DNA from: Enterococcus rotai
GTDB lineage: Bacteria; Bacillota; Bacilli; Lactobacillales; Enterococcaceae
Assembly: GCF_001465345.1 (NCBI RefSeq)
Contig: NZ_CP013655.1
Location: forward strand, 1,848,673-1,912,672
DNA: 64,000 nucleotides
Direction of reading: 5' to 3'
Each line of letters starts with the position of its first letter. The first letter of the stretch is position 1. Positions 1 to 64,000 of the stretch are shown here, in pieces. The notes below the pieces were generated by a model, which was not told where the DNA came from, made no database searches, and worked only from the letters and a program-made list of their open reading frames with translations. The translations under genes were made by a program, and so were the position numbers.

Positions 1-184
1 CTGATATAGAACGGATAGTGAATGACTGTTTAATTAATAGGTAAGTGAAAATACCGATGCTTGAGACCGCTGAGGTAATCAAGGGCCATTTAAAATTTTT
101 CATGTGCTCATCCTTACTTAATTTTCTATCCTTACTTTATCTAAAAAAGCTGATGAAGTCAAAATAATCTCGGAGGTGTCATTC
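1..184. other. intergenic leader upstream of oppB
   Basis: No convincing reading frame is visible. The stretch is AT-rich with an imperfect direct repeat around positions 111-141 (two copies of a CCTTACTT-type motif). I could not assign a clear -35/-10 pair. It probably separates oppB from an upstream gene, possibly oppA, outside the window. Confidence 0.4.
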
Positions 185-1126
185 TTGAACAGTTTTGGAA
201 AATATTTTCTTAAACGGGTCTTCTTTATGATCATCACATTGTGGTTGATCGCAACGATTACGTTTTTCTTAATGCAATTATTACCAGGTACTCCTTATAC
301 CAACCAAGAAAAACTTAGTCCAGAAACAATCGCTATGTTGAATAAGCAGTCTGGGTTAGATAAACCAGTCATCGTTCAGTATGGAATTTACTTGAAAAAC
401 CTGCTTGTTGGTGATTTTGGGATCTCATTCCAATTTAAAAACCAACCAGTAGCAAAACTTTTGGCAGGTCGTATTGGGCCTTCTGTCCAATTAGGTGCGC
501 AAGCAATCATCTTTGGAACACTAGTTGGTATTTTACTAGGGATCATTGCCGCAATGCGCCAAAACACATGGGTCGATACATTGGCTACGTTAATGGCAAT
601 TTTAGGACGTTCGATTCCTAACTTCGTCTTTGCCGTATTGTTACAATATATCTTTGCCATGAAATTAAAAGTATTACCAATCGCAATGTGGAATGGTTTT
701 GCTTATACGATTTTACCGACGATCGCCCTGGCAATGAGTCCAATGGCCGATTCCGCCAGGTTTATACGAACCGAGATGGTCGAAGTTTTACATAGTGATT
801 ATGTAGAGTTAGCTCGCGCCAAAGGTTTGAGCCGCTGGCAAGTGGCAGTGAGACACGGTCTTAGAAATAGTTTGATTCCGTTGATCACATTACTTGGACC
901 TTTAGCTGTAGGTTTAATGACTGGATCTTTAGTTGTTGAAAACATTTTCGCTATCCCAGGTATCGGGGAACAGTTCGTAAAATCAATTATGACGAATGAT
1001 TATCCAACGATTATGGCCGTAACGATTTTATATTCTGCTTTATTAGTATTTGTAATCTTGATCGTTGATTTACTTTATGGATTGATCGATCCAAGAATTC
1101 GTGTTTCAGGAGGTGCCAAAGGTTAA
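185..1126 (+). CDS. oppB: oligopeptide ABC transporter permease OppB
   Basis: Inner permease subunit of an Opp-type peptide importer in the cytoplasmic membrane. An N-terminal membrane helix (about residues 10-30) is followed by a BPD_transp_1 domain with further helices. The EAA loop reads YVELARAKGLSRWQV and the domain ends in a typical VENIFAIPGIG motif. The length (313 aa) is normal. I chose TTG at 185 because GGAGGTG at 172-178 gives 6-nt spacing; the GTG at 176 lies inside that Shine-Dalgarno. The stop overlaps the oppC start (TAATG), so the operon is translationally coupled. The substrate-binding protein OppA is not in view. Confidence 0.93.
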   Translation: MNSFGKYFLKRVFFMIITLWLIATITFFLMQLLPGTPYTNQEKLSPETIAMLNKQSGLDKPVIVQYGIYLKNLLVGDFGISFQFKNQPVAKLLAGRIGPSVQLGAQAIIFGTLVGILLGIIAAMRQNTWVDTLATLMAILGRSIPNFVFAVLLQYIFAMKLKVLPIAMWNGFAYTILPTIALAMSPMADSARFIRTEMVEVLHSDYVELARAKGLSRWQVAVRHGLRNSLIPLITLLGPLAVGLMTGSLVVENIFAIPGIGEQFVKSIMTNDYPTIMAVTILYSALLVFVILIVDLLYGLIDPRIRVSGGAKG

Positions 1127-2178
1127 TGGAAACAGTTGACTTAAACAATGTCCCAGAAAAAATCAAAAACATACCTGCAAATGACTTTCAGCCTTTGGAT
1201 ACATCAACAACCAAGGAACGTGAACGAATTGCAACGCCATCACTAAGCTTTTTACAAGATTCTTGGCGTCGTTTGAAAAAGAATAAAGCTGCTGTAATTT
1301 CGTTGATTTTACTCGGAATCATCATCTTTATTTCAATTATTACTATTTGGGTCTCACCTCATGATCCAACACAACAAAATGTAGCGTACATCAACTTGCC
1401 ACCGCGTATTCCATTTTTAGATAGTATCAATGGATTTAACGGTACAGCGAATGTGGCTGGTAAAATGGTCGATAAATACGCCCAAGCAAATGTTCCTGAT
1501 AATGTTAACTTTTACCTTGGAACAGACGGCTTAGGTCGTGACGTATTGAGCCGTTTATTCATGGGAACTCGTATCTCATTATTGATTGCATTTATCGCAG
1601 CATTACTTGATATTACGATCGGTGTAACATACGGTTTGATCTCAGGATTACTAGGCGGACGTGTGGATACGGTGATGCAACGTATCTTGGAAGTTCTTTC
1701 AGGAATTCCTAACCTTGTTGTGATGATTTTGATGCTGACTGTTTTTGATCCAGGTATTTTGTCAATCGTGTTAGCGATGGTTATTACAAACTGGATTTCA
1801 ATGGCCAGAATCGTTCGGGCTCAGACCTTGAAATTAAAAGATCAAGAATTTGTTTTAGCTGCCCAAACATTAGGAGAATCTCGTTTGAAGATCGCTGTTA
1901 AACATATTTTACCGAATATTTCCAGCGTAATTATCGTTCAAATGATGTTCAGTATCCCGTCAGCAATTTTCTTCGAAGCGTTTCTAAGTTTCATCGGTTT
2001 AGGATTAAGACCGCCGACCGCTTCACTTGGAACATTATTAAATGAAGGATATAAAACGTTCCGTTTCCTTCCATATTTGATGTGGATTCCTGCCGTAACA
2101 CTGTCAGTCGTAATGATTTGTTTCAACTTGTTAGCTGACGGACTACGTGATGCCTTCGATCCTAAGATGAAAGAGTAG
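1126..2178 (+). CDS. oppC: oligopeptide ABC transporter permease OppC
   Basis: Second permease of the Opp importer. It has a cytoplasmic N-terminal extension of about 55 residues, an OppC_N helix (about 58-78), an extracellular segment, then the BPD_transp_1 domain beginning near LGTDGLGRDVLSR. The EAA loop is EFVLAAQTLGESRLKI. It pairs with OppB to form the translocation channel. The start overlaps the oppB stop by one base. At 350 aa the length is normal for the family. Confidence 0.93.
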   Translation: METVDLNNVPEKIKNIPANDFQPLDTSTTKERERIATPSLSFLQDSWRRLKKNKAAVISLILLGIIIFISIITIWVSPHDPTQQNVAYINLPPRIPFLDSINGFNGTANVAGKMVDKYAQANVPDNVNFYLGTDGLGRDVLSRLFMGTRISLLIAFIAALLDITIGVTYGLISGLLGGRVDTVMQRILEVLSGIPNLVVMILMLTVFDPGILSIVLAMVITNWISMARIVRAQTLKLKDQEFVLAAQTLGESRLKIAVKHILPNISSVIIVQMMFSIPSAIFFEAFLSFIGLGLRPPTASLGTLLNEGYKTFRFLPYLMWIPAVTLSVVMICFNLLADGLRDAFDPKMKE

Positions 2179-2183
2179 AGTGA

Positions 2184-3245
2184 ATGACTATGGAAAAAGT
2201 ATTAGAAGTAAAAGACTTACAGATTTCTTTTGATACGTTTGCTGGAAAAGTAAATGCTATTCGTGGTGTGAGCTTTGAATTGTTCAAAGGGGAAACTCTT
2301 GCGATCGTAGGAGAGTCTGGTAGTGGTAAATCAGTAACTACTAGAAGTATCATGCGATTATTGAGCAGCAATGCAAACATTGACAATGGAGAAATCCTGT
2401 TTAAAGGTGAAGATATCGTACACAAAACGGAAAAACAAATGCAAACCATTCGTGGGAAAGAAATTGCAATGATTTTCCAAGACCCAATGACATCATTGGA
2501 TCCAACAATGCCGATTGGCAAACAAGTAGCTGAATCGTTGATCAAGCACAATAAAGTATCAAAAAAAGAAGGGCTAGATCAAGCACTAGAATTATTAAAA
2601 TTAGTAGGGATTCCAAATGCTGAAAAACGTTTGAAAAATTACCCACACCAATTTTCAGGTGGACAACGTCAACGTATCGTGATCGCGATTGCATTGATTT
2701 GTTACCCAGAAGTTCTAATTGCAGATGAACCGACAACAGCTTTGGATGTTACGATCCAAGCGCAAATTTTAGAATTATTAAAAGACTTACAACAAAAAAT
2801 CAGCACATCGATTATCTTTATCACCCATGATTTAGGGGTAGTAGCAAACGTGGCTGATCGTGTAGCCGTTATGTATGGTGGACGTTTAGTTGAAGTAGGA
2901 ACATCAGAAGAAATCTTTTATAACCCGCAGCATCCATATACATGGGGGCTACTTGGCTCAATGCCGACAATGGAAGGAACTGAAGATAAGCTATATGCGA
3001 TCCCAGGTTCACCTCCTGATTTATTAGATCCACCAAAAGGAGATGCTTTCTACCCTCGTAATGAGTTTGCAATGAAGATCGACGCAGAAGAAGCACCGCC
3101 ATATTTTGAAGTATCACCAACTCATAAAGCTGCAACGTGGTTATTAGCACCGCAAGCACCAAAAATCACCCCTCCAGCTGAAATTGCAAGACGTTGGGCG
3201 ATTTACGCTGAACGTCATAATACGACTGCAGGAGGCGTTAAATAA
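2184..3245 (+). CDS. oppD: oligopeptide ABC transporter ATPase OppD
   Basis: Nucleotide-binding subunit that powers peptide import. Visible motifs are Walker A GESGSGKS (about residues 43-50), signature FSGGQRQRI, Walker B VLIADEPTTALD and a switch histidine in ITHD. The C-terminal part is the oligopeptide/dipeptide ABC C-terminal region, but the usual Cys-rich stretch is largely replaced (GDAFYPRNEFAM). No strong Shine-Dalgarno precedes it, so initiation is probably coupled to oppC, which ends 5 bases upstream. An alternative ATG lies at 2190. Confidence 0.92.
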   Translation: MTMEKVLEVKDLQISFDTFAGKVNAIRGVSFELFKGETLAIVGESGSGKSVTTRSIMRLLSSNANIDNGEILFKGEDIVHKTEKQMQTIRGKEIAMIFQDPMTSLDPTMPIGKQVAESLIKHNKVSKKEGLDQALELLKLVGIPNAEKRLKNYPHQFSGGQRQRIVIAIALICYPEVLIADEPTTALDVTIQAQILELLKDLQQKISTSIIFITHDLGVVANVADRVAVMYGGRLVEVGTSEEIFYNPQHPYTWGLLGSMPTMEGTEDKLYAIPGSPPDLLDPPKGDAFYPRNEFAMKIDAEEAPPYFEVSPTHKAATWLLAPQAPKITPPAEIARRWAIYAERHNTTAGGVK

Positions 3246-4204
3246 TGAGTGAAAAAAGAAAAGTACTTTTAGATGTTAAAGGATTAAAACAATATTTTAA
3301 CGTTGGTCGTCCTGACGAAGTAAGAGCGGTTGATGATATTAGTTTTCATATCTATGAAGGAGAAACTTTCGGATTAGTTGGCGAGTCTGGTAGTGGTAAA
3401 TCAACGACTGGCCGTAGCGTGATTCGTTTATACGATCCTACTGATGGCGAAATCATTTTTGATGGTGATGATATCAGTAAAATTCGTTCAAAATCAGCAA
3501 TGCAAGCATTTCGTCGTGAAGTGCAAATGATCTTCCAAGATCCATATGCTTCGTTGAATCCTAGAATGAAAGTCAATGATATTATCGCTGAAGGAATCGA
3601 CATTAATCACTTGGCAAAAGATGCAGCTGAACGCGAATCAAAAGTCAATGAATTACTAAAAGTCGTTGGTCTTGATCCAAGTCACGGTACACGTTATCCA
3701 CATGAGTTTTCAGGTGGTCAACGTCAACGTATCGGGATTGCAAGAGCCTTAGCTGTTGACCCACGCTTTATCATTTGTGATGAGCCGATTTCAGCATTGG
3801 ACGTTTCGATCCAAGCGCAAGTGGTTAATTTATTGCAAGACTTACAAAAAGATGCTGGTCTGACTTACTTGTTTATTGCCCATGATTTATCAATGGTTAA
3901 ACATATCAGTGACCGTATCGGCGTGATGCATAGCGGAAGATTATTGGAAATGGGTTCAAGTGATGATGTGTATAACTTTGGTGTACATCCGTATACAGAA
4001 AGTTTATTATCAGCTATCCCACTACCTGATCCAGATTATGAACGGACGCGTAAACGGATCGTTTATAAACCGCAACCAGAAGACAATAAAGAACGCAAAT
4101 TAAGAGAAATTACACCTGAGCATTATGTGTATTGTTCAGAAGATGAAGTTGAAGTGTATCGCAAGAAAATTGAAGAGAAAAAAGCCCAAGCGAATCACGA
4201 GTAG
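3245..4204 (+). CDS. oppF: oligopeptide ABC transporter ATPase OppF
   Basis: Second ATPase of the Opp importer, heterodimerising with OppD. It has Walker A GESGSGKST, signature FSGGQRQRIGIARAL, Walker B FIICDEPISALD and H-loop IAHD. The C-terminus is charged and lysine-rich. The start codon overlaps the oppD stop (TAATG), with GCAGGAGG upstream as Shine-Dalgarno. It is the last gene of the opp operon, followed by a strong terminator and then the nuclease-dead TnpB-like gene. Confidence 0.93.
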   Translation: MSEKRKVLLDVKGLKQYFNVGRPDEVRAVDDISFHIYEGETFGLVGESGSGKSTTGRSVIRLYDPTDGEIIFDGDDISKIRSKSAMQAFRREVQMIFQDPYASLNPRMKVNDIIAEGIDINHLAKDAAERESKVNELLKVVGLDPSHGTRYPHEFSGGQRQRIGIARALAVDPRFIICDEPISALDVSIQAQVVNLLQDLQKDAGLTYLFIAHDLSMVKHISDRIGVMHSGRLLEMGSSDDVYNFGVHPYTESLLSAIPLPDPDYERTRKRIVYKPQPEDNKERKLREITPEHYVYCSEDEVEVYRKKIEEKKAQANHE

Positions 4205-4220
4205 TTTGGCAAACTAAATA

Positions 4221-4264
4221 CTAGCTAAGAAAATCAATCTGTTTTTCTTAGCTAGCATTTTTAA
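4221..4264 (+). terminator. terminator after oppF
   Basis: A stem CTAGCTAAGAAAA pairs with TTTTTCTTAGCTAG and is followed by a T-rich run. It closes the opp operon and implies that the next gene has its own promoter or depends on read-through. Confidence 0.75.
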
Positions 4265-4310
4265 AAGGTCAGATGAATGAACAAGTTTTCATTGTGACGT
4301 AATCATTTTG

Positions 4311-4428
4311 AACTAGCTTCATGAGCTAGCCTTTCGGAAAAAAGATAAAACTTGATTGTGGCCAAGAGCGCCACCCTCATGTTTTCCTATTTTTCAGTCA
4401 AGGCTGAACAGCTCATTCAGCTTTTTAT
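4311..4428 (+). repeat. structured leader repeat, copy 1
   Basis: First of two tandem copies upstream of the TnpB-like gene. It shares with the other copies the order: CTAGC-type 5' block, CGGAAAAAAGATAAA, central hairpin, TTTTCCTATTTTTCAGTC, and a GCTGAAC-AGC block ending in CAGCTTTTTAT. The central stem is GTGGC (4358-4362) with GCCAC (4370-4374) around a 7-base loop CAAGAGC. This copy is more diverged than those at 15.7, 37.6 and 58.6 kb. The first half of the neighbouring copy follows directly. Confidence 0.75.
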
Positions 4429-4555
4429 CTAATCTAGCTTCGTGGGCTAGTCTCTCGGAAAAAAGAGAAAATCTGCCTGTGACAAAAAGCGTCACAAACA
4501 TATTTTCCTATTTTTCAGTCGGTGCTAAACGAGCCCACTCAGCTTTTTATTGGTA
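4429..4555 (+). repeat. structured leader repeat, copy 2
   Basis: Second tandem copy, ending 13 bases before the start of the TnpB-like gene. The central stem is GTGAC (4479-4483) with GTCAC (4491-4495), loop AAAAAGC. Its flanks are nearly identical to copy 6 (58.6 kb), which has GTGGC/GCCAC instead, so both sides of one base pair have changed together. The outer blocks GGGCTAG and CTAAACGAGCCC can also pair. Confidence 0.8.
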
Positions 4556-4568
4556 GGGTGGGATTTTA

Positions 4569-5690
4569 ATGAAGGTGTTAAAAGCGTATAAGTATAGGCT
4601 TTACCCTACTTCAATACAGGAAGAATTTATTAAAAAAACTTTTTCTTGTGTAAGGCTTGTGCATAATCTTTTGTTGCAGGAACGGATTCAGTTATATAAG
4701 CAGCTGAAGGAAAATCCTGATTTAAAAGTTAAGTTGCCAACACCTGCTCAATATAAAAAAGAGTATCCTTGTTTAAAGGAAGTGGATAGTTTAGCTTTAT
4801 CGAACGCACAAGTTTATTTGGATCGAGCATTTAAAAAATTTCACAGAGAAAAGTCTATTGGTTTTCCTAAGTTGAAACAGAAGAAAGATTCCGTTTCCTC
4901 TTATACGACGAACAATCAAAATGGTACAGTAAAAATTATTGATGAAAAATATTTGAAAGTACCTAAGTTAAAATCGTTAGTGAAAATGAAAATGCATCGT
5001 CCAGTAATAGGGAAAATAAAGTCAGTAACGATTTCTTTGACTCCTAGTAATAAGTATTTTGCTTCAATCTTGTGTGAAGAGGAAATTCCAACGATCGAGA
5101 AGACGTATTCGGCGGTTGGCATAACCTTAGGTGCTTCTGAATTTGCGGTATTATCAAACGGTAGACGTATCGACAATGATAAATTTACGAAAGAATTTGA
5201 GCAGCGAATCACTAGAGAGGAACGAAAACTGACACGGCGTAAAGAAATTGCAAAAGCAAAAGGAACTGATCTTTCGCAACAAAAAAATTATCAGAAACAA
5301 AAGCTGAAAGTAGCAAAAATGCGGGAGAAGTTGATGAATCAGCGAATCGATTTTCTTAATAAGATTACGACAGAAATTGTTCGAAAGTATGATTTGATTT
5401 GCATAGAAGATATTCATCAAGCTGATTTTTATAGAAATAGTAAGTTGCATCGTGGTATCTCAGATGTTTCTTGGGCTTTATTTGTTTCAAAGCTTGAATA
5501 TAAAGCTACATGGTATAACAAAAGAGTAATCAAGGTTTTAGCTTGCAAAAAATGTTCTGAACATTCAGAAAATAGTGTGAGTCAAATTTTTACTCAAGAT
5601 ATCAATGAGCAAAAAGGACTGCAAGATCCTGAGACCGCTGCTAGTATCAACGTATTGATCCAAGGATTGAAAGAAACAACAGGTAACTAA
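4569..5690 (+). CDS. nuclease-dead TnpB-like protein (TldR-type RNA-guided repressor candidate)
   Basis: A 373-aa IS200/IS605 TnpB homologue. It has the N-terminal TnpB motif (AYKYRLYPT), the OrfB central region and a RuvC-like domain. The RuvC-I motif reads VGITLG where active TnpB has VGIDLG, so the catalytic Asp is Thr186. The RuvC-II Glu is kept (ICIED, Glu280). The RuvC-III DRDxNAA motif is QDPETAAS, with Glu355 in place of Asp. The zinc ribbon keeps only one CxxC (Cys326, Cys329). Yet the frame is intact, with no TnpA partner or obvious transposon ends. Loss of catalysis, intactness and position behind oppF match the oppF-associated TldR proteins described in enterococci, which use a guide RNA to bind DNA and repress transcription. 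Function here is inferred. Confidence 0.85.
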   Translation: MKVLKAYKYRLYPTSIQEEFIKKTFSCVRLVHNLLLQERIQLYKQLKENPDLKVKLPTPAQYKKEYPCLKEVDSLALSNAQVYLDRAFKKFHREKSIGFPKLKQKKDSVSSYTTNNQNGTVKIIDEKYLKVPKLKSLVKMKMHRPVIGKIKSVTISLTPSNKYFASILCEEEIPTIEKTYSAVGITLGASEFAVLSNGRRIDNDKFTKEFEQRITREERKLTRRKEIAKAKGTDLSQQKNYQKQKLKVAKMREKLMNQRIDFLNKITTEIVRKYDLICIEDIHQADFYRNSKLHRGISDVSWALFVSKLEYKATWYNKRVIKVLACKKCSEHSENSVSQIFTQDINEQKGLQDPETAASINVLIQGLKETTGN

Positions 5691-5775
5691 CAAAGCAAAG
5701 AACTGTAGGGACTACAGGGATAGCCTAGGGCATATAAGATAGATATAGCGTTTAGTCGATCATTTGTCTTTTTCT
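5640..5775 (+). ncRNA. putative TldR guide RNA (omegaRNA-like), approximate ends
   Basis: In TnpB systems the guide RNA overlaps the 3' end of the gene and runs past its stop. Here the region beyond the stop (5690) holds a compact hairpin, CTGTAG (5703-5708) / GGA / CTACAG (5712-5717), then GATAGCC-TAG-GGC (about 5719-5731). That resembles an omegaRNA 3' scaffold. The guide would then start somewhere around 5732-5745. A second hairpin ATTTCTAG/TTA/CTAGAAAT lies at 5781-5799. Neither end, nor the guide boundary, can be fixed by eye. Confidence 0.5.
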
Positions 5776-5837
5776 AGGAAATTTCTAGTTACTAGAAATA
5801 GTTCACTAATTATTAGTTAATGAAAAATAAAAAGTTG

Positions 5838-5895
5838 AACTTTATTCTTCTTGTTTAGCCAGTCAATGGTTTGGACAAGATGAATAAAGTTTTTT
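5838..5895 (+). terminator. terminator after the tldR-like locus
   Basis: AACTTTATTC...TTGT pairs with ACAAGATGAATAAAGTT, followed by six T residues. It closes the TnpB-like/guide RNA unit; the -35 of the next gene begins in its T-run. Confidence 0.7.
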
Positions 5896-5923
5896 GATGT
5901 GTTCTTCAAAAATATAGTACAAT
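5894..5923 (+). promoter_or_regulatory. sigma-A promoter for the HAD gene pair
   Basis: TTGATG (5894-5899), 18-bp spacer, TACAAT (5918-5923). It lies 31 bp before the start codon chosen for the first HAD gene. Confidence 0.65.
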
Positions 5924-5954
5924 AATAGTGGATGGAAGTGAAAAGGAGGGAGAC

Positions 5955-6740
5955 ATGAAGGATTATCAAGCACTTGTTTTCTTTGATCTAGATGGAACGT
6001 TGCTAGATAAAGAGTCAAAATTACCCAAAGAGAATCATGAAGCTATTTTGGAATTAAAGAAAAAGGATAGTTTACCAATTATTGCTAGCGGACGATCGCC
6101 AAAGGAAATCAAGCAAATCATAGAAGGTACGCCAATTGATTCTTATGTAAGTTTAAATGGTCAATTTAATGTTGCGGAAAATCAAGTTGTCTCAAAACAC
6201 GCATTTCCACTAACGCTGATTCAAGAATTGATGGCGCTTACTGAGGAGATGGGACATTCTTTAGCTTGTTATACCGAAGCGGAGTATGCGGCTTGTTACT
6301 CGGATAACAGTATGGAAAAATTATATCATTTGGATCATGCACTGATGCCGCAAATTTCAACTAGTTTTCATAAGACCCATGAGATTTATATGATGTATCT
6401 TTTTTCAGAAGAACCAGAAAAAGATGCATTATACCGAAAAGCTTTTGCTGAACGTTTAACTTTTTTTAGAGATAGCCCTTATTCAATGGCAGTTGTCTTA
6501 AACGGTCAGTCGAAAAAGGCTGGTATTTATCAAGTAATCGAAAGCTTAAAGTTAAGCCATGTGCCAACATATGCCTTTGGGGATGGTGAAAATGATGTAG
6601 GAATGTTTGAAGCCGTACAAACAGCAATTGCAATGGATAACGCTTCGGCGTATGTAAAAAGCCAAGCAGATTTTATCACAAAATCTCATGTGGATAATGG
6701 GATTCAATTTGGATTAACTCATTTTGGATTACTAGACTGA
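5955..6740 (+). CDS. Cof-type HAD family phosphatase
   Basis: 261-aa member of HAD subfamily IIB. Motif I FFDLDGTLLD supplies the nucleophile Asp, motif II is IIASGR, motif III is the SKKAGI lysine and motif IV is GDGENDVGMFE. Such proteins are soluble phosphatases of sugar phosphates or cofactors; the substrate is not predictable. I chose ATG at 5955 because AGGAGG sits immediately upstream, rather than the in-frame GTG at 5928. The next gene, another HAD protein, begins 14 bases after the stop and is probably cotranscribed. Confidence 0.85.
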   Translation: MKDYQALVFFDLDGTLLDKESKLPKENHEAILELKKKDSLPIIASGRSPKEIKQIIEGTPIDSYVSLNGQFNVAENQVVSKHAFPLTLIQELMALTEEMGHSLACYTEAEYAACYSDNSMEKLYHLDHALMPQISTSFHKTHEIYMMYLFSEEPEKDALYRKAFAERLTFFRDSPYSMAVVLNGQSKKAGIYQVIESLKLSHVPTYAFGDGENDVGMFEAVQTAIAMDNASAYVKSQADFITKSHVDNGIQFGLTHFGLLD

Positions 6741-6754
6741 AGGGAAGTAAAAAA

Positions 6755-7555
6755 ATGACAGTAAAAATGATTGCAGTAGACATGGATGGAACGTTTTTGA
6801 ACAGTCAACAAGATTACGATCGAGAAACGTTTAATCAGTTGTACCAACAAATGAAACAACAAAATGTTCGTTTTGTTGTGGCTAGTGGCAACCAATATTA
6901 TCAACTCAAATCTTTTTTCCCAGAAATCGCTGAGGAATTGTCGTTTGTAGCAGAAAATGGTGCTTATGTGGTAAGTGAAGGGAAAGAGATATTTACAGGT
7001 GAAATCGATTCAAACACTATTCATGAAGTACTTACTATTTTAGCTGATTTTAAAGAGGGACATACGATTTTGTGCGGTAAAAATAGTGCATATGTTGCCG
7101 AAACTGAACCAGATTCCTTCGTGGAACATGGTGAAAAATATTACTATCGACTAAAAAAAGTATCAAATTTGTTTGAAGTGAAAGAGGATACGTTATTCAA
7201 GTTTGCATTGAGCTTTCCTGTTGAGCAAGTAGGAGAAGTGCTCGAGCAATTACATCAAGCATTAGGCGATAAAGTAATCCCTGTTTCTAGTGGACATGGC
7301 GATGTGGATCTAATTATCCCAGGAATCCATAAAGCACATGGGTTGTTACAACTTCAAGAATTATGGGGTATAAAGAATCATGAAGTGGCAGCTTTTGGTG
7401 ATAGCGGTAACGACATAGAGATGTTGAAACATGCAGGATATAGCTATGCAATGAGTAATGGGCAACCAAAAGTCAAAGTAGCCGCCAAAGAAATTATTTT
7501 ATCCAATGATGAAAAGGGTGTGCTTGTAAAAATAGCAGAGCTACTTGGAAATTAA
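6755..7555 (+). CDS. Cof-type HAD family phosphatase
   Basis: 266-aa HAD IIB phosphatase. Motif I is AVDMDGTFLN, motif II VVASGNQYYQ, motif III IHKAHGL and motif IV GDSGNDIEML. It forms a pair with the upstream HAD gene but is clearly a different paralogue (VASGNQ type, as in the SupH/YbiV-like branch). The Shine-Dalgarno is GAAGGGAAG. Substrate unknown. Confidence 0.85.
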   Translation: MTVKMIAVDMDGTFLNSQQDYDRETFNQLYQQMKQQNVRFVVASGNQYYQLKSFFPEIAEELSFVAENGAYVVSEGKEIFTGEIDSNTIHEVLTILADFKEGHTILCGKNSAYVAETEPDSFVEHGEKYYYRLKKVSNLFEVKEDTLFKFALSFPVEQVGEVLEQLHQALGDKVIPVSSGHGDVDLIIPGIHKAHGLLQLQELWGIKNHEVAAFGDSGNDIEMLKHAGYSYAMSNGQPKVKVAAKEIILSNDEKGVLVKIAELLGN

Positions 7556-7621
7556 AAACAGTGGAAAAATAGCTGAGACAGAAGTGGTCCATCAGTCACT
7601 TCTGTTTTGGCGAAAAAAGCA

Positions 7622-7650
7622 TTGACAAAAGTAAATAGATATTATATACT
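7622..7650 (+). promoter_or_regulatory. strong sigma-A promoter of the infC operon
   Basis: Consensus TTGACA (7622-7627), 17-bp spacer and TATACT (7645-7650), followed by a leader of about 210 nt. Confidence 0.85.
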
Positions 7651-7667
7651 GTTAAAGTTGAGAAATG

Positions 7668-7800
7668 AAAGCAGAAGCACCCGCTTCTCGCCTTAGTTGA
7701 CAGTGTCACTGGGCTGGATATTGGATTCTTTATATCGATTGATATGAGTCCGAAAATCGCGGGATCTGTATACAGAGCCTGTTTTTTATTGTGTTTTACA
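7668..7800 (+). promoter_or_regulatory. infC-rpmI-rplT leader / attenuator (L20-leader type)
   Basis: The leader begins with hairpin GCAGAAGC-ACCC-GCTTCT. After an intervening region comes a terminator-like hairpin built on TCTGTATACAGA and closed by GGG/CCT, followed by a T-rich run (about 7760-7796). Low-GC Gram-positive infC operons use such leaders for feedback by L20 through terminator/antiterminator switching. That mechanism is inferred from family knowledge; I did not fold the RNA. Confidence 0.7.
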
Positions 7801-7869
7801 CAATAACAGACTTTGAAAATAAGAGTTTCAGCATTGATTTTCTCTTAAAAAACTTGGAGGTGAATGACC

Positions 7870-8385
7870 ATAGCAAAGGATATGATGGTGAACGACGGCA
7901 TTCGTGCACGCGAGTTACGTTTGATCGGACAAGATGGAGAACAATTAGGAGTAAAAACAAAAGTGGAGGCATTACAAATTGCTGAAACTGCCAATTTGGA
8001 TTTAGTTCTAGTAGCACCTACTGCGAAACCTCCTGTTGCGCGAATTATGGATTACGGAAAATTCCGTTTCGAAACGCAAAAGAAAGAGCGTGAAGCTCGT
8101 AAGAAACAAAAAGTGATCAACGTAAAAGAAGTACGTTTAAGTCCAACAATTGATTTAAATGACTTCAATACAAAACTTCGTAATGCACGTAAATTCTTAG
8201 AAAAAGGGGATAAAGTGAAAGCTTCGATCCGTTTCAAAGGCCGTGCCATTACCCACAAAGAAATTGGTCAGAAAGTTCTTGATCGCTTAGCGGAAGAAAC
8301 TGCAGATATCGCTACAGTGGAACAAAAAGCGAAAATGGACGGACGCAGCATGTTTCTAACGCTGGCACCGAAGAATGAAAATTAA
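7870..8385 (+). CDS. infC: translation initiation factor IF-3, probable AUA start
   Basis: IF-3 binds the 30S subunit and monitors start-codon selection. The N-terminal domain includes [17 protein letters not shown], a lysine-rich linker follows ([12 protein letters not shown]), and the C-terminal domain ends in MFLTLAP. Annotation could start at ATG 7864, but this is only 3 nt after GGAGG (7856-7860). The in-frame ATA at 7870 has 9-nt spacing and aligns with the ATT start of B. subtilis infC (I-S-K-D versus I-A-K-D). Rare start codons are typical of infC and underlie its autoregulation. First gene of infC-rpmI-rplT. Confidence 0.9.
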
Positions 8386-8495
8386 GCTAACAAGCTGATA
8401 ACTAGTGAATCAAATTTTTTAGGATGCTTGTTCAACTTTTTCAACTAATTTAGTTGAACTGTATGCGAAATGAAAATGTAGGAGGAAAATTAGTC

Positions 8496-8696
8496 ATGCC
8501 AAAACAAAAAACACACCGCGGATCAGCAAAACGTTTCAAACGTACTGGTAACGGCGGGTTAAAAAGATTCCGTGCGTTTACAAGTCACCGTTTCCACGGT
8601 AAAACAAAAAAACAACGTCGTCAATTGCGTAAAGCAGGAATGGTTTCATCAGGCGATTTCAAACGTATTCGTCAACAATTAGCAAGAATGAAGTAA
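8496..8696 (+). CDS. rpmI: 50S ribosomal protein L35
   Basis: 66-aa basic protein starting [17 protein letters not shown], a classic L35 sequence. ATG at 8496 has AGGAGG nearby upstream; the longer frame from 8454 lacks one. It binds 23S rRNA in the large subunit. Second gene of the infC operon. Confidence 0.97.
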
Positions 8697-8917
8697 AAAA
8701 AGCGTAGGGGACTCGATCAGGCATCGAGTAAATTAGGAAATTTTTTTAAAGATGCTTTTTATCTTTAAAAAGAATTTATCTATTTATCGAGAGGCCTAGT
8801 CCACGAAGCTAGATTAGTAAAAAGCTTGCTTGAATTGAGAGAGCTGAAAAAATTCTTGTCACAACTTAGCAATTAAAATAACTCATAGAGACAACAGATA
8901 TTTAGGAGGAATTAACC
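8697..8917. repeat. rpmI-rplT spacer with a decayed, inverted leader-repeat fragment
   Basis: Unusually long spacer (221 bp) inside a ribosomal-protein operon. It holds a hairpin around AAAGATGC/TTTTTATCTTT (8749-8769). At about 8771-8822, read on the minus strand, it contains the 5' half of the structured leader repeat: an AATCTAGCTTCGTGGACTAG block followed by CTCTCG, close to copy 2 at 4432-4455. The hairpin half of the repeat is not recognisable. Orientation is opposite to rplT. Confidence 0.55.
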
Positions 8918-9277
8918 ATGGCACGTGTTAAAGGTGGCGTAGTAGCCCGTAAACGTCGTAAAAAGATTCTTAAGTTAGCGAAAGGCTATTATGGATCAAA
9001 ACATACATTATTTAAAACAGCACAAGAACAAGTAATGAAATCATACAGTTATGCATACAGAGATCGTCGTCAAAAGAAACGTGATTTCCGTAAATTATGG
9101 ATTGCACGTATCAACGCAGCAGCTCGTATGAATGGCTTGAGCTATTCTAAATTAATGCACGGTTTGAAATTGGCAGAGATTGATATCAACCGCAAAATGT
9201 TAGCAGAATTAGCAGTGAACGATGCAGCAGCATTTACAGCATTAGCTGACCAAGCTAAAGGTGCTTTAGCTAAATAA
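8918..9277 (+). CDS. rplT: 50S ribosomal protein L20
   Basis: 119-aa highly basic protein beginning [16 protein letters not shown], with the typical [12 protein letters not shown] and [22 protein letters not shown] segments. It binds 23S rRNA early in 50S assembly and represses its own operon through the leader. Shine-Dalgarno is TTAGGAGG. Last gene of the operon. Confidence 0.97.
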
Positions 9278-9304
9278 TTAAAACAATTATCTGATAATGT
9301 TTAT

Positions 9305-9334
9305 CCCTACTCATTTGAGTAGGGATTTTTTATT
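9305..9334 (+). terminator. terminator after rplT
   Basis: CCCTACTC/ATTT/GAGTAGGG stem followed by TTTTTTATT. Confidence 0.85.
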
Positions 9335-9424
9335 ACCTCATCGATGAGCTATTTTACTACTTCCCCATAGTTTGGTATGATGAATGAAATCAGTAAAAAT
9401 ATAGTTAAAAAAGGGAGTAATGAG

Positions 9425-9793
9425 ATGGGATACGTTAAAAAGTTTTTTGTTTTAGTTGGGTTATTTTTAGTCAGCCAAATGGGGATGTTCATATTTAGTT
9501 TTGCTAAAGGAGCTTCCTTAGCGATGGGCAATGTCCAGTTATCATTGTTTGCAGCGATTGTACTGATGGTGGTAATTATTGGGAATATTTGGCTGCTAGT
9601 ATTTTTAGGGGAAAAGTTAGGTTTTTTAAACTTAAAATTTGATTTTTTTACTAAGAAAAATGTTGGGATTATTTTAGGTGGCTTTGTTTTAGCTCGAGTG
9701 ATTGCGATCGGCGGAACACTCTTATTAAATACCCAAGGATCAGAATCAACTGCAAATGACGCAGCAATTGTGATAGCTTTTGGGATGGTTTAG
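9425..9793 (+). pseudogene. truncated CPBP-type membrane protease remnant
   Basis: A short membrane protein (about 122 aa) with three or four hydrophobic segments. The layout resembles the N-terminal half of CPBP/CAAX intramembrane proteases, as often annotated in enterococci. It stops before the catalytic EExxxR and HxxxN motifs, so it looks truncated. ATG at 9425 follows GGGAG; the upstream in-frame ATGs are less likely. It could also be an unrelated small membrane protein. A bidirectional terminator follows immediately. Confidence 0.45.
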
Positions 9794-9808
9794 AGGAATA
9801 AAGAGAGT

Positions 9809-9847
9809 AAAAAAGCGAAAAATCAGGAATTGATTCTTCGCTTTTTT
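9809..9847. terminator. bidirectional terminator
   Basis: AAAAAAGCGAA pairs with TTCGCTTTTTT. It serves the plus-strand remnant and the minus-strand PTS gene converging here. Confidence 0.8.
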
Positions 9848-9859
9848 GATTGTACTTAT

Positions 9860-11182
9860 TTAAACACTCTCCGTAATTTCAGTTTCTAGTGTCTCCTCAC
9901 TAGTTGCTATTCCCTCCATCTCAACCTTATACGCTTTTAAATCTTCCATTTTAAAGAACGGGTAATACAATCCAAAACTCAACAAAATTTGAACGATTTG
10001 CAAAATAGCACCTCGCCAACCACTAACCATCAATCCTGCGATCACAGGTGGCATGGTCCACGGTAGATTAACCCCATTGGTCAATGGGACAATTCCAGTT
10101 GCCATGGCTGTATACGCAAGGATACACATCAACAGAGGTGCAATCACAAAGGGAATCAGCATCATTGGATTTAGTACGATCGGGATCCCGAAAACCAAAG
10201 GCTCATTAATATTAAAAATTGCTGGTGCAAAAGATAATTTTCCTAAAGTTTTGAACTGAGCTGACTTTGCAAAGAAGAGACAAGCGATGGCCAATCCAAT
10301 CGTTGCACTGGACCCACCAAGTTTGACAAAATTACTATAAAACTGATAATTGACAATATTTGGTAATGGTTCACCAGCAGCAAAGGCTTGCGCATTTTCT
10401 ACAGTCAGGGCGATCCAAATTGGCTGCATTACAGCACCAACAATATTTGAACCGTGGATACCAAATGACCATAGTAATGCTTCAAACAATAAAATAATTA
10501 ACGTTGCTGGAAGTGAACTGCCTAATGCCAAGAGTGGCGTTTGTAAAACTTCAAAAATAAAATTTTGAGCCGTTTCATATGATGTAAACGTAAAGCCGAT
10601 TCGTATCAGATTAAATACAATTACGACAAAAAATCCCGGTATCAATGCGGAAAATGATTTTGCCACATTTGAAGGGACAGACTCCGGCATCTTGATCGTC
10701 CAGCCCTTTTGGACGACCCATCGGAAAATTTCAGCCGCTAAGATTGCTGTGATCATACCGACAAATAGACCAGATGCCCCGAAGTTACTTAAGGGTAAAA
10801 AAGAACCGTTTTCGGTTGCCGTGATCGGTGTTAAGACCAGAAAGCCAACAAGAGCAATTGCTTGAGTTGAACCTCTATCAACAGAGTAGTATTTGGCCAT
10901 TTCACTCGCAATACCCAAAATAACAAATAAGGTCATCGCATTCATCGTCATGTTGTTAACTTGAAGAAACAAAGACATCCAATCTTTCCCTAAAACAGAC
11001 TCCATAAACTGAATATAGGGCTTTATTGGCAATTGTGTAACCAGTAAAAACATCGAACCAATAATTAATAATGGCATGGCCACAAAAAAACCGTTTTTGA
11101 TGGCAGAAAGATAACGATTTGAATCAAGTTTATAAGCAATCGGTCCAAGTTTAGCTTGTAGTTTTTCTAAGAAAGTATTCAT
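9860..11182 (-). CDS. PTS lactose/cellobiose-family permease EIIC
   Basis: 440-aa EIIC of the lactose/cellobiose/diacetylchitobiose (CelB) family, with about ten membrane segments. The N-terminus FLEKLQAKLGPIAYKLDSNRYLSAIKNG is typical, and INEPLVFGIPIVLNP is the family's substrate-site motif. It transports and phosphorylates a beta-glucoside-like sugar using EIIA/EIIB that are not encoded nearby, so it is an orphan EIIC. ATG at 11182 has GGAGGAC upstream. A cre-like site sits between promoter region and start, suggesting CcpA repression. Confidence 0.9.
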   Translation of the reverse strand: MNTFLEKLQAKLGPIAYKLDSNRYLSAIKNGFFVAMPLLIIGSMFLLVTQLPIKPYIQFMESVLGKDWMSLFLQVNNMTMNAMTLFVILGIASEMAKYYSVDRGSTQAIALVGFLVLTPITATENGSFLPLSNFGASGLFVGMITAILAAEIFRWVVQKGWTIKMPESVPSNVAKSFSALIPGFFVVIVFNLIRIGFTFTSYETAQNFIFEVLQTPLLALGSSLPATLIILLFEALLWSFGIHGSNIVGAVMQPIWIALTVENAQAFAAGEPLPNIVNYQFYSNFVKLGGSSATIGLAIACLFFAKSAQFKTLGKLSFAPAIFNINEPLVFGIPIVLNPMMLIPFVIAPLLMCILAYTAMATGIVPLTNGVNLPWTMPPVIAGLMVSGWRGAILQIVQILLSFGLYYPFFKMEDLKAYKVEMEGIATSEETLETEITESV

Positions 11183-11214
11183 ATTAGTCCTCCTTTATTT
11201 TAAGACACCTTTTT

Positions 11215-11228
11215 TGTAAACCCTTACA
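11215..11228 (-). promoter_or_regulatory. cre-like site upstream of the EIIC gene
   Basis: TGTAAGGGTTTACA (minus strand) is a near-perfect palindrome differing from the CcpA cre consensus only at the central CG. It lies 33 bp upstream of the EIIC start. Confidence 0.55.
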
Positions 11229-11382
11229 TTTTTGCTAGAAAAACAATTCCCTCGCCTGTTATTAGAAACAAAGAGGGATAAACTTATTCTATCGGATAGA
11301 TTTGCTAAAATCAACTCAATTTGGGTAGTTATCTAGATAAAAAGACTTATTTATTTCAGATGACCTTGTGTTAAACGCAAAA

Positions 11383-11420
11383 CAGTGTATTTAAAAAGAA
11401 CTCGCCTTTTAAATACACTG
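11383..11420 (-). terminator. terminator after traX-like gene
   Basis: Long stem CAGTGTATTTAAAA / TTTTAAATACACTG; on the minus strand it is followed by TTTT. It lies just downstream of the minus-strand TraX-like gene. Confidence 0.65.
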
Positions 11421-11441
11421 CTGTATTAAACTGTGCCATTT

Positions 11442-12170
11442 TTACAAAATTCCGCGTAGTAAGATAAGCAGGATCATGTGTACTGGATAAAATAAATAGA
11501 AGCCCCATTTGACCCAATTTGGAGAGTAACCACGTTGCCCATTATAATTTAAAAGCAGTGGAATAGTCATCAGAATACCAAGACCTGAAAGTAATTCATA
11601 CCAAGGAACAGAGCTTGGTGCAATCATGTAGACGATCAACATCAATAAAAATAAGAAGGCTGTTGCGTAAACTGGCGGTATGATTTTTTTTAGTTTAACA
11701 TCTTGAATCCGATAAAATCCAAAAATAATCAAAACGCCAATTAAATTCCAGTCAGACATGATCGTTGCAAGTGAAAAAATAATCACCAATAAAACGTGAA
11801 TAGCCGTATTTTTGGTTCGATCGTATAGGGTAATCAATAGAAGCCCCATTAAAAGTGTAAAGAAAATATTATTGACTAATTCTGTCAAAGCAAAAGGGTA
11901 ACCGGGATAAAATAAGGCATGGAATGGATAGATTGAAATAAGCCAAAATAGACCTAAGCGTGCGGCATATTTTTTAATGTTTCTCGTGTAATGAAACCCT
12001 TCAACGAGTAAATAGGCCATGATAGGAAATGTCAGCTTTCCAATAAATTCTGTAAAGAAAAATAGCGAGTCTGAATACTCATAAAGACTAAAACCACTCC
12101 CAATATGATTAAGCAACATAGCAACAATCGCAATCACTTTTAAGTGAAATGCATCCAATTTTTTATTCAT
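11442..12170 (-). CDS. TraX family membrane protein
   Basis: 242-aa integral membrane protein with about eight helices. MNKKLDAFHLKVIAIVAMLLNHIG, the segment FIGKLTFPIMAYLLVEGFHYT and a C-terminal WGFYLFYPVHMILL are characteristic of the TraX family (PF05857). In F pili TraX acetylates pilin; chromosomal Firmicute homologues are uncharacterised acyltransferase-like proteins. ATG at 12170 follows GGGGGAA; the ORF extends 13 codons further upstream without a better site. Confidence 0.8.
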   Translation of the reverse strand: MNKKLDAFHLKVIAIVAMLLNHIGSGFSLYEYSDSLFFFTEFIGKLTFPIMAYLLVEGFHYTRNIKKYAARLGLFWLISIYPFHALFYPGYPFALTELVNNIFFTLLMGLLLITLYDRTKNTAIHVLLVIIFSLATIMSDWNLIGVLIIFGFYRIQDVKLKKIIPPVYATAFLFLLMLIVYMIAPSSVPWYELLSGLGILMTIPLLLNYNGQRGYSPNWVKWGFYLFYPVHMILLILLRGIL

Positions 12171-12326
12171 AAAATAATTCCCCCAAACTTTATGATTAAA
12201 AGATAACATAGGTAATTTTAAAAAGAGTGGGACTTTAGTTGGATTATTCAGTCAGACTTTTTGCTTTCTTTTGATGTCGAATACCCTAAACTGCTTGCTA
12301 TGTAGCACTTTTTTCAGATTTAGATT

Positions 12327-12355
12327 TTTACATCGTGTAAAAAGAATGATATATT
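12327..12355 (+). promoter_or_regulatory. sigma-A promoter of the psiE-like gene
   Basis: TTTACA (12327-12332), 17-bp spacer, TATATT (12350-12355). Confidence 0.6.
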
Positions 12356-12439
12356 ATTCTTATAAAGGAAGAGTGGCCACTGTTTTTAGTTAGACTTTGA
12401 ACAAAACGATTTAGCTCTTGAAATGAAAGGAGGACGAAG

Positions 12440-12889
12440 ATGAAAGAAGAACAAAGATTCGGCATCATGAAAAAATATGTTAATTGGGTGTTAGATATTG
12501 TTTTGGGCGTACTAGCACTACTTATTTTAATTTTTATGATACGTCAATTGATTGATATCGGTACGTTTATCAATAAACCGATGACGCCTAAAAACTTATC
12601 GATCGTGATGCAAGAAGTGGTAGCATTTTTTATGTTATTTGAGTTTATTATGATGGTAATCCGCTATATTCAAGAAGGACATCATATTCCGATCCGGTAT
12701 TTGATTCTGATTTGTATTACAGCTATTTTAAGGCAATTGATGGTATTACACGGTGATGCTGTACAGACGCTATTATTATCAGTATCGATTTTATCACTGG
12801 TTATTGTGTTGTTTGTGCTTAATTTAAGTGGTAACAAATCTTATGTTGGGTTTAAACCTCATACAGATGATAGACAGGAAATAAAATAA
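12440..12889 (+). CDS. PsiE family membrane protein
   Basis: 149-aa protein with four membrane helices (about residues 16-36, 58-80, 86-104, 112-132). The block FEFIMMVIRYIQEGHHIPIR and ILRQLMVLHGD match the phosphate-starvation-inducible PsiE family (PF06146), whose biochemical role is unknown. Shine-Dalgarno AAAGGAGG is 7 bases upstream. Monocistronic, ended by a strong bidirectional terminator. Confidence 0.8.
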   Translation: MKEEQRFGIMKKYVNWVLDIVLGVLALLILIFMIRQLIDIGTFINKPMTPKNLSIVMQEVVAFFMLFEFIMMVIRYIQEGHHIPIRYLILICITAILRQLMVLHGDAVQTLLLSVSILSLVIVLFVLNLSGNKSYVGFKPHTDDRQEIK

Positions 12890-12895
12890 TCCGGT

Positions 12896-12932
12896 AAAAA
12901 AAGTCACTCGAATGCTTTTCGAGTGACTTTTT
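12896..12932. terminator. bidirectional terminator
   Basis: AAAAAGTCACTCGAA / TTCGAGTGACTTTTT with T-runs on both strands, between the converging psiE-like and yeiH-like genes. Confidence 0.85.
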
Positions 12933-12937
12933 ACTAT

Positions 12938-13981
12938 TTAAATTCCTAATAAAAAGATCAGTGCAATCGCTAAAACAACTTGAATCACACCAACTGATAG
13001 ACCGTAAATCAAAAAACGTTTTCCTTCTTTGAAGAACTTTTGAAAATCTAAACGTAGACCAATTGCAGCTAACGCTGTGATTTCAAACCAACCACTAAAG
13101 AAATGTGCTGTTTGGCTTAATTCTACAGGTAAATGAATCAAACTGTTGATCACACAAAATAGTACGAATCCCACAACATACCAAGGTAAAGCGGAGCCTT
13201 TTTTCTTAGGTGTTATTTCTGTAGTTGTAGTAATCGGTGCTCTTTGCTGCTTGAATCGACCAAAAAGATAAACAACGACTACAAGCATCATGATCCGCAT
13301 AATTTTAAACAACATAGCAAGTTCTACCACTTCTCCGTTGATCATACTAGCACTTGCAACGACTTGTCCGACAGATTGTAGAATCCCACCGATCAACGCA
13401 CTTTTTGTCAGAATGTCTGTCCCGTAAATAATGGAGCCGATAATTGGCAATAGTAGCATTAAAATAGTTCCTAGTAAATTGACCAGGGTAATGATCTGCC
13501 CTTTTTCTTCTTCTTTTGCATGAATCGCTGGTGCAATCGATGCAATTGCTGAAGAACCACAAACTGCATTTCCACCAGCCATTAATAAGGACATGTTATC
13601 TGAAAACTGCATCTTTTTACCAAGAAAATAAGAAGCAATGATCGTTAAAGCCATTTGTAAAAGGACAAAAATGCCTCCTTTGATTCCGATTTGTGCGATG
13701 GTTTGAAACGTCACTGTGGCACCCAATAAAACAACTGAGAATTCTAATAGCTTGCTTTCAGCAATTTTCGTCCCTTTTTCCAATATTGGATTTTTTAAAA
13801 AAGTATTTCCAAGTAAGATACCCAGCAAGATCGCAATCGTTGCTGCACCTAAAGTCGGTAGCCAAATCGCAATGATTTTGCTAATAACGGCTACCATAAA
13901 AGCGGTGATCAATCCAGGTAAAATGATCATTGTTTTTGTTAAATATTTTCCTTTATTATTATTTTCCACTAAAATATTCAT
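12938..13981 (-). CDS. YeiH family putative sulfate exporter
   Basis: 347-aa membrane protein of the UPF0324/YeiH family (Cons_hypoth698, PF03601), about ten helices. Recognisable blocks are [24 protein letters not shown] and [20 protein letters not shown]. Homologues are annotated as putative sulfate exporters; in E. coli yeiH is divergent from a LysR gene (yeiE), the same arrangement as here. Divergent transcription and a shared palindrome suggest control by the LysR neighbour. Confidence 0.85.
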
Positions 13982-14046
13982 CTTCTTTCCATGTTTATCT
14001 CTCTACAAATCTAGTATAACGAAATTATTTGCATTTGAGAAATAAA

Positions 14047-14070
14047 TAGTTAAAATAATATTTATAACTA
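14047..14070. promoter_or_regulatory. candidate LysR operator
   Basis: Inverted repeat TAGTTA-N12-TAACTA in the divergent yeiH/lysR spacer, 22 bp from the LysR start. The interrupted dyad size suits a LysR-type binding site. Inference from position and symmetry only. Confidence 0.5.
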
Positions 14071-14091
14071 AAACGAATGGAAAGGGTCTCT

Positions 14092-14910
14092 ATGTTTAAA
14101 TTACTGAAAACGTTTCGTGTCGTTTATGAAACTAAAAATTTTTCAAAAGCTGCAGAACGTTTATTTATTTCACAACCAGCTGTTTCGAATCAAATCAAAT
14201 TATTGGAAGAAGAGCTTGATATTCAGCTGTTTGTACGAAATGGACGGCAAGAAATCATTACGACCAAACAAGCGGATATTTTATACAATCATTTGCTTAA
14301 TTTATCTGATGATTGGGAAGATGTTGTGCAAGCTTTACGAGTGCAAACCAACCCTAGAGAAACCTGTAGGATCATTGCTTCCAATACATTTGCAGTTTAT
14401 TATCTACCAGAATTAATGGATCAATTGATCCAACGCTTTCCGGAAGTCTCATTTATTTTAGATATGGATAATTCTGAGCGTGTATTAGATAGAATCGAGA
14501 AGCACCAAGCCCATTTTGGTTTTATTGAAAAACCACTAATCACCGATTCAATCATTCGTCAAGAAATTTTGGCTGATGAATTAGTGCATGCTGGTGATTT
14601 TTCAAAAGATTTATGGCTAGTTCGAGAGGAAAATTCTGGAGTATTTCATTATACTGAGCGCTACTTTTTGGCACATAACTTAAATCCTCAAAAAATGATC
14701 GTCAAAAACAATGAAATGATTGTTAGATGTTTAGAGCGGGGAATCGGTCAGTCAATTATTTCTAAGCGAGCGTTGACCCAAAAATTGAACTGGCGCTCAC
14801 TAGGTCAGGAATACCAGAGAAATTTTTACTTTATTAAAAGACAACATATCGAATCTAGTCAATTACGTGAGATTGAGTGTTTCATTCATCAATACTATCA
14901 GGAACATTAG
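14092..14910 (+). CDS. LysR family transcriptional regulator
   Basis: 272-aa regulator. The N-terminal winged HTH reads NFSKAAERLFISQPAVSNQIK (about residues 17-37) and continues with LEEELDIQLFVRNGR. The C-terminal part is a substrate-binding-like effector domain (from about residue 90). I chose ATG at 14092 because GGAAAGGG lies 5 bases upstream. Divergent from the yeiH-like gene, its likely target. Confidence 0.88.
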   Translation: MFKLLKTFRVVYETKNFSKAAERLFISQPAVSNQIKLLEEELDIQLFVRNGRQEIITTKQADILYNHLLNLSDDWEDVVQALRVQTNPRETCRIIASNTFAVYYLPELMDQLIQRFPEVSFILDMDNSERVLDRIEKHQAHFGFIEKPLITDSIIRQEILADELVHAGDFSKDLWLVREENSGVFHYTERYFLAHNLNPQKMIVKNNEMIVRCLERGIGQSIISKRALTQKLNWRSLGQEYQRNFYFIKRQHIESSQLREIECFIHQYYQEH

Positions 14911-15096
14911 TTCAAAAATGGAAAAAAAGCTAGTATCCTTTTTTTGTGTAATAATCTAGTCATTTTAATGGAACAAAACGGGTACCTTGTGCTATCTTAA
15001 ATAAGAGATTATTTTTTCAGGAAATAACTAGCATATTTTGTGTAGGTATTTCGCAATAAAAACATACAGAGTATATCTAGACCAGGAGGGAACCTT

Positions 15097-15453
15097 GTGG
15101 AAACATTTTTATGGAATATTCAGCTTGAAGAATATGTTGCAACTGTTGATCAAACAATAAAAGTTGATCAAGAATACATCGACTATTACTGCAAGTTATC
15201 TAAAGAAGCGAATCAACTAGTTGAAAAAATAAATGCTGAAACACTAGCGTTAACGTTACCAAAATTAATGGCAATTGATGAAAAATGCACATTACTTATT
15301 TTCTATATCTTTAATGGCTATGCTTTGGAAGATGATACGGCAAATGCTACGATTCAATTGATTGAACAAGAATACAAAAAAACACATAGAGAAAAGTACA
15401 TTTTTGATATGCCAGAATATGAGACTTGGTCGATTTCTCAAAGAATTATCTAA
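15097..15453 (+). CDS. hypothetical protein
   Basis: 118-aa acidic, probably cytoplasmic and helical protein that I do not recognise. There is no signal peptide or membrane helix. A GTG start is supported by the strong AGGAGGG 8 bases upstream. It has its own terminator at 15538 and stands alone between the LysR gene and the PTS operon. Confidence 0.65.
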   Translation: METFLWNIQLEEYVATVDQTIKVDQEYIDYYCKLSKEANQLVEKINAETLALTLPKLMAIDEKCTLLIFYIFNGYALEDDTANATIQLIEQEYKKTHREKYIFDMPEYETWSISQRII

Positions 15454-15537
15454 ACCGTCTATTTATCATTACATAGGAGTTTGATGAATCGTACTAAGTG
15501 AAGTGTAAAAGAAATAGTGAGATTTTTTTGAAGAACA

Positions 15538-15569
15538 TGACTAGCCAATGGGACTAGTTGTGTTTTTTT
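15538..15569 (+). terminator. terminator after hypothetical gene
   Basis: ACTAGCC-AAT-GG..CTAGT stem followed by TGTGTTTTTTT. Confidence 0.55.
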
Positions 15570-15619
15570 GTCTTTTGAAAAGAAATCACGTTTCTTTATT
15601 TAGGCATTTTTATATATAG

Positions 15620-15648
15620 TTGAAATTCGATTTCAAATATGGTATGAT
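15620..15648 (+). promoter_or_regulatory. PTS/murQ operon promoter with embedded palindromic operator
   Basis: TTGAAA (15620-15625), 17-bp spacer, TATGAT (15643-15648). The -35 lies in a perfect inverted repeat TTGAAAT-TCG-ATTTCAA (15620-15636), placed where a repressor would block RNA polymerase. The RpiR-family protein encoded in the operon is the obvious candidate. Confidence 0.75.
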
Positions 15649-15660
15649 TTGTCTGTGGAA

Positions 15661-15674
15661 AGAAAGCGTATTCT
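15661..15674 (+). promoter_or_regulatory. cre site (CcpA) at PTS operon
   Basis: AGAAAGCGTATTCT fits the relaxed cre consensus WGWAARCGYWWWCW and lies 13 bp after the -10, a repressing position. Confidence 0.55.
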
Positions 15675-15694
15675 TTTTTTACTTTGAAACGTAG

Positions 15695-15852
15695 TGAGTG
15701 AATTGAAGTAGAACGTTGTTACCATATGTTATCTAGCTACGCGGGCTAGCTCCTCGGGAAAAAGATAAAAATAGTTTGTGGTAAAGAGCACCACAATCGA
15801 TTTTTCCTATTTTCCAGTCGGAGCTGAACGAGCCTGTCACATTTTTATATTA
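15695..15852 (+). repeat. structured leader repeat, copy 3 (with upstream module)
   Basis: An upstream module with GTAGAACGTTGTTACCATAT runs into the ~120-bp structured repeat. The central hairpin is TTGTGGT (15776-15782), loop AAAGAGC, ACCACAA (15790-15796). GGGCTAGCTCC (from 15743) can pair with GGAGCTGAACGAGCC (15820-15834). The copy ends TTTTATATTAAGGAGG, so the Shine-Dalgarno of the EIIC gene is part of, or fused to, the repeat end. It lies within the transcribed leader of the PTS operon. Confidence 0.85.
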
Positions 15853-15865
15853 AGGAGGAATCAAA

Positions 15866-16672
15866 ATGGAAATTTCTATCGGCATTATTCTTATTTTATG
15901 TATTTACACAGCTGTAGGTGTATTAGATCAGATATCTATTCAGATCGGTCCGTATACGCCATTGTTTGCCGCAACGTTTACTGGTTTGGTTTTAGGCGAT
16001 GTTCAAACAGGTTTGATGATTGGAGCAACGTTGCAATTGATGACGCTTGGTGTAGCCACTTATGGCGGGGCAACGGTTCCGGATTTTCTGTCTGGTGCTG
16101 TGATGGGGACAGCCTATGCGATTATTTCTGGAAAAGGTGCTGAGTATGGCATCGGAGTTGCAGTGCCTATTGGTTTATTACTGACGCAATTAGATATTCT
16201 CGGTAGAATGACAAATACATTTTTCCAGCATAAAGCAGATAAATATGCGGAAGAAGGAAATTATAAAGGCGTTGAACGTTGTAATATTTTGGGGATTTTT
16301 CCCTGGACATTATCACGGGTGATTCCAGTCTTTATCGGCTTAGCCTTTGGTGAGCAAGTTGTAACAGTGATCAATGAATGGATTCCGGTGTGGGTCATGA
16401 ATGGTCTGAAAGCTGCTGGTGCAATTTTACCAGCAATGGGGATCGCTATTTTGATGCGTTACTTACCAATCAAAACTTATTGGCCGTACTTCATTATTGG
16501 TTTTGTCTTATTGGCTTATGGTGCAGCCTTCTTCTCTGTTTTAGGAGTGGCCTTGGTTGGTTTAGCTTTAGCAGCAATTTATGTTATGAATCAAAATAAT
16601 AATAAAGGTTCTGCAACATCTGCTGGAACAGTTGTCTATGAAGACGATGAGGAGGTAGAAATCGATGACTAA
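15866..16672 (+). CDS. PTS mannose/sorbose-family EIIC
   Basis: 268-aa membrane component of a mannose-class PTS, with GLVLGDVQTGLMIGATLQLMTLG as family signature and a YGGATVPD segment. About seven membrane helices and an acidic C-terminal tail. With EIID it forms the sugar channel. It is the first gene of the operon C-D-B-rpiR-murQ-A, whose makeup points to N-acetylmuramic acid or a related amino sugar as substrate (inference). The stop overlaps the EIID start by 8 bases. Confidence 0.92.
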   Translation: MEISIGIILILCIYTAVGVLDQISIQIGPYTPLFAATFTGLVLGDVQTGLMIGATLQLMTLGVATYGGATVPDFLSGAVMGTAYAIISGKGAEYGIGVAVPIGLLLTQLDILGRMTNTFFQHKADKYAEEGNYKGVERCNILGIFPWTLSRVIPVFIGLAFGEQVVTVINEWIPVWVMNGLKAAGAILPAMGIAILMRYLPIKTYWPYFIIGFVLLAYGAAFFSVLGVALVGLALAAIYVMNQNNNKGSATSAGTVVYEDDEEVEIDD

Positions 16673-17483
16673 CAAACTAACGAAAAAAGACATCAATAAA
16701 GTTTATCGGAGAAATTTATTTAGCTTACAATGGGGCTGGAATTATGAAAAAATGCAAGGTCTAGGCTATTCTTATGTGATCATGCCTGCCTTAAAACGAT
16801 TATACGGGGATGATCCCGAGAAGATGAAAAAGGCGCTTAAAACCCAAATGGGCTTTTTCAATACAACACCAGCTATGTCGCACTTGATCATTGGGGCAGA
16901 TATGGCTTTAGAAGAAGAGATCGGGATCGAAGATGATCAGGCGATCACAGGATTAAAAACAGGACTGATGGGACCATTTGCGGGTGTAGGTGATACACTG
17001 TTTATTGCAATCTACCGAGCAATTGTTTTTTCAATTGCCGCATACATGGCTCAAGGAGGACAAGCTTTTGGTCTGGCAATCCCGATTATTGCAGGCTTAG
17101 CTGTTTTATGGGTGCGCTATAAATTTACATGGATCGGTTATAATCAAGGAAAAAAAATCGCTACAGAATTTGCGGATAAAATGAAGCTGTTAACACAAGC
17201 TGCTGCAATTCTTGGATTAACAGTCGTTGGAGGATTGATTCCTTCGGTCATAACTTATAAACTAGAGTTGACCTATAAAATGGGAGAAGTGACCTTATCT
17301 ATTCAAGAGATGCTGGATAAAATTCTACCGGCCTTGATTCCGTTGTCAATCGTGATGATGTCTTATTGGTTGTTGGGGAAGAAAAAAATGAATTCAACGC
17401 GTTTGATTTTTGTATTGATTCTACTTGGAATGGTTTTAGGCAATTTACAAGGAATCACTGCTTGGATCGGAAATCTATTTTAA
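16665..17483 (+). CDS. PTS mannose/sorbose-family EIID
   Basis: 272-aa EIID. The N-terminus is amphipathic; family motifs include WNYEKMQGLGYSYVIMP, FFNTTPAMSHLIIGADMALEE and LKTGLMGPFAGVGDTL. C-terminal membrane helices follow. It partners EIIC in the membrane. The start overlaps the EIIC gene; GAGGTAG upstream acts as Shine-Dalgarno. Confidence 0.92.
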   Translation: MTNKLTKKDINKVYRRNLFSLQWGWNYEKMQGLGYSYVIMPALKRLYGDDPEKMKKALKTQMGFFNTTPAMSHLIIGADMALEEEIGIEDDQAITGLKTGLMGPFAGVGDTLFIAIYRAIVFSIAAYMAQGGQAFGLAIPIIAGLAVLWVRYKFTWIGYNQGKKIATEFADKMKLLTQAAAILGLTVVGGLIPSVITYKLELTYKMGEVTLSIQEMLDKILPALIPLSIVMMSYWLLGKKKMNSTRLIFVLILLGMVLGNLQGITAWIGNLF

Positions 17484-17499
17484 AAAAGGATGATGAAGA

Positions 17500-17976
17500 A
17501 TGACAATTGAACATGCACGTGTAGATGAACGTTTGATCCATGGTCAAGTAGCAACCGTTTGGACGAATACTTTAGGTGCTCAAAGAATTATGGTCGTTAA
17601 CGATTTAGCGGTCAAAGATCAAATGCAGATTGGGGCATTGAAGATGGCTAAACCTGCTGGCGTAAAATTATCGATCCTTTCCAAACGTAAAGCAATTGAG
17701 AAAATTTTAGCTGGTAATTACGACGACGAAAAAGTATTCCTGATTACAAAAGATATTCAAGATATGGCTGATTTGATCGATAGCGGTGTTCCCTTAAAAG
17801 CCTTTAATGTTGGGAACATATCACAAAAAGAAGGCAGTAAACCAATTAAAAAATCAGTGGCTGTTACTGAAACAGATGTCCAAACAATCAAACGTTTAGA
17901 TGAAAAGGGCATAAAAATCACAGCACAAATGATTCCTTCAGAATCTGATGAAACAATTTTAAACTTTATTAAATAA
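17500..17976 (+). CDS. PTS mannose/sorbose-family EIIB
   Basis: 158-aa cytoplasmic EIIB, which receives phosphate from EIIA and passes it to the sugar. The N-terminal ARVDERLIHGQVATVW contains the phosphorylated His15. The length is standard for this family. Third gene of the operon. Confidence 0.92.
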   Translation: MTIEHARVDERLIHGQVATVWTNTLGAQRIMVVNDLAVKDQMQIGALKMAKPAGVKLSILSKRKAIEKILAGNYDDEKVFLITKDIQDMADLIDSGVPLKAFNVGNISQKEGSKPIKKSVAVTETDVQTIKRLDEKGIKITAQMIPSESDETILNFIK

Positions 17977-17996
17977 GCAATGGGAGCTGAATATGC

Positions 17997-18848
17997 ATGG
18001 ATGCAATCAAAATTATCCGACAAAAATACAAAAACTTTTCTAAGGTCAATCGAAAGATCGCTGATTATATCTTGAAAGATCCAACCTTGGTTCTTTCCTT
18101 GACCGCAAATGAAATTGCATCCAATAGCGGCACCTCTCCCGCTTCTGTGACTCGTTTTTCTAAATCATTGACGTTTGATAGCTGGGAAGAGCTAAAACTG
18201 TCGATTGCAACAAAACAAGGTGCAGAACATGCGCCAAAAACAATCGACCCGATCGTAGCAGTGGACGATTCAATCGATACATTATGTGCAAAAGTAGAAT
18301 CTTTACTAAATGCAACGATCGAAGATCTATTTGAGTTAGTCGATAAGCAGGCTTTAAAGCGTTCGATTGATGTAATCAAGCAAGCAGAGACAATCTATTT
18401 GATGGGAATTGGTTCGTCCTCTTTAACGGCTTACGATTTATATCATAAATTTAATCGAGCTGGGAAAAAAGCAGTCTTTAATTATGACGTCCATATGCAA
18501 TTTGAATTTTTAAATTACTCTAAGCCAGCGGATGTTTTGATTGCAGTCTCGTATAGTGGCATGTCAAAAGAAGTCTTGATTGCTTGTGAAATTGCCCAGA
18601 AAAATCAAACGAAAATCATCTTCATTACTAGAAATGAAAGTGAACGGATCACGAAGTTAAGCGATGAAGTATTACTTGTACCAGCCAATGAACATCTACT
18701 GCGAGTAGGTGCAATTGCTTCGATCGCTTCTACCATGGCTGTAGGAGACGTCTTATATTTAGGCTCGATCCAAGATGATTTAGATACGACAATTGAAAAG
18801 AATATGATGGATACAAGAAAATTGGTAGAGAAACTGAAAGAAAAGTAG
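17997..18848 (+). CDS. RpiR/MurR family transcriptional regulator
   Basis: 283-aa regulator with an N-terminal RpiR HTH (about residues 1-77, including LTANEIASNSGTSPASVTRFSK) and a C-terminal SIS sugar-isomerase domain (about 120-260; MGIGSSSLTAYDLYHKF and AVSYSGMSKE). SIS domains sense phosphosugars; with murQ next door MurNAc-6-phosphate is the likely effector, as for E. coli MurR. It likely acts on the palindrome at 15620. Starts 21 bases after EIIB. Confidence 0.88.
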   Translation: MDAIKIIRQKYKNFSKVNRKIADYILKDPTLVLSLTANEIASNSGTSPASVTRFSKSLTFDSWEELKLSIATKQGAEHAPKTIDPIVAVDDSIDTLCAKVESLLNATIEDLFELVDKQALKRSIDVIKQAETIYLMGIGSSSLTAYDLYHKFNRAGKKAVFNYDVHMQFEFLNYSKPADVLIAVSYSGMSKEVLIACEIAQKNQTKIIFITRNESERITKLSDEVLLVPANEHLLRVGAIASIASTMAVGDVLYLGSIQDDLDTTIEKNMMDTRKLVEKLKEK

Positions 18849-18857
18849 GGATGTAGG

Positions 18858-19757
18858 ATGAAGTTAGATGAATTGACTACTGAGTCACGAAATGCTGCAA
18901 GTACAACTATCGATCAATTATCAACACTTGAAATGGTAAAAATCATTAATCAGGAAGATCAAAAAGTTGCGTTAGCCGTGGAAAAAGTCTTGCCAGAGGT
19001 AGCCCAAGCGATCGATCAAGCCGCTGAGCGTTATCAAAATGGCGGGCGTTTGATTTATTGCGGTGCAGGAACATCTGGCCGTTTAGGAACATTGGATGCA
19101 ATTGAGCTGACACCGACATACAGCGTATCACCTGACAAAGCATTTGGCCTGATTGCAGGTGGAAAAGAAGCCATGTTTCACGCAGTAGAAGGAGCCGAGG
19201 ATTCAAAAGAACTAGCAGAAGCAGATTTAAAAAAATGTAACTTAACGGATAAAGACGTAATAATTGCAGTTGCGGCTAGTGGAAGAACGCCTTATGCAAT
19301 CGGTGCGCTAGAATATGGTGAAAAAGTAAACGCTTTGACAATCGCTGTTACGTGTAATGAAGCGAGTGAAATGAATCGATTGGCGGCAATTGGTATTGCT
19401 CCTGTGGTCGGACCAGAAGTAATCACAGGTTCAACTCGTATGAAAGCAGGAACGGCCCAAAAAATGGTTTTAAATATGTTTTCAACAGGGATTATGATCA
19501 AAGTAGGAAATGTCTATCAGAATCTGATGGTCAATGTTCAACCAACAAATGAAAAATTGATTCAGCGTTCGATCCAGATTATTCATGAAGCAACAGGTGT
19601 TGAGCAAACGACTGCACAAGAATATTTGAATTTGGCACATAATCACGTAGCAGAAGCTATTGTAATGATTCAAGGACAAATCGGATTAGCTGATGCGCAA
19701 GCGCTATTGAATCAACATAATCGGCGTATTTCAGCTGTTCTTAGTGAGATAGGCTAA
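18858..19757 (+). CDS. murQ: N-acetylmuramic acid 6-phosphate etherase MurQ
   Basis: 299-aa SIS-domain enzyme that cleaves the lactyl ether of MurNAc-6-phosphate to GlcNAc-6-phosphate and D-lactate, feeding cell-wall sugar into glycolysis. Diagnostic segments: LTTESRN near the N-terminus, IYCGAGTSGRLGTLDA, FHAVEGAEDS, VAASGRTPY, EVITGSTRMKAGTAQK and a C-terminal HNRRISAVL. The normally PPT motif reads TPT (IELTPTYS), otherwise catalytic regions look intact. Located between the RpiR regulator and EIIA. Confidence 0.93.
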   Translation: MKLDELTTESRNAASTTIDQLSTLEMVKIINQEDQKVALAVEKVLPEVAQAIDQAAERYQNGGRLIYCGAGTSGRLGTLDAIELTPTYSVSPDKAFGLIAGGKEAMFHAVEGAEDSKELAEADLKKCNLTDKDVIIAVAASGRTPYAIGALEYGEKVNALTIAVTCNEASEMNRLAAIGIAPVVGPEVITGSTRMKAGTAQKMVLNMFSTGIMIKVGNVYQNLMVNVQPTNEKLIQRSIQIIHEATGVEQTTAQEYLNLAHNHVAEAIVMIQGQIGLADAQALLNQHNRRISAVLSEIG

Positions 19758-19810
19758 TGGCTAAAATAGAGTGCAAGAACTAAGAAGGATGTTTGAGTGG
19801 AGGAACAAGA

Positions 19811-20230
19811 ATGAAACCTAAATTAATTTTAATGAGCCACGGTAAAATGGCAGCTGAAACAGTACAATCAGCTAAAATGATCGTTGGTGATTTAATAGAA
19901 GCAACTGTTGTTTCTATGACGGAAGTTGATGGCCTGTCCGGCACAACAGATAAATTACTAAAGCTACTTGAACCGTTGGGCAATGATCCAGTGTTGATAA
20001 TAGCTGATCTAAAAGGTGGAACGCCGTGCAATGTAGCGCTGATGCAGATGAACGCTCGACCGAATTTACGTGTTTTATCTGGCTTAAACTTAGCGATGGT
20101 GATAGAAGCTGCAGTCTCGCCAATTGAGGAAATCGATGAATTGGTCGATTGTTTATCTGATATAGGTAAAAATGCAGTGGAGAAGATCGAGCTTCCTGAA
20201 CTAGACGATGAAGAGGAGTATGAAGAATGA
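19811..20230 (+). CDS. PTS mannose/fructose-family EIIA
   Basis: 139-aa cytoplasmic EIIA. The phosphorylated histidine is in LMSHGKMA (about residue 10), and ADLKGGTPCNVA is the second family motif. ATG at 19811 follows GGAGGAAC; the in-frame upstream GTG is less likely. Last intact gene of the operon. A 12-codon ORF starts by overlapping its stop (20227-20265) and then ends, possibly what remains of a lost seventh gene. Confidence 0.9.
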   Translation: MKPKLILMSHGKMAAETVQSAKMIVGDLIEATVVSMTEVDGLSGTTDKLLKLLEPLGNDPVLIIADLKGGTPCNVALMQMNARPNLRVLSGLNLAMVIEAAVSPIEEIDELVDCLSDIGKNAVEKIELPELDDEEEYEE

Positions 20231-20385
20231 AATTTGAGGTTAGGGCAGAATATCCATATTTCTGAAGCCTTCACATAGTAGGTACTACTCTATAGCGATT
20301 CATTCTATTCATGTTGATTTTCGACAATGTAATCGAAATGAAGTGTGGTGATTGATTCTGATTCCACCGTTTACTCTAATTCCAT

Positions 20386-20430
20386 GTGGCTGAGCTGTAA
20401 CTCATAGGGTTATGTCTCAGTCACTTTTTC
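20386..20430 (+). terminator. terminator of the PTS/murQ operon
   Basis: GTGGCTGAG pairs with CTCAGTCAC, followed by TTTTT. Confidence 0.65.
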
Positions 20431-20517
20431 AGTTATTGAAACATATTACTTGCAGGAATCCTTTATTTTTTTTGAATCTACATGATACAATAAAATTTCT
20501 TGGAAAGGAGTGCAACA

Positions 20518-21006
20518 ATGGAATCATTGAATTATTTACTAAAAATAGTAGACCAAATTAGTGGTCTACCTTTAGAAAATCTCGAAGTCGAGGAACAAAA
20601 TAAAGACTATCAAGGTCTAACCTTTTCAATCGGCCAACAAACATTCAGAAGTAGGAAAGCTAAAATAACGCCTAAAAAATTAGGCTACTTTGTTGCTTTT
20701 TGGGAAAAAGATGCGGCAAATAAAAATCAGCCATATGAGAGTATCTCTGCACCAGAAAAATGGATCATCACGATCTTTGATCAAGAGAAGGTCGGGCAGT
20801 TTATATTTCCCAAGGCCATTTTAGCTGAGCAACATATTTTGACAACCAGCTCGATCAAAGGAAAGATGGCCCTGCGCCTTTATCCGGATTGGGTTATGGG
20901 TTTGAATAAAACAGCCAGCAAAACTCAGCAATGGCAAAGCCCTTATTTTATTGATTTAACAGACACGTGGGATGTGAGCGTATTGCAACAGCTGTATTTT
21001 GACTAG
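20518..21006 (+). CDS. MepB family protein
   Basis: 162-aa soluble protein of the MepB family (PF08877). Recognisable segments are TFRSRKAKITPKKLGYFVAFWEKD, FIFPKAIL and a C-terminal MALRLYPDW. In Staphylococcus mepB lies in the mepRAB multidrug operon but its activity is unknown. ATG at 20518 follows GGAAAGGAG. No MepA or MepR is nearby, so a link to drug efflux cannot be claimed. Confidence 0.8.
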   Translation: MESLNYLLKIVDQISGLPLENLEVEEQNKDYQGLTFSIGQQTFRSRKAKITPKKLGYFVAFWEKDAANKNQPYESISAPEKWIITIFDQEKVGQFIFPKAILAEQHILTTSSIKGKMALRLYPDWVMGLNKTASKTQQWQSPYFIDLTDTWDVSVLQQLYFD

Positions 21007-21330
21007 TGTAGACAAAAAAACAAGAAATAAGCAACAAAGCTTATTTCTCGCTTTAATAGTCAGCAATAAAGAAAATACAAACAATCATCTTCGTATAAAG
21101 GAAGTATTGAAAAAGAGTACGTTGATGTTGATCGTTGTGTTTCCTTAAAGAATACTTGGGAGTAGTAATTGACTATTCGTTAAAGAATCACTGCTTACTT
21201 AATAAATCATCCAGGAGAATGGGTAAAAGCTGGTTGGGATCAGCGTTTAATATAGTCAATGGTTGGTTGACTATTATATGTTAAGATTTAAAAAGTAAGC
21301 AAGTGTTCTTTTAGATAGAAACGAATACAC

Positions 21331-21365
21331 AAAAAAATGGCGTTGGACACATATCCAACGCCATT
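21331..21365 (-). terminator. minus-strand terminator without an obvious gene
   Basis: AATGGCGTTGGA / CACATA / TCCAACGCCATT, a perfect 12-bp stem, followed on the minus strand by seven T residues. No minus-strand gene feeds it, so it may end a small RNA. Confidence 0.65.
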
Positions 21366-21520
21366 GTAAGTTCAATAAATAAGCATAAACATCTTCAAGT
21401 CAGAAAAAACTAGTATAAACCTCTAGAAATTTCTGTCAAAATTGAGTAAAATGGAAGATGTCAATGTATAAATATTGGCTTAAGCAACTTGATTGGTCAG
21501 GTGTTCACTGACTGTTCAGG

Positions 21521-21566
21521 GCTTCATGATTTAGTTGGTAGCTAAATCATGAAGTGCTTTTTTTTA
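21521..21566 (+). terminator. terminator in gene-poor region
   Basis: GCTTCATGATTTAG pairs with CTAAATCATGAAG and is followed by GCTTTTTTTTA. It has no obvious upstream coding gene on the plus strand except the 21-codon ORF at 21218. Confidence 0.75.
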
Positions 21567-22016
21567 TCCTATTCGTTTCTATCTATCCCCATTTTATAGG
21601 AAAACCCTTTTAGGGTCAATAAAGGGTTTGAAAAAAGTTACGTGAATCGCTAAATTGTTGTGAATAGGTCTGAAAAATATATCTACCAAAAACTAAAGTA
21701 AATGTGGCGTAACTAATGACTTAATGAGTGCTGAACAAAATCAGTGGGATAATGACATTAATTTATAAAGTAAAAGAGACGTAAGGATGATACAAGAGAC
21801 TATCATTTTTAGGGATTGCTTCTGCATCTACGGTTCTCGTTTCACTCCGATCCTTGAAGCGTGGAGGACCGTTTGCTCCCACTGTTTATCCAGACATTTT
21901 TTGTAGCTGACCAATTAATCAAATACTGTAGACAGTCTTTCCTTTAAAAAAGGCACTAGTTAGCGTAAAATGTAAGTGTATCCAAAAATATAATGAAGCT
22001 GTGGGGAGCAAAAACA

Positions 22017-22226
22017 ATGTTGATAGAACTTGTTTTAGTGCTGACGGTTTTCACATACGGCAGTAACTTTATCTTATATCTGATTCTTAGGACGAAAGAA
22101 AAAATCCAAGGAATCGAAAAATTATCGATCTTTTTTGGTGTAAATATGACGATTTTACTGTTAGACGGGTTTTTTTTGTTTATCGGAAAAGCAATATCGG
22201 ATAGTGGCGTTGCGGTTTTGGAGTAA
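22017..22226 (+). CDS. small membrane protein
   Basis: 69-aa protein with two predicted membrane helices (about residues 3-22 and 37-58) separated by a charged loop (RTKEKIQGIEK). I do not recognise a family. ATG at 22017 has GGGGAG 7 bases upstream; an in-frame ATG at 21993 has none. It has its own terminator, and lies upstream of the two-component system. Confidence 0.55.
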   Translation: MLIELVLVLTVFTYGSNFILYLILRTKEKIQGIEKLSIFFGVNMTILLLDGFFLFIGKAISDSGVAVLE

Positions 22227-22238
22227 GTATTGAAAGAG

Positions 22239-22277
22239 TGAAGGAAAGCTAGAATTAGTTTCCCTTCATTTTTTTCT
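22239..22277 (+). terminator. terminator after small membrane protein
   Basis: GAAGGAAAGC / GTTTCCCTTC imperfect stem followed by ATTTTTTTC. Confidence 0.65.
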
Positions 22278-22360
22278 TAAAAATTCGGCTAAAAGTCCTA
22301 TATGAATGACGCAGATTTTCTGATAAGGTACAATAGAAAGAAACAACAGGAGGTCAGCAA

Positions 22361-23035
22361 ATGGCAAAGATCATGATCATAGAAGATGAGACAACGATTC
22401 GTGAGCTAATCAGCGAAGAGTTGCAAAAATGGCAGTTTGATACATTCGGAACGACAGATTTTAATCATGTGTTAGAAGATTTTCAAAGAGAAGATCCGCA
22501 ATTGGTATTGTTGGATATCAATCTCCCAGTATTTGACGGTTATTATTGGTGTCAGAAAATCCGTGAAATTTCCAAAATTCCGATTATTTTTATTTCCAGC
22601 CGAAGTACCAATATGGATATGATTATGGCAATGAATATGGGAGCAGATGATTTTGTCACAAAACCATTTCAAATCGATGTGCTGATTGCGAAAATCAATG
22701 CACTTTTACGTCGCTCGTATAACTACTCAGAAGTCGGCAGTGAGATCATGTCTCATAATGGTATTACTTTAAATGTAGATAATGGTAGTATGGAAATCAA
22801 TGGTGAAGTGATTGATTTAAGTAAAAATGAATACCGTTTACTCTATATTTTGATCAAGAAACATGGCAAAATTTTGACACGAGAAAAATTATTGCGCGCT
22901 TTATGGGAAGACGAACGCTTTGTGGATGACAATACATTGACCGTCAATATCAACCGCTTAAGAAAAAAAATTGAACAAGCAGGTCTTGAAGGCTATATTG
23001 AGACCAAAGTGGGACAGGGCTATATCGTGCCATAG
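22361..23035 (+). CDS. OmpR-family response regulator (BceR/SapR-like)
   Basis: 224 aa. The N-terminal receiver domain has the acidic pair IEDE, phospho-acceptor Asp in LVLLDINLP, conserved Ser/Thr (FISSR) and Lys (FVTKPF). The C-terminal winged-helix DNA-binding domain runs from about residue 125 (LSKNEYRLLYILIKKHGKILTRE...). It is paired with the short intramembrane-sensing kinase that follows. In E. faecalis the pair at a similar locus is SapRS, linked to bacitracin response; equivalence here is inferred from recalled context. No BceAB transporter is adjacent. Confidence 0.9.
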   Translation: MAKIMIIEDETTIRELISEELQKWQFDTFGTTDFNHVLEDFQREDPQLVLLDINLPVFDGYYWCQKIREISKIPIIFISSRSTNMDMIMAMNMGADDFVTKPFQIDVLIAKINALLRRSYNYSEVGSEIMSHNGITLNVDNGSMEINGEVIDLSKNEYRLLYILIKKHGKILTREKLLRALWEDERFVDDNTLTVNINRLRKKIEQAGLEGYIETKVGQGYIVP

Positions 23036-23049
23036 AATAGGAGCAGAAA

Positions 23050-24075
23050 ATGACAATTGGGAAATATTTAAAAGATCATTGGTTGTTATTGATTGGCTGG
23101 TTATTTTTTATTGGAGTGACTTGTTTTATTTTGTGGCTTTCTCCAGATATGGTCGTGAATCCATCGGTTATTGGGTATTTGGTCTTATTACAAGGGTTGT
23201 TTTTACTTTTATTTTTAACAATCGATTATTCATTAAAGAAAAGCTGGTGGCGTTCTTTAGATATTTCAGAACATCCGCCATCTTTGCAACATTATCTAGG
23301 TGAAGCCTCAAAAGCAGAAGAAAAACTGGCTCAGGACTATATTAACGGGTTATTGGTGGAACACCAGCAAGTGATGCAGCAAGCAATCAACAATCAACAG
23401 GATCAAAAAGATTATATTGATTCCTGGGTTCATGAAATTAAAGTACCGTTAGCGGCTGTCAATTTAGTACTACAATCGATTGAAGACGATATTCCAGAAA
23501 AGAAATATTATTTAGTCGAAAATGAGTTAAGCAAAATCGATGAATATGTGGAGCAAGTTCTTTACTATGCTAGATTGGATAGTTTTTCCAGAGATTATTT
23601 GATCCAAGAATATTCGTTGAAAGAAATTGTTCAGTCGGTGATTCGGACACAAGGGAATTATTTTATTCAAAAGAGTTTGCAGTTTTCGATTGAAGGTGAC
23701 GACCAAATGGTGCTGACAGATGCAAAATGGGTGGCCTTTATTTTTAAACAACTTGTCAGTAATGCCATCAAATATACTCCAGCAGGCGGTAAGATCACGG
23801 TTATTATTTTCAGAACCAAAGAAGGGGCTTGGCTATCCTTGAAGGATACTGGGATTGGGATTCCTAAAGAAGATCAGCACCGGATTTTCGATAAAGGCTT
23901 TACAGGAGAAAATGGTCGGACTAGTGAACAGCATTCCACTGGTTTAGGTTTGTATTTAGCTAAAAGCTTGGCGGATAAGTTAGGCCATCAATTGACAATG
24001 GAGTCAGTTGAAGGAGAAGGCACGACTGTGAAATTGTTGTTTCCGTTTTTAAGTTATTTCAATGAGAGAAGATAG
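23050..24075 (+). CDS. intramembrane-sensing histidine kinase (BceS/SapS-like)
   Basis: 341 aa. Two close N-terminal membrane helices (about residues 12-30 and 38-58) with almost no extracellular loop are typical of BceS-type kinases, which sense through a partner ABC transporter. The phosphorylated His is in DSWVHEIKVPL. ATPase motifs are N-box NAIKYTPAGG, G1 DTGIGIP and G2 STGLGLYLAK. It starts 14 bases after the response regulator and is followed by a terminator, so any transporter partner is elsewhere. Confidence 0.9.
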   Translation: MTIGKYLKDHWLLLIGWLFFIGVTCFILWLSPDMVVNPSVIGYLVLLQGLFLLLFLTIDYSLKKSWWRSLDISEHPPSLQHYLGEASKAEEKLAQDYINGLLVEHQQVMQQAINNQQDQKDYIDSWVHEIKVPLAAVNLVLQSIEDDIPEKKYYLVENELSKIDEYVEQVLYYARLDSFSRDYLIQEYSLKEIVQSVIRTQGNYFIQKSLQFSIEGDDQMVLTDAKWVAFIFKQLVSNAIKYTPAGGKITVIIFRTKEGAWLSLKDTGIGIPKEDQHRIFDKGFTGENGRTSEQHSTGLGLYLAKSLADKLGHQLTMESVEGEGTTVKLLFPFLSYFNERR

Positions 24076-24078
24076 ATA

Positions 24079-24129
24079 GCTACGTTGAGAAATGGAATCA
24101 TTTTTTCTCAATGTAGGCTTTTTTATTTT
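24079..24129 (+). terminator. terminator of the two-component operon
   Basis: GCTACGTTGAGAAA pairs with TTTCTCAATGTAGGC, followed by TTTTTTATTTTT. Confidence 0.8.
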
Positions 24130-24344
24130 TGCTTGTTCTTCTTTCATTGGAAAATATAGAATTTATAAAGGTTTTTGCATACATTATTGTTAAATAGAGT
24201 ACGCTCCTTCAAGTCAATATTCTCTTATTTTTCATAATACAAATAATGAGAGAAATTTTAGTAAACTTTTTGCTCTCGTATAGTTGTATAGCAAACGCTT
24301 TTATTGTTAGACTTAACACATCAAACTTTTGATAGGAGCTTATT

Positions 24345-25208
24345 ATGGAGATATTAGTAGCGTTGATCCCGATGTTTGCTTGGGGTAGTATTGGTCTTGT
24401 CAGCGGCAAAATCGGCGGTAGTGCTAATCAGCAAACATTAGGTATGACGATTGGGGCCTTATTCTTTTCGACGATCATCTTTTTCATTGTTCAACCTGCG
24501 ATCACTATTCAAATGGTTGTAATTGGTATTTTATCTGGTTTATTCTGGAGTGTCGGGCAAAATCAGCAATTTCACGGAATGAAGTATTTAGGTGTATCGG
24601 TTGGGTTACCTGTTTCAACGGGGATGCAGTTGATCGTGAATACGATTGCTGGAGCGCTCTTTTTTCATGAATGGAAAGGCAGTCGAGATTATATTTTAGG
24701 CTTTATTGCTCTTGGTTTATTAGTATTAGGTGCCTATCTAACGGCTAGGCAAGATGATGATAGTGGTGTAAAAACATCGAATACGATGTTGGATTTTAAT
24801 AAAGGCTTGCGGGCGTTGATTTTTTCAACGATCGGTTATGGCGCATATACGATTATTATCAATGCAGCCGGACTTGATCCGATGGGGATTATTTTACCTC
24901 AAAGTATCGGGATGTTGATTGGTGCTAGCTTCTTTGCTTTTAAAAAGGTTAAGCTGGATCGGTATGTTTGGCGCAATATGAGCTGTGGTCTGTTGTGGGG
25001 CTTAGGAAATATTTGTATGTTACTGACGATGCGACAACTTGGTTTAGCAATCAGTTTCTCTTTATCTCAAATGGGGATCATTATCTCCACATTAGGCGGT
25101 ATTTATATTTTAGGCGAAACCAAGTCTAAAAAAGAAATGAGATATGTCGTAATTGGTTGCCTATTCGTCATTTTAGGTGGTATCCTTTTAGGGTATATGA
25201 AAGCGTAA
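24345..25208 (+). CDS. GRP-family sugar uptake transporter (RbsU/GlcU-like)
   Basis: 287-aa protein with ten predicted membrane helices. The N-terminal VALIPMFAWGSIGLVSGKIGG and later GLFWSVGQNQQFHGMKYLGVSVGLPVSTGMQL identify the glucose/ribose porter family in the DMT superfamily. It probably imports a monosaccharide by proton symport. A weak cre-like element (AGCAAACGCTTTTA, 24291-24304) lies upstream. Monocistronic. Confidence 0.88.
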   Translation: MEILVALIPMFAWGSIGLVSGKIGGSANQQTLGMTIGALFFSTIIFFIVQPAITIQMVVIGILSGLFWSVGQNQQFHGMKYLGVSVGLPVSTGMQLIVNTIAGALFFHEWKGSRDYILGFIALGLLVLGAYLTARQDDDSGVKTSNTMLDFNKGLRALIFSTIGYGAYTIIINAAGLDPMGIILPQSIGMLIGASFFAFKKVKLDRYVWRNMSCGLLWGLGNICMLLTMRQLGLAISFSLSQMGIIISTLGGIYILGETKSKKEMRYVVIGCLFVILGGILLGYMKA

Positions 25209-25232
25209 ATGTCATATTTACGCTTCTTTTTA
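25204..25232 (+). terminator. terminator after GRP transporter
   Basis: GCGTAAAT / GTC / AT-TTTACGC stem overlapping the stop codon, followed by TTCTTTTTAT. Confidence 0.65.
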
Positions 25233-25289
25233 TGAGGAAATTAGCAATTATTATGTTAGAAAATGGATTGATTTACTGGAGGAAAAGAA

Positions 25290-26678
25290 ATGTCGATGTT
25301 TCGGAAAAAAGAGCTGACAGCTGTTTCAAGTGAGCCAAGTGCTATGAAAAAGGATTTAAAAACAATGGATTTGATCATGCTAGGAATCGGGGCAATTGTT
25401 GGGACTGGGATTTTTGTTGTAACAGGTGTTGCTGCGGAACAATATGCAGGTCCTGCGTTGTCACTTTCGTTTTTAGTTGCAGCAGGAGCCATTGTTTTAG
25501 CAGGGTTATGTTATGCCGAGTTTGCTTCAAGGATTCCGGCAATTGGTGGCCCTTATGCCTACATGTATGTCGTTTTTGGAGAATTAGTTGCTTGGATGAC
25601 AGGCTGGCTAGTAATTTGTGAATTCTTCTTAGCGGTTTCATCTGTTGCTTCAGGATGGTCTGGTTATGTTCACGGATTTTTGAACAGTCTTGGTATTGAT
25701 TTACCGAAAGCTTTGAGTGGAGCGTATAACCCAGCTAAGGGTACGTATGTTGATTTGATCGCAGTATTGGTTTTATTTGCTGTTATGTTTTGGGTATCAT
25801 TAGAAGCTAAAACTGCTTTACGTTTGAATAATGTAATGGTATTTGTGAAGTTTGGGATTATTGCATTGTTCTTAATCGTTGGTATTTTCTATGTAAAACC
25901 TGATAATTGGCAACCCTTTATGCCTTTTGGTTTTTCTGGAGTCGTGAGTGGGGCGGCTGTGGTTTTCTTTGCCTTCTTAGGTTTTGATGCTGTAAGTATG
26001 ACCGCAGAAGAAGTGAAAAATCCTCAAAAGGATATCCCAAAAGGAATTATTGGGTCGATTATTATTGCGACTGTTTTGTATGTGATCGTGACCTTGATAT
26101 TAACTGGGATCGTTCCATTTGATGCACTTGGCGTAAAAGATCCAGTAGCATTTGCGATGCGTTTTGTGCAGCGTGATGGCGTAGCGGGTGTCATTTCTGT
26201 TGGCGCAATTTTAACCCTTTTAACTGTGACGATTTCGATGATGTATAGCTTAGCTAGAATTATTTATGCGATCAGTAAAGATGGGTTACTACCCAAATTT
26301 ATGAGCAAAATCGATGAAAAAAATCGGACACCGAAAAATGCTACTTATGTTGCAGGTGTATGTACAATGATCTTTGCTGGATTAGTACCGATGGAGTTAT
26401 TAGCGGAATTGACGAATATTGTGACATTGATGTACTTGATCGTGATGGCAATCGGAATTATTCGCTTAAGAAAAGTCGCCGGTGATCCCAAACCAGGGGA
26501 ATTTAAAATTCCGTTTGTTCCATTTGTTCCAATTTTGTTAGTGATCGTGAGTATTGGATTGATGTTACAGTTGCAAGCAGCGACGTGGAAAGCTTTTGCG
26601 ATAGCATTAGTCTTAGGTTTTGTGATTTATTTTGGTTATGGTTATAAACATAGTAATGAAAATAAGGAGAATAATTAA
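25290..26678 (+). CDS. APC-family amino acid permease
   Basis: 462-aa permease with about twelve helices. The first contains GIGAIVGTGIFVVTGVAA, typical of the APC superfamily; AFLGFDAVSMTAEEVKNPQKDIPKGI is the characteristic cytoplasmic loop. It is closest in style to YfnA/CAT cationic or neutral amino-acid permeases; the substrate cannot be read from the sequence. Shine-Dalgarno GGAGGAAAAG. Ended by a terminator at 26684. Confidence 0.88.
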   Translation: MSMFRKKELTAVSSEPSAMKKDLKTMDLIMLGIGAIVGTGIFVVTGVAAEQYAGPALSLSFLVAAGAIVLAGLCYAEFASRIPAIGGPYAYMYVVFGELVAWMTGWLVICEFFLAVSSVASGWSGYVHGFLNSLGIDLPKALSGAYNPAKGTYVDLIAVLVLFAVMFWVSLEAKTALRLNNVMVFVKFGIIALFLIVGIFYVKPDNWQPFMPFGFSGVVSGAAVVFFAFLGFDAVSMTAEEVKNPQKDIPKGIIGSIIIATVLYVIVTLILTGIVPFDALGVKDPVAFAMRFVQRDGVAGVISVGAILTLLTVTISMMYSLARIIYAISKDGLLPKFMSKIDEKNRTPKNATYVAGVCTMIFAGLVPMELLAELTNIVTLMYLIVMAIGIIRLRKVAGDPKPGEFKIPFVPFVPILLVIVSIGLMLQLQAATWKAFAIALVLGFVIYFGYGYKHSNENKENN

Positions 26679-26683
26679 GAGTA

Positions 26684-26718
26684 GAAATCAGTGATCGTAG
26701 TGGTTACTGATTTTTTTG
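26684..26718 (+). terminator. terminator after amino acid permease
   Basis: AAATCAGTGATC / GTTACTGATT imperfect stem followed by TTTTTTT. Confidence 0.6.
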
Positions 26719-26809
26719 AGTTCTTTTTCGAAAAAAAATGAATTTCACTGTAAATCGTGATTCGTTTAAAGTATAGTGAGAGTAAATAAAAAAAGGGAGG
26801 ATTCAAAGA

Positions 26810-28174
26810 ATGTCTTACCGCATCGAAAAAGACTCTATGGGAGAAATTCAAGTACCAGAAACAGCATTTTGGGGTGCTCAAACCGAACGTAGTCGCCAAA
26901 ATTTCAATATAGGGATCGAAAAAATGCCCATTGCGCTAATCAAGGCATTAGCTTTAGTCAAAAAGAATGCCGCTAAAGCAAATGAAGCAACGGGGAAATT
27001 GGAAACAGCGATCAGCAAGGCGATCCAAACAGCAGCTGATAGAATCATGAAAGGAGAGGTGAACGAACAGTTTCCATTATCTTTATGGCAAACAGGCAGT
27101 GGTACCCAAACGAATATGAATGTGAATGAAGTGATTGCTCATTTAGCTGCAGAAAAGGGTGTAACGGTTCATCCCAATGACCATGTTAATATGTCGCAAA
27201 GTTCCAATGACGTTTTTCCAACTGCAATCCATATAGCAGCAGTGCAAATGATTGAAGAGCAGCTGTTTCCTGTCATGAAGAAGATGATCCAGACTTTACA
27301 TCAGCTTGAATCGGAAAATGAAAAAATCGTAAAAATCGGCCGAACTCATTTACAAGATGCAACACCTGTAACTTTTGCACAAGAAATCAGTGGCTGGCGT
27401 TCAGGTCTGGAGCATAATGTTCAAATGTTGGAATTATCCTTACACGAGTTGAAACAATTGGCGATTGGTGGTACGGCAGTAGGAACGGGGCTGAATGCTT
27501 CGAAGGAATATGTCGAGGTATTTTTTAACCAATTGAATGAAGAAACTAAGATTGGATTTTCAGAAGATGCAAATAAATTTCACGGATTAGCCTGCAAAGA
27601 TGCAGCTGTTTTTACATCGGGTGCTTTAAAAGCCTTAGCGTCAAATGCGATGAAAATGGCAAATGATATTCGCTGGATGGCAAGTGGTCCTCGTAGTGGT
27701 TTAGGGGAAATCACGATTCCTGCTAATGAACCTGGGAGCTCCATTATGCCTGGTAAAATCAACCCAACTCAATGTGAGGCGTTAACAATGATCGCTGTTC
27801 AAGTGATGGGCAATGACACGACCATTGGCATTAGCGCTTCACAAGGAAACTTTGAATTGAATGTTTATATGCCCGTAATCGCTTATAATTTACTTCAAAG
27901 TATTGAGTTATTGACTGATGGCTTGCGTTCATTTAATCAACATTGTTTAGTTGGAATCAAAGCGAATCAAGAAAAAATGAGTCAGTATGTCGAACAATCA
28001 TTGATGCTGGTAACGGCGTTAAATCCTTATATTGGATATGATAATGGAGCAAAAATCGCTAAAAAAGCATTTGAAGAAAATACCACATTAAAGCAAGCAG
28101 CACTGGCTTTGGGATTAGTGACAGAAGCGGACTATGATGCTTGGGTCAAACCAGAGCAAATGCTAGGAAAATAA
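26810..28174 (+). CDS. fumC: class II fumarate hydratase
   Basis: 454-aa cytosolic enzyme interconverting fumarate and L-malate. The superfamily signature [13 protein letters not shown] is present. Other conserved blocks are [30 protein letters not shown] and [12 protein letters not shown]. Length is standard for FumC. The malic enzyme gene follows after 31 bases, so together they would turn fumarate into pyruvate, CO2 and reduced cofactor. Shine-Dalgarno AAAGGGAGG. Confidence 0.95.
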
Positions 28175-28205
28175 ACAGTGGTTCATTTGGAAAGGACGAG
28201 AAAAA

Positions 28206-29384
28206 ATGACAGATATTTATGAAAAAGCCTTAAAAGCACATGCACAATGGCGCGGAAAAATCGATGTTCATTCAAAGGTTGAAGTAAAAACAAAAGAGGA
28301 TCTATCATTGGCTTACACGCCAGGAGTTGCAGAACCGTGTAGAAAAATTCATGACAATCCAAATTCTGTTTATGATTATACTTGGAAAGGCAATACCGTG
28401 GCAGTCGTAACAGATGGCACAGCCGTATTAGGATTAGGCGATATTGGTCCTAAAGCAGCGTTACCTGTTATGGAAGGAAAAGCGTTGCTATTTAAGGAAT
28501 TTGCTGGGATCGATGCAATCCCCATTTGTTTAGACACAAAAGATCCAAAAGAGATCATCAGCATCATCAAAGCGATGGCCCCAACCTTTGGCGGAATCAA
28601 CTTAGAAGATATTTCTGCGCCACGTTGTGTTGAGATCGAGCGTACCTTAATTGAAGAATTGGATATCCCAGTGTTTCATGATGATCAGCATGGCACCGCA
28701 ATCGTTACAATAGCAGCATTGATCAATGCGTTAAAAATCGTAAATAAAAAAGTAGATGAGATCAACGTAGTTGTGTCAGGAACTGGAGCTGCCGGCAGTG
28801 CCATTATAAAAATGCTCCATCATTTTGGTGTAAAGAATATCATTGCCTTTAATATCGATGGTGCATTATCGAAAACAATGAAAAGACCAATGGATTTTCT
28901 AGAAAAAGAAATCGTAGAAATTACGAACGGGGAAAATTTCCAAGGAACTTTAGGAGAAGCAATGGTAGGGGCAGATGTATTTATCGGAGTATCTGCACCT
29001 AAACTAGTAACTAAAGAAATGGTGGCATCCATGAATACTGGTGCAATCGTATTTCCAATGGCGAATCCAGAATCCGAAATTGATTACCAAGATGCAATCG
29101 ATGCAGGCGCAGCAGTTGTTGGAACAGGGCGTTCTGATCATCCTAATCAAATCAATAATGTCTTAGCTTTTCCAGGGTTGTTCAAAGGCGCATTTGTCGC
29201 AGGTGCAACGAAAATTACGGAAAATATGAAATTAGCTGCTGCAAAAGCTATCGCAGAAATCATCCCGGAATCAGAGTTGACGAGTGAATATATTATTCCC
29301 TCACCATTTAATCAAGACTTGGTTGACGTCATCATTCGAGAAGTGGCTGAAACAGCTGTTCAAGACGGTTTTGTTCGAGCATAA
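28206..29384 (+). CDS. malic enzyme (NAD(P)-dependent malate dehydrogenase, decarboxylating)
   Basis: 392-aa short-form bacterial malic enzyme, converting L-malate to pyruvate and CO2. N-terminal catalytic residues are in LAYTPGVAEPC and GKALLFKEFAGIDA; metal ligands in FHDDQHGTAIV; the Rossmann motif is VSGTGAAGSAI. The phosphotransacetylase-like extension of long MaeB forms is absent. NAD versus NADP use is not clear. Cotranscribed with fumC. Confidence 0.92.
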   Translation: MTDIYEKALKAHAQWRGKIDVHSKVEVKTKEDLSLAYTPGVAEPCRKIHDNPNSVYDYTWKGNTVAVVTDGTAVLGLGDIGPKAALPVMEGKALLFKEFAGIDAIPICLDTKDPKEIISIIKAMAPTFGGINLEDISAPRCVEIERTLIEELDIPVFHDDQHGTAIVTIAALINALKIVNKKVDEINVVVSGTGAAGSAIIKMLHHFGVKNIIAFNIDGALSKTMKRPMDFLEKEIVEITNGENFQGTLGEAMVGADVFIGVSAPKLVTKEMVASMNTGAIVFPMANPESEIDYQDAIDAGAAVVGTGRSDHPNQINNVLAFPGLFKGAFVAGATKITENMKLAAAKAIAEIIPESELTSEYIIPSPFNQDLVDVIIREVAETAVQDGFVRA

Positions 29385-29399
29385 GTACAAAAGAAACGC

Positions 29400-29448
29400 A
29401 AAGCTTCTGCTAGAGTTTCAACAATAAGCTAGCAGAAGCTTTTTTATC
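29400..29448 (+). terminator. terminator of fumC-malic enzyme operon
   Basis: AAGCTTCTGCTAG / CTAGCAGAAGCTT stem followed by TTTT. Confidence 0.85.
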
Positions 29449-29472
29449 TAGATAAAATACAAGGATTTCTAG

Positions 29473-31554
<2,082 letters not shown>

Positions 31555-31582
31555 TTGACGTGCAAAAATCATTAAACCAAAA

Positions 31583-31638
31583 AGAACCAGAGTGTTTGTC
31601 TAATAAAAAAATTAGACAGACGTTCTGGTTTTTTTTTA
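31583..31638 (+). terminator. terminator after metG
   Basis: Long stem AACCAGAGTGTTTGTCTAAT / ATTAGACAGACGTTCTGGTT followed by eight T residues. Confidence 0.9.
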
Positions 31639-31750
31639 TAAATCGAATATTTTGGAAAATATCGCTAAAATTTATATCAAAAGGATATATTTTATTGTAT
31701 CATTATGATAGAACCAAAAAAATTGAGTTACTAAACAAGGAGAATGTTTG

Positions 31751-32983
31751 ATGAAGATGAAGAAGTACATGTTGGGGATTATAACAGGAGTTGCGATCTT
31801 TTTATTAGCAGCCTGTGGATCGGATCCAAGAAAAGAATTTACTAATGCGTTTCTTAATTCTAAGGGAGACGAGTATAACGCAGCTAGTTTTGAAATGAAG
31901 ATCAAAGATTTAGAGTATGATGGTGATGAAGGCGGCGCATATGTCAAAATGTTCGCTAGCCAATTAAAAGATATGAGTATCGACGGAAAATATGCGATCG
32001 ATGACAAAACAGAAGCAATGGAAATGGAAATCACAGCGAATCTATTTGGCGAAAAATTACCATTCCAATTTGTTGGAGAGAAAGACAAGTATTTCATGTC
32101 GACAAGTTTTGTTTCAGGAATGCTGGATATAGCCAATTCATTTAATTACCCAATAGAACTAAGTAAAAGCGATTTGAATAAATTAAAAGGAAAATACATT
32201 GATATTGCTGAAGCAGGCGATACATTGACTTCCGGTGAATTAGATAAAAAAGCCAATCCATTGAAGAACAAAACCTTTACAAACGCTGAGGATTCTAAAA
32301 TGGGTCGCGAAATGAAGAAGCTGATCGAAAGCTTTGATAAGAAAACATTTACACAAGACAAAGATGTTGTCACACACACGTTTACCAAAAAAGAAATCAT
32401 TAAAATGCTAGAAAAAATCGATGAAGTTGCCAAAGAAGATAAAGACTACAAAAAATCTGGCGATGCGAAAGAAATGAAAGACGCGATCAAATCTTTAAAA
32501 AATGATCTAGATAAAATGGATATTAAGATCAGCATCAATCAAAAAACAAAAGCACTTGATATGGAAATGGCATTAGCTGCAACAGATGAAGACGATGCTA
32601 AAATGAGCATTGTGATGACAATGGCTGTTACACCACAAAAAAATAGTGGAAAGATCAAAATGCCAAGTAAAAAAGAGATTATCAGTCAAGATGAATTAGA
32701 AGCTATTTTGTCTAATATTACTGGAGCAGCAACAGATAATTCTGATCTAGATTTAGAAGATGACTCAATTGATTATAGTGATTTAAAAGATGATCCTGAA
32801 ATTCAAAAATTGATGTATGAGCAATTAGATGCAATGATCAAACAAATCGAAGCTAACCCAAGTGCCGTAACAGAAGAAAATGCGAAAGAAGCACGTGAAG
32901 GCGCTAAAGAGATTTTCAATGAAGAGCAAATGAAAAAATTAAACGACGCCTTGGATAAAGCATTAAAAGGTGGAGCGATTTAA
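31751..32983 (+). CDS. lipoprotein of unknown function
   Basis: 410-aa secreted lipoprotein. The signal peptide MKMKKYMLGIITGVAIFLLAACG has a lipobox LAAC (lipidated Cys about residue 21). The mature part is very acidic and lysine-rich, with a helical region around residues 180-265 and an Asp-rich linker (DLDLEDDSIDYSDLKDD). I do not recognise a named family. ATG at 31751 follows AAGGAGA. It is monocistronic with its own terminator. Confidence 0.8.
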   Translation: MKMKKYMLGIITGVAIFLLAACGSDPRKEFTNAFLNSKGDEYNAASFEMKIKDLEYDGDEGGAYVKMFASQLKDMSIDGKYAIDDKTEAMEMEITANLFGEKLPFQFVGEKDKYFMSTSFVSGMLDIANSFNYPIELSKSDLNKLKGKYIDIAEAGDTLTSGELDKKANPLKNKTFTNAEDSKMGREMKKLIESFDKKTFTQDKDVVTHTFTKKEIIKMLEKIDEVAKEDKDYKKSGDAKEMKDAIKSLKNDLDKMDIKISINQKTKALDMEMALAATDEDDAKMSIVMTMAVTPQKNSGKIKMPSKKEIISQDELEAILSNITGAATDNSDLDLEDDSIDYSDLKDDPEIQKLMYEQLDAMIKQIEANPSAVTEENAKEAREGAKEIFNEEQMKKLNDALDKALKGGAI

Positions 32984-32998
32984 AAAAAGAATAAAAAC

Positions 32999-33053
32999 GA
33001 TGTTTTCTGCAGTTAAGTCCAGACTGGCTAGCGCAGAGAGCATCTTTTTTTGT
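32999..33053 (+). terminator. terminator after lipoprotein
   Basis: GATGTTTTCTGC pairs with GCAGAGAGCATC and is followed by TTTTTTT. Confidence 0.7.
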
Positions 33054-33118
33054 ATATTCAGATGCAATTGATTGGACTATAATAGGTAGTAAGAATCTAT
33101 CGGGTAAAGGAGAAAAAC

Positions 33119-33478
33119 ATGTGTGTATTTTGTGGCGTAACAGATTTTGTTATAGAAAATGATTTAGCTGGTGCTTTTTATGATCGATTTCCTGTTAGTA
33201 AAGGACATTTATTAATCATACCGAAAAAACATAAAATGGACTATTTCGATTTATCTATAGCGGAAAAGGGTGCAATTGACGAATTACTCAAAGTTGCTAA
33301 AAAAATAGTAGAAGAGAGCTATCGACCAGATGGATTCAACATTGGGACAAATTGTGGCATCAATGCAGGTCAAAGTATTATGCACTGCCATATACATTTG
33401 ATTCCTAGATATATTGGTGACATGACAAACCCAAAAGGTGGAGTAAGAGGCGTGATCCCATCAAAACAACAGTATTAA
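33119..33478 (+). CDS. HIT family nucleotide-binding protein
   Basis: 119-aa histidine-triad protein. The catalytic motif is HCHIHLIPR (about residues 90-98). CVFCG at the N-terminus is a partial zinc site, and GHLLIIPKKH a typical strand. HIT proteins hydrolyse or transfer nucleoside monophosphates. Shine-Dalgarno AAAGGAG. The GNAT gene begins 18 bases downstream. Confidence 0.92.
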   Translation: MCVFCGVTDFVIENDLAGAFYDRFPVSKGHLLIIPKKHKMDYFDLSIAEKGAIDELLKVAKKIVEESYRPDGFNIGTNCGINAGQSIMHCHIHLIPRYIGDMTNPKGGVRGVIPSKQQY

Positions 33479-33496
33479 AAATGGAGGGAATGTGGA

Positions 33497-34021
33497 ATGA
33501 TTCTAAGAGAATTGACTTCAACAGATGAACAAAAGTATTTGGCATTTGTCAAAGAATGGACAGAAGCAGGAGCATCTAAAATAACTCCATCATCTGTTTA
33601 TTTAAATGGTCTAACCTTTCAAGAATGGCTAGTGAAACTTGAACAAGATAAACATAGTGAACAGAACGATTTTGTTCCAGCAGAGACACTCTTTCTGGAA
33701 GTAGAAAACAAATTAGTTGGAGCTGTTCAATTAAGATACAAGTTGACCGAGGGACTAGTACAGATTGGCGGCAATATTGGTTTTGGTGTCGTGCCTTCTG
33801 AACGGGGAAAAGGGTATGCCAATGTGCTACTTGCTCAATCGCTAGAAATTTTTCAAAAGCGTGGATTTTCTAAAGTAATGCTTACCTGTGACAAAATAAA
33901 TAAGGGTTCGAAAAAGACAATCCAAAAAAATGGAGGGATATTGTCCGCCGAATATTTGGTTGAAGGAACTATAGTTCAGAGATTTTCGATTGAACTAGCA
34001 GCGACAAAAAATAGCGAGTAA
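33497..34021 (+). CDS. GNAT family N-acetyltransferase
   Basis: 174-aa acetyltransferase. GGNIGFGVVPSERGKGYANVLLAQSLEIF contains motif A with the acetyl-CoA loop (R-G-K-G-Y-A). Acceptor unknown. Probably cotranscribed with the HIT gene. A long terminator follows. Confidence 0.85.
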   Translation: MILRELTSTDEQKYLAFVKEWTEAGASKITPSSVYLNGLTFQEWLVKLEQDKHSEQNDFVPAETLFLEVENKLVGAVQLRYKLTEGLVQIGGNIGFGVVPSERGKGYANVLLAQSLEIFQKRGFSKVMLTCDKINKGSKKTIQKNGGILSAEYLVEGTIVQRFSIELAATKNSE

Positions 34022-34022
34022 A

Positions 34023-34090
34023 GGGGTGAAACAGAAGAAATGCCTGATTAGTTAGAGGAATTAACTGCTTCTGTTTCCACCCCATTTTTA
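34023..34090 (+). terminator. terminator after GNAT gene
   Basis: GGGGTGAAACAGAAG pairs with CTTCTGTTTCCACCCC across a 28-base loop; followed by ATTTTTA. Confidence 0.6.
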
Positions 34091-34207
34091 GAGGAGCGGA
34101 ACGAATTTGGCGAAAATATCGGTTCTTACCCCCACACCTAATAAAATGTTTCCTGCGGCGATTTGTTGACGAAAGTCGGCTAAAATTTCTGTTCTTGTTT
34201 TTTTCAG
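34088..34207 (-). pseudogene. probable remnant of a PEP-hydrolase/TIM-barrel family gene
   Basis: A 39-codon minus-strand frame reads KKTRTEILADFRQQIAAGNI then LLGVGVRTDIFAKFV before a stop. The pattern resembles the N-terminus of phosphoenolpyruvate-hydrolase-like TIM-barrel proteins (EIL..LR..IAAG..I.G.G.GT.I.AK). TAGGAGGAAC precedes a CTG codon at 34207, in Shine-Dalgarno position. The rest of the gene is missing. The ends of the fragment also form an inverted repeat (AGGAGCGGAACGAA with TTCGTTCCTCCT). Confidence 0.4.
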
Positions 34208-34296
34208 GAGTTCGTTCCTCCTAATAGAAGGTTTATTCTAAGAAAGATATGGAGTATTGTCATTTGAAATAGGATTTATGTCATATGAGTGTGGAT

Positions 34297-34341
34297 AAAA
34301 AAACTCCGCTCATAATGTTGAAGGAAAACATGAGCAGAGAA
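34297..34341 (-). terminator. terminator after minus-strand membrane gene
   Basis: On the minus strand CTCTGCTCAT pairs with ATGAGCGGAG and is followed by seven T residues. Confidence 0.75.
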
Positions 34342-34346
34342 AAGTA

Positions 34347-34937
34347 TTAAAATTTTAATTTTTTAGTTGATTTAAGTCTATGGAAACGAGTCGGTAACAA
34401 CATAATCATTATGGCATAAGGAACACTAATGATCGACCAAGTCAGGCTTCGGCTCAAGCTGTTATTTTTGTATAGCCAATGAAGTAAAAAATGTAACCCT
34501 AAGACACTAACGGCAACAAACACCAAAACAGCATAGGTCGGCTCATTCTTTATGACAGCTCTAAGAATACTGCCAATTAGAGGAACCAAATAGAAATAGG
34601 CACTAGTTAAGGAAATCCGCCAACTTTTTGCGACTGTTCCAAGATTTATCAAGAAAAATACAATTGACAATAAGAGTCCAAGCGGTGGGAAAAAGGCGAT
34701 CAAAGCGGAATAGATAGCGCCCCATAAAAGCATTAGAGGACCTTTGACAATTGCCGCTATCACAACGAAAAGTGCGATCAGAAGAAGCTGTTGCGTCATT
34801 GTTCCATAAGCTAATAAACCAAATAGAATCAGTAATACCCAGTGCCAAATCGTATTAACTTGAGGTTTTCGCTCAATCGTTACGTTCTTTCGAATCGTTG
34901 TTTTGAGAAAGTCAGATTCTTCGAATAAATTTTTCAA
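34347..34937 (-). CDS. hypothetical membrane protein
   Basis: 196-aa protein with a basic cytoplasmic N-terminus (about 28 residues) and roughly six membrane helices, ending in a basic tail (RFHRLKSTKKLKF). I do not recognise the family. Start codon preceded by a Shine-Dalgarno-like GGAGGG. It stands alone with its own terminator. Confidence 0.7.
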   Translation of the reverse strand: MKNLFEESDFLKTTIRKNVTIERKPQVNTIWHWVLLILFGLLAYGTMTQQLLLIALFVVIAAIVKGPLMLLWGAIYSALIAFFPPLGLLLSIVFFLINLGTVAKSWRISLTSAYFYLVPLIGSILRAVIKNEPTYAVLVFVAVSVLGLHFLLHWLYKNNSLSRSLTWSIISVPYAIMIMLLPTRFHRLKSTKKLKF

Positions 34938-35046
34938 ACAGCATTCCCTCCTATCAAATTAAAAATCAGACAGGAATTAAGTTTACTGCTGAAAAAGGAT
35001 AAAAGCATCGGACTAAAGTCTGTTTTTTTTGAATGATCTTTAATAG

Positions 35047-37220
35047 CTATTTATCTTTAAGCAATTGAGACAGCTCTCCAACGTAAGGTAAAAATACCTG
35101 TTTCATTCCACGAGAAATCGCTGTATAAAGAATTTTCTTCTCGCGTTCCGTTGTTCCATAGCGTAATGTTGAAGGATCATGAATAATCACATTATCAAAT
35201 TCAAGACCCTTAGCCATATCAATAGAAAGGATTTGAGCCTTAGGAATGTTACTGTTTGTAGTCAATTGTTGTTTTAATTCTTCTGCTTCTATTCCAGTCT
35301 TTGTAATGATTACGGTCGCTTCTTCAGGAGATAAGGAAGCTAAAAGTGCAGTGAGTGTTTCTAAGTAAGCATCTTGATTTTCACAAGGCATAAACATAGG
35401 TTTCTCACCATCTTTTCGGATCGATACGATTTTGAGCTTTTCATGATTTGTTACTAACGTTTGGAAAAGTTGCGTGATTTCCTTGCTTGAACGGTAACTA
35501 TTCAATAATTGATAAGAAGTGACTGAACGGCTAGAAACAGATAATAACTCTTTCAATTCCATAAAACTGATTGATGTATTAAAAATAGCCTGATTTTCAT
35601 CTCCTGCCAAAGTAAAGTTAGCTTGCGGGAATAGTTTCAGCAGTAAAAGAATTTGAGCTTCAGTATAATCTTGGACCTCATCTACCAAAATAAAAGCCAT
35701 TTGTCGATTGGATAAATCTTCAATAAATTTATCTTTGATCAGTAGTAGGCTTACAACTTCGTCTGCAGTATAAGCTGATGCTGTTCTTTTATAAGGGGTA
35801 TTTTGGTACTGTTGATACAACGCTTCAAAGAGTAACCATTGATCAAACCACGCCACATCAGCAATTGCATCAGTAACTTTTCGGTATTTTTTTTGTAACC
35901 GTTGCAATGCAAATTCTGTCAGTTGTTCTTCATCATCTTCGGTAAAAATCATATCAAAATAACGCAATTGTTCCGCTTCAGTCAGATCTTGCATTTGATC
36001 GATCATTTTTTTAGACTTAGATTGTTTAATCAGATAACGATTCCATAAGCTGGATAATTTTTCTTTTGTTGCAGATAATCTGTCTCTGATCGATAAAGTA
36101 TTCGGTGTTTCTTGATATAAATTAAAAATCAGTTCAGCGGAGAAAATTGGTTTACCTTTGAATAAAATCGGTTGGAACAAAGATTGTTGAATCAGCGTTG
36201 GATCATCGAATGACTGAATAAATGCAGCAAATGCTTGAGATTGAATGATTTTCTGCTGAGTATTCACTTGTGCGGCTGTGATCCGATTGAAATAAGCTGC
36301 TTCACTTTCAATTGGCATTTTTTCATGAAAGGTAAATTTAAGAAATTGCAGTAAGGTCAGATTTAAAGGATTCCGTTCACCTAAATTGGGTAATACTTGG
36401 GATATATAATCGATAAAAGTCGAATTCGGCGAAAGTAGTAAAATATCGTCAGCCGTAATTTGTGTCCGATGATTATAAAGTAAATAGGCAATTCGCTGCA
36501 TGATGGCAGATGTCTTTCCACTACCGGCAATACCATTAACTAAAAGTAGTGGATGACGTTCATCACGAATAATCTCATTTTGCTCTTGTTGAATCGTAGT
36601 CGTAATATCTTTCATATATTGAGAAGAGTCCGCTTCCAATGAATGGAGTAAAATATCATCTTGAATCGCTAGACTCGTATCAAAGAAATTGATCAGATGA
36701 TCCTCTTCGATGATTAATTGTCTTTTCAGATTTAAGGTTACAGGAATCTCCGTTTTATTAACTAGATAACTGCTGTCACCTAAAACATTATTATAAAAAA
36801 GAGAAGCGATAGGTGAACGCCAGTCATAGATTCGTGAGTCTCCATCCAAATTGGTAAAATCATTCATGCCAATATAAAACACATCACGATCGTCATCCGC
36901 ATCTAAAAAGGTTACATCGATTTTCCAAAATAGGGAACTTTTAGTAATCGCTCGACTTTTTCAAGTTGCTTAGCTGCAGTCGCATTTTGGATGTTTAATT
37001 GATCGATTTCTCTATTTTTCATCTCCATCATGGCAAATGTTTCCAGATTATCTGAGTAACTATCAAAATTTAATTTAGTATCACCGCCAAATTGCTCCAA
37101 TACAGATTTTCCTGTAGTACTAACTTCGTCAATAGCAGCTTGGTACGTTTCTCTGGCTTGACTTAATTCTGCATAAACTTGTTGCAAATGTTGGGTTTCT
37201 TGTGTGTGATCATTTGACAT
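35047..37220 (-). pseudogene. helD: RNA polymerase recycling helicase HelD, frameshifted
   Basis: UvrD/Rep-like superfamily 1 ATPase that frees stalled RNA polymerase. The first frame (37220-36912) gives an N-terminal coiled coil ending KVPYFGK. The second frame continues with KIDVTFLDADDDRDVFYIG, then Walker A GIAGSGKTSAIMQRIAY, helicase motif II FILVDEVQDY and a C-terminal SIDMAKGLEFDNV motif. The break is one base, at a run of four A (36921-36924 on the plus strand); one extra A would restore one protein of about 730 aa. Both parts look well conserved, so the break is recent, a sequencing error, or a site of -1 slippage on A-AAA. ATG at 37220 follows AGGAGGAAT. Confidence 0.85.
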
Positions 37221-37446
37221 ATTGATTCCTCCTGACATAAATTGCCGTGACCGAATAGTATAAGCTATTTTTTTGGATAATGCGATTATAAGAAGCTGAT
37301 AATTTATCGGAGCTGTCCATTCAGCTTTTGCTTAAAATGTGATAAAGTATAGAAGATAGACAAGCAAATGTCGTAGAATAAAGATGCTGTGCTATTTAGC
37401 TACGCTGACGTATCTACCACGCTTTTGTTTTGAAACATACCAAGAA

Positions 37447-37560
37447 ACAAGCCAAGAAACACAACGAAGAACTGAGTTGATGTTGAATGCTCTTGCGATT
37501 ACTCGTCGCACGAAAAGACTTGGTACAAGGTGAAGCGAAGTGGAACGTTGTTACCATATG
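37447..37560 (+). repeat. composite repeat module shared with 59.0-59.16 kb
   Basis: The stretch from CACAACGAAGAACTGAGTTG through GCGATTACTCGTCGCACGAAA to TTGGTACAAGGTGA is almost identical, in inverted orientation, to 59040-59160. It leads into the GGAACGTTGTTACCATATG module, which directly precedes copy 4. It contains no coding frame. Confidence 0.75.
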
Positions 37561-37682
37561 TTATCTAGCTATGCGGGTTAGCTCCTCGGAAAAAAGATAA
37601 ATTATGAATGAGGCAAAAAGCACCTCAGTCATAATTTCCTATTTTTCTGTCGGAGCTGAACGAGCCTGCTACGCTTTTATTG
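37561..37682 (+). repeat. structured leader repeat, copy 4
   Basis: Central stem ATTATGA-A-TGAGG with CCTCA-G-TCATAAT around CAAAAAGCA, the longest stem of the set. The flanking blocks CGGAAAAAAGATAA, TTTCCTATTTTTC and CGGAGCTGAACGAGCC are conserved. It abuts copy 5 in tandem. Confidence 0.85.
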
Positions 37683-37811
37683 TTATCTAGCTACGCGGGC
37701 TAGCTCTTCGGGAAAAAGATAAAAATAGTTTGTGGTAAAAAGCACCACAATCGATTTTTCCTATTTTCCTGTCAGAGCTGAACGAGCCTACTACGCTTTT
37801 ATATTAAGGAG
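37683..37811 (+). repeat. structured leader repeat, copy 5
   Basis: Nearly identical to copy 3 (central TTGTGGT-AAAAAGC-ACCACAA). It ends TTTTATATTAAGGAG, the same 15 bases as at copy 3, which serves as Shine-Dalgarno for tatD. Confidence 0.85.
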
Positions 37812-37820
37812 TGAATGAAC

Positions 37821-38587
37821 ATGATTTTTGATTCTCATACTCATTTAAACGCAGAACAATTTAATGAAGATATTCCAGAAACAATTGAACATGCAAAAGA
37901 ATTAGGTGTAACCGAAATGGCGGTAGTTGGTTTTGATACACCGACGATTGAAAAGTCTCTAGAACTTAGCCAACACTATAAAGAAATCCAAAGTATCATT
38001 GGTTGGCATCCAACAGAAGCTGGAAGTTATACGCCTGATATCGAGAAAAGGCTACAGCATTTACTAACAACACCAAAAGTAGTAGCACTTGGCGAAATCG
38101 GGTTAGATTATTATTGGATGGAAGATCCTAAAGAAGTTCAAGATCGTGTGTTTCGACGTCAAATTGCGATTGCTAAAGAAATGAATCTACCAATCAGCAT
38201 CCATACACGAGATGCAATGGAAGATACGTATAAAATTTTAAAAGAAGAAGATATTCGGGATATTGGCGGAATCATGCATAGTTTCAGTGGCGATCCTGAA
38301 TGGATGGAAAAATTTCTAGATATGGGGATGCATATTTCTTTAAGTGGTGTTGTGACATTTAAGAAAGCATTAGAGGTTCAAGATGTAGCTAGAGCTGTTT
38401 CTTTGGATCGTTTATTGGTGGAGACAGATGCACCATACTTAGCCCCAGTTCCTTATCGAGGCAAACGCAATGAACCCGGTTATACTCGTTATGTAGTAGA
38501 AAAAATTGCAGAACTAAGAGAAGTTCCTTTTGAAGAAATAGCGAAGCAAACAACAATTAATGCGCATCGCTTATTCAGGTTAGCTGA

Positions 38588-38591
<4 letters not shown>
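37821..38591 (+). CDS. tatD: TatD family metal-dependent DNase
   Basis: 256-aa amidohydrolase-fold nuclease. Metal and active-site motifs: DSHTHLN (N-terminus), [23 protein letters not shown] and ETDAPYLAP. TatD proteins act as 3'-5' exonucleases in DNA/RNA quality control. ATG at 37821 gives 9-nt spacing from GGAG; ATG 37815 is in frame but too close. The next gene overlaps the stop by 4 bases (tatD-rnmV-ksgA, the usual order). Confidence 0.93.
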
Positions 38592-40062
<1,471 letters not shown>

Positions 40063-40067
40063 CTGGA

Positions 40068-40113
40068 AGATAGATTGAGAAAAGAAGTTCTATGCTTTTC
40101 TCAGTCTATTTTT
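40068..40113 (+). terminator. terminator after rsmA
   Basis: ATAGATTGAGAAAAG pairs with CTTTTCTCAGTCTAT and is followed by TTTTT. Confidence 0.8.
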
Positions 40114-40203
40114 CACCCTATGCATAATGTGAAGGGATATACTTGGAATCAGAAAGAAACTCTAATTTATTTTGACTTTATGTAAAATTATTGAATTGGG
40201 TTA

Positions 40204-40252
40204 TTGACTTTTTCAAAATATCAAGCATAATTATATTTAGAAAGCGCTTTCT
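40204..40252 (+). promoter_or_regulatory. promoter with cre site, MFS/amidase operon
   Basis: TTGACT (40204-40209), 18-bp spacer, TAATTA (40228-40233). A perfect palindromic cre AGAAAGCGCTTTCT (40239-40252) starts 6 bp after the -10, so CcpA would be expected to repress. Confidence 0.75.
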
Positions 40253-40270
40253 GTCGCTAGGAGTGAGACT

Positions 40271-41470
40271 GTGGAAAATAAGAAAACAAGAAATGTTACT
40301 TGGATGTTGGCAGCTATTTTTCTAGGATACACTTGTATTTATGTGGATAAAACGACAATTGGCATGTCACTGGTGACGATTGCAAATGATCTAGGTTTTG
40401 ATCCCCAACAAAAGGGATTGATATTAAGTGCATTTTTTCTAGGTTATACGATTTTTCAAATTCCATTTGGGTATTTGTCTAATAAAATCGGAACTAGAAA
40501 AATGATGATTGCTTCAGTTTTTTTAGTGGGAATTTTTCTTTTTTTATTTGGTTTTGGCTTTTCATTATTGTATTTAATTTTTATTCGCTTTATGACAGGA
40601 GCCGTTGCGCATTCGGGTTATCCATCTTCTGTAAGTACCTTTATTTCACAAGAGTTACCAATGGAAAAACGAGGTCCGGCGCAATCTACGATGATTGCCT
40701 CCTCAGGTTTTGCAGCGATCGTAGGACCATTATTGATCGCTCCACTGTTACTTCAAGTTGGTTGGCATAAGACCTATTATTTTTTAGGAGCGGCTGTATT
40801 ATTGATTGCTGTTTTAATGTACTTTGTGATTCCAAAAGAGTTTGGCGGCGTAAAGGAACAGCTGCAAAATAAGTCGGCGATTTCATTTCGAGAAGTATTA
40901 AAAGATCGAAATGTCTGGATTTTGATTTTTGCCGCTTTTTTCATCAATGCGGCGATTTATGGGCTGAATGGGTGGATGGCGACTTATCTTGTAGAAGCTC
41001 ATGGTCTTGGTTTATCTCAAACTGCTTACGTAACAGCTGTCATTGGCTTTTTCACAATGGTTGCAGCGATGGTTGGCGGTGTTATGGTAAATAAATTTTT
41101 CATTGGTAAAGAGAAAAATGTTATTTTTGTGGCAACCGTAGGCGGTGGAATTTTTGCTGTGTTAGTTTCAGTCGTTGGAACATTTGTATTGAGTATGATT
41201 GCATTAACACTCGCTGTTGCCTGTGCTAGTTTGGCATTTGCAACGTTGATGAGTATTCCATTGAAACTATTTCCATCAGATGAAGTTTCTGCAAAATATG
41301 CAACAATTAATGCAATCGGTGTTTCAGGTGGTTTTGTTGCCCCAACGATTATTGGAGCCCTGATTCAATTGTCAAATGGTGCTTTCTTCAGTTCCTTCTT
41401 ATTTATAGGCATTTCATTTGTAGTTGCAGGAACTATCACCTTACTGGTTCAAAAAAAGAAAGAATCCTAG
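40271..41470 (+). CDS. MFS transporter
   Basis: 399-aa protein with twelve helices. GYLSNKIGTRKMM is the MFS loop 2-3 motif; the N-terminal YVDKTTIGMSLVTIANDLGF suggests the anion:cation symporter branch (organic anions, hexuronates or glycerol-phosphate). GTG start with AGGAGTGAG upstream. A PVA/BSH-type amidase lies 36 bases downstream and is probably cotranscribed, so the transported molecule may be its substrate or product (inference). Confidence 0.87.
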   Translation: MENKKTRNVTWMLAAIFLGYTCIYVDKTTIGMSLVTIANDLGFDPQQKGLILSAFFLGYTIFQIPFGYLSNKIGTRKMMIASVFLVGIFLFLFGFGFSLLYLIFIRFMTGAVAHSGYPSSVSTFISQELPMEKRGPAQSTMIASSGFAAIVGPLLIAPLLLQVGWHKTYYFLGAAVLLIAVLMYFVIPKEFGGVKEQLQNKSAISFREVLKDRNVWILIFAAFFINAAIYGLNGWMATYLVEAHGLGLSQTAYVTAVIGFFTMVAAMVGGVMVNKFFIGKEKNVIFVATVGGGIFAVLVSVVGTFVLSMIALTLAVACASLAFATLMSIPLKLFPSDEVSAKYATINAIGVSGGFVAPTIIGALIQLSNGAFFSSFLFIGISFVVAGTITLLVQKKKES

Positions 41471-41506
41471 TTCAGAGTTTTGAAAAAATAAAAAGGGTGT
41501 GAGAAA

Positions 41507-42499
41507 ATGTGTACAGGTATCACAGTTAAGTCAAAAGCAGGCAATAGTTATTGGGGCCGAACTCAAGAATTTAATTTGTTGTTGGAATATGATGGTGCAA
41601 TTATTCCTAGAAGTTATGATTTACATGTTTCGTTAGATCATTTCTTAACACAATATGCTGCAATGGGCGTGGCACTTGCTGGACATCCATTATTGGTAGA
41701 CGGTGTTAATGAAAAAGGATTGATGGGTGGCTCGTTTTACTTTGGCCATTATAATCGCTATATTGAATCAGAAAAAATTCGTGCTCAGGGTAAGCTACCT
41801 TTAGCAGGAGCCGAATTTGTAACCTATGCCTTGACGAATTATGCTTCTGTGGCTGAAATCAAAGAGCGGGTAAATCAGGATACGGCGATTGCTATTGTTG
41901 ATAATCAGATGGGAATTCCCCAGCACTATGTATTTCAAGATGAATCAGGTGCATCGGTTGTGGTTGAGCCTTCCATTGACGGCAGCTATGAAGTTTATGA
42001 CAATCCAGTAGGCGTGTTTACCAATAGCCCAAAATTTGACTGGCATTTAACGAATCTTCAGAATTATGTAGGGCTTAGTGATTTGATAGCGCCTGATATA
42101 CAGATGGAAGCTCTTCATGTTTTTTCAAATGGTAAAGGTTCTGGTTTACGTGGGATTCCGGGAGATTTCACACCCCAGTCACGCTTTATTCGAGCGGCAT
42201 TTTTGAAGCATTTTTCAGAAAAAGTCGAAGACGAACAAGCAGTTGAACAAATTTTTCATATTTTAGATAGTTTTGATATTCCCAAAGGTGTTGTTAAAGT
42301 TAGTTCGGATACGGATGTACAATATACGCAATATACTAGTGCTTATGACAGTAAAGAAAAACAAATGTACATTCATTTGTATGAGAATCGTATGATTCAG
42401 ACCTTGTCTTTGAATTCTGGCATATTGGACAGCTCTGAACCTCAATATTTTGAATTGAAGGCTGAACAACAGTATTATTCAATGCCTAAAAAAGGATAG
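41507..42499 (+). CDS. choloylglycine hydrolase/penicillin V acylase family amidase
   Basis: 330-aa Ntn-hydrolase. After Met removal Cys2 is the nucleophile (MCTG). Arg18, the TNSPKFDWH asparagine and SRFIR arginine are conserved. Two positions differ from bile-salt hydrolases: Glu21 replaces the usual Asp (RTQE versus RNMD), and Tyr78 occupies the place of BSH Asn82, as in penicillin V acylases. That favours a PVA-like or acyl-homoserine/peptide amide substrate over conjugated bile salts. Partnered with the MFS gene and under its cre-controlled promoter. Confidence 0.85.
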   Translation: MCTGITVKSKAGNSYWGRTQEFNLLLEYDGAIIPRSYDLHVSLDHFLTQYAAMGVALAGHPLLVDGVNEKGLMGGSFYFGHYNRYIESEKIRAQGKLPLAGAEFVTYALTNYASVAEIKERVNQDTAIAIVDNQMGIPQHYVFQDESGASVVVEPSIDGSYEVYDNPVGVFTNSPKFDWHLTNLQNYVGLSDLIAPDIQMEALHVFSNGKGSGLRGIPGDFTPQSRFIRAAFLKHFSEKVEDEQAVEQIFHILDSFDIPKGVVKVSSDTDVQYTQYTSAYDSKEKQMYIHLYENRMIQTLSLNSGILDSSEPQYFELKAEQQYYSMPKKG

Positions 42500-42521
42500 A
42501 GGCGACTTAATTTAAATTAGA

Positions 42522-42703
42522 TGGAAGAGAATTACGGGAGAGACTAGTCATAGCACCGAAGGAATAAATGATCAATGACGCAAAGCATTGATCATGAAGA
42601 TCTCAGGTAAAAGGACCGTAATTGGACATCACTCTGGAAAGCGGAAGCACCGAAGGAGCAACTCTTCAAGATGAAGACGAATCTCTCAGGTTTTGTACAG
42701 AGG
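42522..42703 (+). promoter_or_regulatory. tandem glycine riboswitch
   Basis: Two successive aptamers with the conserved cores GCACCGAAGGA and CTCAGGT. Aptamer 1 is closed by ATTACGG (42531-42537) / CCGTAAT (42616-42622). Aptamer 2 is closed by CTCTG (42632-42636) / CAGAG (42698-42702). The last strand also forms the start of the terminator stem, so glycine binding should prevent termination (ON switch) for the gcv operon. Confidence 0.95.
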
Positions 42704-42742
42704 AACAGGCATTTCTTTAAGATGCCTGTTCCTCTGTTTTTA
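42698..42742 (+). terminator. riboswitch-controlled terminator
   Basis: CAGAGGAACAGGCAT pairs with ATGCCTGTTCCTCTG, followed by TTTTTATA. It shares CAGAG with P1 of the second glycine aptamer. Confidence 0.92.
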
Positions 42743-42815
42743 TATAGTTATTTTTACTTGGAGGTGTCATCGAAACAAAGAAATAAAAATACGAAGAAGC
42801 AAAGGAGTAGAGAAG

Positions 42816-43901
42816 ATGGATCTAAAAACACCTTTATATGATGCACATCTTGAAGCAGGCGGGAAAATGGTTCCATTTGCGGGTTACACGCTACCTGTCC
42901 AATATAAAGATAGTGGTGTGATCAAAGAACATTTAGCTGTTCGCAATCAAGTTGGATTGTTTGATGTTTCCCATATGGGGGAAGTTGTTTACGAGGGAAA
43001 AGATGCTTTAGCGAATTTGCAGTATTTATTAACAAATGATTTTAGCAATTTAGAAATAGGTCGTGTTCGATATACCTTGATGTGTAATGAAAATGGTGGA
43101 GTAATCGATGATCTATTAGTGTATAAATGTAGTGAGGAGAAATATCTACTGGTGGTCAACGCAGCAAATAGAGCGAAAGATGTTGCTTGGATGACAGCGC
43201 ACTTATTCGGTGAAGTTGAATTTTCTGATCAATCCGATCAGTTTGTTCAGATCGCATTACAAGGATCGTTTGCTAAAGAAATTATAGCGAAATTAACAAA
43301 AGAGGAAGAAATTCCTAAAAAATACTATAGTTTTACTGAACAGGCCAATGTTGGCGGTGTCACTTGTATTTTATCTCGAACGGGTTATACAGGGGAGTTT
43401 GGCTATGAATTATACTGTAAACCAGAAGATGGACTTACATTATGGCATCTGTTAGTAGAAACAGGTCAAGAATACGGCATCATCCCATGTGGTCTAGGTG
43501 CACGTGATACATTGCGTTTAGAGGCTGGAATGCCACTCTATGGGCATGAAATGACTGAAGAAATCACACCGCTTGAAACAGATCTAGGTTTTGCGGTCAA
43601 AATGAAAAAAGAAGATTTTATTGGCAAACAGGGCCTACTTGATAAAGGTGAACCTAAAATTACTCGGATCGGGTTACAGTTAACGGATCGCGGGATTGTT
43701 CGTGAAGGAGCCGATGTTTATTTTAAAGGGAATAAGATTGGCCAAACGACCTCAGGTACGATGTGTCCATTTATCAATAAGGCTTGTGCAATGGCTTTAG
43801 TAGAAAAAGGAATCGTAGAAATCGGTTCACCAATAGAAGTAGAAGTTAGAGGTAAGAAAATTACGGCTGAAGTTGTCACAATACCGTTTGTAAAAAAATA
43901 A
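42816..43901 (+). CDS. gcvT: glycine cleavage system T protein (aminomethyltransferase)
   Basis: 361 aa. Transfers the aminomethyl carbon from lipoylated H protein to tetrahydrofolate, releasing ammonia and 5,10-methylene-THF. Typical segments are TPLYDAHLEAGGKMVPFAGY, LFDVSHMGEV and GLGARDTLRLEAGMPLYGHEM. ATG at 42816 follows AAAGGAG; the frame upstream of it runs through the riboswitch terminator and is not coding. First gene of gcvT-H-PA-PB. Confidence 0.95.
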   Translation: MDLKTPLYDAHLEAGGKMVPFAGYTLPVQYKDSGVIKEHLAVRNQVGLFDVSHMGEVVYEGKDALANLQYLLTNDFSNLEIGRVRYTLMCNENGGVIDDLLVYKCSEEKYLLVVNAANRAKDVAWMTAHLFGEVEFSDQSDQFVQIALQGSFAKEIIAKLTKEEEIPKKYYSFTEQANVGGVTCILSRTGYTGEFGYELYCKPEDGLTLWHLLVETGQEYGIIPCGLGARDTLRLEAGMPLYGHEMTEEITPLETDLGFAVKMKKEDFIGKQGLLDKGEPKITRIGLQLTDRGIVREGADVYFKGNKIGQTTSGTMCPFINKACAMALVEKGIVEIGSPIEVEVRGKKITAEVVTIPFVKK

Positions 43902-43925
43902 TTGGAAAAGAAGGAGTCGTTTATT

Positions 43926-44309
43926 ATGGCAAAGGCGGAAGAATTGAAGTTTTCTAAATCACATGAGTGGGTACTTTTTGATGGAGATAAAGTTAGGATC
44001 GGTCTGTCTGATTACGCACAAGACCAATTAGGGGATATTGTGTTTATTGATTTACCAGATGAAGGGGATGAAGTCACAAAAGGTGAATCATTTGCGGATA
44101 TCGAATCAGTTAAAGCTGTTTCAGAGGCGTATTCTCCAATTACAGCAACGGTTTCAGCAATCAATGAAGAGTTGATGGATAGCCCAGAGTTGATCAATTC
44201 TGCACCATTGGATTCATGGTTGATCGAAGTAGAGGGAGTCGAAGCAATCGAAGACTTATTAACCGCTGACGAATATAAGAAATTCTGCGAAGAATCTGAG
44301 GAGGCGTAA
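43926..44309 (+). CDS. gcvH: glycine cleavage system H protein
   Basis: 127-aa lipoyl carrier. FSKSHEWV at the N-terminus and the lipoylated lysine in DIESVKAVSE (about residue 60) are diagnostic. The start at 43926 is preceded by AAGGAG. It shuttles the aminomethyl group between P, T and L proteins. Confidence 0.95.
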   Translation: MAKAEELKFSKSHEWVLFDGDKVRIGLSDYAQDQLGDIVFIDLPDEGDEVTKGESFADIESVKAVSEAYSPITATVSAINEELMDSPELINSAPLDSWLIEVEGVEAIEDLLTADEYKKFCEESEEA

Positions 44310-44312
44310 TGA

Positions 44313-45625
44313 ATGGGTAATTATCTTGGATCAACAGAACAACAATACCAAGACATGCTGAAAACGATCGGATTAACGGATAGGATGGATCTCTACCAAA
44401 CGCTTCCCAAAGAAATGATCGTAGAAAAACTTGATATTCCAGCGGGAAAGTCAGAATTTGAAGTACGTCGTATTCTAGAAACTATGGGAAAGAAAAACAA
44501 AGTCTTCTCAAGTATTTTCCGAGGTGCAGGAGCATATAATCACTACATTCCAGCTATTGTTAAGCAAATCTCAGCAAAAGAAGAATTTATGACATCCTAT
44601 ACACCCTATCAACCTGAAATCAGTCAAGGGTTGCTACAGTCGATTTTTGAATATCAAACCATGATCTGTGAAATCACTGGAATGGATGCGACCAATGCTT
44701 CAGTGTACGATGGACCAACAGCAGCAGCTGAAGCCATCAATATGTGTTTAGAGAAAAAACGGTTGAAAGTTCTAATTTCAGAAACAACGAATCCAATGAC
44801 GATCCAAACGGCATTGACTTATTTTAGTTCTAGAGAAATTGAGTTTATCATGGTTCCAGAGAAAGATGGTCTGACAGATTTAGCTGTCTTACAAGAAAAA
44901 TTAGATGAAACAAGTGCGTGTTTCATTGTACAACAGCCAAACTATTATGGTGGGATCGAACCAGTCGAGGAAATAGCAGAATTGGTTCATAATGCGAAAG
45001 CTAAATTTATTATGAGTGTAAATCCCGTAGCCAGTACCGTTTTGAAAACAGCAGGTGAAGTTGACGCTGATATTGCAGTAGGAGACTCACAACCATTTGG
45101 CTTACCATTAGCTTTTGGCGGACCTTATATTGGATTTATTGCTACAAAAGAAAAAATGATGCGCAAATTACCTGGTCGGATTGCTGGAGAAACGGTGGAT
45201 GAAGCAGGGGATCGAGCCTTTGTTTTAACCTTACAAGCTCGTGAACAGCATATCCGCAGAGAAAAAGCAGCTTCTAATATTTGTTCAAATCAAGCACTAT
45301 GCGCATTAACAAATGCTGTTTATATGAGTACGATGGGGGCACAAGGGATTCAGGAGGTAGCTGAGCAATGTTATAGTAAAGCCCATTATTTAGCGGATCA
45401 ACTAAGCCAGATCAAAGGAGTAAAACGAAACAATGAAAGTCCGTTTTTCCATGAGTTTGTTACGAGTTTCCCTGTTTCAAATGAAGCTATATTAACGAAA
45501 TTAGAAGCGCACGATATCTTAGGCGGTTATCCTACAGAAGCAGGATTATTATGGTGCGTGACAGAAATGAATACGAAAGAACAAATCAATGAAGTAGTTG
45601 CATTGGTGAAGGAGGCGTGTGAATA

Positions 45626-45626
<1 letters not shown>
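44313..45626 (+). CDS. gcvPA: glycine dehydrogenase (decarboxylating) subunit 1
   Basis: 437-aa N-terminal half of the two-subunit P protein, as is usual in Firmicutes. Recognisable segments: GAGAYNHYIPA, TPYQPEISQGLLQSIFEYQTM and NICSNQALCAL. With GcvPB it decarboxylates glycine and loads the aminomethyl group on H protein. Its stop overlaps the gcvPB start. Confidence 0.95.
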
Positions 45627-47071
<1,445 letters not shown>

Positions 47072-47259
47072 GTTTCTGGAGAGAAAGAAATTAGGAACTA
47101 GTTGTTCTGGTCGGCTTTTAAGCTTATCCAACTTCACAGAACAGTTCCCTCAACAAATAGAGAAATCATCTGAAAGTTAAAGAGCAACTTTAAGTTGATT
47201 TCCTAATTTGTTCGGGAACTAGTCGGTTCTGTTCGGTTTTTAAAAAAAGGAGGAAAGGT
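47072..47259 (+). other. structured gcvPB-lpd spacer with repeats
   Basis: Contains two copies of GGAACTAGT-N-GTTCTG-type sequence (47095-47119 and 47215-47240) and a complementary CAGAACAGTTCCC (about 47137-47149), so alternative pairings are possible. A second small stem GAAAGTT/AACTTTA is at about 47171-47193. No family recognised; it could attenuate or process the operon mRNA. Confidence 0.4.
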
Positions 47260-48642
47260 ATGAGTTTTGATTTAATTGTTATTGGTGCTGGTCCAGGGGG
47301 TTATGTGGCAGCGATTAAAGCAGCGCAATTGGGCATGAAAGTTGCTTTGGTTGAAGGGGATCGTGTTGGTGGTACTTGTTTAAATCGTGGGTGTATTCCG
47401 ACGAAGACGTTGTTACATTCTGCAGAAACTGTTCGTGAAATAAAAAATGCTAGCACTGATGGAATTCATATTAAGGATTTGCAGATAAATATGGAAGAGG
47501 TTTATGAAAAGAAAAATAAAGTTGTTGATAGTCTTGTACAAGGAATTGAAGGATTGGTCAAAGGAAATCGTATTGAGTTGATTTTTGGCAAAGCTAAAAT
47601 TATCAAAGCTGGCGTAGTCGAAATAGCTGGGGAACGATATGAAACGAAAAAGATTCTGATTGCGACGGGTTCAAAACCGATGATTCCACCAATTCCTGGT
47701 AGTGATTTGCCAGGTGTTGTGACAAGTAATGAGCTTTTAGCTAAGCCAAGTAATTGTAAAAGTTTGGTTATTATCGGCGGTGGTGTGATTGGCGTAGAAT
47801 TTGCAACAATTTTTAATGCACTAGGTTGTGCTGTGACAATTATCGAAACAGCCGATACGTTACTTCCCAATTTTGACAATGAGCTATCTAAAAAATTAGC
47901 AATGACTCTAAAAAAGCTAGGGATCAAGATAGCAACGAAGTCGATCGTTACCGATATTTCTAAAAATCAACAGTTGACTTGTACCTACATTACTAAAGGA
48001 AAGGAAGAAGCTGTAACGAGTGATACGGTCTTGATTGCGACAGGTCGAAAAGCAAGTTTTGACGATTTATTTGAGCCTGAATTAAATCTGAAACTAGAGA
48101 ATCAGACAATTTGGGTTGATGAAACCTTTGAAACCTCTGTTAAAGGTATTTACGCAATCGGTGATGTCGCTAGCCGAGGAACACAATTAGCGCATTTAGC
48201 TTCAGCTCAAGGGGTAAATGCGGTTTTAGGGATGAAGCAACAGCCAGCTGAATACAATTTAGAGATTATTCCATCTTGTGTCTATACAGCCCCAGAAATA
48301 GCGTCTGTTGGTATGACAGAAACCGAAGCAAAAAATTTGGGTCTCTCAGTAAAAGTTGGAAAATATAATATGGCGGGTAATGGAAAAACAATGATTGCTG
48401 GAACTGGATTAGGTTTCATTAAGGTGATTGCTGATGCGGAAAACGAAAAAATTATCGGTGCTCAATTAATGTGTGATCGCGCAACTGATATGGTCAGTGA
48501 GTTTACAACAGCGATCGTAAACGGTCTATCGATCCATGACATGACCTCAATCGTTCATCCCCATCCAACCTATAATGAGGGTGTGGGTGAAGCCTATGAA
48601 AATCTTCTCGGACTTGGCATTCATACAATTCCAAAAAAATAA
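47260..48642 (+). CDS. lpdA: dihydrolipoyl dehydrogenase
   Basis: 460-aa flavoprotein that reoxidises lipoyl-H protein with NAD. N-terminal FAD site VIGAGPGGYVAAIKAAQLG, redox disulfide GGTCLNRGCIPTK, NAD site IIGGGVIGVEFA and C-terminal HPHPTYNEG with the catalytic His. Its position after gcvPB marks it as the L protein of glycine cleavage. Shine-Dalgarno AAAGGAGG. Confidence 0.94.
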   Translation: MSFDLIVIGAGPGGYVAAIKAAQLGMKVALVEGDRVGGTCLNRGCIPTKTLLHSAETVREIKNASTDGIHIKDLQINMEEVYEKKNKVVDSLVQGIEGLVKGNRIELIFGKAKIIKAGVVEIAGERYETKKILIATGSKPMIPPIPGSDLPGVVTSNELLAKPSNCKSLVIIGGGVIGVEFATIFNALGCAVTIIETADTLLPNFDNELSKKLAMTLKKLGIKIATKSIVTDISKNQQLTCTYITKGKEEAVTSDTVLIATGRKASFDDLFEPELNLKLENQTIWVDETFETSVKGIYAIGDVASRGTQLAHLASAQGVNAVLGMKQQPAEYNLEIIPSCVYTAPEIASVGMTETEAKNLGLSVKVGKYNMAGNGKTMIAGTGLGFIKVIADAENEKIIGAQLMCDRATDMVSEFTTAIVNGLSIHDMTSIVHPHPTYNEGVGEAYENLLGLGIHTIPKK

Positions 48643-48810
48643 CAGAAATAGGGCAAATTTTCTGAAATGTTTGGTACTATAATAGTAGAAAAGTTTCTTG
48701 GGTGTTAGCTTTGGAGGCACTGTTGATAAATTCAGCAACTGCAACAGTCGATCAACCGATACAGAGTCGTCACAAGTCACTTAGCTTTAAAAGAAAAGGA
48801 GAAAAAATAA

Positions 48811-49998
48811 ATGCTAACAGAAAAACAAAAAAGGTTTGCCGAAAGTCTAGAAGAAGAACTGATTCAAATTAGAAGACATCTACATCAAAACCCTGAAATT
48901 GGCTTGGATTTGCCAAACACAGTAGCTTTTGTAAAAGAAAAATTGACTGAATATGGCTATGAACCTCAATCCTGCGGAGAATCTGGTATTACCGTATTAG
49001 CAGGTAAAAAGAGTGGTAAAACGTTCCTATTACGTGGCGATATGGATGCTTTGCCAATTCGAGAGTTGACCGACCTACCGTTTAAATCTGAGAATGGCTA
49101 TATGCATGCTTGTGGTCATGATATGCATACAACCATGTTACTTGGAGCCGCTAAGCTTTTAAAAGAGTTTGAAGATGAATTAGATGGTCAAGTAAAATTA
49201 CTATTTCAACCAGGCGAAGAAATTCTTTCAGGTTCAAAAGTCTGTATTGAACATCATGTTTTAGAAAATCCTAAAGTAGATGCAGGAATGATGATCCATG
49301 TTTTCCCATTTAAAGGAATGAAGGCAGGTCAAATCATGCCAACACCAGAAGGAACATTTATGGCCAGTGCCGATTGGTTTGAAATCAATATCAAAGGACG
49401 AGGCGGACATGGTTCGCAACCTGAGACGGCGATCGATCCAATTAACGTAGCCGTTCATATCTATACCGCTTTACAAGAACTTTCAGCAAGAGAAATCGGT
49501 TCTGAAGAGCGTTTTGTTTTAACGATCGGTGAATTTACTGGTGGAACTCCTGGGGCTTCAAATATTATTCCAGAAACAACCGTAATGAAAGGAACTTTAC
49601 GAACATTAAAAGAAGATGTCCGCATACAAGTCAAAGAACGAATGACTGTGATGGCTGAAAACATTGCGAAAGCTTTCCGAGCTGAAGCGGAAGTGGTTTT
49701 CACTAATGGATGTACGACAAATGTGAATGATCCAGCATTGACAGCATTTACTAAAGAATCATTAACGGAAACATTTGGTGCTGAGCGAATCGTTACCATT
49801 CCTACATCAACACCACTTATGGGAAGTGAAGATTTTGGTGAAATCAGTCAGTTGATTCCAACAACGACTGTTCTATTAGTAGCATCTGAAGAAAATATCA
49901 ATCTTCATAATCCAGCGATTGTTTTTGATGAATCTGTCTTGATTGAAGGTGCCCAAGTTTATGCAGATACAGCAATGTCTTGGTTGAAAAAAGGCTGA
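48811..49998 (+). CDS. M20 family metallo-amidohydrolase
   Basis: 395-aa zinc peptidase of the M20D type (hippurate hydrolase / N-acyl-amino-acid deacylase / IAA-amino-acid hydrolase group). Metal and catalytic motifs: RGDMDALPI, HACGHDMHTTML, QPGEE, GRGGHGSQPETAIDP and MGSEDFGE. Cytosolic. Exact substrate not predictable. A leader of about 130 nt includes a stem ACTGTTG/CAACAGT; TATAAT at 48678-48683 is a likely -10. Confidence 0.9.
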   Translation: MLTEKQKRFAESLEEELIQIRRHLHQNPEIGLDLPNTVAFVKEKLTEYGYEPQSCGESGITVLAGKKSGKTFLLRGDMDALPIRELTDLPFKSENGYMHACGHDMHTTMLLGAAKLLKEFEDELDGQVKLLFQPGEEILSGSKVCIEHHVLENPKVDAGMMIHVFPFKGMKAGQIMPTPEGTFMASADWFEINIKGRGGHGSQPETAIDPINVAVHIYTALQELSAREIGSEERFVLTIGEFTGGTPGASNIIPETTVMKGTLRTLKEDVRIQVKERMTVMAENIAKAFRAEAEVVFTNGCTTNVNDPALTAFTKESLTETFGAERIVTIPTSTPLMGSEDFGEISQLIPTTTVLLVASEENINLHNPAIVFDESVLIEGAQVYADTAMSWLKKG

Positions 49999-50033
49999 TA
50001 TTGCTCATAATATGGTGAAGTGGAGGGGAAGAA

Positions 50034-51698
50034 GTGGTCAAGTCAGATATTGAAATTGCGCAAGAAACAACGATGCTGCCAATTACTAAAGTAGCAGAAG
50101 AAATTGGGTTGAATGAAGAACAATATGAGCTTTATGGAAAATATAAAGCAAAAATTGCTGTTGAAAAAATTAAAGCGGATAAAAATGGAAAAGTCATTCT
50201 AGTGACAGCCATTACACCAACGCCAGCAGGTGAAGGGAAAACAACCACAGTTGTGGGGCTAGGCGATGCGTTAAATCGAATTGGTAAGGATGCGATCATT
50301 GCTTTGAGGGAACCTTCTTTAGGACCCGTTTTTGGAATCAAAGGTGGTGCCGCTGGGGGTGGTTATGCTCAAGTGGTTCCTATGGAAGATATCAATCTTC
50401 ATTTTACAGGCGATTTTCATGCAATTGGGGCAGCAAATAATTTGCTTGCGGCCATCATTGATAATCATATTTTCCAAGGCAATGAGCTGGGGATCGATAA
50501 TCGCCGAATCACTTGGAAAAGAGCTGTAGATATGAACGATCGTCAATTGAGACATATTGTGGATGGTTTAGGAGCCAGAGTTAATGGTGTTCCAAGAGAA
50601 GACGGTTTTGAAATTACGGTTGCATCAGAAATTATGGCAATTCTATGTTTGTCTAATGACCTTGATGACCTGAAAGAAAATCTAGCCAACATCATTATTG
50701 GCTACACATATGAAAATCAACCAGTTACAGCGCGCGATTTAAATGCTCAGGGTGCAATGACAGCTTTATTGAAAGAGGCGATCAAACCAAATCTGGTACA
50801 AACCTTGGAAAATAATCCTGCTCTGATCCATGGTGGGCCATTTGCAAATATTGCTCACGGCTGTAATAGTGTGATTGCTACAAATACGGCTAGAAAATTA
50901 GCGGATTATGTTGTAACTGAAGGTGGTTTTGGAGCTGATTTAGGGGCAGAGAAGTTTATTGATATCAAATGTCGGAAATCTGGAATTCGTCCTTCAACCG
51001 TTGTTGTAGTAGCGACAGTTCGGGCCTTGAAAATGCATGGTGGTATACCGAAAGATCAGTTAGGTGTTGAAAATGTCAGTGCCCTTAAAGAAGGCTTGCC
51101 AAATCTTTTAAAACACATCGAAAATACAACAACTGTTTTTGGTTTACCAACGGTTGTTGCAATCAATAAATTCCCAACAGATACCGAAGCAGAATTGAAG
51201 CTGGTAGAAGAAGAATGTCAAAGACGCAATGTAAATGTGGTCCTTTCTGATGTTTGGGCACATGGTGGTGCTGGTGGTGAAGAGTTAGCAAGAGAGGTTA
51301 TTCGTTTAGCCGATCAGGAAAATAATTTTTCATTTGCCTATCCAGATGAATTACCGATCAAAGAGAAAATCAGCGCAATCGTTGAAAAAGTATACGGTGG
51401 AACCGCTGTTCGCTATGAAGCGATTGCTGAAAGAGAAATTGCTAAACTGGAAAAACTTGGTTTTGGCAACTTACCGATTTGTATGGCAAAAACACAATAT
51501 TCATTTTCAGACGATCAAACGAAGCTAGGAAGACCAACTGATTTTACGATAACAATCAGTAATATCAAAATTTCGGCTGGAGCAGGATTTATTGTGGCCT
51601 ATACTGGTACAGTGATGACGATGCCGGGATTACCAAAAAAAGCAGCGTATGAAAAAATTGATGTTGATTCAGATGGTAAAATTACGGGATTATTCTAA
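50034..51698 (+). CDS. fhs: formate-tetrahydrofolate ligase
   Basis: 554-aa ATP-dependent ligase producing 10-formyl-THF. P-loop [10 protein letters not shown], and family segments [23 protein letters not shown] and [13 protein letters not shown]-like [21 protein letters not shown] start with GGAGGGG upstream. It complements the glycine cleavage system in supplying one-carbon units. Terminator follows. Confidence 0.96.
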
Positions 51699-51713
51699 GT
51701 TTCATTAAATAAT

Positions 51714-51749
51714 GAAAAAACCTATGTGTCTTGACACATAGGTTTTTTT
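51714..51749 (+). terminator. terminator after fhs
   Basis: AAAAAACCTATGTGTC / TTGA / CACATAGGTTTTTTT stem. The bases TGTCAAGACACAT reappear just upstream of the next Shine-Dalgarno (51776-51788). Confidence 0.85.
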
Positions 51750-51798
51750 CTCGTAGAATAGAGGATGTCAGATATGTCAAGACACATCGGAGGAGATT

Positions 51799-52431
51799 AT
51801 GAAAAAGAATTCAGTTAGGCACTTAACGATTGCGGCATTGCTAGTAGCGATGGGGATCATCATTCCTATGGTTATGCCAAGGATCGTGATTGGACCTGCT
51901 TCTTTTACTTTAGCTAGTCATGTGCCATTATTTTTAGCAATGTTTTTTTCACCAGGAGTAGCTGTTGCGGTTAGTTTAGGTACTGGTTTTGGTTTCTTTC
52001 TGTCGGCGACACCGATCATTGCCTTAAGAGCATTGTCTCATTTACTTTTTGCACTGATAGGAGCATTTTATTTACAGAAATATCCAACAATCGTGTTAAC
52101 TAAGAATAAACTTGTTTTGTTCAACGGCCGTTTTCAACTGTTTAATTTTGTTATTGGCTTAATACATTCTGCGGCAGAATTAGCTGTAGTAAGTGTTTTT
52201 TATACGATGGGAAATATGCCGGAAACCTACTACACGCAAGGATATATGTATTCAATCTTTCTGCTGATGGGTATTGGTGGGTTGATCCATAGTTTGATTG
52301 ATTACAACATTGCCTATTTTGTGGCGAATGCATTAAGCAAACAATTTGATATTCCAGTATTTAGTCAGGCTAAAAAATTGGAACAAGTAAAAACGGACAT
52401 TCTTCCCCAAGAGATTGAGCCACAACAATAA
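51799..52431 (+). CDS. ECF S-component-like membrane protein
   Basis: 210-aa protein with five or six membrane helices. The N-terminal IAALLVAMGIIIPMVMPRIVIGPASFTLASHVPLFLAMFFSPG pattern resembles vitamin-uptake S components of energy-coupling factor transporters. The charged C-terminal tail is soluble. Substrate unknown; the S-component assignment is by pattern only. Shine-Dalgarno CGGAGGAG. No EcfA/T genes are nearby. Confidence 0.6.
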   Translation: MKKNSVRHLTIAALLVAMGIIIPMVMPRIVIGPASFTLASHVPLFLAMFFSPGVAVAVSLGTGFGFFLSATPIIALRALSHLLFALIGAFYLQKYPTIVLTKNKLVLFNGRFQLFNFVIGLIHSAAELAVVSVFYTMGNMPETYYTQGYMYSIFLLMGIGGLIHSLIDYNIAYFVANALSKQFDIPVFSQAKKLEQVKTDILPQEIEPQQ

Positions 52432-52472
52432 AAAACTGAGCAGCGTCTAAATACGCTACTCAGCTTTTTTAC
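52431..52472. terminator. bidirectional terminator
   Basis: AAAAAACTGAGCAGCGT / ACGCTACTCAGCTTTTTT between converging genes. Confidence 0.85.
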
Positions 52473-52475
52473 TGT

Positions 52476-53585
52476 TTAAGGTAATTTAATGACTTGTTCA
52501 GTTTCAGGGTCGAAGAAATGAGCTTTACTAATATTAAATGCTAAATCAACCATTTCTTCTGGTTTATGAAAGTCACGAGCATCAACTTTTGAAATAAATT
52601 CTGTATCGCCTAATCTTGTGTAAAGCATTGTTTCTGCACCTAATAGTTCAGAAACAACAACTTCAGAACGAACAACTGCATCGTTCATGGTATCTAAAGC
52701 CACTTGTTCACTATGAATGTCTTCAGGTCTAATGCCAAAGATCACCGATTTTCCTTCATAGCCTTTTTCAACCAATAATTTATTTTTACCTTCAGGAATC
52801 ATCAATTCCAAACCATGCCCATCACGGATAATTCCGTTATTTAAAGTAACATTAAAGAAGTTCATAGCAGGAGAGCCGATAAATCCTGCAACAAAGACAT
52901 TGTTTGGTGTATTATAGACTTCTTTTGGCGAACCGATTTGTTGAATAAAACCATCTTTCATGATCACGATTCGATCTGCCATGGTCATAGCTTCTGTTTG
53001 GTCATGCGTCACATAGACTGTAGTTGTTTCCAAACGACGATGTAACTTAGCGATTTCAGCACGCATTGCTACACGTAATTTTGCATCTAAATTAGATAAA
53101 GGTTCATCCATCAAAAAGACTTTCGCATCACGAACGATTGCTCGACCTAAAGCAACCCGTTGCCGTTGTCCACCAGATAAAGCAGCTGGTTTACGGTGTA
53201 AATACTCAGTCAATCCTAAGATTTCTCCTGCATTTTCTACACGTTTTTTGATCTCTGCTTTGTCATATTTACGAAGCTTTAGCCCAAAAGCCATATTATC
53301 AAACACGGTCATATGAGGATATAAAGCATAGTTTTGGAATACCATCGCGATATCACGATCTTTTGGTGCAACATCATTCATTATTTTATCACCAATCGAA
53401 AGCTCACCCTCTGTAATATCTTCTAAACCAGCGATCATCCGTAGCGTCGTTGATTTACCACAACCGGATGGTCCAACAAAAACGATAAACTCCCGATCGG
53501 CAATTTCTAAATTAAAATCTGTTACAGAATAATTCTCTGCATTGTCGTATTTTTTATAGATATGTTTTAATGCCATTTCTACCAT
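52476..53585 (-). CDS. msmK: carbohydrate ABC importer ATPase (MsmK/UgpC type)
   Basis: 369-aa multipurpose sugar-import ATPase. Walker A GPSGCGKST, signature LSGGQRQRVALGRAI, Walker B VFLMDEPLSNLDAKLR, H-loop VTHDQ and a C-terminal TOBE/MalK regulatory domain (about residues 235-369). Such single ATPases serve several sugar permeases encoded elsewhere. ATG at 53585 gives the usual MVE start; a GTG at 53594 is in frame. A cre-like element lies about 44 bp upstream. Confidence 0.9.
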   Translation of the reverse strand: MVEMALKHIYKKYDNAENYSVTDFNLEIADREFIVFVGPSGCGKSTTLRMIAGLEDITEGELSIGDKIMNDVAPKDRDIAMVFQNYALYPHMTVFDNMAFGLKLRKYDKAEIKKRVENAGEILGLTEYLHRKPAALSGGQRQRVALGRAIVRDAKVFLMDEPLSNLDAKLRVAMRAEIAKLHRRLETTTVYVTHDQTEAMTMADRIVIMKDGFIQQIGSPKEVYNTPNNVFVAGFIGSPAMNFFNVTLNNGIIRDGHGLELMIPEGKNKLLVEKGYEGKSVIFGIRPEDIHSEQVALDTMNDAVVRSEVVVSELLGAETMLYTRLGDTEFISKVDARDFHKPEEMVDLAFNISKAHFFDPETEQVIKLP

Positions 53586-53628
53586 TATCGTCACTCTTTT
53601 CTTTTTTTTAGTGTAACCATAGTATAAA

Positions 53629-53642
53629 TGAAAGCGCTATAC
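53629..53642 (-). promoter_or_regulatory. cre-like site upstream of msmK
   Basis: Plus-strand TGAAAGCGCTATAC; read on the minus strand it is GTATAGCGCTTTCA, matching the cre consensus except at the first two bases. Confidence 0.45.
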
Positions 53643-53773
53643 ATCTTCAACGGAAGGTTGCACAAGAAAAAATCCTTTTTTTCGTCAAAGTGACAAAGAC
53701 CCAGTCATTCTTTTTACTCTATAGTGAAAGACTTTGTTATAATGAGGAAAAGAACTCAATTGGGGGAGCCAGG

Positions 53774-54196
53774 ATGAAAATTGCATTGATTGCGCATGAT
53801 CGGAAAAAAGAGTTGATGGTTAAATTGACATTGGCCTATCAACCGATTTTAAAAAAACATGAACTATTTGCAACTGGAACAACAGGATTGAAAATATCAG
53901 AAGCAACTGGATTACCCGTGCATCGATTTAAATCAGGACCATTAGGTGGGGATCAGCAAATCGGAGCGATGATTTCCGAGGATAAGTTAGATATGGTGAT
54001 TTTTTTACGAGATCCTTTAGCGGCACAACCACATGAACCAGATGTGACAGCATTGATTCGTTTGAGCGATGTCTATGAGATTCCTTTAGCTACAAATATT
54101 GGGACGGCTGAAATTTTACTAAGAGGCTTACAGGCTGGTTTTGCGGACTTTAGAAATGTGGTTCATGAAACGGATAATAAACCGCTATCGTTTTGA
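53774..54196 (+). CDS. mgsA: methylglyoxal synthase
   Basis: 140-aa enzyme converting dihydroxyacetone phosphate to methylglyoxal. Segments [34 protein letters not shown] and [14 protein letters not shown] (with the catalytic Asp and His region) are diagnostic. GGGGGAG precedes the ATG. An extended -10, TTGTTATAAT (-10 at 53738-53743), drives it. Confidence 0.95.
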
Positions 54197-54264
54197 TTAT
54201 TCCGATTAAAGTTTGTTGCGGCTGGGTAAGGAGTATGTTATATTTCATTTAGGCTTAGGCCTAA

Positions 54265-54378
54265 TAAAAACAGAGTAGGAAATAAAGCGTTAAGTGCTGA
54301 AAGGATGGGATGTTGCCTTTTGGACGAAGAATATATGAGAGTAGTGAAATAGTTTGAACAGTTCGTTCCGCTTTTCTT
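54265..54378 (+). promoter_or_regulatory. tetrahydrofolate (THF) riboswitch
   Basis: The leader contains the conserved THF-I pieces in order: GAGTAGG, GCGTTAAGTG, GGATGGGATGTTGCC, GGACGAAG, GAGAG, GTGAA and TTCCGC. They match the folT motif of Firmicutes. The downstream gene is a FolT-like S component, the classic target. Control would be at translation or termination; a GCTGC/GCAGC hairpin sits just before the Shine-Dalgarno. Outer stem boundaries are approximate. Confidence 0.78.
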
Positions 54379-54447
54379 ATATTCGCGGTTTTGTTTTCGC
54401 ATTCGCTGCATATTTTTGTGTAGCAGCTCTTAGAGGAGATGCTAGAA

Positions 54448-54984
54448 ATGAAGAAAAGAAAAATTGATACACGAACCATTACGTTGATGAGTTTACTGAT
54501 TGCGTTGATGGTGGTTTTTACGCGTTTTATTTCGTTTGAAACTCAATTTTTACGAGTTAGTTTGACGTTTATTCCAGAGTCATTGATGGGGATTCTTTTT
54601 GGTCCATTTTGGACGGGGATCGGGAGTGCGGTAGCTGATACAGTCGGTATGCTGTTATTTCCAAAAGGGCCTTATTTTCCTGGATTTACCTTAAATGCCT
54701 TTATTTCTGGTGCCATTTATGGGTTTTTCTATTATAAAAAGGAGCTAACTTGGCAACGAGTAATTTTGGCGACATTGTCTGTTACATTGATTATTCATAT
54801 GTTTTTAACACCGCTATGGCTAGGATTGATGTACGGTGTAAATATCTCTAACCTTGCTTGGTGGGCGCCTAGAATCGTGAAAAATATCGTCTTTTTCCCG
54901 GTACAAGTAATTGGCACATACTATTTAGGAAATAAAGTTCCTTATAAACAATTTTTAAATAAATCATTGACCAATTTAAAATAA
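54448..54984 (+). CDS. folT: folate ECF transporter S component FolT
   Basis: 178-aa membrane protein with six helices. The block RVSLTFIPESLMGILFGPFWTG, then ADTVGMLLFPKGPYFPGFTLNAF and SGAIYGFF are typical of FolT. It binds folates and uses shared EcfA/A'/T modules elsewhere. ATG at 54448 has AGAGGAG 9 bases upstream; the in-frame ATG at 54439 is too close. Preceded by a THF riboswitch. Confidence 0.88.
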   Translation: MKKRKIDTRTITLMSLLIALMVVFTRFISFETQFLRVSLTFIPESLMGILFGPFWTGIGSAVADTVGMLLFPKGPYFPGFTLNAFISGAIYGFFYYKKELTWQRVILATLSVTLIIHMFLTPLWLGLMYGVNISNLAWWAPRIVKNIVFFPVQVIGTYYLGNKVPYKQFLNKSLTNLK

Positions 54985-55034
54985 AAAAAGACCTCAATCT
55001 TTCTATCATCCCATGGAAAGTTGAGGTTTTTTCT
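54983..55034. terminator. bidirectional terminator
   Basis: AAAAAAGACCTCAATCTTTC / GGAAAGTTGAGGTTTTTTC between folT and the ABC exporter. Confidence 0.85.
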
Positions 55035-55037
55035 ATA

Positions 55038-56801
55038 TTACAATTGATTTTTGAATTGCGCTTCATACAACGCATGATAATAGCCATCTTTTTTATCGAT
55101 CAGTTCATCATGACTACCAATCTCAACGACAGAACCTTGTTCCATCACTAAAATTTTATCTGCATTTTTAATGGTGGAAAGGCGATGGGCAATCACAAAG
55201 CTTGTCCGGCCATCCATCATTTGTAAAAAGGCATCTTGAATTTTTTTCTCGGTCAATGTATCGACTGAACTAGTTGCTTCATCTAAAATCAACATCGGTG
55301 GATCACTGATCATGGTCCGAGCAATGGTCATTAGCTGCCTTTGTCCCTCAGAGATTATAATACCACTAGCGCCGATCAATGTATCCAAGCCTTTAGGCAA
55401 ACGAGTCACAAAATCAAAAATATAGGCTTTTTTCATAGCTGTTTCAATCTGTTCATCGGTAGCGTTTGGGTTGCCATAGGTTAGATTATCGCGGATCGTA
55501 CTATCGAACAACCAAGTATCTTGGAGCACCATCCCAAAGTTTTTTCGTAAACTATCTCGTGTGACTTGGGTGATATTATGATTATCAATCGAAATTTGAC
55601 CGTTATCTACTTCATAGAAACGCATCAATAGATTGACTAAAGTTGATTTACCAGCCCCAGTTTTTCCAACGATTGCAATTGTTTCACCAGGTAATGCGGT
55701 TAAATTAAAATTTTGAATCAATGGTTTTGAAGGCGTATAAGCAAAATCAACATGATTAAAAATCACTTCTCCTGTAACATCATTTAAAACAAACGCATGT
55801 TGGCCATCTGGTTTTTCTTCAGTCTGACTGATAATTTCAAAGGTGCGATCTAATCCAGCTAAGGCCGTTTGGATTTGCGTAGTGATTCCTGATAATTCAA
55901 TAAATGGTTTAGAAAATTGGCTAGAGTAGATCGTAAAACTTGAAATCACGCCAATTGTGATCGTCTGATTACCACTTAATAATAACAATCCACCAACAAG
56001 ACCAATCGATAAATAGGCTAAATGATCAACAAAACGAGATAATGGATTTGTTAATGAAGAAGAGAATTGGGCTTTTTGACCACGAACATACAATTCTTGA
56101 TTCAAAGCTTCAAACCGTTGTTGAGAAGCATCTTCTTGTTGAAAGGCTTTGACGATTTTTTGATTTCCAACCATTTCAGAAACAAAACCTGAAATTTCCC
56201 CTACGATTTTTTGTTGAGCGGAAAAATTTTTCTGAGATGATTTCGCAACCAACCAATTGACTAAAAAAATAATGGGTGTAGCGATCAGAACAACTGCTGT
56301 AAGAATCGGGCTGAGTTTTAGCATAAAGAAAAAGGCAAAGATCACAACAGATAATCCTGAAAACAGCTGATTGAAAACAGCCGAACAAGCGACAGAAATA
56401 TTATCCATGTCATTTGTAAAACGACTGACGATATTTCCATGTGACGTTTGGTCGTAATAATTTAAAGGTAAACGATTTAAATGAGCAAAAGCATCTTTGC
56501 GTAGTTCTGCAACAGAAAGATAAGAAACTCGATTGCCTAAGCGCTGGATCAGCCATTGACTAATAACGGTAATAACTAAAATACCGGCTAATGTGCTAAG
56601 CAGCTGCACAAGAAGTATAAACTCAACATTTCCTTTAGCAATCATTGTATCAACCGATTTCCCCATATAGTAAGTCATCAAAACGGTAGTCAATCCACTC
56701 AAAATGCCGAGAAAAATAGCAGCAAGCATTTCTTTTGGATAGCGAAGCAGATAAGGCATGAAACGATTAAATGAGTTAGTTGTCACTTTTTTGTTCATCA
56801 T
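55038..56801 (-). CDS. heterodimeric ABC exporter, consensus-site Walker B subunit
   Basis: 587-aa half-transporter: six-helix exporter domain (to about residue 315), then the nucleotide-binding domain. Walker A GKTGAGKSTLV and Walker B LILDEATSSVD with catalytic Glu are intact, but the signature is ISEGQRQLM rather than SGGQ. Together with its partner this gives one active and one degenerate site, as in LmrCD/EfrCD/BmrCD multidrug exporters. The start overlaps the upstream gene by 4 bases; GGAGGAG precedes it. Confidence 0.9.
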   Translation of the reverse strand: MMNKKVTTNSFNRFMPYLLRYPKEMLAAIFLGILSGLTTVLMTYYMGKSVDTMIAKGNVEFILLVQLLSTLAGILVITVISQWLIQRLGNRVSYLSVAELRKDAFAHLNRLPLNYYDQTSHGNIVSRFTNDMDNISVACSAVFNQLFSGLSVVIFAFFFMLKLSPILTAVVLIATPIIFLVNWLVAKSSQKNFSAQQKIVGEISGFVSEMVGNQKIVKAFQQEDASQQRFEALNQELYVRGQKAQFSSSLTNPLSRFVDHLAYLSIGLVGGLLLLSGNQTITIGVISSFTIYSSQFSKPFIELSGITTQIQTALAGLDRTFEIISQTEEKPDGQHAFVLNDVTGEVIFNHVDFAYTPSKPLIQNFNLTALPGETIAIVGKTGAGKSTLVNLLMRFYEVDNGQISIDNHNITQVTRDSLRKNFGMVLQDTWLFDSTIRDNLTYGNPNATDEQIETAMKKAYIFDFVTRLPKGLDTLIGASGIIISEGQRQLMTIARTMISDPPMLILDEATSSVDTLTEKKIQDAFLQMMDGRTSFVIAHRLSTIKNADKILVMEQGSVVEIGSHDELIDKKDGYYHALYEAQFKNQL

Positions 56802-58522
56802 TTTTCGTTCTCCTCCTCTTGTGAAGCGACAATTTCTTGATAGGCTGGAGAATGTCGCAATAATTCTTCATGGGTTCCTAAACCAACTTGCTTTCCACTT
56901 GCTAAAACTAAAATTTGATCAGCTTGTTGAATCGAACTGATTCGTTGAGAAATTAGAATCAGTGTCGTTTCTTTTAAGTCTTGTTGGAGAGCTGTTCGCA
57001 AGTTTAAGTCTGTTTGATAATCCAAAGCACTTAACGAGTCATCCAAGATTAGAACATCAGGCTTATGAATCAAAGCGCGAGCAATCGTCAACCGTTGTTT
57101 TTGACCGCCAGAAAAATTTTTCCCGCCCTCATAGACTTGTGTGTCCAAACCGTCGCTTAGATTTTCAACGAAATCTTTACATTGAGCGGTTTCCAAAGCC
57201 TGCCAGCATTCTTCATCAGTGGCATCTTCTTTTCCCCACTGAAGATTTTCTCGAATCGTTCCTGTAAATAAAACGGCAGTTTGAGGTGTAATGGCGATTT
57301 TTTTGCGTAGTTTATCTATAGACCAGTCACGAACATTGATACCATCAACGAATAGATTTCCTTGGCTTGTATCATAAAAACGGGGAATCAGTTGAGTCAA
57401 GGTACTTTTTCCACCACCTGTAGGACCTGTAATGCCTAAGACTGAGCTTGCTGGAATCGTTAAGGAAATATCGGTTAAAGCCAGCCCAGCCTCTGGTTGA
57501 TAGCGGAAAGAGACATGATCGAATACGATTCCTTTTGTTTGTTCCTTGTGAGGGATCTTTGTGTCATTTGACTGGATACTTGGAACGACAGCTAGAACTT
57601 CACTAACTCTTGAAGCCGATGCTGAGGCCCGCGTAAAGATAATAACTAAGTTTGAGACAACGATCAAGGCAAGCAACATTTGATTCATATAATTGATCAA
57701 AGCTAAGACTTCACCTTGTTGCAACCCGCCGATCTCTACTTTGATTCCGCCAAGATAAAGGAGTGCTAAAATCCCAAGATTCATGACTAAAGTCGTTGCA
57801 GGCGTCAGTAAAGCTGAAATATTTGAAACTCGAATATAGATAGAAGATAGATCGTCCGTTACTTTGTTGACGTGTTTTTCTTCTGTCTGTTTCCTAGCAA
57901 AAGCTCGAATCACACGAACACCGCTTAAATTTTGACTGATTTGACGATTTAGTAGATCTAGTTTTTCTTGAACTTTTTTATATAATGGCACGGTTGTTTT
58001 TATAATAAAATAAAGAATAATACAAAAAATTGGCAACATAAGAAGAAAAATAAAGCCCATTTGTACATTAATATAAAAAGCCATAATGACAGAACCAATG
58101 CTTAAAAAAGGCGCCCGAATCACTAGTCGAATCAACATTGCCAAAGCTAACTGAAGTTGATTGATATCATTTGTCATACGGGTAATTAATGTATCTGTTC
58201 CAAAGCTGTTCAACTCGGCATGAGAAAGTTGATTGATCTTTTTCATCAGCTGATTCCTTAACTCTGTTCCAAAACCTTGGGAGGCAATTGAAGAATAATA
58301 CTGACAAATCATGACACAGATCAGACCAATAACAGACATTAAAAACATCCAGCCGGCCATTTGGATCACGTAAGCTCGGTCACCATTACGAATTCCTTGA
58401 TCAACCAAACGTGCCATAAATAAGGGTAGCACTAATTCAAAACAAGCTTCTAAAAACTTGAAAAATGGCCCAAGAATAATTTGCTTGCGGTATTTCTTTG
58501 CATACTTGAGTAAATTGATCAT
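56798..58522 (-). CDS. heterodimeric ABC exporter, degenerate-site subunit
   Basis: 574-aa half-transporter with six membrane helices and a C-terminal ATPase domain. Walker A is GPTGGGKSTL and the signature FSGGQKQRLTIARAL is canonical, but Walker B ends LILDDSLSALD, with Asp in place of the catalytic Glu. First gene of the pair. ATG at 58522 follows AAGGAGGATC; the frame upstream runs through repeat sequence. Substrate likely hydrophobic drugs or lipids, by family only. Confidence 0.9.
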   Translation of the reverse strand: MINLLKYAKKYRKQIILGPFFKFLEACFELVLPLFMARLVDQGIRNGDRAYVIQMAGWMFLMSVIGLICVMICQYYSSIASQGFGTELRNQLMKKINQLSHAELNSFGTDTLITRMTNDINQLQLALAMLIRLVIRAPFLSIGSVIMAFYINVQMGFIFLLMLPIFCIILYFIIKTTVPLYKKVQEKLDLLNRQISQNLSGVRVIRAFARKQTEEKHVNKVTDDLSSIYIRVSNISALLTPATTLVMNLGILALLYLGGIKVEIGGLQQGEVLALINYMNQMLLALIVVSNLVIIFTRASASASRVSEVLAVVPSIQSNDTKIPHKEQTKGIVFDHVSFRYQPEAGLALTDISLTIPASSVLGITGPTGGGKSTLTQLIPRFYDTSQGNLFVDGINVRDWSIDKLRKKIAITPQTAVLFTGTIRENLQWGKEDATDEECWQALETAQCKDFVENLSDGLDTQVYEGGKNFSGGQKQRLTIARALIHKPDVLILDDSLSALDYQTDLNLRTALQQDLKETTLILISQRISSIQQADQILVLASGKQVGLGTHEELLRHSPAYQEIVASQEEENEK

Positions 58523-58735
58523 GAGATCCTCCTTAATATATAGGTAACAACGTTCCACTTCGCTACACCTTGTACTTTTCAACATCAGTTCATTTTATTC
58601 ACTGTGTTTCAAAGCAAAAGCATAGCAGGCTCGTCCAGCTCTGACAGGAAAATAGGAAAATATGTTTGTGGCGTTTTTTGCCACAGGCAGATTTTATCTT
58701 TTTCCCGAAGAGCTAGCCTGCGTAGCTAGATAACA
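58523..58735 (-). repeat. structured leader repeat, copy 6, with adjoining modules
   Basis: Next to the ABC gene (minus strand) lies the GTTGTTACCTATATATTAAGG element carrying its Shine-Dalgarno, with GAAGTGGAACG just upstream (58549-58590). Then copy 6 (about 58615-58735) has central stem GTGGC-AAAAAAC-GCCAC. Its flanks equal those of copy 2, where the stem is GTGAC/GTCAC. Orientation matches the downstream ABC operon. Confidence 0.85.
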
Positions 58736-59180
58736 TATGGTAACAACGTTCCGCTTCGCTACACCTTGTACTTTTCAACATCTTAATAACTGAATGAAGC
58801 AACGTTCCTTTCAGTCACCTTGTACCAATCAATATCAACTCATGACTTCGTTGTATTTCTTGGCATGTTTCAAAGCAAAAGCGTAGCGGGCTCGTTCAGC
58901 TCTGACAGAAAAATAGAAAATGATGACTGAGGTGTTTTTTGCCTCATTTATCATTTATCTTTTTTCCGAGAGACTAGCCCATGCAGCTAGATAGCACATG
59001 GTAACAACGTTCCGTTACACTGCATCTTGTACTTTTTAATATCTTAATAACAGAAGGAAGCAACATTCCTTTCAGTCACCCTGTACCAAGTCCTTTCGTG
59101 CGACGAGTAATCGCAGGAGCATTCAACATCAACTCAGTTTTCGTTGTGTTTCATGGCATGTTTCAAGGCATGCTCCTTAG
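58736..59180 (-). repeat. structured leader repeat, copy 7, and composite modules
   Basis: Reading on the minus strand: a long module shared with 37.45-37.53 kb (59040-59160), the AACGTTGTTACCATGTG module (59000-59040), copy 7 (about 58873-59000; stem ATGAT..TGAGG / CCTCA..ATCAT), then further TTGGTACAAGGTGA and GAACGTTGTTACCATATG modules (58736-58870). No coding frame. Together with copy 6 this fills the 780-bp gap between the ABC operon and the CmpB-like gene. Confidence 0.8.
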
Positions 59181-59304
59181 CATATTTCAAATCAAAAACT
59201 TTTCTTCTATTGTATATCACTTTCCCAACAGAATAAAGATACTCGCATAAAACTGTGGTTATTTGATACAATAGCTAGTAAATGCTATTTTAAGGAGAAA
59301 AGAT

Positions 59305-60150
59305 ATGAATGAATTTATTAAAATCGTTTTACTATTTTTCATTTACTCGTTTATCGGCTGGCTATGGGAAACTATTTATTGCTCATTGAAAGCCAGAAAA
59401 TTCGTCTATCGTGGCTTTTTAGTCGGTCCATATTGTCCAATCTATGGTTTTGGGATAATAGGTGTCCTGTATTTTTTAGAGCCGCTTAGACAAAATATTG
59501 TTGTTTTATACTTATTATCGACGATTTTGGTTACGATTCTAGAGTACATTACAAGTTATGGATTGGAAAAGTTGTTCCATGCTTCTTGGTGGGATTATAA
59601 AGATGTACCATTAAATATCAATGGCCGAGTCGCATTGCCTGTGTCACTTTTTTGGGGTGTCGGCTGTGTGCTGATCGTCCGTGTTATCCATCCTAAAGTG
59701 ATGTTGTTAGAGCACTTTTTATCTGAAAAATTTGGCTTGCTTCTGCCGATTATTTTATTATTACTGATTACTAGCGATTTAGTTTATACATTAGTTAATA
59801 TGCAATCATTCAAAAAGGTCACAACTCAACTTAGTGCAGCCGTTGAAGAACGTAAACAAGAATTGGCTGCAACCTTAAATGAAAAACGTGATGAGTTATC
59901 AGCAAGTATTTCTGAGCTTAAAGAATCTGTTTCTGATGAAATCAACGAGCGAAAACAATCAAAAAAAATGGAACGAGCTTCCTTGATAGAAGAGTTTAAA
60001 AATACACCATCAATTAAAAAATTAGTAGGTCATATGAGTTACAATCAAAAACGTTGGATCCGAAATTATCCTAATTTGAAGTTGAAAAATGTCAAAAACC
60101 CTTCTGAAGTTCAACAAATCATCGATAAAAACAAGAAAAATAGTAAATAA
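59305..60150 (+). CDS. CmpB-like (putative ABC-transporter type IV) membrane protein
   Basis: 281 aa. The N-terminal two thirds have five or so membrane helices with YSFIGWLWETIYCSLKARKFVYRGFLVGPYCPIYGFG, diagnostic of PF06541. The C-terminal part (about residues 175-235) is a charged coiled coil (ELAATLNEKRDELSASISEL..). Function unknown. Shine-Dalgarno AAGGAG. Precedes the 3D-domain cell-wall gene but has a separate promoter region. Confidence 0.8.
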   Translation: MNEFIKIVLLFFIYSFIGWLWETIYCSLKARKFVYRGFLVGPYCPIYGFGIIGVLYFLEPLRQNIVVLYLLSTILVTILEYITSYGLEKLFHASWWDYKDVPLNINGRVALPVSLFWGVGCVLIVRVIHPKVMLLEHFLSEKFGLLLPIILLLLITSDLVYTLVNMQSFKKVTTQLSAAVEERKQELAATLNEKRDELSASISELKESVSDEINERKQSKKMERASLIEEFKNTPSIKKLVGHMSYNQKRWIRNYPNLKLKNVKNPSEVQQIIDKNKKNSK

Positions 60151-60387
60151 TATCTATAAAGTATAACAGTCATTCGTAGTGTCTTATAGGAGTTATAAAC
60201 GTTATTATATAAAGGTTTTTAAAGGTTTGCTTTAAATAGAAGAAACCAGATAGAACCCGAAAATGTTACAGAAAATGGGCTGTTTTCGTTAAAACGTAAT
60301 AAATTGTAACGCTATTGAAATAAAATAAGCGTTATAGATTAGTATAATAGGTGGAGTTGGATTTAGTTAGGAAAGGTGTTGGATTCA
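60151..60387 (+). promoter_or_regulatory. leader of 3D-domain gene with WalR-like motifs
   Basis: Contains TGTAAC-GCTAT-TGAAAT (60306-60322), one mismatch from the WalR consensus TGTWAH-N5-TGTWAH, and nearby ACGTAATAAATTGTAAC. TATAGATTAGTATAAT (ending about 60349) offers a -10. WalRK control is typical of peptidoglycan-remodelling genes; this is inference. Confidence 0.4.
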
Positions 60388-61554
60388 GTGAAAGTAAAAA
60401 AATTGATACCATTTTTAGCTGCTGTCTTGCTAATAAATGTTGCTCTACCAATCGGCGCCGCAGCAGAATCATTAGATGAGCTGAAGGACAAAGAAGCACA
60501 AGCCGCACAAACAGGAGCATCTCTTAGCGAAGATATCAATACAGCTCTGAATGATGTTAATGAAAAATACGCTGAAATTGAGAAACTTAAAGCAGACATT
60601 TCAAAAGCTGAAGAAACAATCAAGAACTCTGAAGCCGAAATCACAGTGACAGAGCAAAGTATTGCACGCCGTAAAGAAGTCGTTGGAAATCGTATGAAAG
60701 ATGTCCAGCTAAGTGGGGAACAGCGTACATGGCAAGTATTATTAGATGCTGAAAGTGTATCAGATTTCTTTAATAAAGCGTATGCGATGACGATCTTACA
60801 AAATGCAGAAAAAGAAAAAATCGATAGACTATCTCAAGATAAAGAAAAATTGTCTGACCTTCAAGAAACTGTAAAAAGTAAACAAGAAGAATTACAAACC
60901 AACGAAACGAAATTACAGGATGAAGCATCAGCAATGGATGAGCAAGTTGTAACATTAAAACAGCAATTATCTGATAATCAGGCAGCGTTACAACAAATTG
61001 CTAGTCAAAAACAAACAGAAGAAAAACGAATCACAGATGAGAAAAAAGCAGCTGAAGCGCGCAAACAGCAAGAGGCAGCAAAAGAAGCTCAAAGAAAAGC
61101 TGACATTGTTTCATCGTCTAGCTCAAGTAGCAGTTCTTCATCAAGCAGTGAATCAAGCGACAGTTCAAGCTCTAGTTCTAGCAGTGAAGAACAACCAGTC
61201 GTTACACCGCCATCTCAACCAGAAGAAGTACCAAGCACTGGTGGAGAAACGGGGAATGGTGGAGCAAATGGTCGTGTTCTTTACATGCAATCAACAGCTT
61301 ACTCATGGAGAGAAGCAGGTTCTGGTTTCATTACAGCAACAGGAATCGATCTTCGCTCACAAAGTAATGTGATTGCAGTTGACCCAAGCGTGATTCCACT
61401 AGGATCGCTTGTACAGGTAGAAGGCTATGGATTTGCAGTTGCCGGTGATACTGGCGGCGCAATCAACGGAAATATCATTGACGTCCATTTCCCTACAGTT
61501 GACCAATGTTTAACTTGGGGACGTAGAAATAACGTCAAAGTTACGATTCAATAA
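60388..61554 (+). CDS. secreted coiled-coil protein with C-terminal 3D domain
   Basis: 388-aa exported protein. Signal peptide (about 1-27, cleaved after GAAA), PcsB-like coiled-coil domain (about 30-235), a low-complexity Ser-rich linker of some 35 residues with Pro/Gly, then a C-terminal 3D domain (about 295-388; STAYS, ATG, VIAVDPSVIPLG, GDTGGAI, IDVHF) with the three Asp. 3D domains resemble MltA-type lytic transglycosylases, so it is probably a peptidoglycan hydrolase of the SagA/SalB-like architecture. GTG at 60388 fits GGAAAGG best; TTG 60379 is an alternative. Confidence 0.87.
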   Translation: MKVKKLIPFLAAVLLINVALPIGAAAESLDELKDKEAQAAQTGASLSEDINTALNDVNEKYAEIEKLKADISKAEETIKNSEAEITVTEQSIARRKEVVGNRMKDVQLSGEQRTWQVLLDAESVSDFFNKAYAMTILQNAEKEKIDRLSQDKEKLSDLQETVKSKQEELQTNETKLQDEASAMDEQVVTLKQQLSDNQAALQQIASQKQTEEKRITDEKKAAEARKQQEAAKEAQRKADIVSSSSSSSSSSSSSESSDSSSSSSSSEEQPVVTPPSQPEEVPSTGGETGNGGANGRVLYMQSTAYSWREAGSGFITATGIDLRSQSNVIAVDPSVIPLGSLVQVEGYGFAVAGDTGGAINGNIIDVHFPTVDQCLTWGRRNNVKVTIQ

Positions 61555-61560
61555 GAAACG

Positions 61561-61588
61561 AAGACACTCAGATGAGTGTCTTTTTTTG
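61561..61588 (+). terminator. terminator after 3D-domain gene
   Basis: AGACACTCA/GA/TGAGTGTCT stem followed by TTTTTT. Confidence 0.9.
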
Positions 61589-61701
61589 TTACATATGTTG
61601 TTTCCTCAAACGATTATTAAAACAAATTAAAAAACAAAGGAATGTAATGCATTAATAAACAATAAATGGTACACTTCAATAATAGAAAGTGAGGAATAAC
61701 A

Positions 61702-62271
61702 ATGATTCGTTTTGCAACAAAGGAAGACGGAGAGGCTATTGCTCCGTTGATTTTAGTTATTTTAAAAGATATGGAATTACCTTTATTAGAAATTATACCA
61801 GAAGACACTCTTTTGGCTGTTTTAGCAGAAGCTGTTGCAGACCCTACATATCGTTATGGTTATCAACGTGGTCTGGTTTATGAAGAAGCAGGCGAGGTTG
61901 CGGGGATTGCATTTGGCTACCCTAATGAGGATGAACCGATCATCGATGAACCACTAAAAAAAGTATTGCGTAAATACAATTTGGATGAAGAAATCAGAAT
62001 ATTTATCGATCCAGAAACGTTACCTGGTGAATGGTACCTTGATTCGATCTCTGTTGATGAGAAATATCGTGGTTTAGGAATTGGCTCTAAATTATTAGAT
62101 GCTTTACCAAAAATGGCTAAAAAATCGGGTAAAGAAGTGATTGGTTTAAGTGTAGACAAAGGAAATCCGAATGCTAAAAAATTATATAGCCGTAAAGGAT
62201 TTAAAGATGTCGCTGAGATGATGATCAGCGGACATTTATACGATCATATGCAGAAAAAAATCAGCGAATAA
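61702..62271 (+). CDS. GNAT family N-acetyltransferase
   Basis: 189-aa acetyltransferase. Motif A is LDSISVDEKYRGLGIGSKLLDAL, with R-G-L-G-I-G binding acetyl-CoA; a second block NAKKLYSRKGFK is motif B. Acceptor unknown. Shine-Dalgarno GTGAGGAAT. Its 3' end overlaps a bidirectional terminator (62257-62290; AAAAATCAGCG / CGCTGATTTTT). Confidence 0.87.
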   Translation: MIRFATKEDGEAIAPLILVILKDMELPLLEIIPEDTLLAVLAEAVADPTYRYGYQRGLVYEEAGEVAGIAFGYPNEDEPIIDEPLKKVLRKYNLDEEIRIFIDPETLPGEWYLDSISVDEKYRGLGIGSKLLDALPKMAKKSGKEVIGLSVDKGNPNAKKLYSRKGFKDVAEMMISGHLYDHMQKKISE

Positions 62272-62290
62272 CCATCCGCTGATTTTTTAT
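62257..62290. terminator. bidirectional terminator
   Basis: AAAAATCAGCG / CGCTGATTTTT between the converging GNAT and LURP-one-like genes, overlapping the GNAT stop. Confidence 0.8.
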
Positions 62291-62295
62291 TTGTT

Positions 62296-62817
62296 TTAAC
62301 AAGTTCCCCAACCGATGATTGGTTTATGATTTTGATGTTTCTTCTTATTATATAACCAGTAATCTAACACAGCAGCAACACAAATACATAGGGGCGCATC
62401 CTCGTCATTAGCAACTACTAAACTAAAATAATCACCCGAAAAAAGAGTTGCTTTACTCATCTCCATGATTTTGTTGTGATTGACTTGATAAATAGAATAA
62501 TGATGATTTTTTATGTCACCTAAAACAGTCCAATGCAAGTGTTGAATATAATAAAAGTCAGCATTTAAATTTAAGATTTTTCTTAAAACACCAACTTTTT
62601 CAAATCCTTTATACAATTCAAAACGTGAACCAAAAGCAAAAGATGTCTGTCTGATGCTGGCAACTAGCTCGCCATTCATTGCATACAGAGAAAGCGCGTC
62701 ACCACGAGTACCCCAGCGTCCGACAAGTAAGAAAATGGACTTACCGTCCTCGTCTTTGACAAGGGTTCGTGTGACATTGCTCAATTGTTGTTCTTGAATA
62801 AAAAACTCAGACACCAT
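62296..62817 (-). CDS. LURP-one-related (Tubby-like fold) protein
   Basis: 173-aa soluble protein. Alternating strands with TRTLVKDEDGKSIFLLVGRWGTRGDALSLYAMNGELVASIRQT resemble LOR/Tubby C-terminal-like proteins (PF04525), followed by KATLFSGDYFSLVVANDEDAPLCICVAAVLD, where that family has its hydrophobic terminal helix. Role unknown. Transcribed away from the next HAD gene's start but on the same strand. Confidence 0.7.
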   Translation of the reverse strand: MVSEFFIQEQQLSNVTRTLVKDEDGKSIFLLVGRWGTRGDALSLYAMNGELVASIRQTSFAFGSRFELYKGFEKVGVLRKILNLNADFYYIQHLHWTVLGDIKNHHYSIYQVNHNKIMEMSKATLFSGDYFSLVVANDEDAPLCICVAAVLDYWLYNKKKHQNHKPIIGWGTC

Positions 62818-62854
62818 ATCTCACCTCTTTTCAGCGTTTTTAGTTACTCGGATA

Positions 62855-63724
62855 TTATAGATCTTCTCGGATTGCCCGCATGATCGCTTCGCCAACACCA
62901 TTTTCTAAATTCGTTGATGTGACATATTTTGCATGGTCTTTCACTTCTAGCTCAGCATTTCCCATGGCAAAACTAACACCAGCCCATTGCAGCATGCTGA
63001 CATCGTTGAAATTATCTCCAATCGTCATGACTTCCTTTTCTGAAATTCCGCGATCTTTCGCAACATGAGCAACTGCGATTCCTTTTTGAGCATTTTTATG
63101 ATTGACTTCAATATTATTTTGGGCAGATGATGTAACAACTAAATCGTTTAACTGACGAATTTCAGTACTTGCAGGGCCTAAAACCTTTGGACCATCCATA
63201 CTGAAACCAATGATTTTTAGCACTTCGATATCACTCTGTTGGATCAATGTCCGCATGTCTTCGATGTAAGTGATATCTAGTAAAGACAAGTGAGCTGCCG
63301 CCATTGCGATGGCCACCTTATAAGTCAAATGGGGCATGGTTGTAGCGATATGTGAAGCAAAGTTCTCAATTCTTTTTTCTTGGCGCTCAGAGTAAATTCC
63401 TTTGTTCGTTGAAACTTCAAAATATACATCATGTGCATCCAAAATATCTAAGATTTCAAGTGTGGTTATTTTGTCGATCCCAGCCGTAAAAAGCGAGTTC
63501 CCAGCTTTGTCAAAAACTTTCGCACCATTTAGCGTAATCATCGCACATTCGATCCCAGCTTCATCTAATGCGGGTTTTGCTTCGGTATATGCACGTCCTG
63601 TAGCGACCATAAATTCAATACCGCGTCGTTCCGCTTCTCGAATAGCAGATGCATTGTTCTTAGAAATTCCCATTTTTGAATCGAGTAATGTTCCGTCCAT
63701 GTCTGAAGCAATCAATTTAATCAT
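62855..63724 (-). CDS. Cof-type HAD family phosphatase (YidA-like)
   Basis: 289-aa HAD IIB phosphatase. Motif I IASDMDGTLLD, motif II FMVATGRAY, motif III lysine in NAQKGIAV and motif IV GDNFNDVSML. It is the third Cof-type protein in the window and closest in pattern to YidA sugar-phosphatases. Substrate unknown. Confidence 0.88.
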   Translation of the reverse strand: MIKLIASDMDGTLLDSKMGISKNNASAIREAERRGIEFMVATGRAYTEAKPALDEAGIECAMITLNGAKVFDKAGNSLFTAGIDKITTLEILDILDAHDVYFEVSTNKGIYSERQEKRIENFASHIATTMPHLTYKVAIAMAAAHLSLLDITYIEDMRTLIQQSDIEVLKIIGFSMDGPKVLGPASTEIRQLNDLVVTSSAQNNIEVNHKNAQKGIAVAHVAKDRGISEKEVMTIGDNFNDVSMLQWAGVSFAMGNAELEVKDHAKYVTSTNLENGVGEAIMRAIREDL

Positions 63725-63920
63725 AAAATTTTCTACACCTCGTTTATTTAACTTATCTATAGTTTACCATGTTTTTTCCATTTCAGTGCAGAAAAAATGT
63801 TCTTGTCACTACCTAAAAAATCAGATATGCTTAATGTGTAAAAGAAAGCTGTCAGAATAGACGTTTTAATTAATTAGGATTGAAAAATATCGTACCAATC
63901 AAATTAAAGGAGGAGAACAA

Positions 63921-64000
63921 GTGAAAGCAATTATTCACAATAGTTGGCAAGATGTTTTAGAAGAAGAGTTTACGAAGGAATATTATTTGAATTTACGAGA
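63921..64000 (+). CDS. ung: uracil-DNA glycosylase, 5' part (runs off window)
   Basis: GTG start after AAAGGAGGAG; the visible 26 codons read MKAIIHNSWQDVLEEEFTKE and continue YYLNLR, matching the N-terminus of Ung, which removes uracil from DNA. The rest lies beyond the window. Confidence 0.8.
   Translation, partial: MKAIIHNSWQDVLEEEFTKEYYLNLR

Follow-up and report, generated by a model that had tools for sequence, protein, structure and literature searches.

The window, a stretch of 64,000 nucleotides of the Enterococcus rotai chromosome corresponding to G000:C1:1848673-1912672, opens with four genes of a peptide ABC transporter, oppB to oppF, and oppA lies immediately before it (read in locus L033). 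Behind oppF follow an inverted repeat, two copies of a dispersed repeat, a gene for a TnpB homologue, here named tldR, and a region that reads as a guide RNA (Table 1).

Table 1. Features of the opp-tldR locus, in positions of the window
Feature	Position	Strand	Basis
oppB, oppC, oppD, oppF: peptide ABC transporter genes, presumed regulated operon	176..4204	+	ORFs, orthologous operons
Inverted repeat and T-tract directly after oppF, probable terminator	4216..4265	+	arms 4216-4236/4240-4260
Two copies of a dispersed repeat of ~120 bp in the oppF-tldR gap	4313-4409 and 4434-4530	+	75 genome matches at E<=1e-3
tldR, nuclease-dead TnpB homologue, 373 aa	4569..5690	+	ORF, domains, RuvC alignment, dN/dS
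Rfam RF02841 Ref70 (Enterococcus sRNA 70), full-length match	5697..5818	+	132.8 bits, gathering 115, E 2.2e-26
Predicted guide-RNA scaffold: stem-loop 1, stem 2, long-range helix	5701..5806	+	alignment, covariation
Predicted guide TAATTATTAGTTAATG	5807..5822	+	first 8 nt match oppA promoter site

The tldR gene and its protein

The first-pass annotation had described an intact TnpB homologue behind oppF, and the frame is indeed unbroken, with 373 codons and no internal stop. The protein scores above the cut-off for the Pfam models HTH_OrfB_IS605 and OrfB_IS605 and reaches 218 bits with NF040570 (cut-off 100), in line with TnpB homology, while the TNB/zinc-ribbon model of Pfam matches it below its cut-off only. 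Its best sequence matches in the PDB are a designed nuclease (9yyg) and TnpB (8h1j and 8bf8). Alignment with 13 intact TnpB loci, which read DLG / E / HDRD, agrees with the substitutions proposed in the same annotation: RuvC-I reads VGITLG where intact TnpB has VGVDLG (Asp to Thr186), RuvC-III reads QDPETAAS where intact TnpB has HDRDINAS (Asp to Glu355), and only the RuvC-II residue Glu280 is retained. T186, E280 and E355 thus stand in place of the D-E-D site of active IS200/IS605 TnpB. The annotated loss of one zinc-ribbon CxxC is found as well, the second CxxC being deleted and CKKC still there. The alignment of RuvC residues that the annotation had suggested, extended over the genus, shows the catalytic site to be lost in 21 of 21 orthologues: the RuvC-I position is Thr in 18 and Ser in three, and Glu occupies both the RuvC-II and the RuvC-III position in all of them.

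The median dN/dS is 0.064 for tldR versus 0.026 for oppF, calculated over 11 of the 21 loci and from pairs with dS<1.5 only (15 of 55 pairs for tldR, 29 of 55 for oppF). Since the site is dead in every one of the 21 orthologues and dN/dS is low, it appears that tldR has been maintained as a working, probably non-cutting protein. Mobile copies elsewhere in the genome, which would have spoken against a domesticated gene, were not found: tldR is single-copy in the 3.75-Mb single-contig genome (E<=1e-3), and the sole Y1-transposase match there (G000:C1:252049-252408) has an internal stop. The gene occurs in 21 of the 22 genomes of the genus and stands behind oppF, a non-transposon gene, in all 21; its presumed immobility rests on this constant place and on the single copy. 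The 22nd genome, G003, has neither a close OppF (best 50%) nor an OppB at E<=1e-90. The nearest named orthologue is that of Enterococcus caccae (97% identical).

Part of the TnpB/TldR matches of the family was fetched for comparison at the level of the locus. Among these, intact IS200/IS605-type TnpB proteins of the Enterococcaceae (L109-L114) are 49-56% identical to TldR, and their scaffold likewise ends in GTTCAC. They differ from TldR in their intact D-E-D site, in having several matches in most of these genomes, in carrying six different guides in the six copies read (one per genome), and in lacking an opp orthologue on either side within the stretch fetched.

The predicted guide RNA and its proposed target before oppA

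Aligned across 11 species, the region 3' of tldR contains a conserved block that extends to GTTCAC and is followed by TAATTATTAG, with conservation fading beyond. The match to Ref70, a family that Rfam names only 'Enterococcus sRNA 70', spans the predicted guide RNA plus 12 nt of the guide. Ref70 was reached in four of 13 related loci scanned (L057, L064, L071 and L089); the genus loci L072 and L075 and the scanned loci of other genera except L089 stayed below the gathering score. A strict guide-RNA pattern matches 53 of the 81 fetched loci, and its 28 misses are the 13 intact-TnpB loci, 11 loci lacking TldR and four tldR loci (L090, L100, L102 and L166), the first three of which visibly carry the guide RNA.

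The scaffold is supported by its pairing. RNAalifold folded 51 distinct guide RNAs at -8.3 kcal/mol; over 200 column shuffles the energy averaged -0.1, and no shuffle reached so low a value. Both helices have more paired cells than any of the 500 partner shuffles or of the four slid versions, a significance that is somewhat overstated because the sequences are related and kinship was kept out of the shuffles. In stem 2 (columns 38-44/66-72) 317 of 339 cells are paired, versus 173-212 of 329-341 in the slid versions; changes on both sides occur at five of its seven pairs, barely more than the three to four of the slid versions. The long-range helix, which joins the loop of stem 1 to the bases immediately 5' of the guide, has 303 of 306 cells paired (72-135 in the slid versions) and an exchange of A-U for G-C at one of its six pairs. 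It agrees with the pseudoknot of TnpB omega-RNAs. A conserved scaffold followed by a guide, adjacent to the gene, is what a TldR would be expected to have, and the downstream RNA is likely to be the guide RNA of TldR. Ref70, so far a catalogued sRNA family, would thereby gain a likely function.

The target had been left open in the first-pass annotation; the likely one is the promoter of the adjacent opp operon. TTTAATAATTATT, which consists of TTTAA and the first 8 guide bases, is found on the minus strand, close before oppA (G000:C1:1846610-1846622), about 2.05 kb before the start of the window. Within the clade of the window's TldR, made up of the 21 genus loci and L089 of genus code g2, all 22 loci have TTTAA with 7-9 guide bases ahead of oppA: 20 loci match 8 bases, one matches 9 and one matches 7. 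The site stands 46-52 bases before oppA in every case. The other tldR loci have TTTAA with 7 (23 loci) or 6 (six loci) guide bases in 29 of 29 cases, on the plus strand. Altogether, wherever a tldR locus has a readable oppA (51 of 51), the 5' end of the guide is matched behind TTTAA, which we assume to be the TAM. This count leaves out four rows in which a tandem oppA copy is supernumerary or cut (L107 and L165, where oppA is cut by the edge of the stretch, the second copy of L121, without a site, and the second copy of L164, with a 6-nt site). It also leaves out the loci whose stretch contains no oppA orthologue, to which the tldR loci L101, L102, L104, L108, L166 and L168 belong. The two tandem oppA genes of L164 are each preceded by a TTTAA-TAATTA site, and L156, L157 and L167 have an additional minus-strand site in the oppA-oppB gap.

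Among orthologous opp loci with no TldR in the fetched stretch at E<=1e-5, none of 11 exceeds four matching bases, and TTTA[AT]TAATTA is absent from the fetched stretch of all 11; because ten of these 11 come from one genus, they represent few independent events, perhaps two. Three of the TldR-less genomes (G024, G035 and G079) have an intact TnpB elsewhere. L161, one of the loci without TldR, has TTTTAATCAAAATTCTT in the promoter spacer where its TldR-bearing relatives have TTTTAATAATTATT, which looks like a site that decayed once the regulator was lost. L163, which belongs to that genus code too, combines a 6-nt site with a tldR match interrupted by stops.

The pairing between guide and target is short (6-9 nt), and the window's site recurs in 24 of 20,000 dinucleotide-shuffled promoters (1 to 139 of 20,000 for the six promoters tried). 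Of the 21 tldR genomes, two have TTTAATAATTATT at oppA and nowhere else, and the remaining 19 have 2-4 copies including that at oppA. Over the 22 genomes there is no excess of the sequence (50 versus 49 for the reversed control), and a search of the own genome with the whole guide at <=3 mismatches gave no signal (107 matches versus 149 for the reversed control). Since TTTAATAATTATT is no commoner genome-wide than its reversed control, the argument for the target is one of place, register and co-occurrence.

Promoter geometry, operon linkage and proposed repression

A promoter of the form TTGnnn-17-TAAA[AC]T was recognised by its conservation in 56 of 64 oppA upstream rows, and a sigma-70 scan of two oppA promoters returned no promoter at its cut-off. 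Ten of the 11 TldR-less opp loci retain the identical 6-17-6 arrangement. The predicted target site was found at two positions relative to this promoter: in 25 rows it lies on the plus strand within the 17-base spacer between -35 and -10, and in 21 rows, which are the 21 genus loci, it is on the minus strand and begins 20-22 bases downstream of where the -10 begins. The guide core TAATTAT is identical in both groups. The simplest reading would be that the site moved and the guide core did not, a switch of strand being easy because the core AATAATTATT is palindrome-like. In 20 of 21 genus loci the site borders on a CodY-like box with 2 mismatches to the CodY consensus, and ten of 11 TldR-less loci contain one with <=3 mismatches; nutrient control of the opp operon is therefore probable too.

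The linkage of tldR to the operon differs between the lineages. Outside the window's genus tldR starts 7-66 nt past oppF in 19 of the 22 loci measured, the remaining three having a gap of 539 nt (L107), a gap of 158 nt (L125) and an overlapping start call (L122); in L089 the gap is 40 nt. In these genera tldR would usually be the co-transcribed tail gene of the opp operon. In the genus of the window a hairpin of the form CTAGCTA[AG]GAAAA...TTTTCTTAGCTAG directly follows oppF in 16 of 21 loci (L055-L070), with a gap of 145-896 nt. The repeat of ~120 bp in the window's gap has internal hairpins and is often tandem; by eye, it also stands before oppA (L033:2745-2990), and no copy was seen between oppF and tldR in L061, L062, L063 and L065. 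It looks like a small non-coding mobile element and probably stands outside the regulatory function.

We consider it highly probable that tldR encodes an oppF-associated TldR that gives RNA-guided repression of oppABCDF, the individual steps being deduced from sequence comparison. The protein would bind the RNA encoded 3' of its own gene. The site recognised by the complex would be TTTAA with TAATTATT behind it, which lies on the strand opposite oppA, 21-33 bases past the beginning of the oppA -10. Because TldR is presumably unable to cut, the complex would obstruct RNA polymerase during promoter escape or immediately afterwards, and the expression of oppABCDF would fall. In the other genera, where tldR usually closes the operon, this would probably amount to negative feedback, whereas in the lineage of the window the terminator-like hairpin between oppF and tldR suggests that repression is less tied to operon output, and feedback is weaker or tldR separately driven. 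The idea of a TldR-type RNA-guided regulator, put forward in the first-pass annotation, gains support from the RuvC site that is dead in all 21 orthologues, the covarying guide RNA beside the gene and the match to the guide behind TTTAA in the oppA promoter.

The features at the oppA promoter might also be explained by an ordinary DNA-binding repressor that uses the motif as its site, Ref70 then being an unrelated sRNA that acts on mRNA. The palindrome-like form of the motif, the CodY-like boxes that adjoin it and the listing of Ref70 as an sRNA fit such an arrangement, and the palindrome-like, AT-rich core could be the site of another factor. We nevertheless regard this explanation as unlikely, given that the motif is lacking in all 11 TldR-less opp promoters although ten of them have a CodY-like box (<=3 mismatches), that guide and motif are in register behind TTTAA, and that the pairing of the scaffold includes the helix abutting the guide.

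Two further explanations concern the protein itself. That tldR is a fixed, decaying TnpB relic without function, and the matches leftovers or chance, is very improbable in view of the low dN/dS, the unbroken frames of all 21 genus orthologues, the covariation of the guide RNA and the conservation of guide core and promoter site; what speaks for a relic is the erosion of zinc ribbon and RuvC-III, which has gone further in other genera, and the matches interrupted by stops in G078, G074 and G061. An active nuclease with substituted acidic residues, serving in homing or defence, would be in keeping with the retained Glu280 and the acidic Glu355, but the RuvC-I Asp has been replaced by Thr or Ser throughout the genus, and the predicted target would be the oppA promoter of the own chromosome in each host, which makes a cutting enzyme scarcely credible.

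RNA-guided repression by a TldR is not new as such. Wiegand et al. reportedly described oppF-associated TldRs in enterococci in 2024 (in Nature), and these are reported to be, likewise, nuclease-dead TnpB derivatives beside enterococcal oppF with an adjacent guide RNA. The class is thus already known, and the arrangement of the target may be new; the link to Ref70 and the switch in strand and position of the target come from the present analysis. In the literature searched there was no paper joining TldR, TnpB and oppF, and none joining Ref70 with Enterococcus. A fliC-associated TldR of prophages is described as a dead TnpB that represses a promoter guided by RNA (Walker et al. 2026, PMC13418256). 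It is prophage-borne and directed at flagellin, whereas the TldR of the window is chromosomal, lies beside an operon and has a peptide transporter as its predicted target; the main text of that paper (PMC13418256) makes no mention of Enterococc-, oppF or ABC transporter. The opp locus would offer a concrete chromosomal circuit for the TldR class, with guide, target, promoter geometry and natural genomes with and without the regulator. It also allows one to ask how an RNA-guided regulator evolves, and whether the guide, the target, the strand or the operon linkage is free to change. Peptide uptake serves enterococci both in nutrition and in peptide signalling, and control of this uptake by a domesticated transposon protein would for that reason be of wider interest.

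Distribution, origin and candidate further targets

More eroded TldRs (about 307-380 aa, with the RuvC-III part gone) stand behind orthologous oppF genes in eight further genus codes of the Enterococcaceae (g4-g10 and g17). The protein of L089 in g2 is of an intermediate type, and in G078, G074 and G061 the tldR matches are interrupted by stops. The TldRs of the window's clade form one clade (100/98) and those of the other genera another (100/100). The joining of the two is weak in the free trees, with SH-aLRT 90 over 77 rows and 85/30 over 43 rows; trees that separate them were not rejected (p-AU 0.80-0.81) and even outscored the free quick tree by 13.4 log-likelihood units. A scaffold pairing CCTAG/CTAGG, which replaces CTTGG/CCAAG, is by eye common to both groups. 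Because place, guide core and this by-eye pairing are shared, we favour a single domestication of both oppF-TldR groups.

Sites other than that of oppA were also considered. The genus has 29 non-oppA TTTAATAATTATT sites, and the 20 that were fetched fall into 12 groups of like places. Three of the 12 precede transporter genes, namely those of an oligopeptide ATPase (PF00005 + PF08352), an SBP_bac_5 protein and a Peripla_BP_6 protein; the remaining groups lie within genes or before others, for example a MurC-like gene. The site before the oligopeptide ATPase gene holds the same place in eight of the 18 genomes with the gene (two of them match 6 nt only), lies elsewhere in one and is absent in nine, and the SBP_bac_5 and Peripla_BP_6 sites were each seen in two genomes. 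The oligopeptide ATPase operon as a putative second target is a lead, from a pattern noticed post hoc and without a control. In L193, L196, L199, L202 and L206 the sequence TTTAATAATTATT stands 54-72 bp upstream of the oligopeptide ABC ATPase gene. Further such sites are those of L197/L200 and L205/L207; all of them precede peptide or amino-acid transporter genes, are lineage-specific and are possible extra targets of TldR. It is conceivable, if somewhat doubtful, that the target was rewired by turnover of the DNA site around an unchanged guide core and that a terminator uncoupled tldR from the operon, and that the genus may be drawing additional peptide and amino-acid transporter promoters into a small nutrient regulon guided by RNA.

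Some loci depart from the common arrangement. In L108 TldR stands behind a different opp operon, and a TTTAATAATTAT site is found upstream of the first gene of that operon. The TldR of L101 has the usual guide core in a genome (G058) without an OppB at E<=1e-90; one of the three TTTAATAATTAT sites of this genome lies ~60 bp before an open frame that, by eye, resembles a Sir2-type deacetylase. G061 and G065 have a second TldR away from opp (L102 and L104).

Elsewhere in the window, a ribosomal protein L20 leader (RF00558, 58.8 bits, gathering 58.7) was found at 7663-7795, in front of genes that read like infC, rpmI and rplT.
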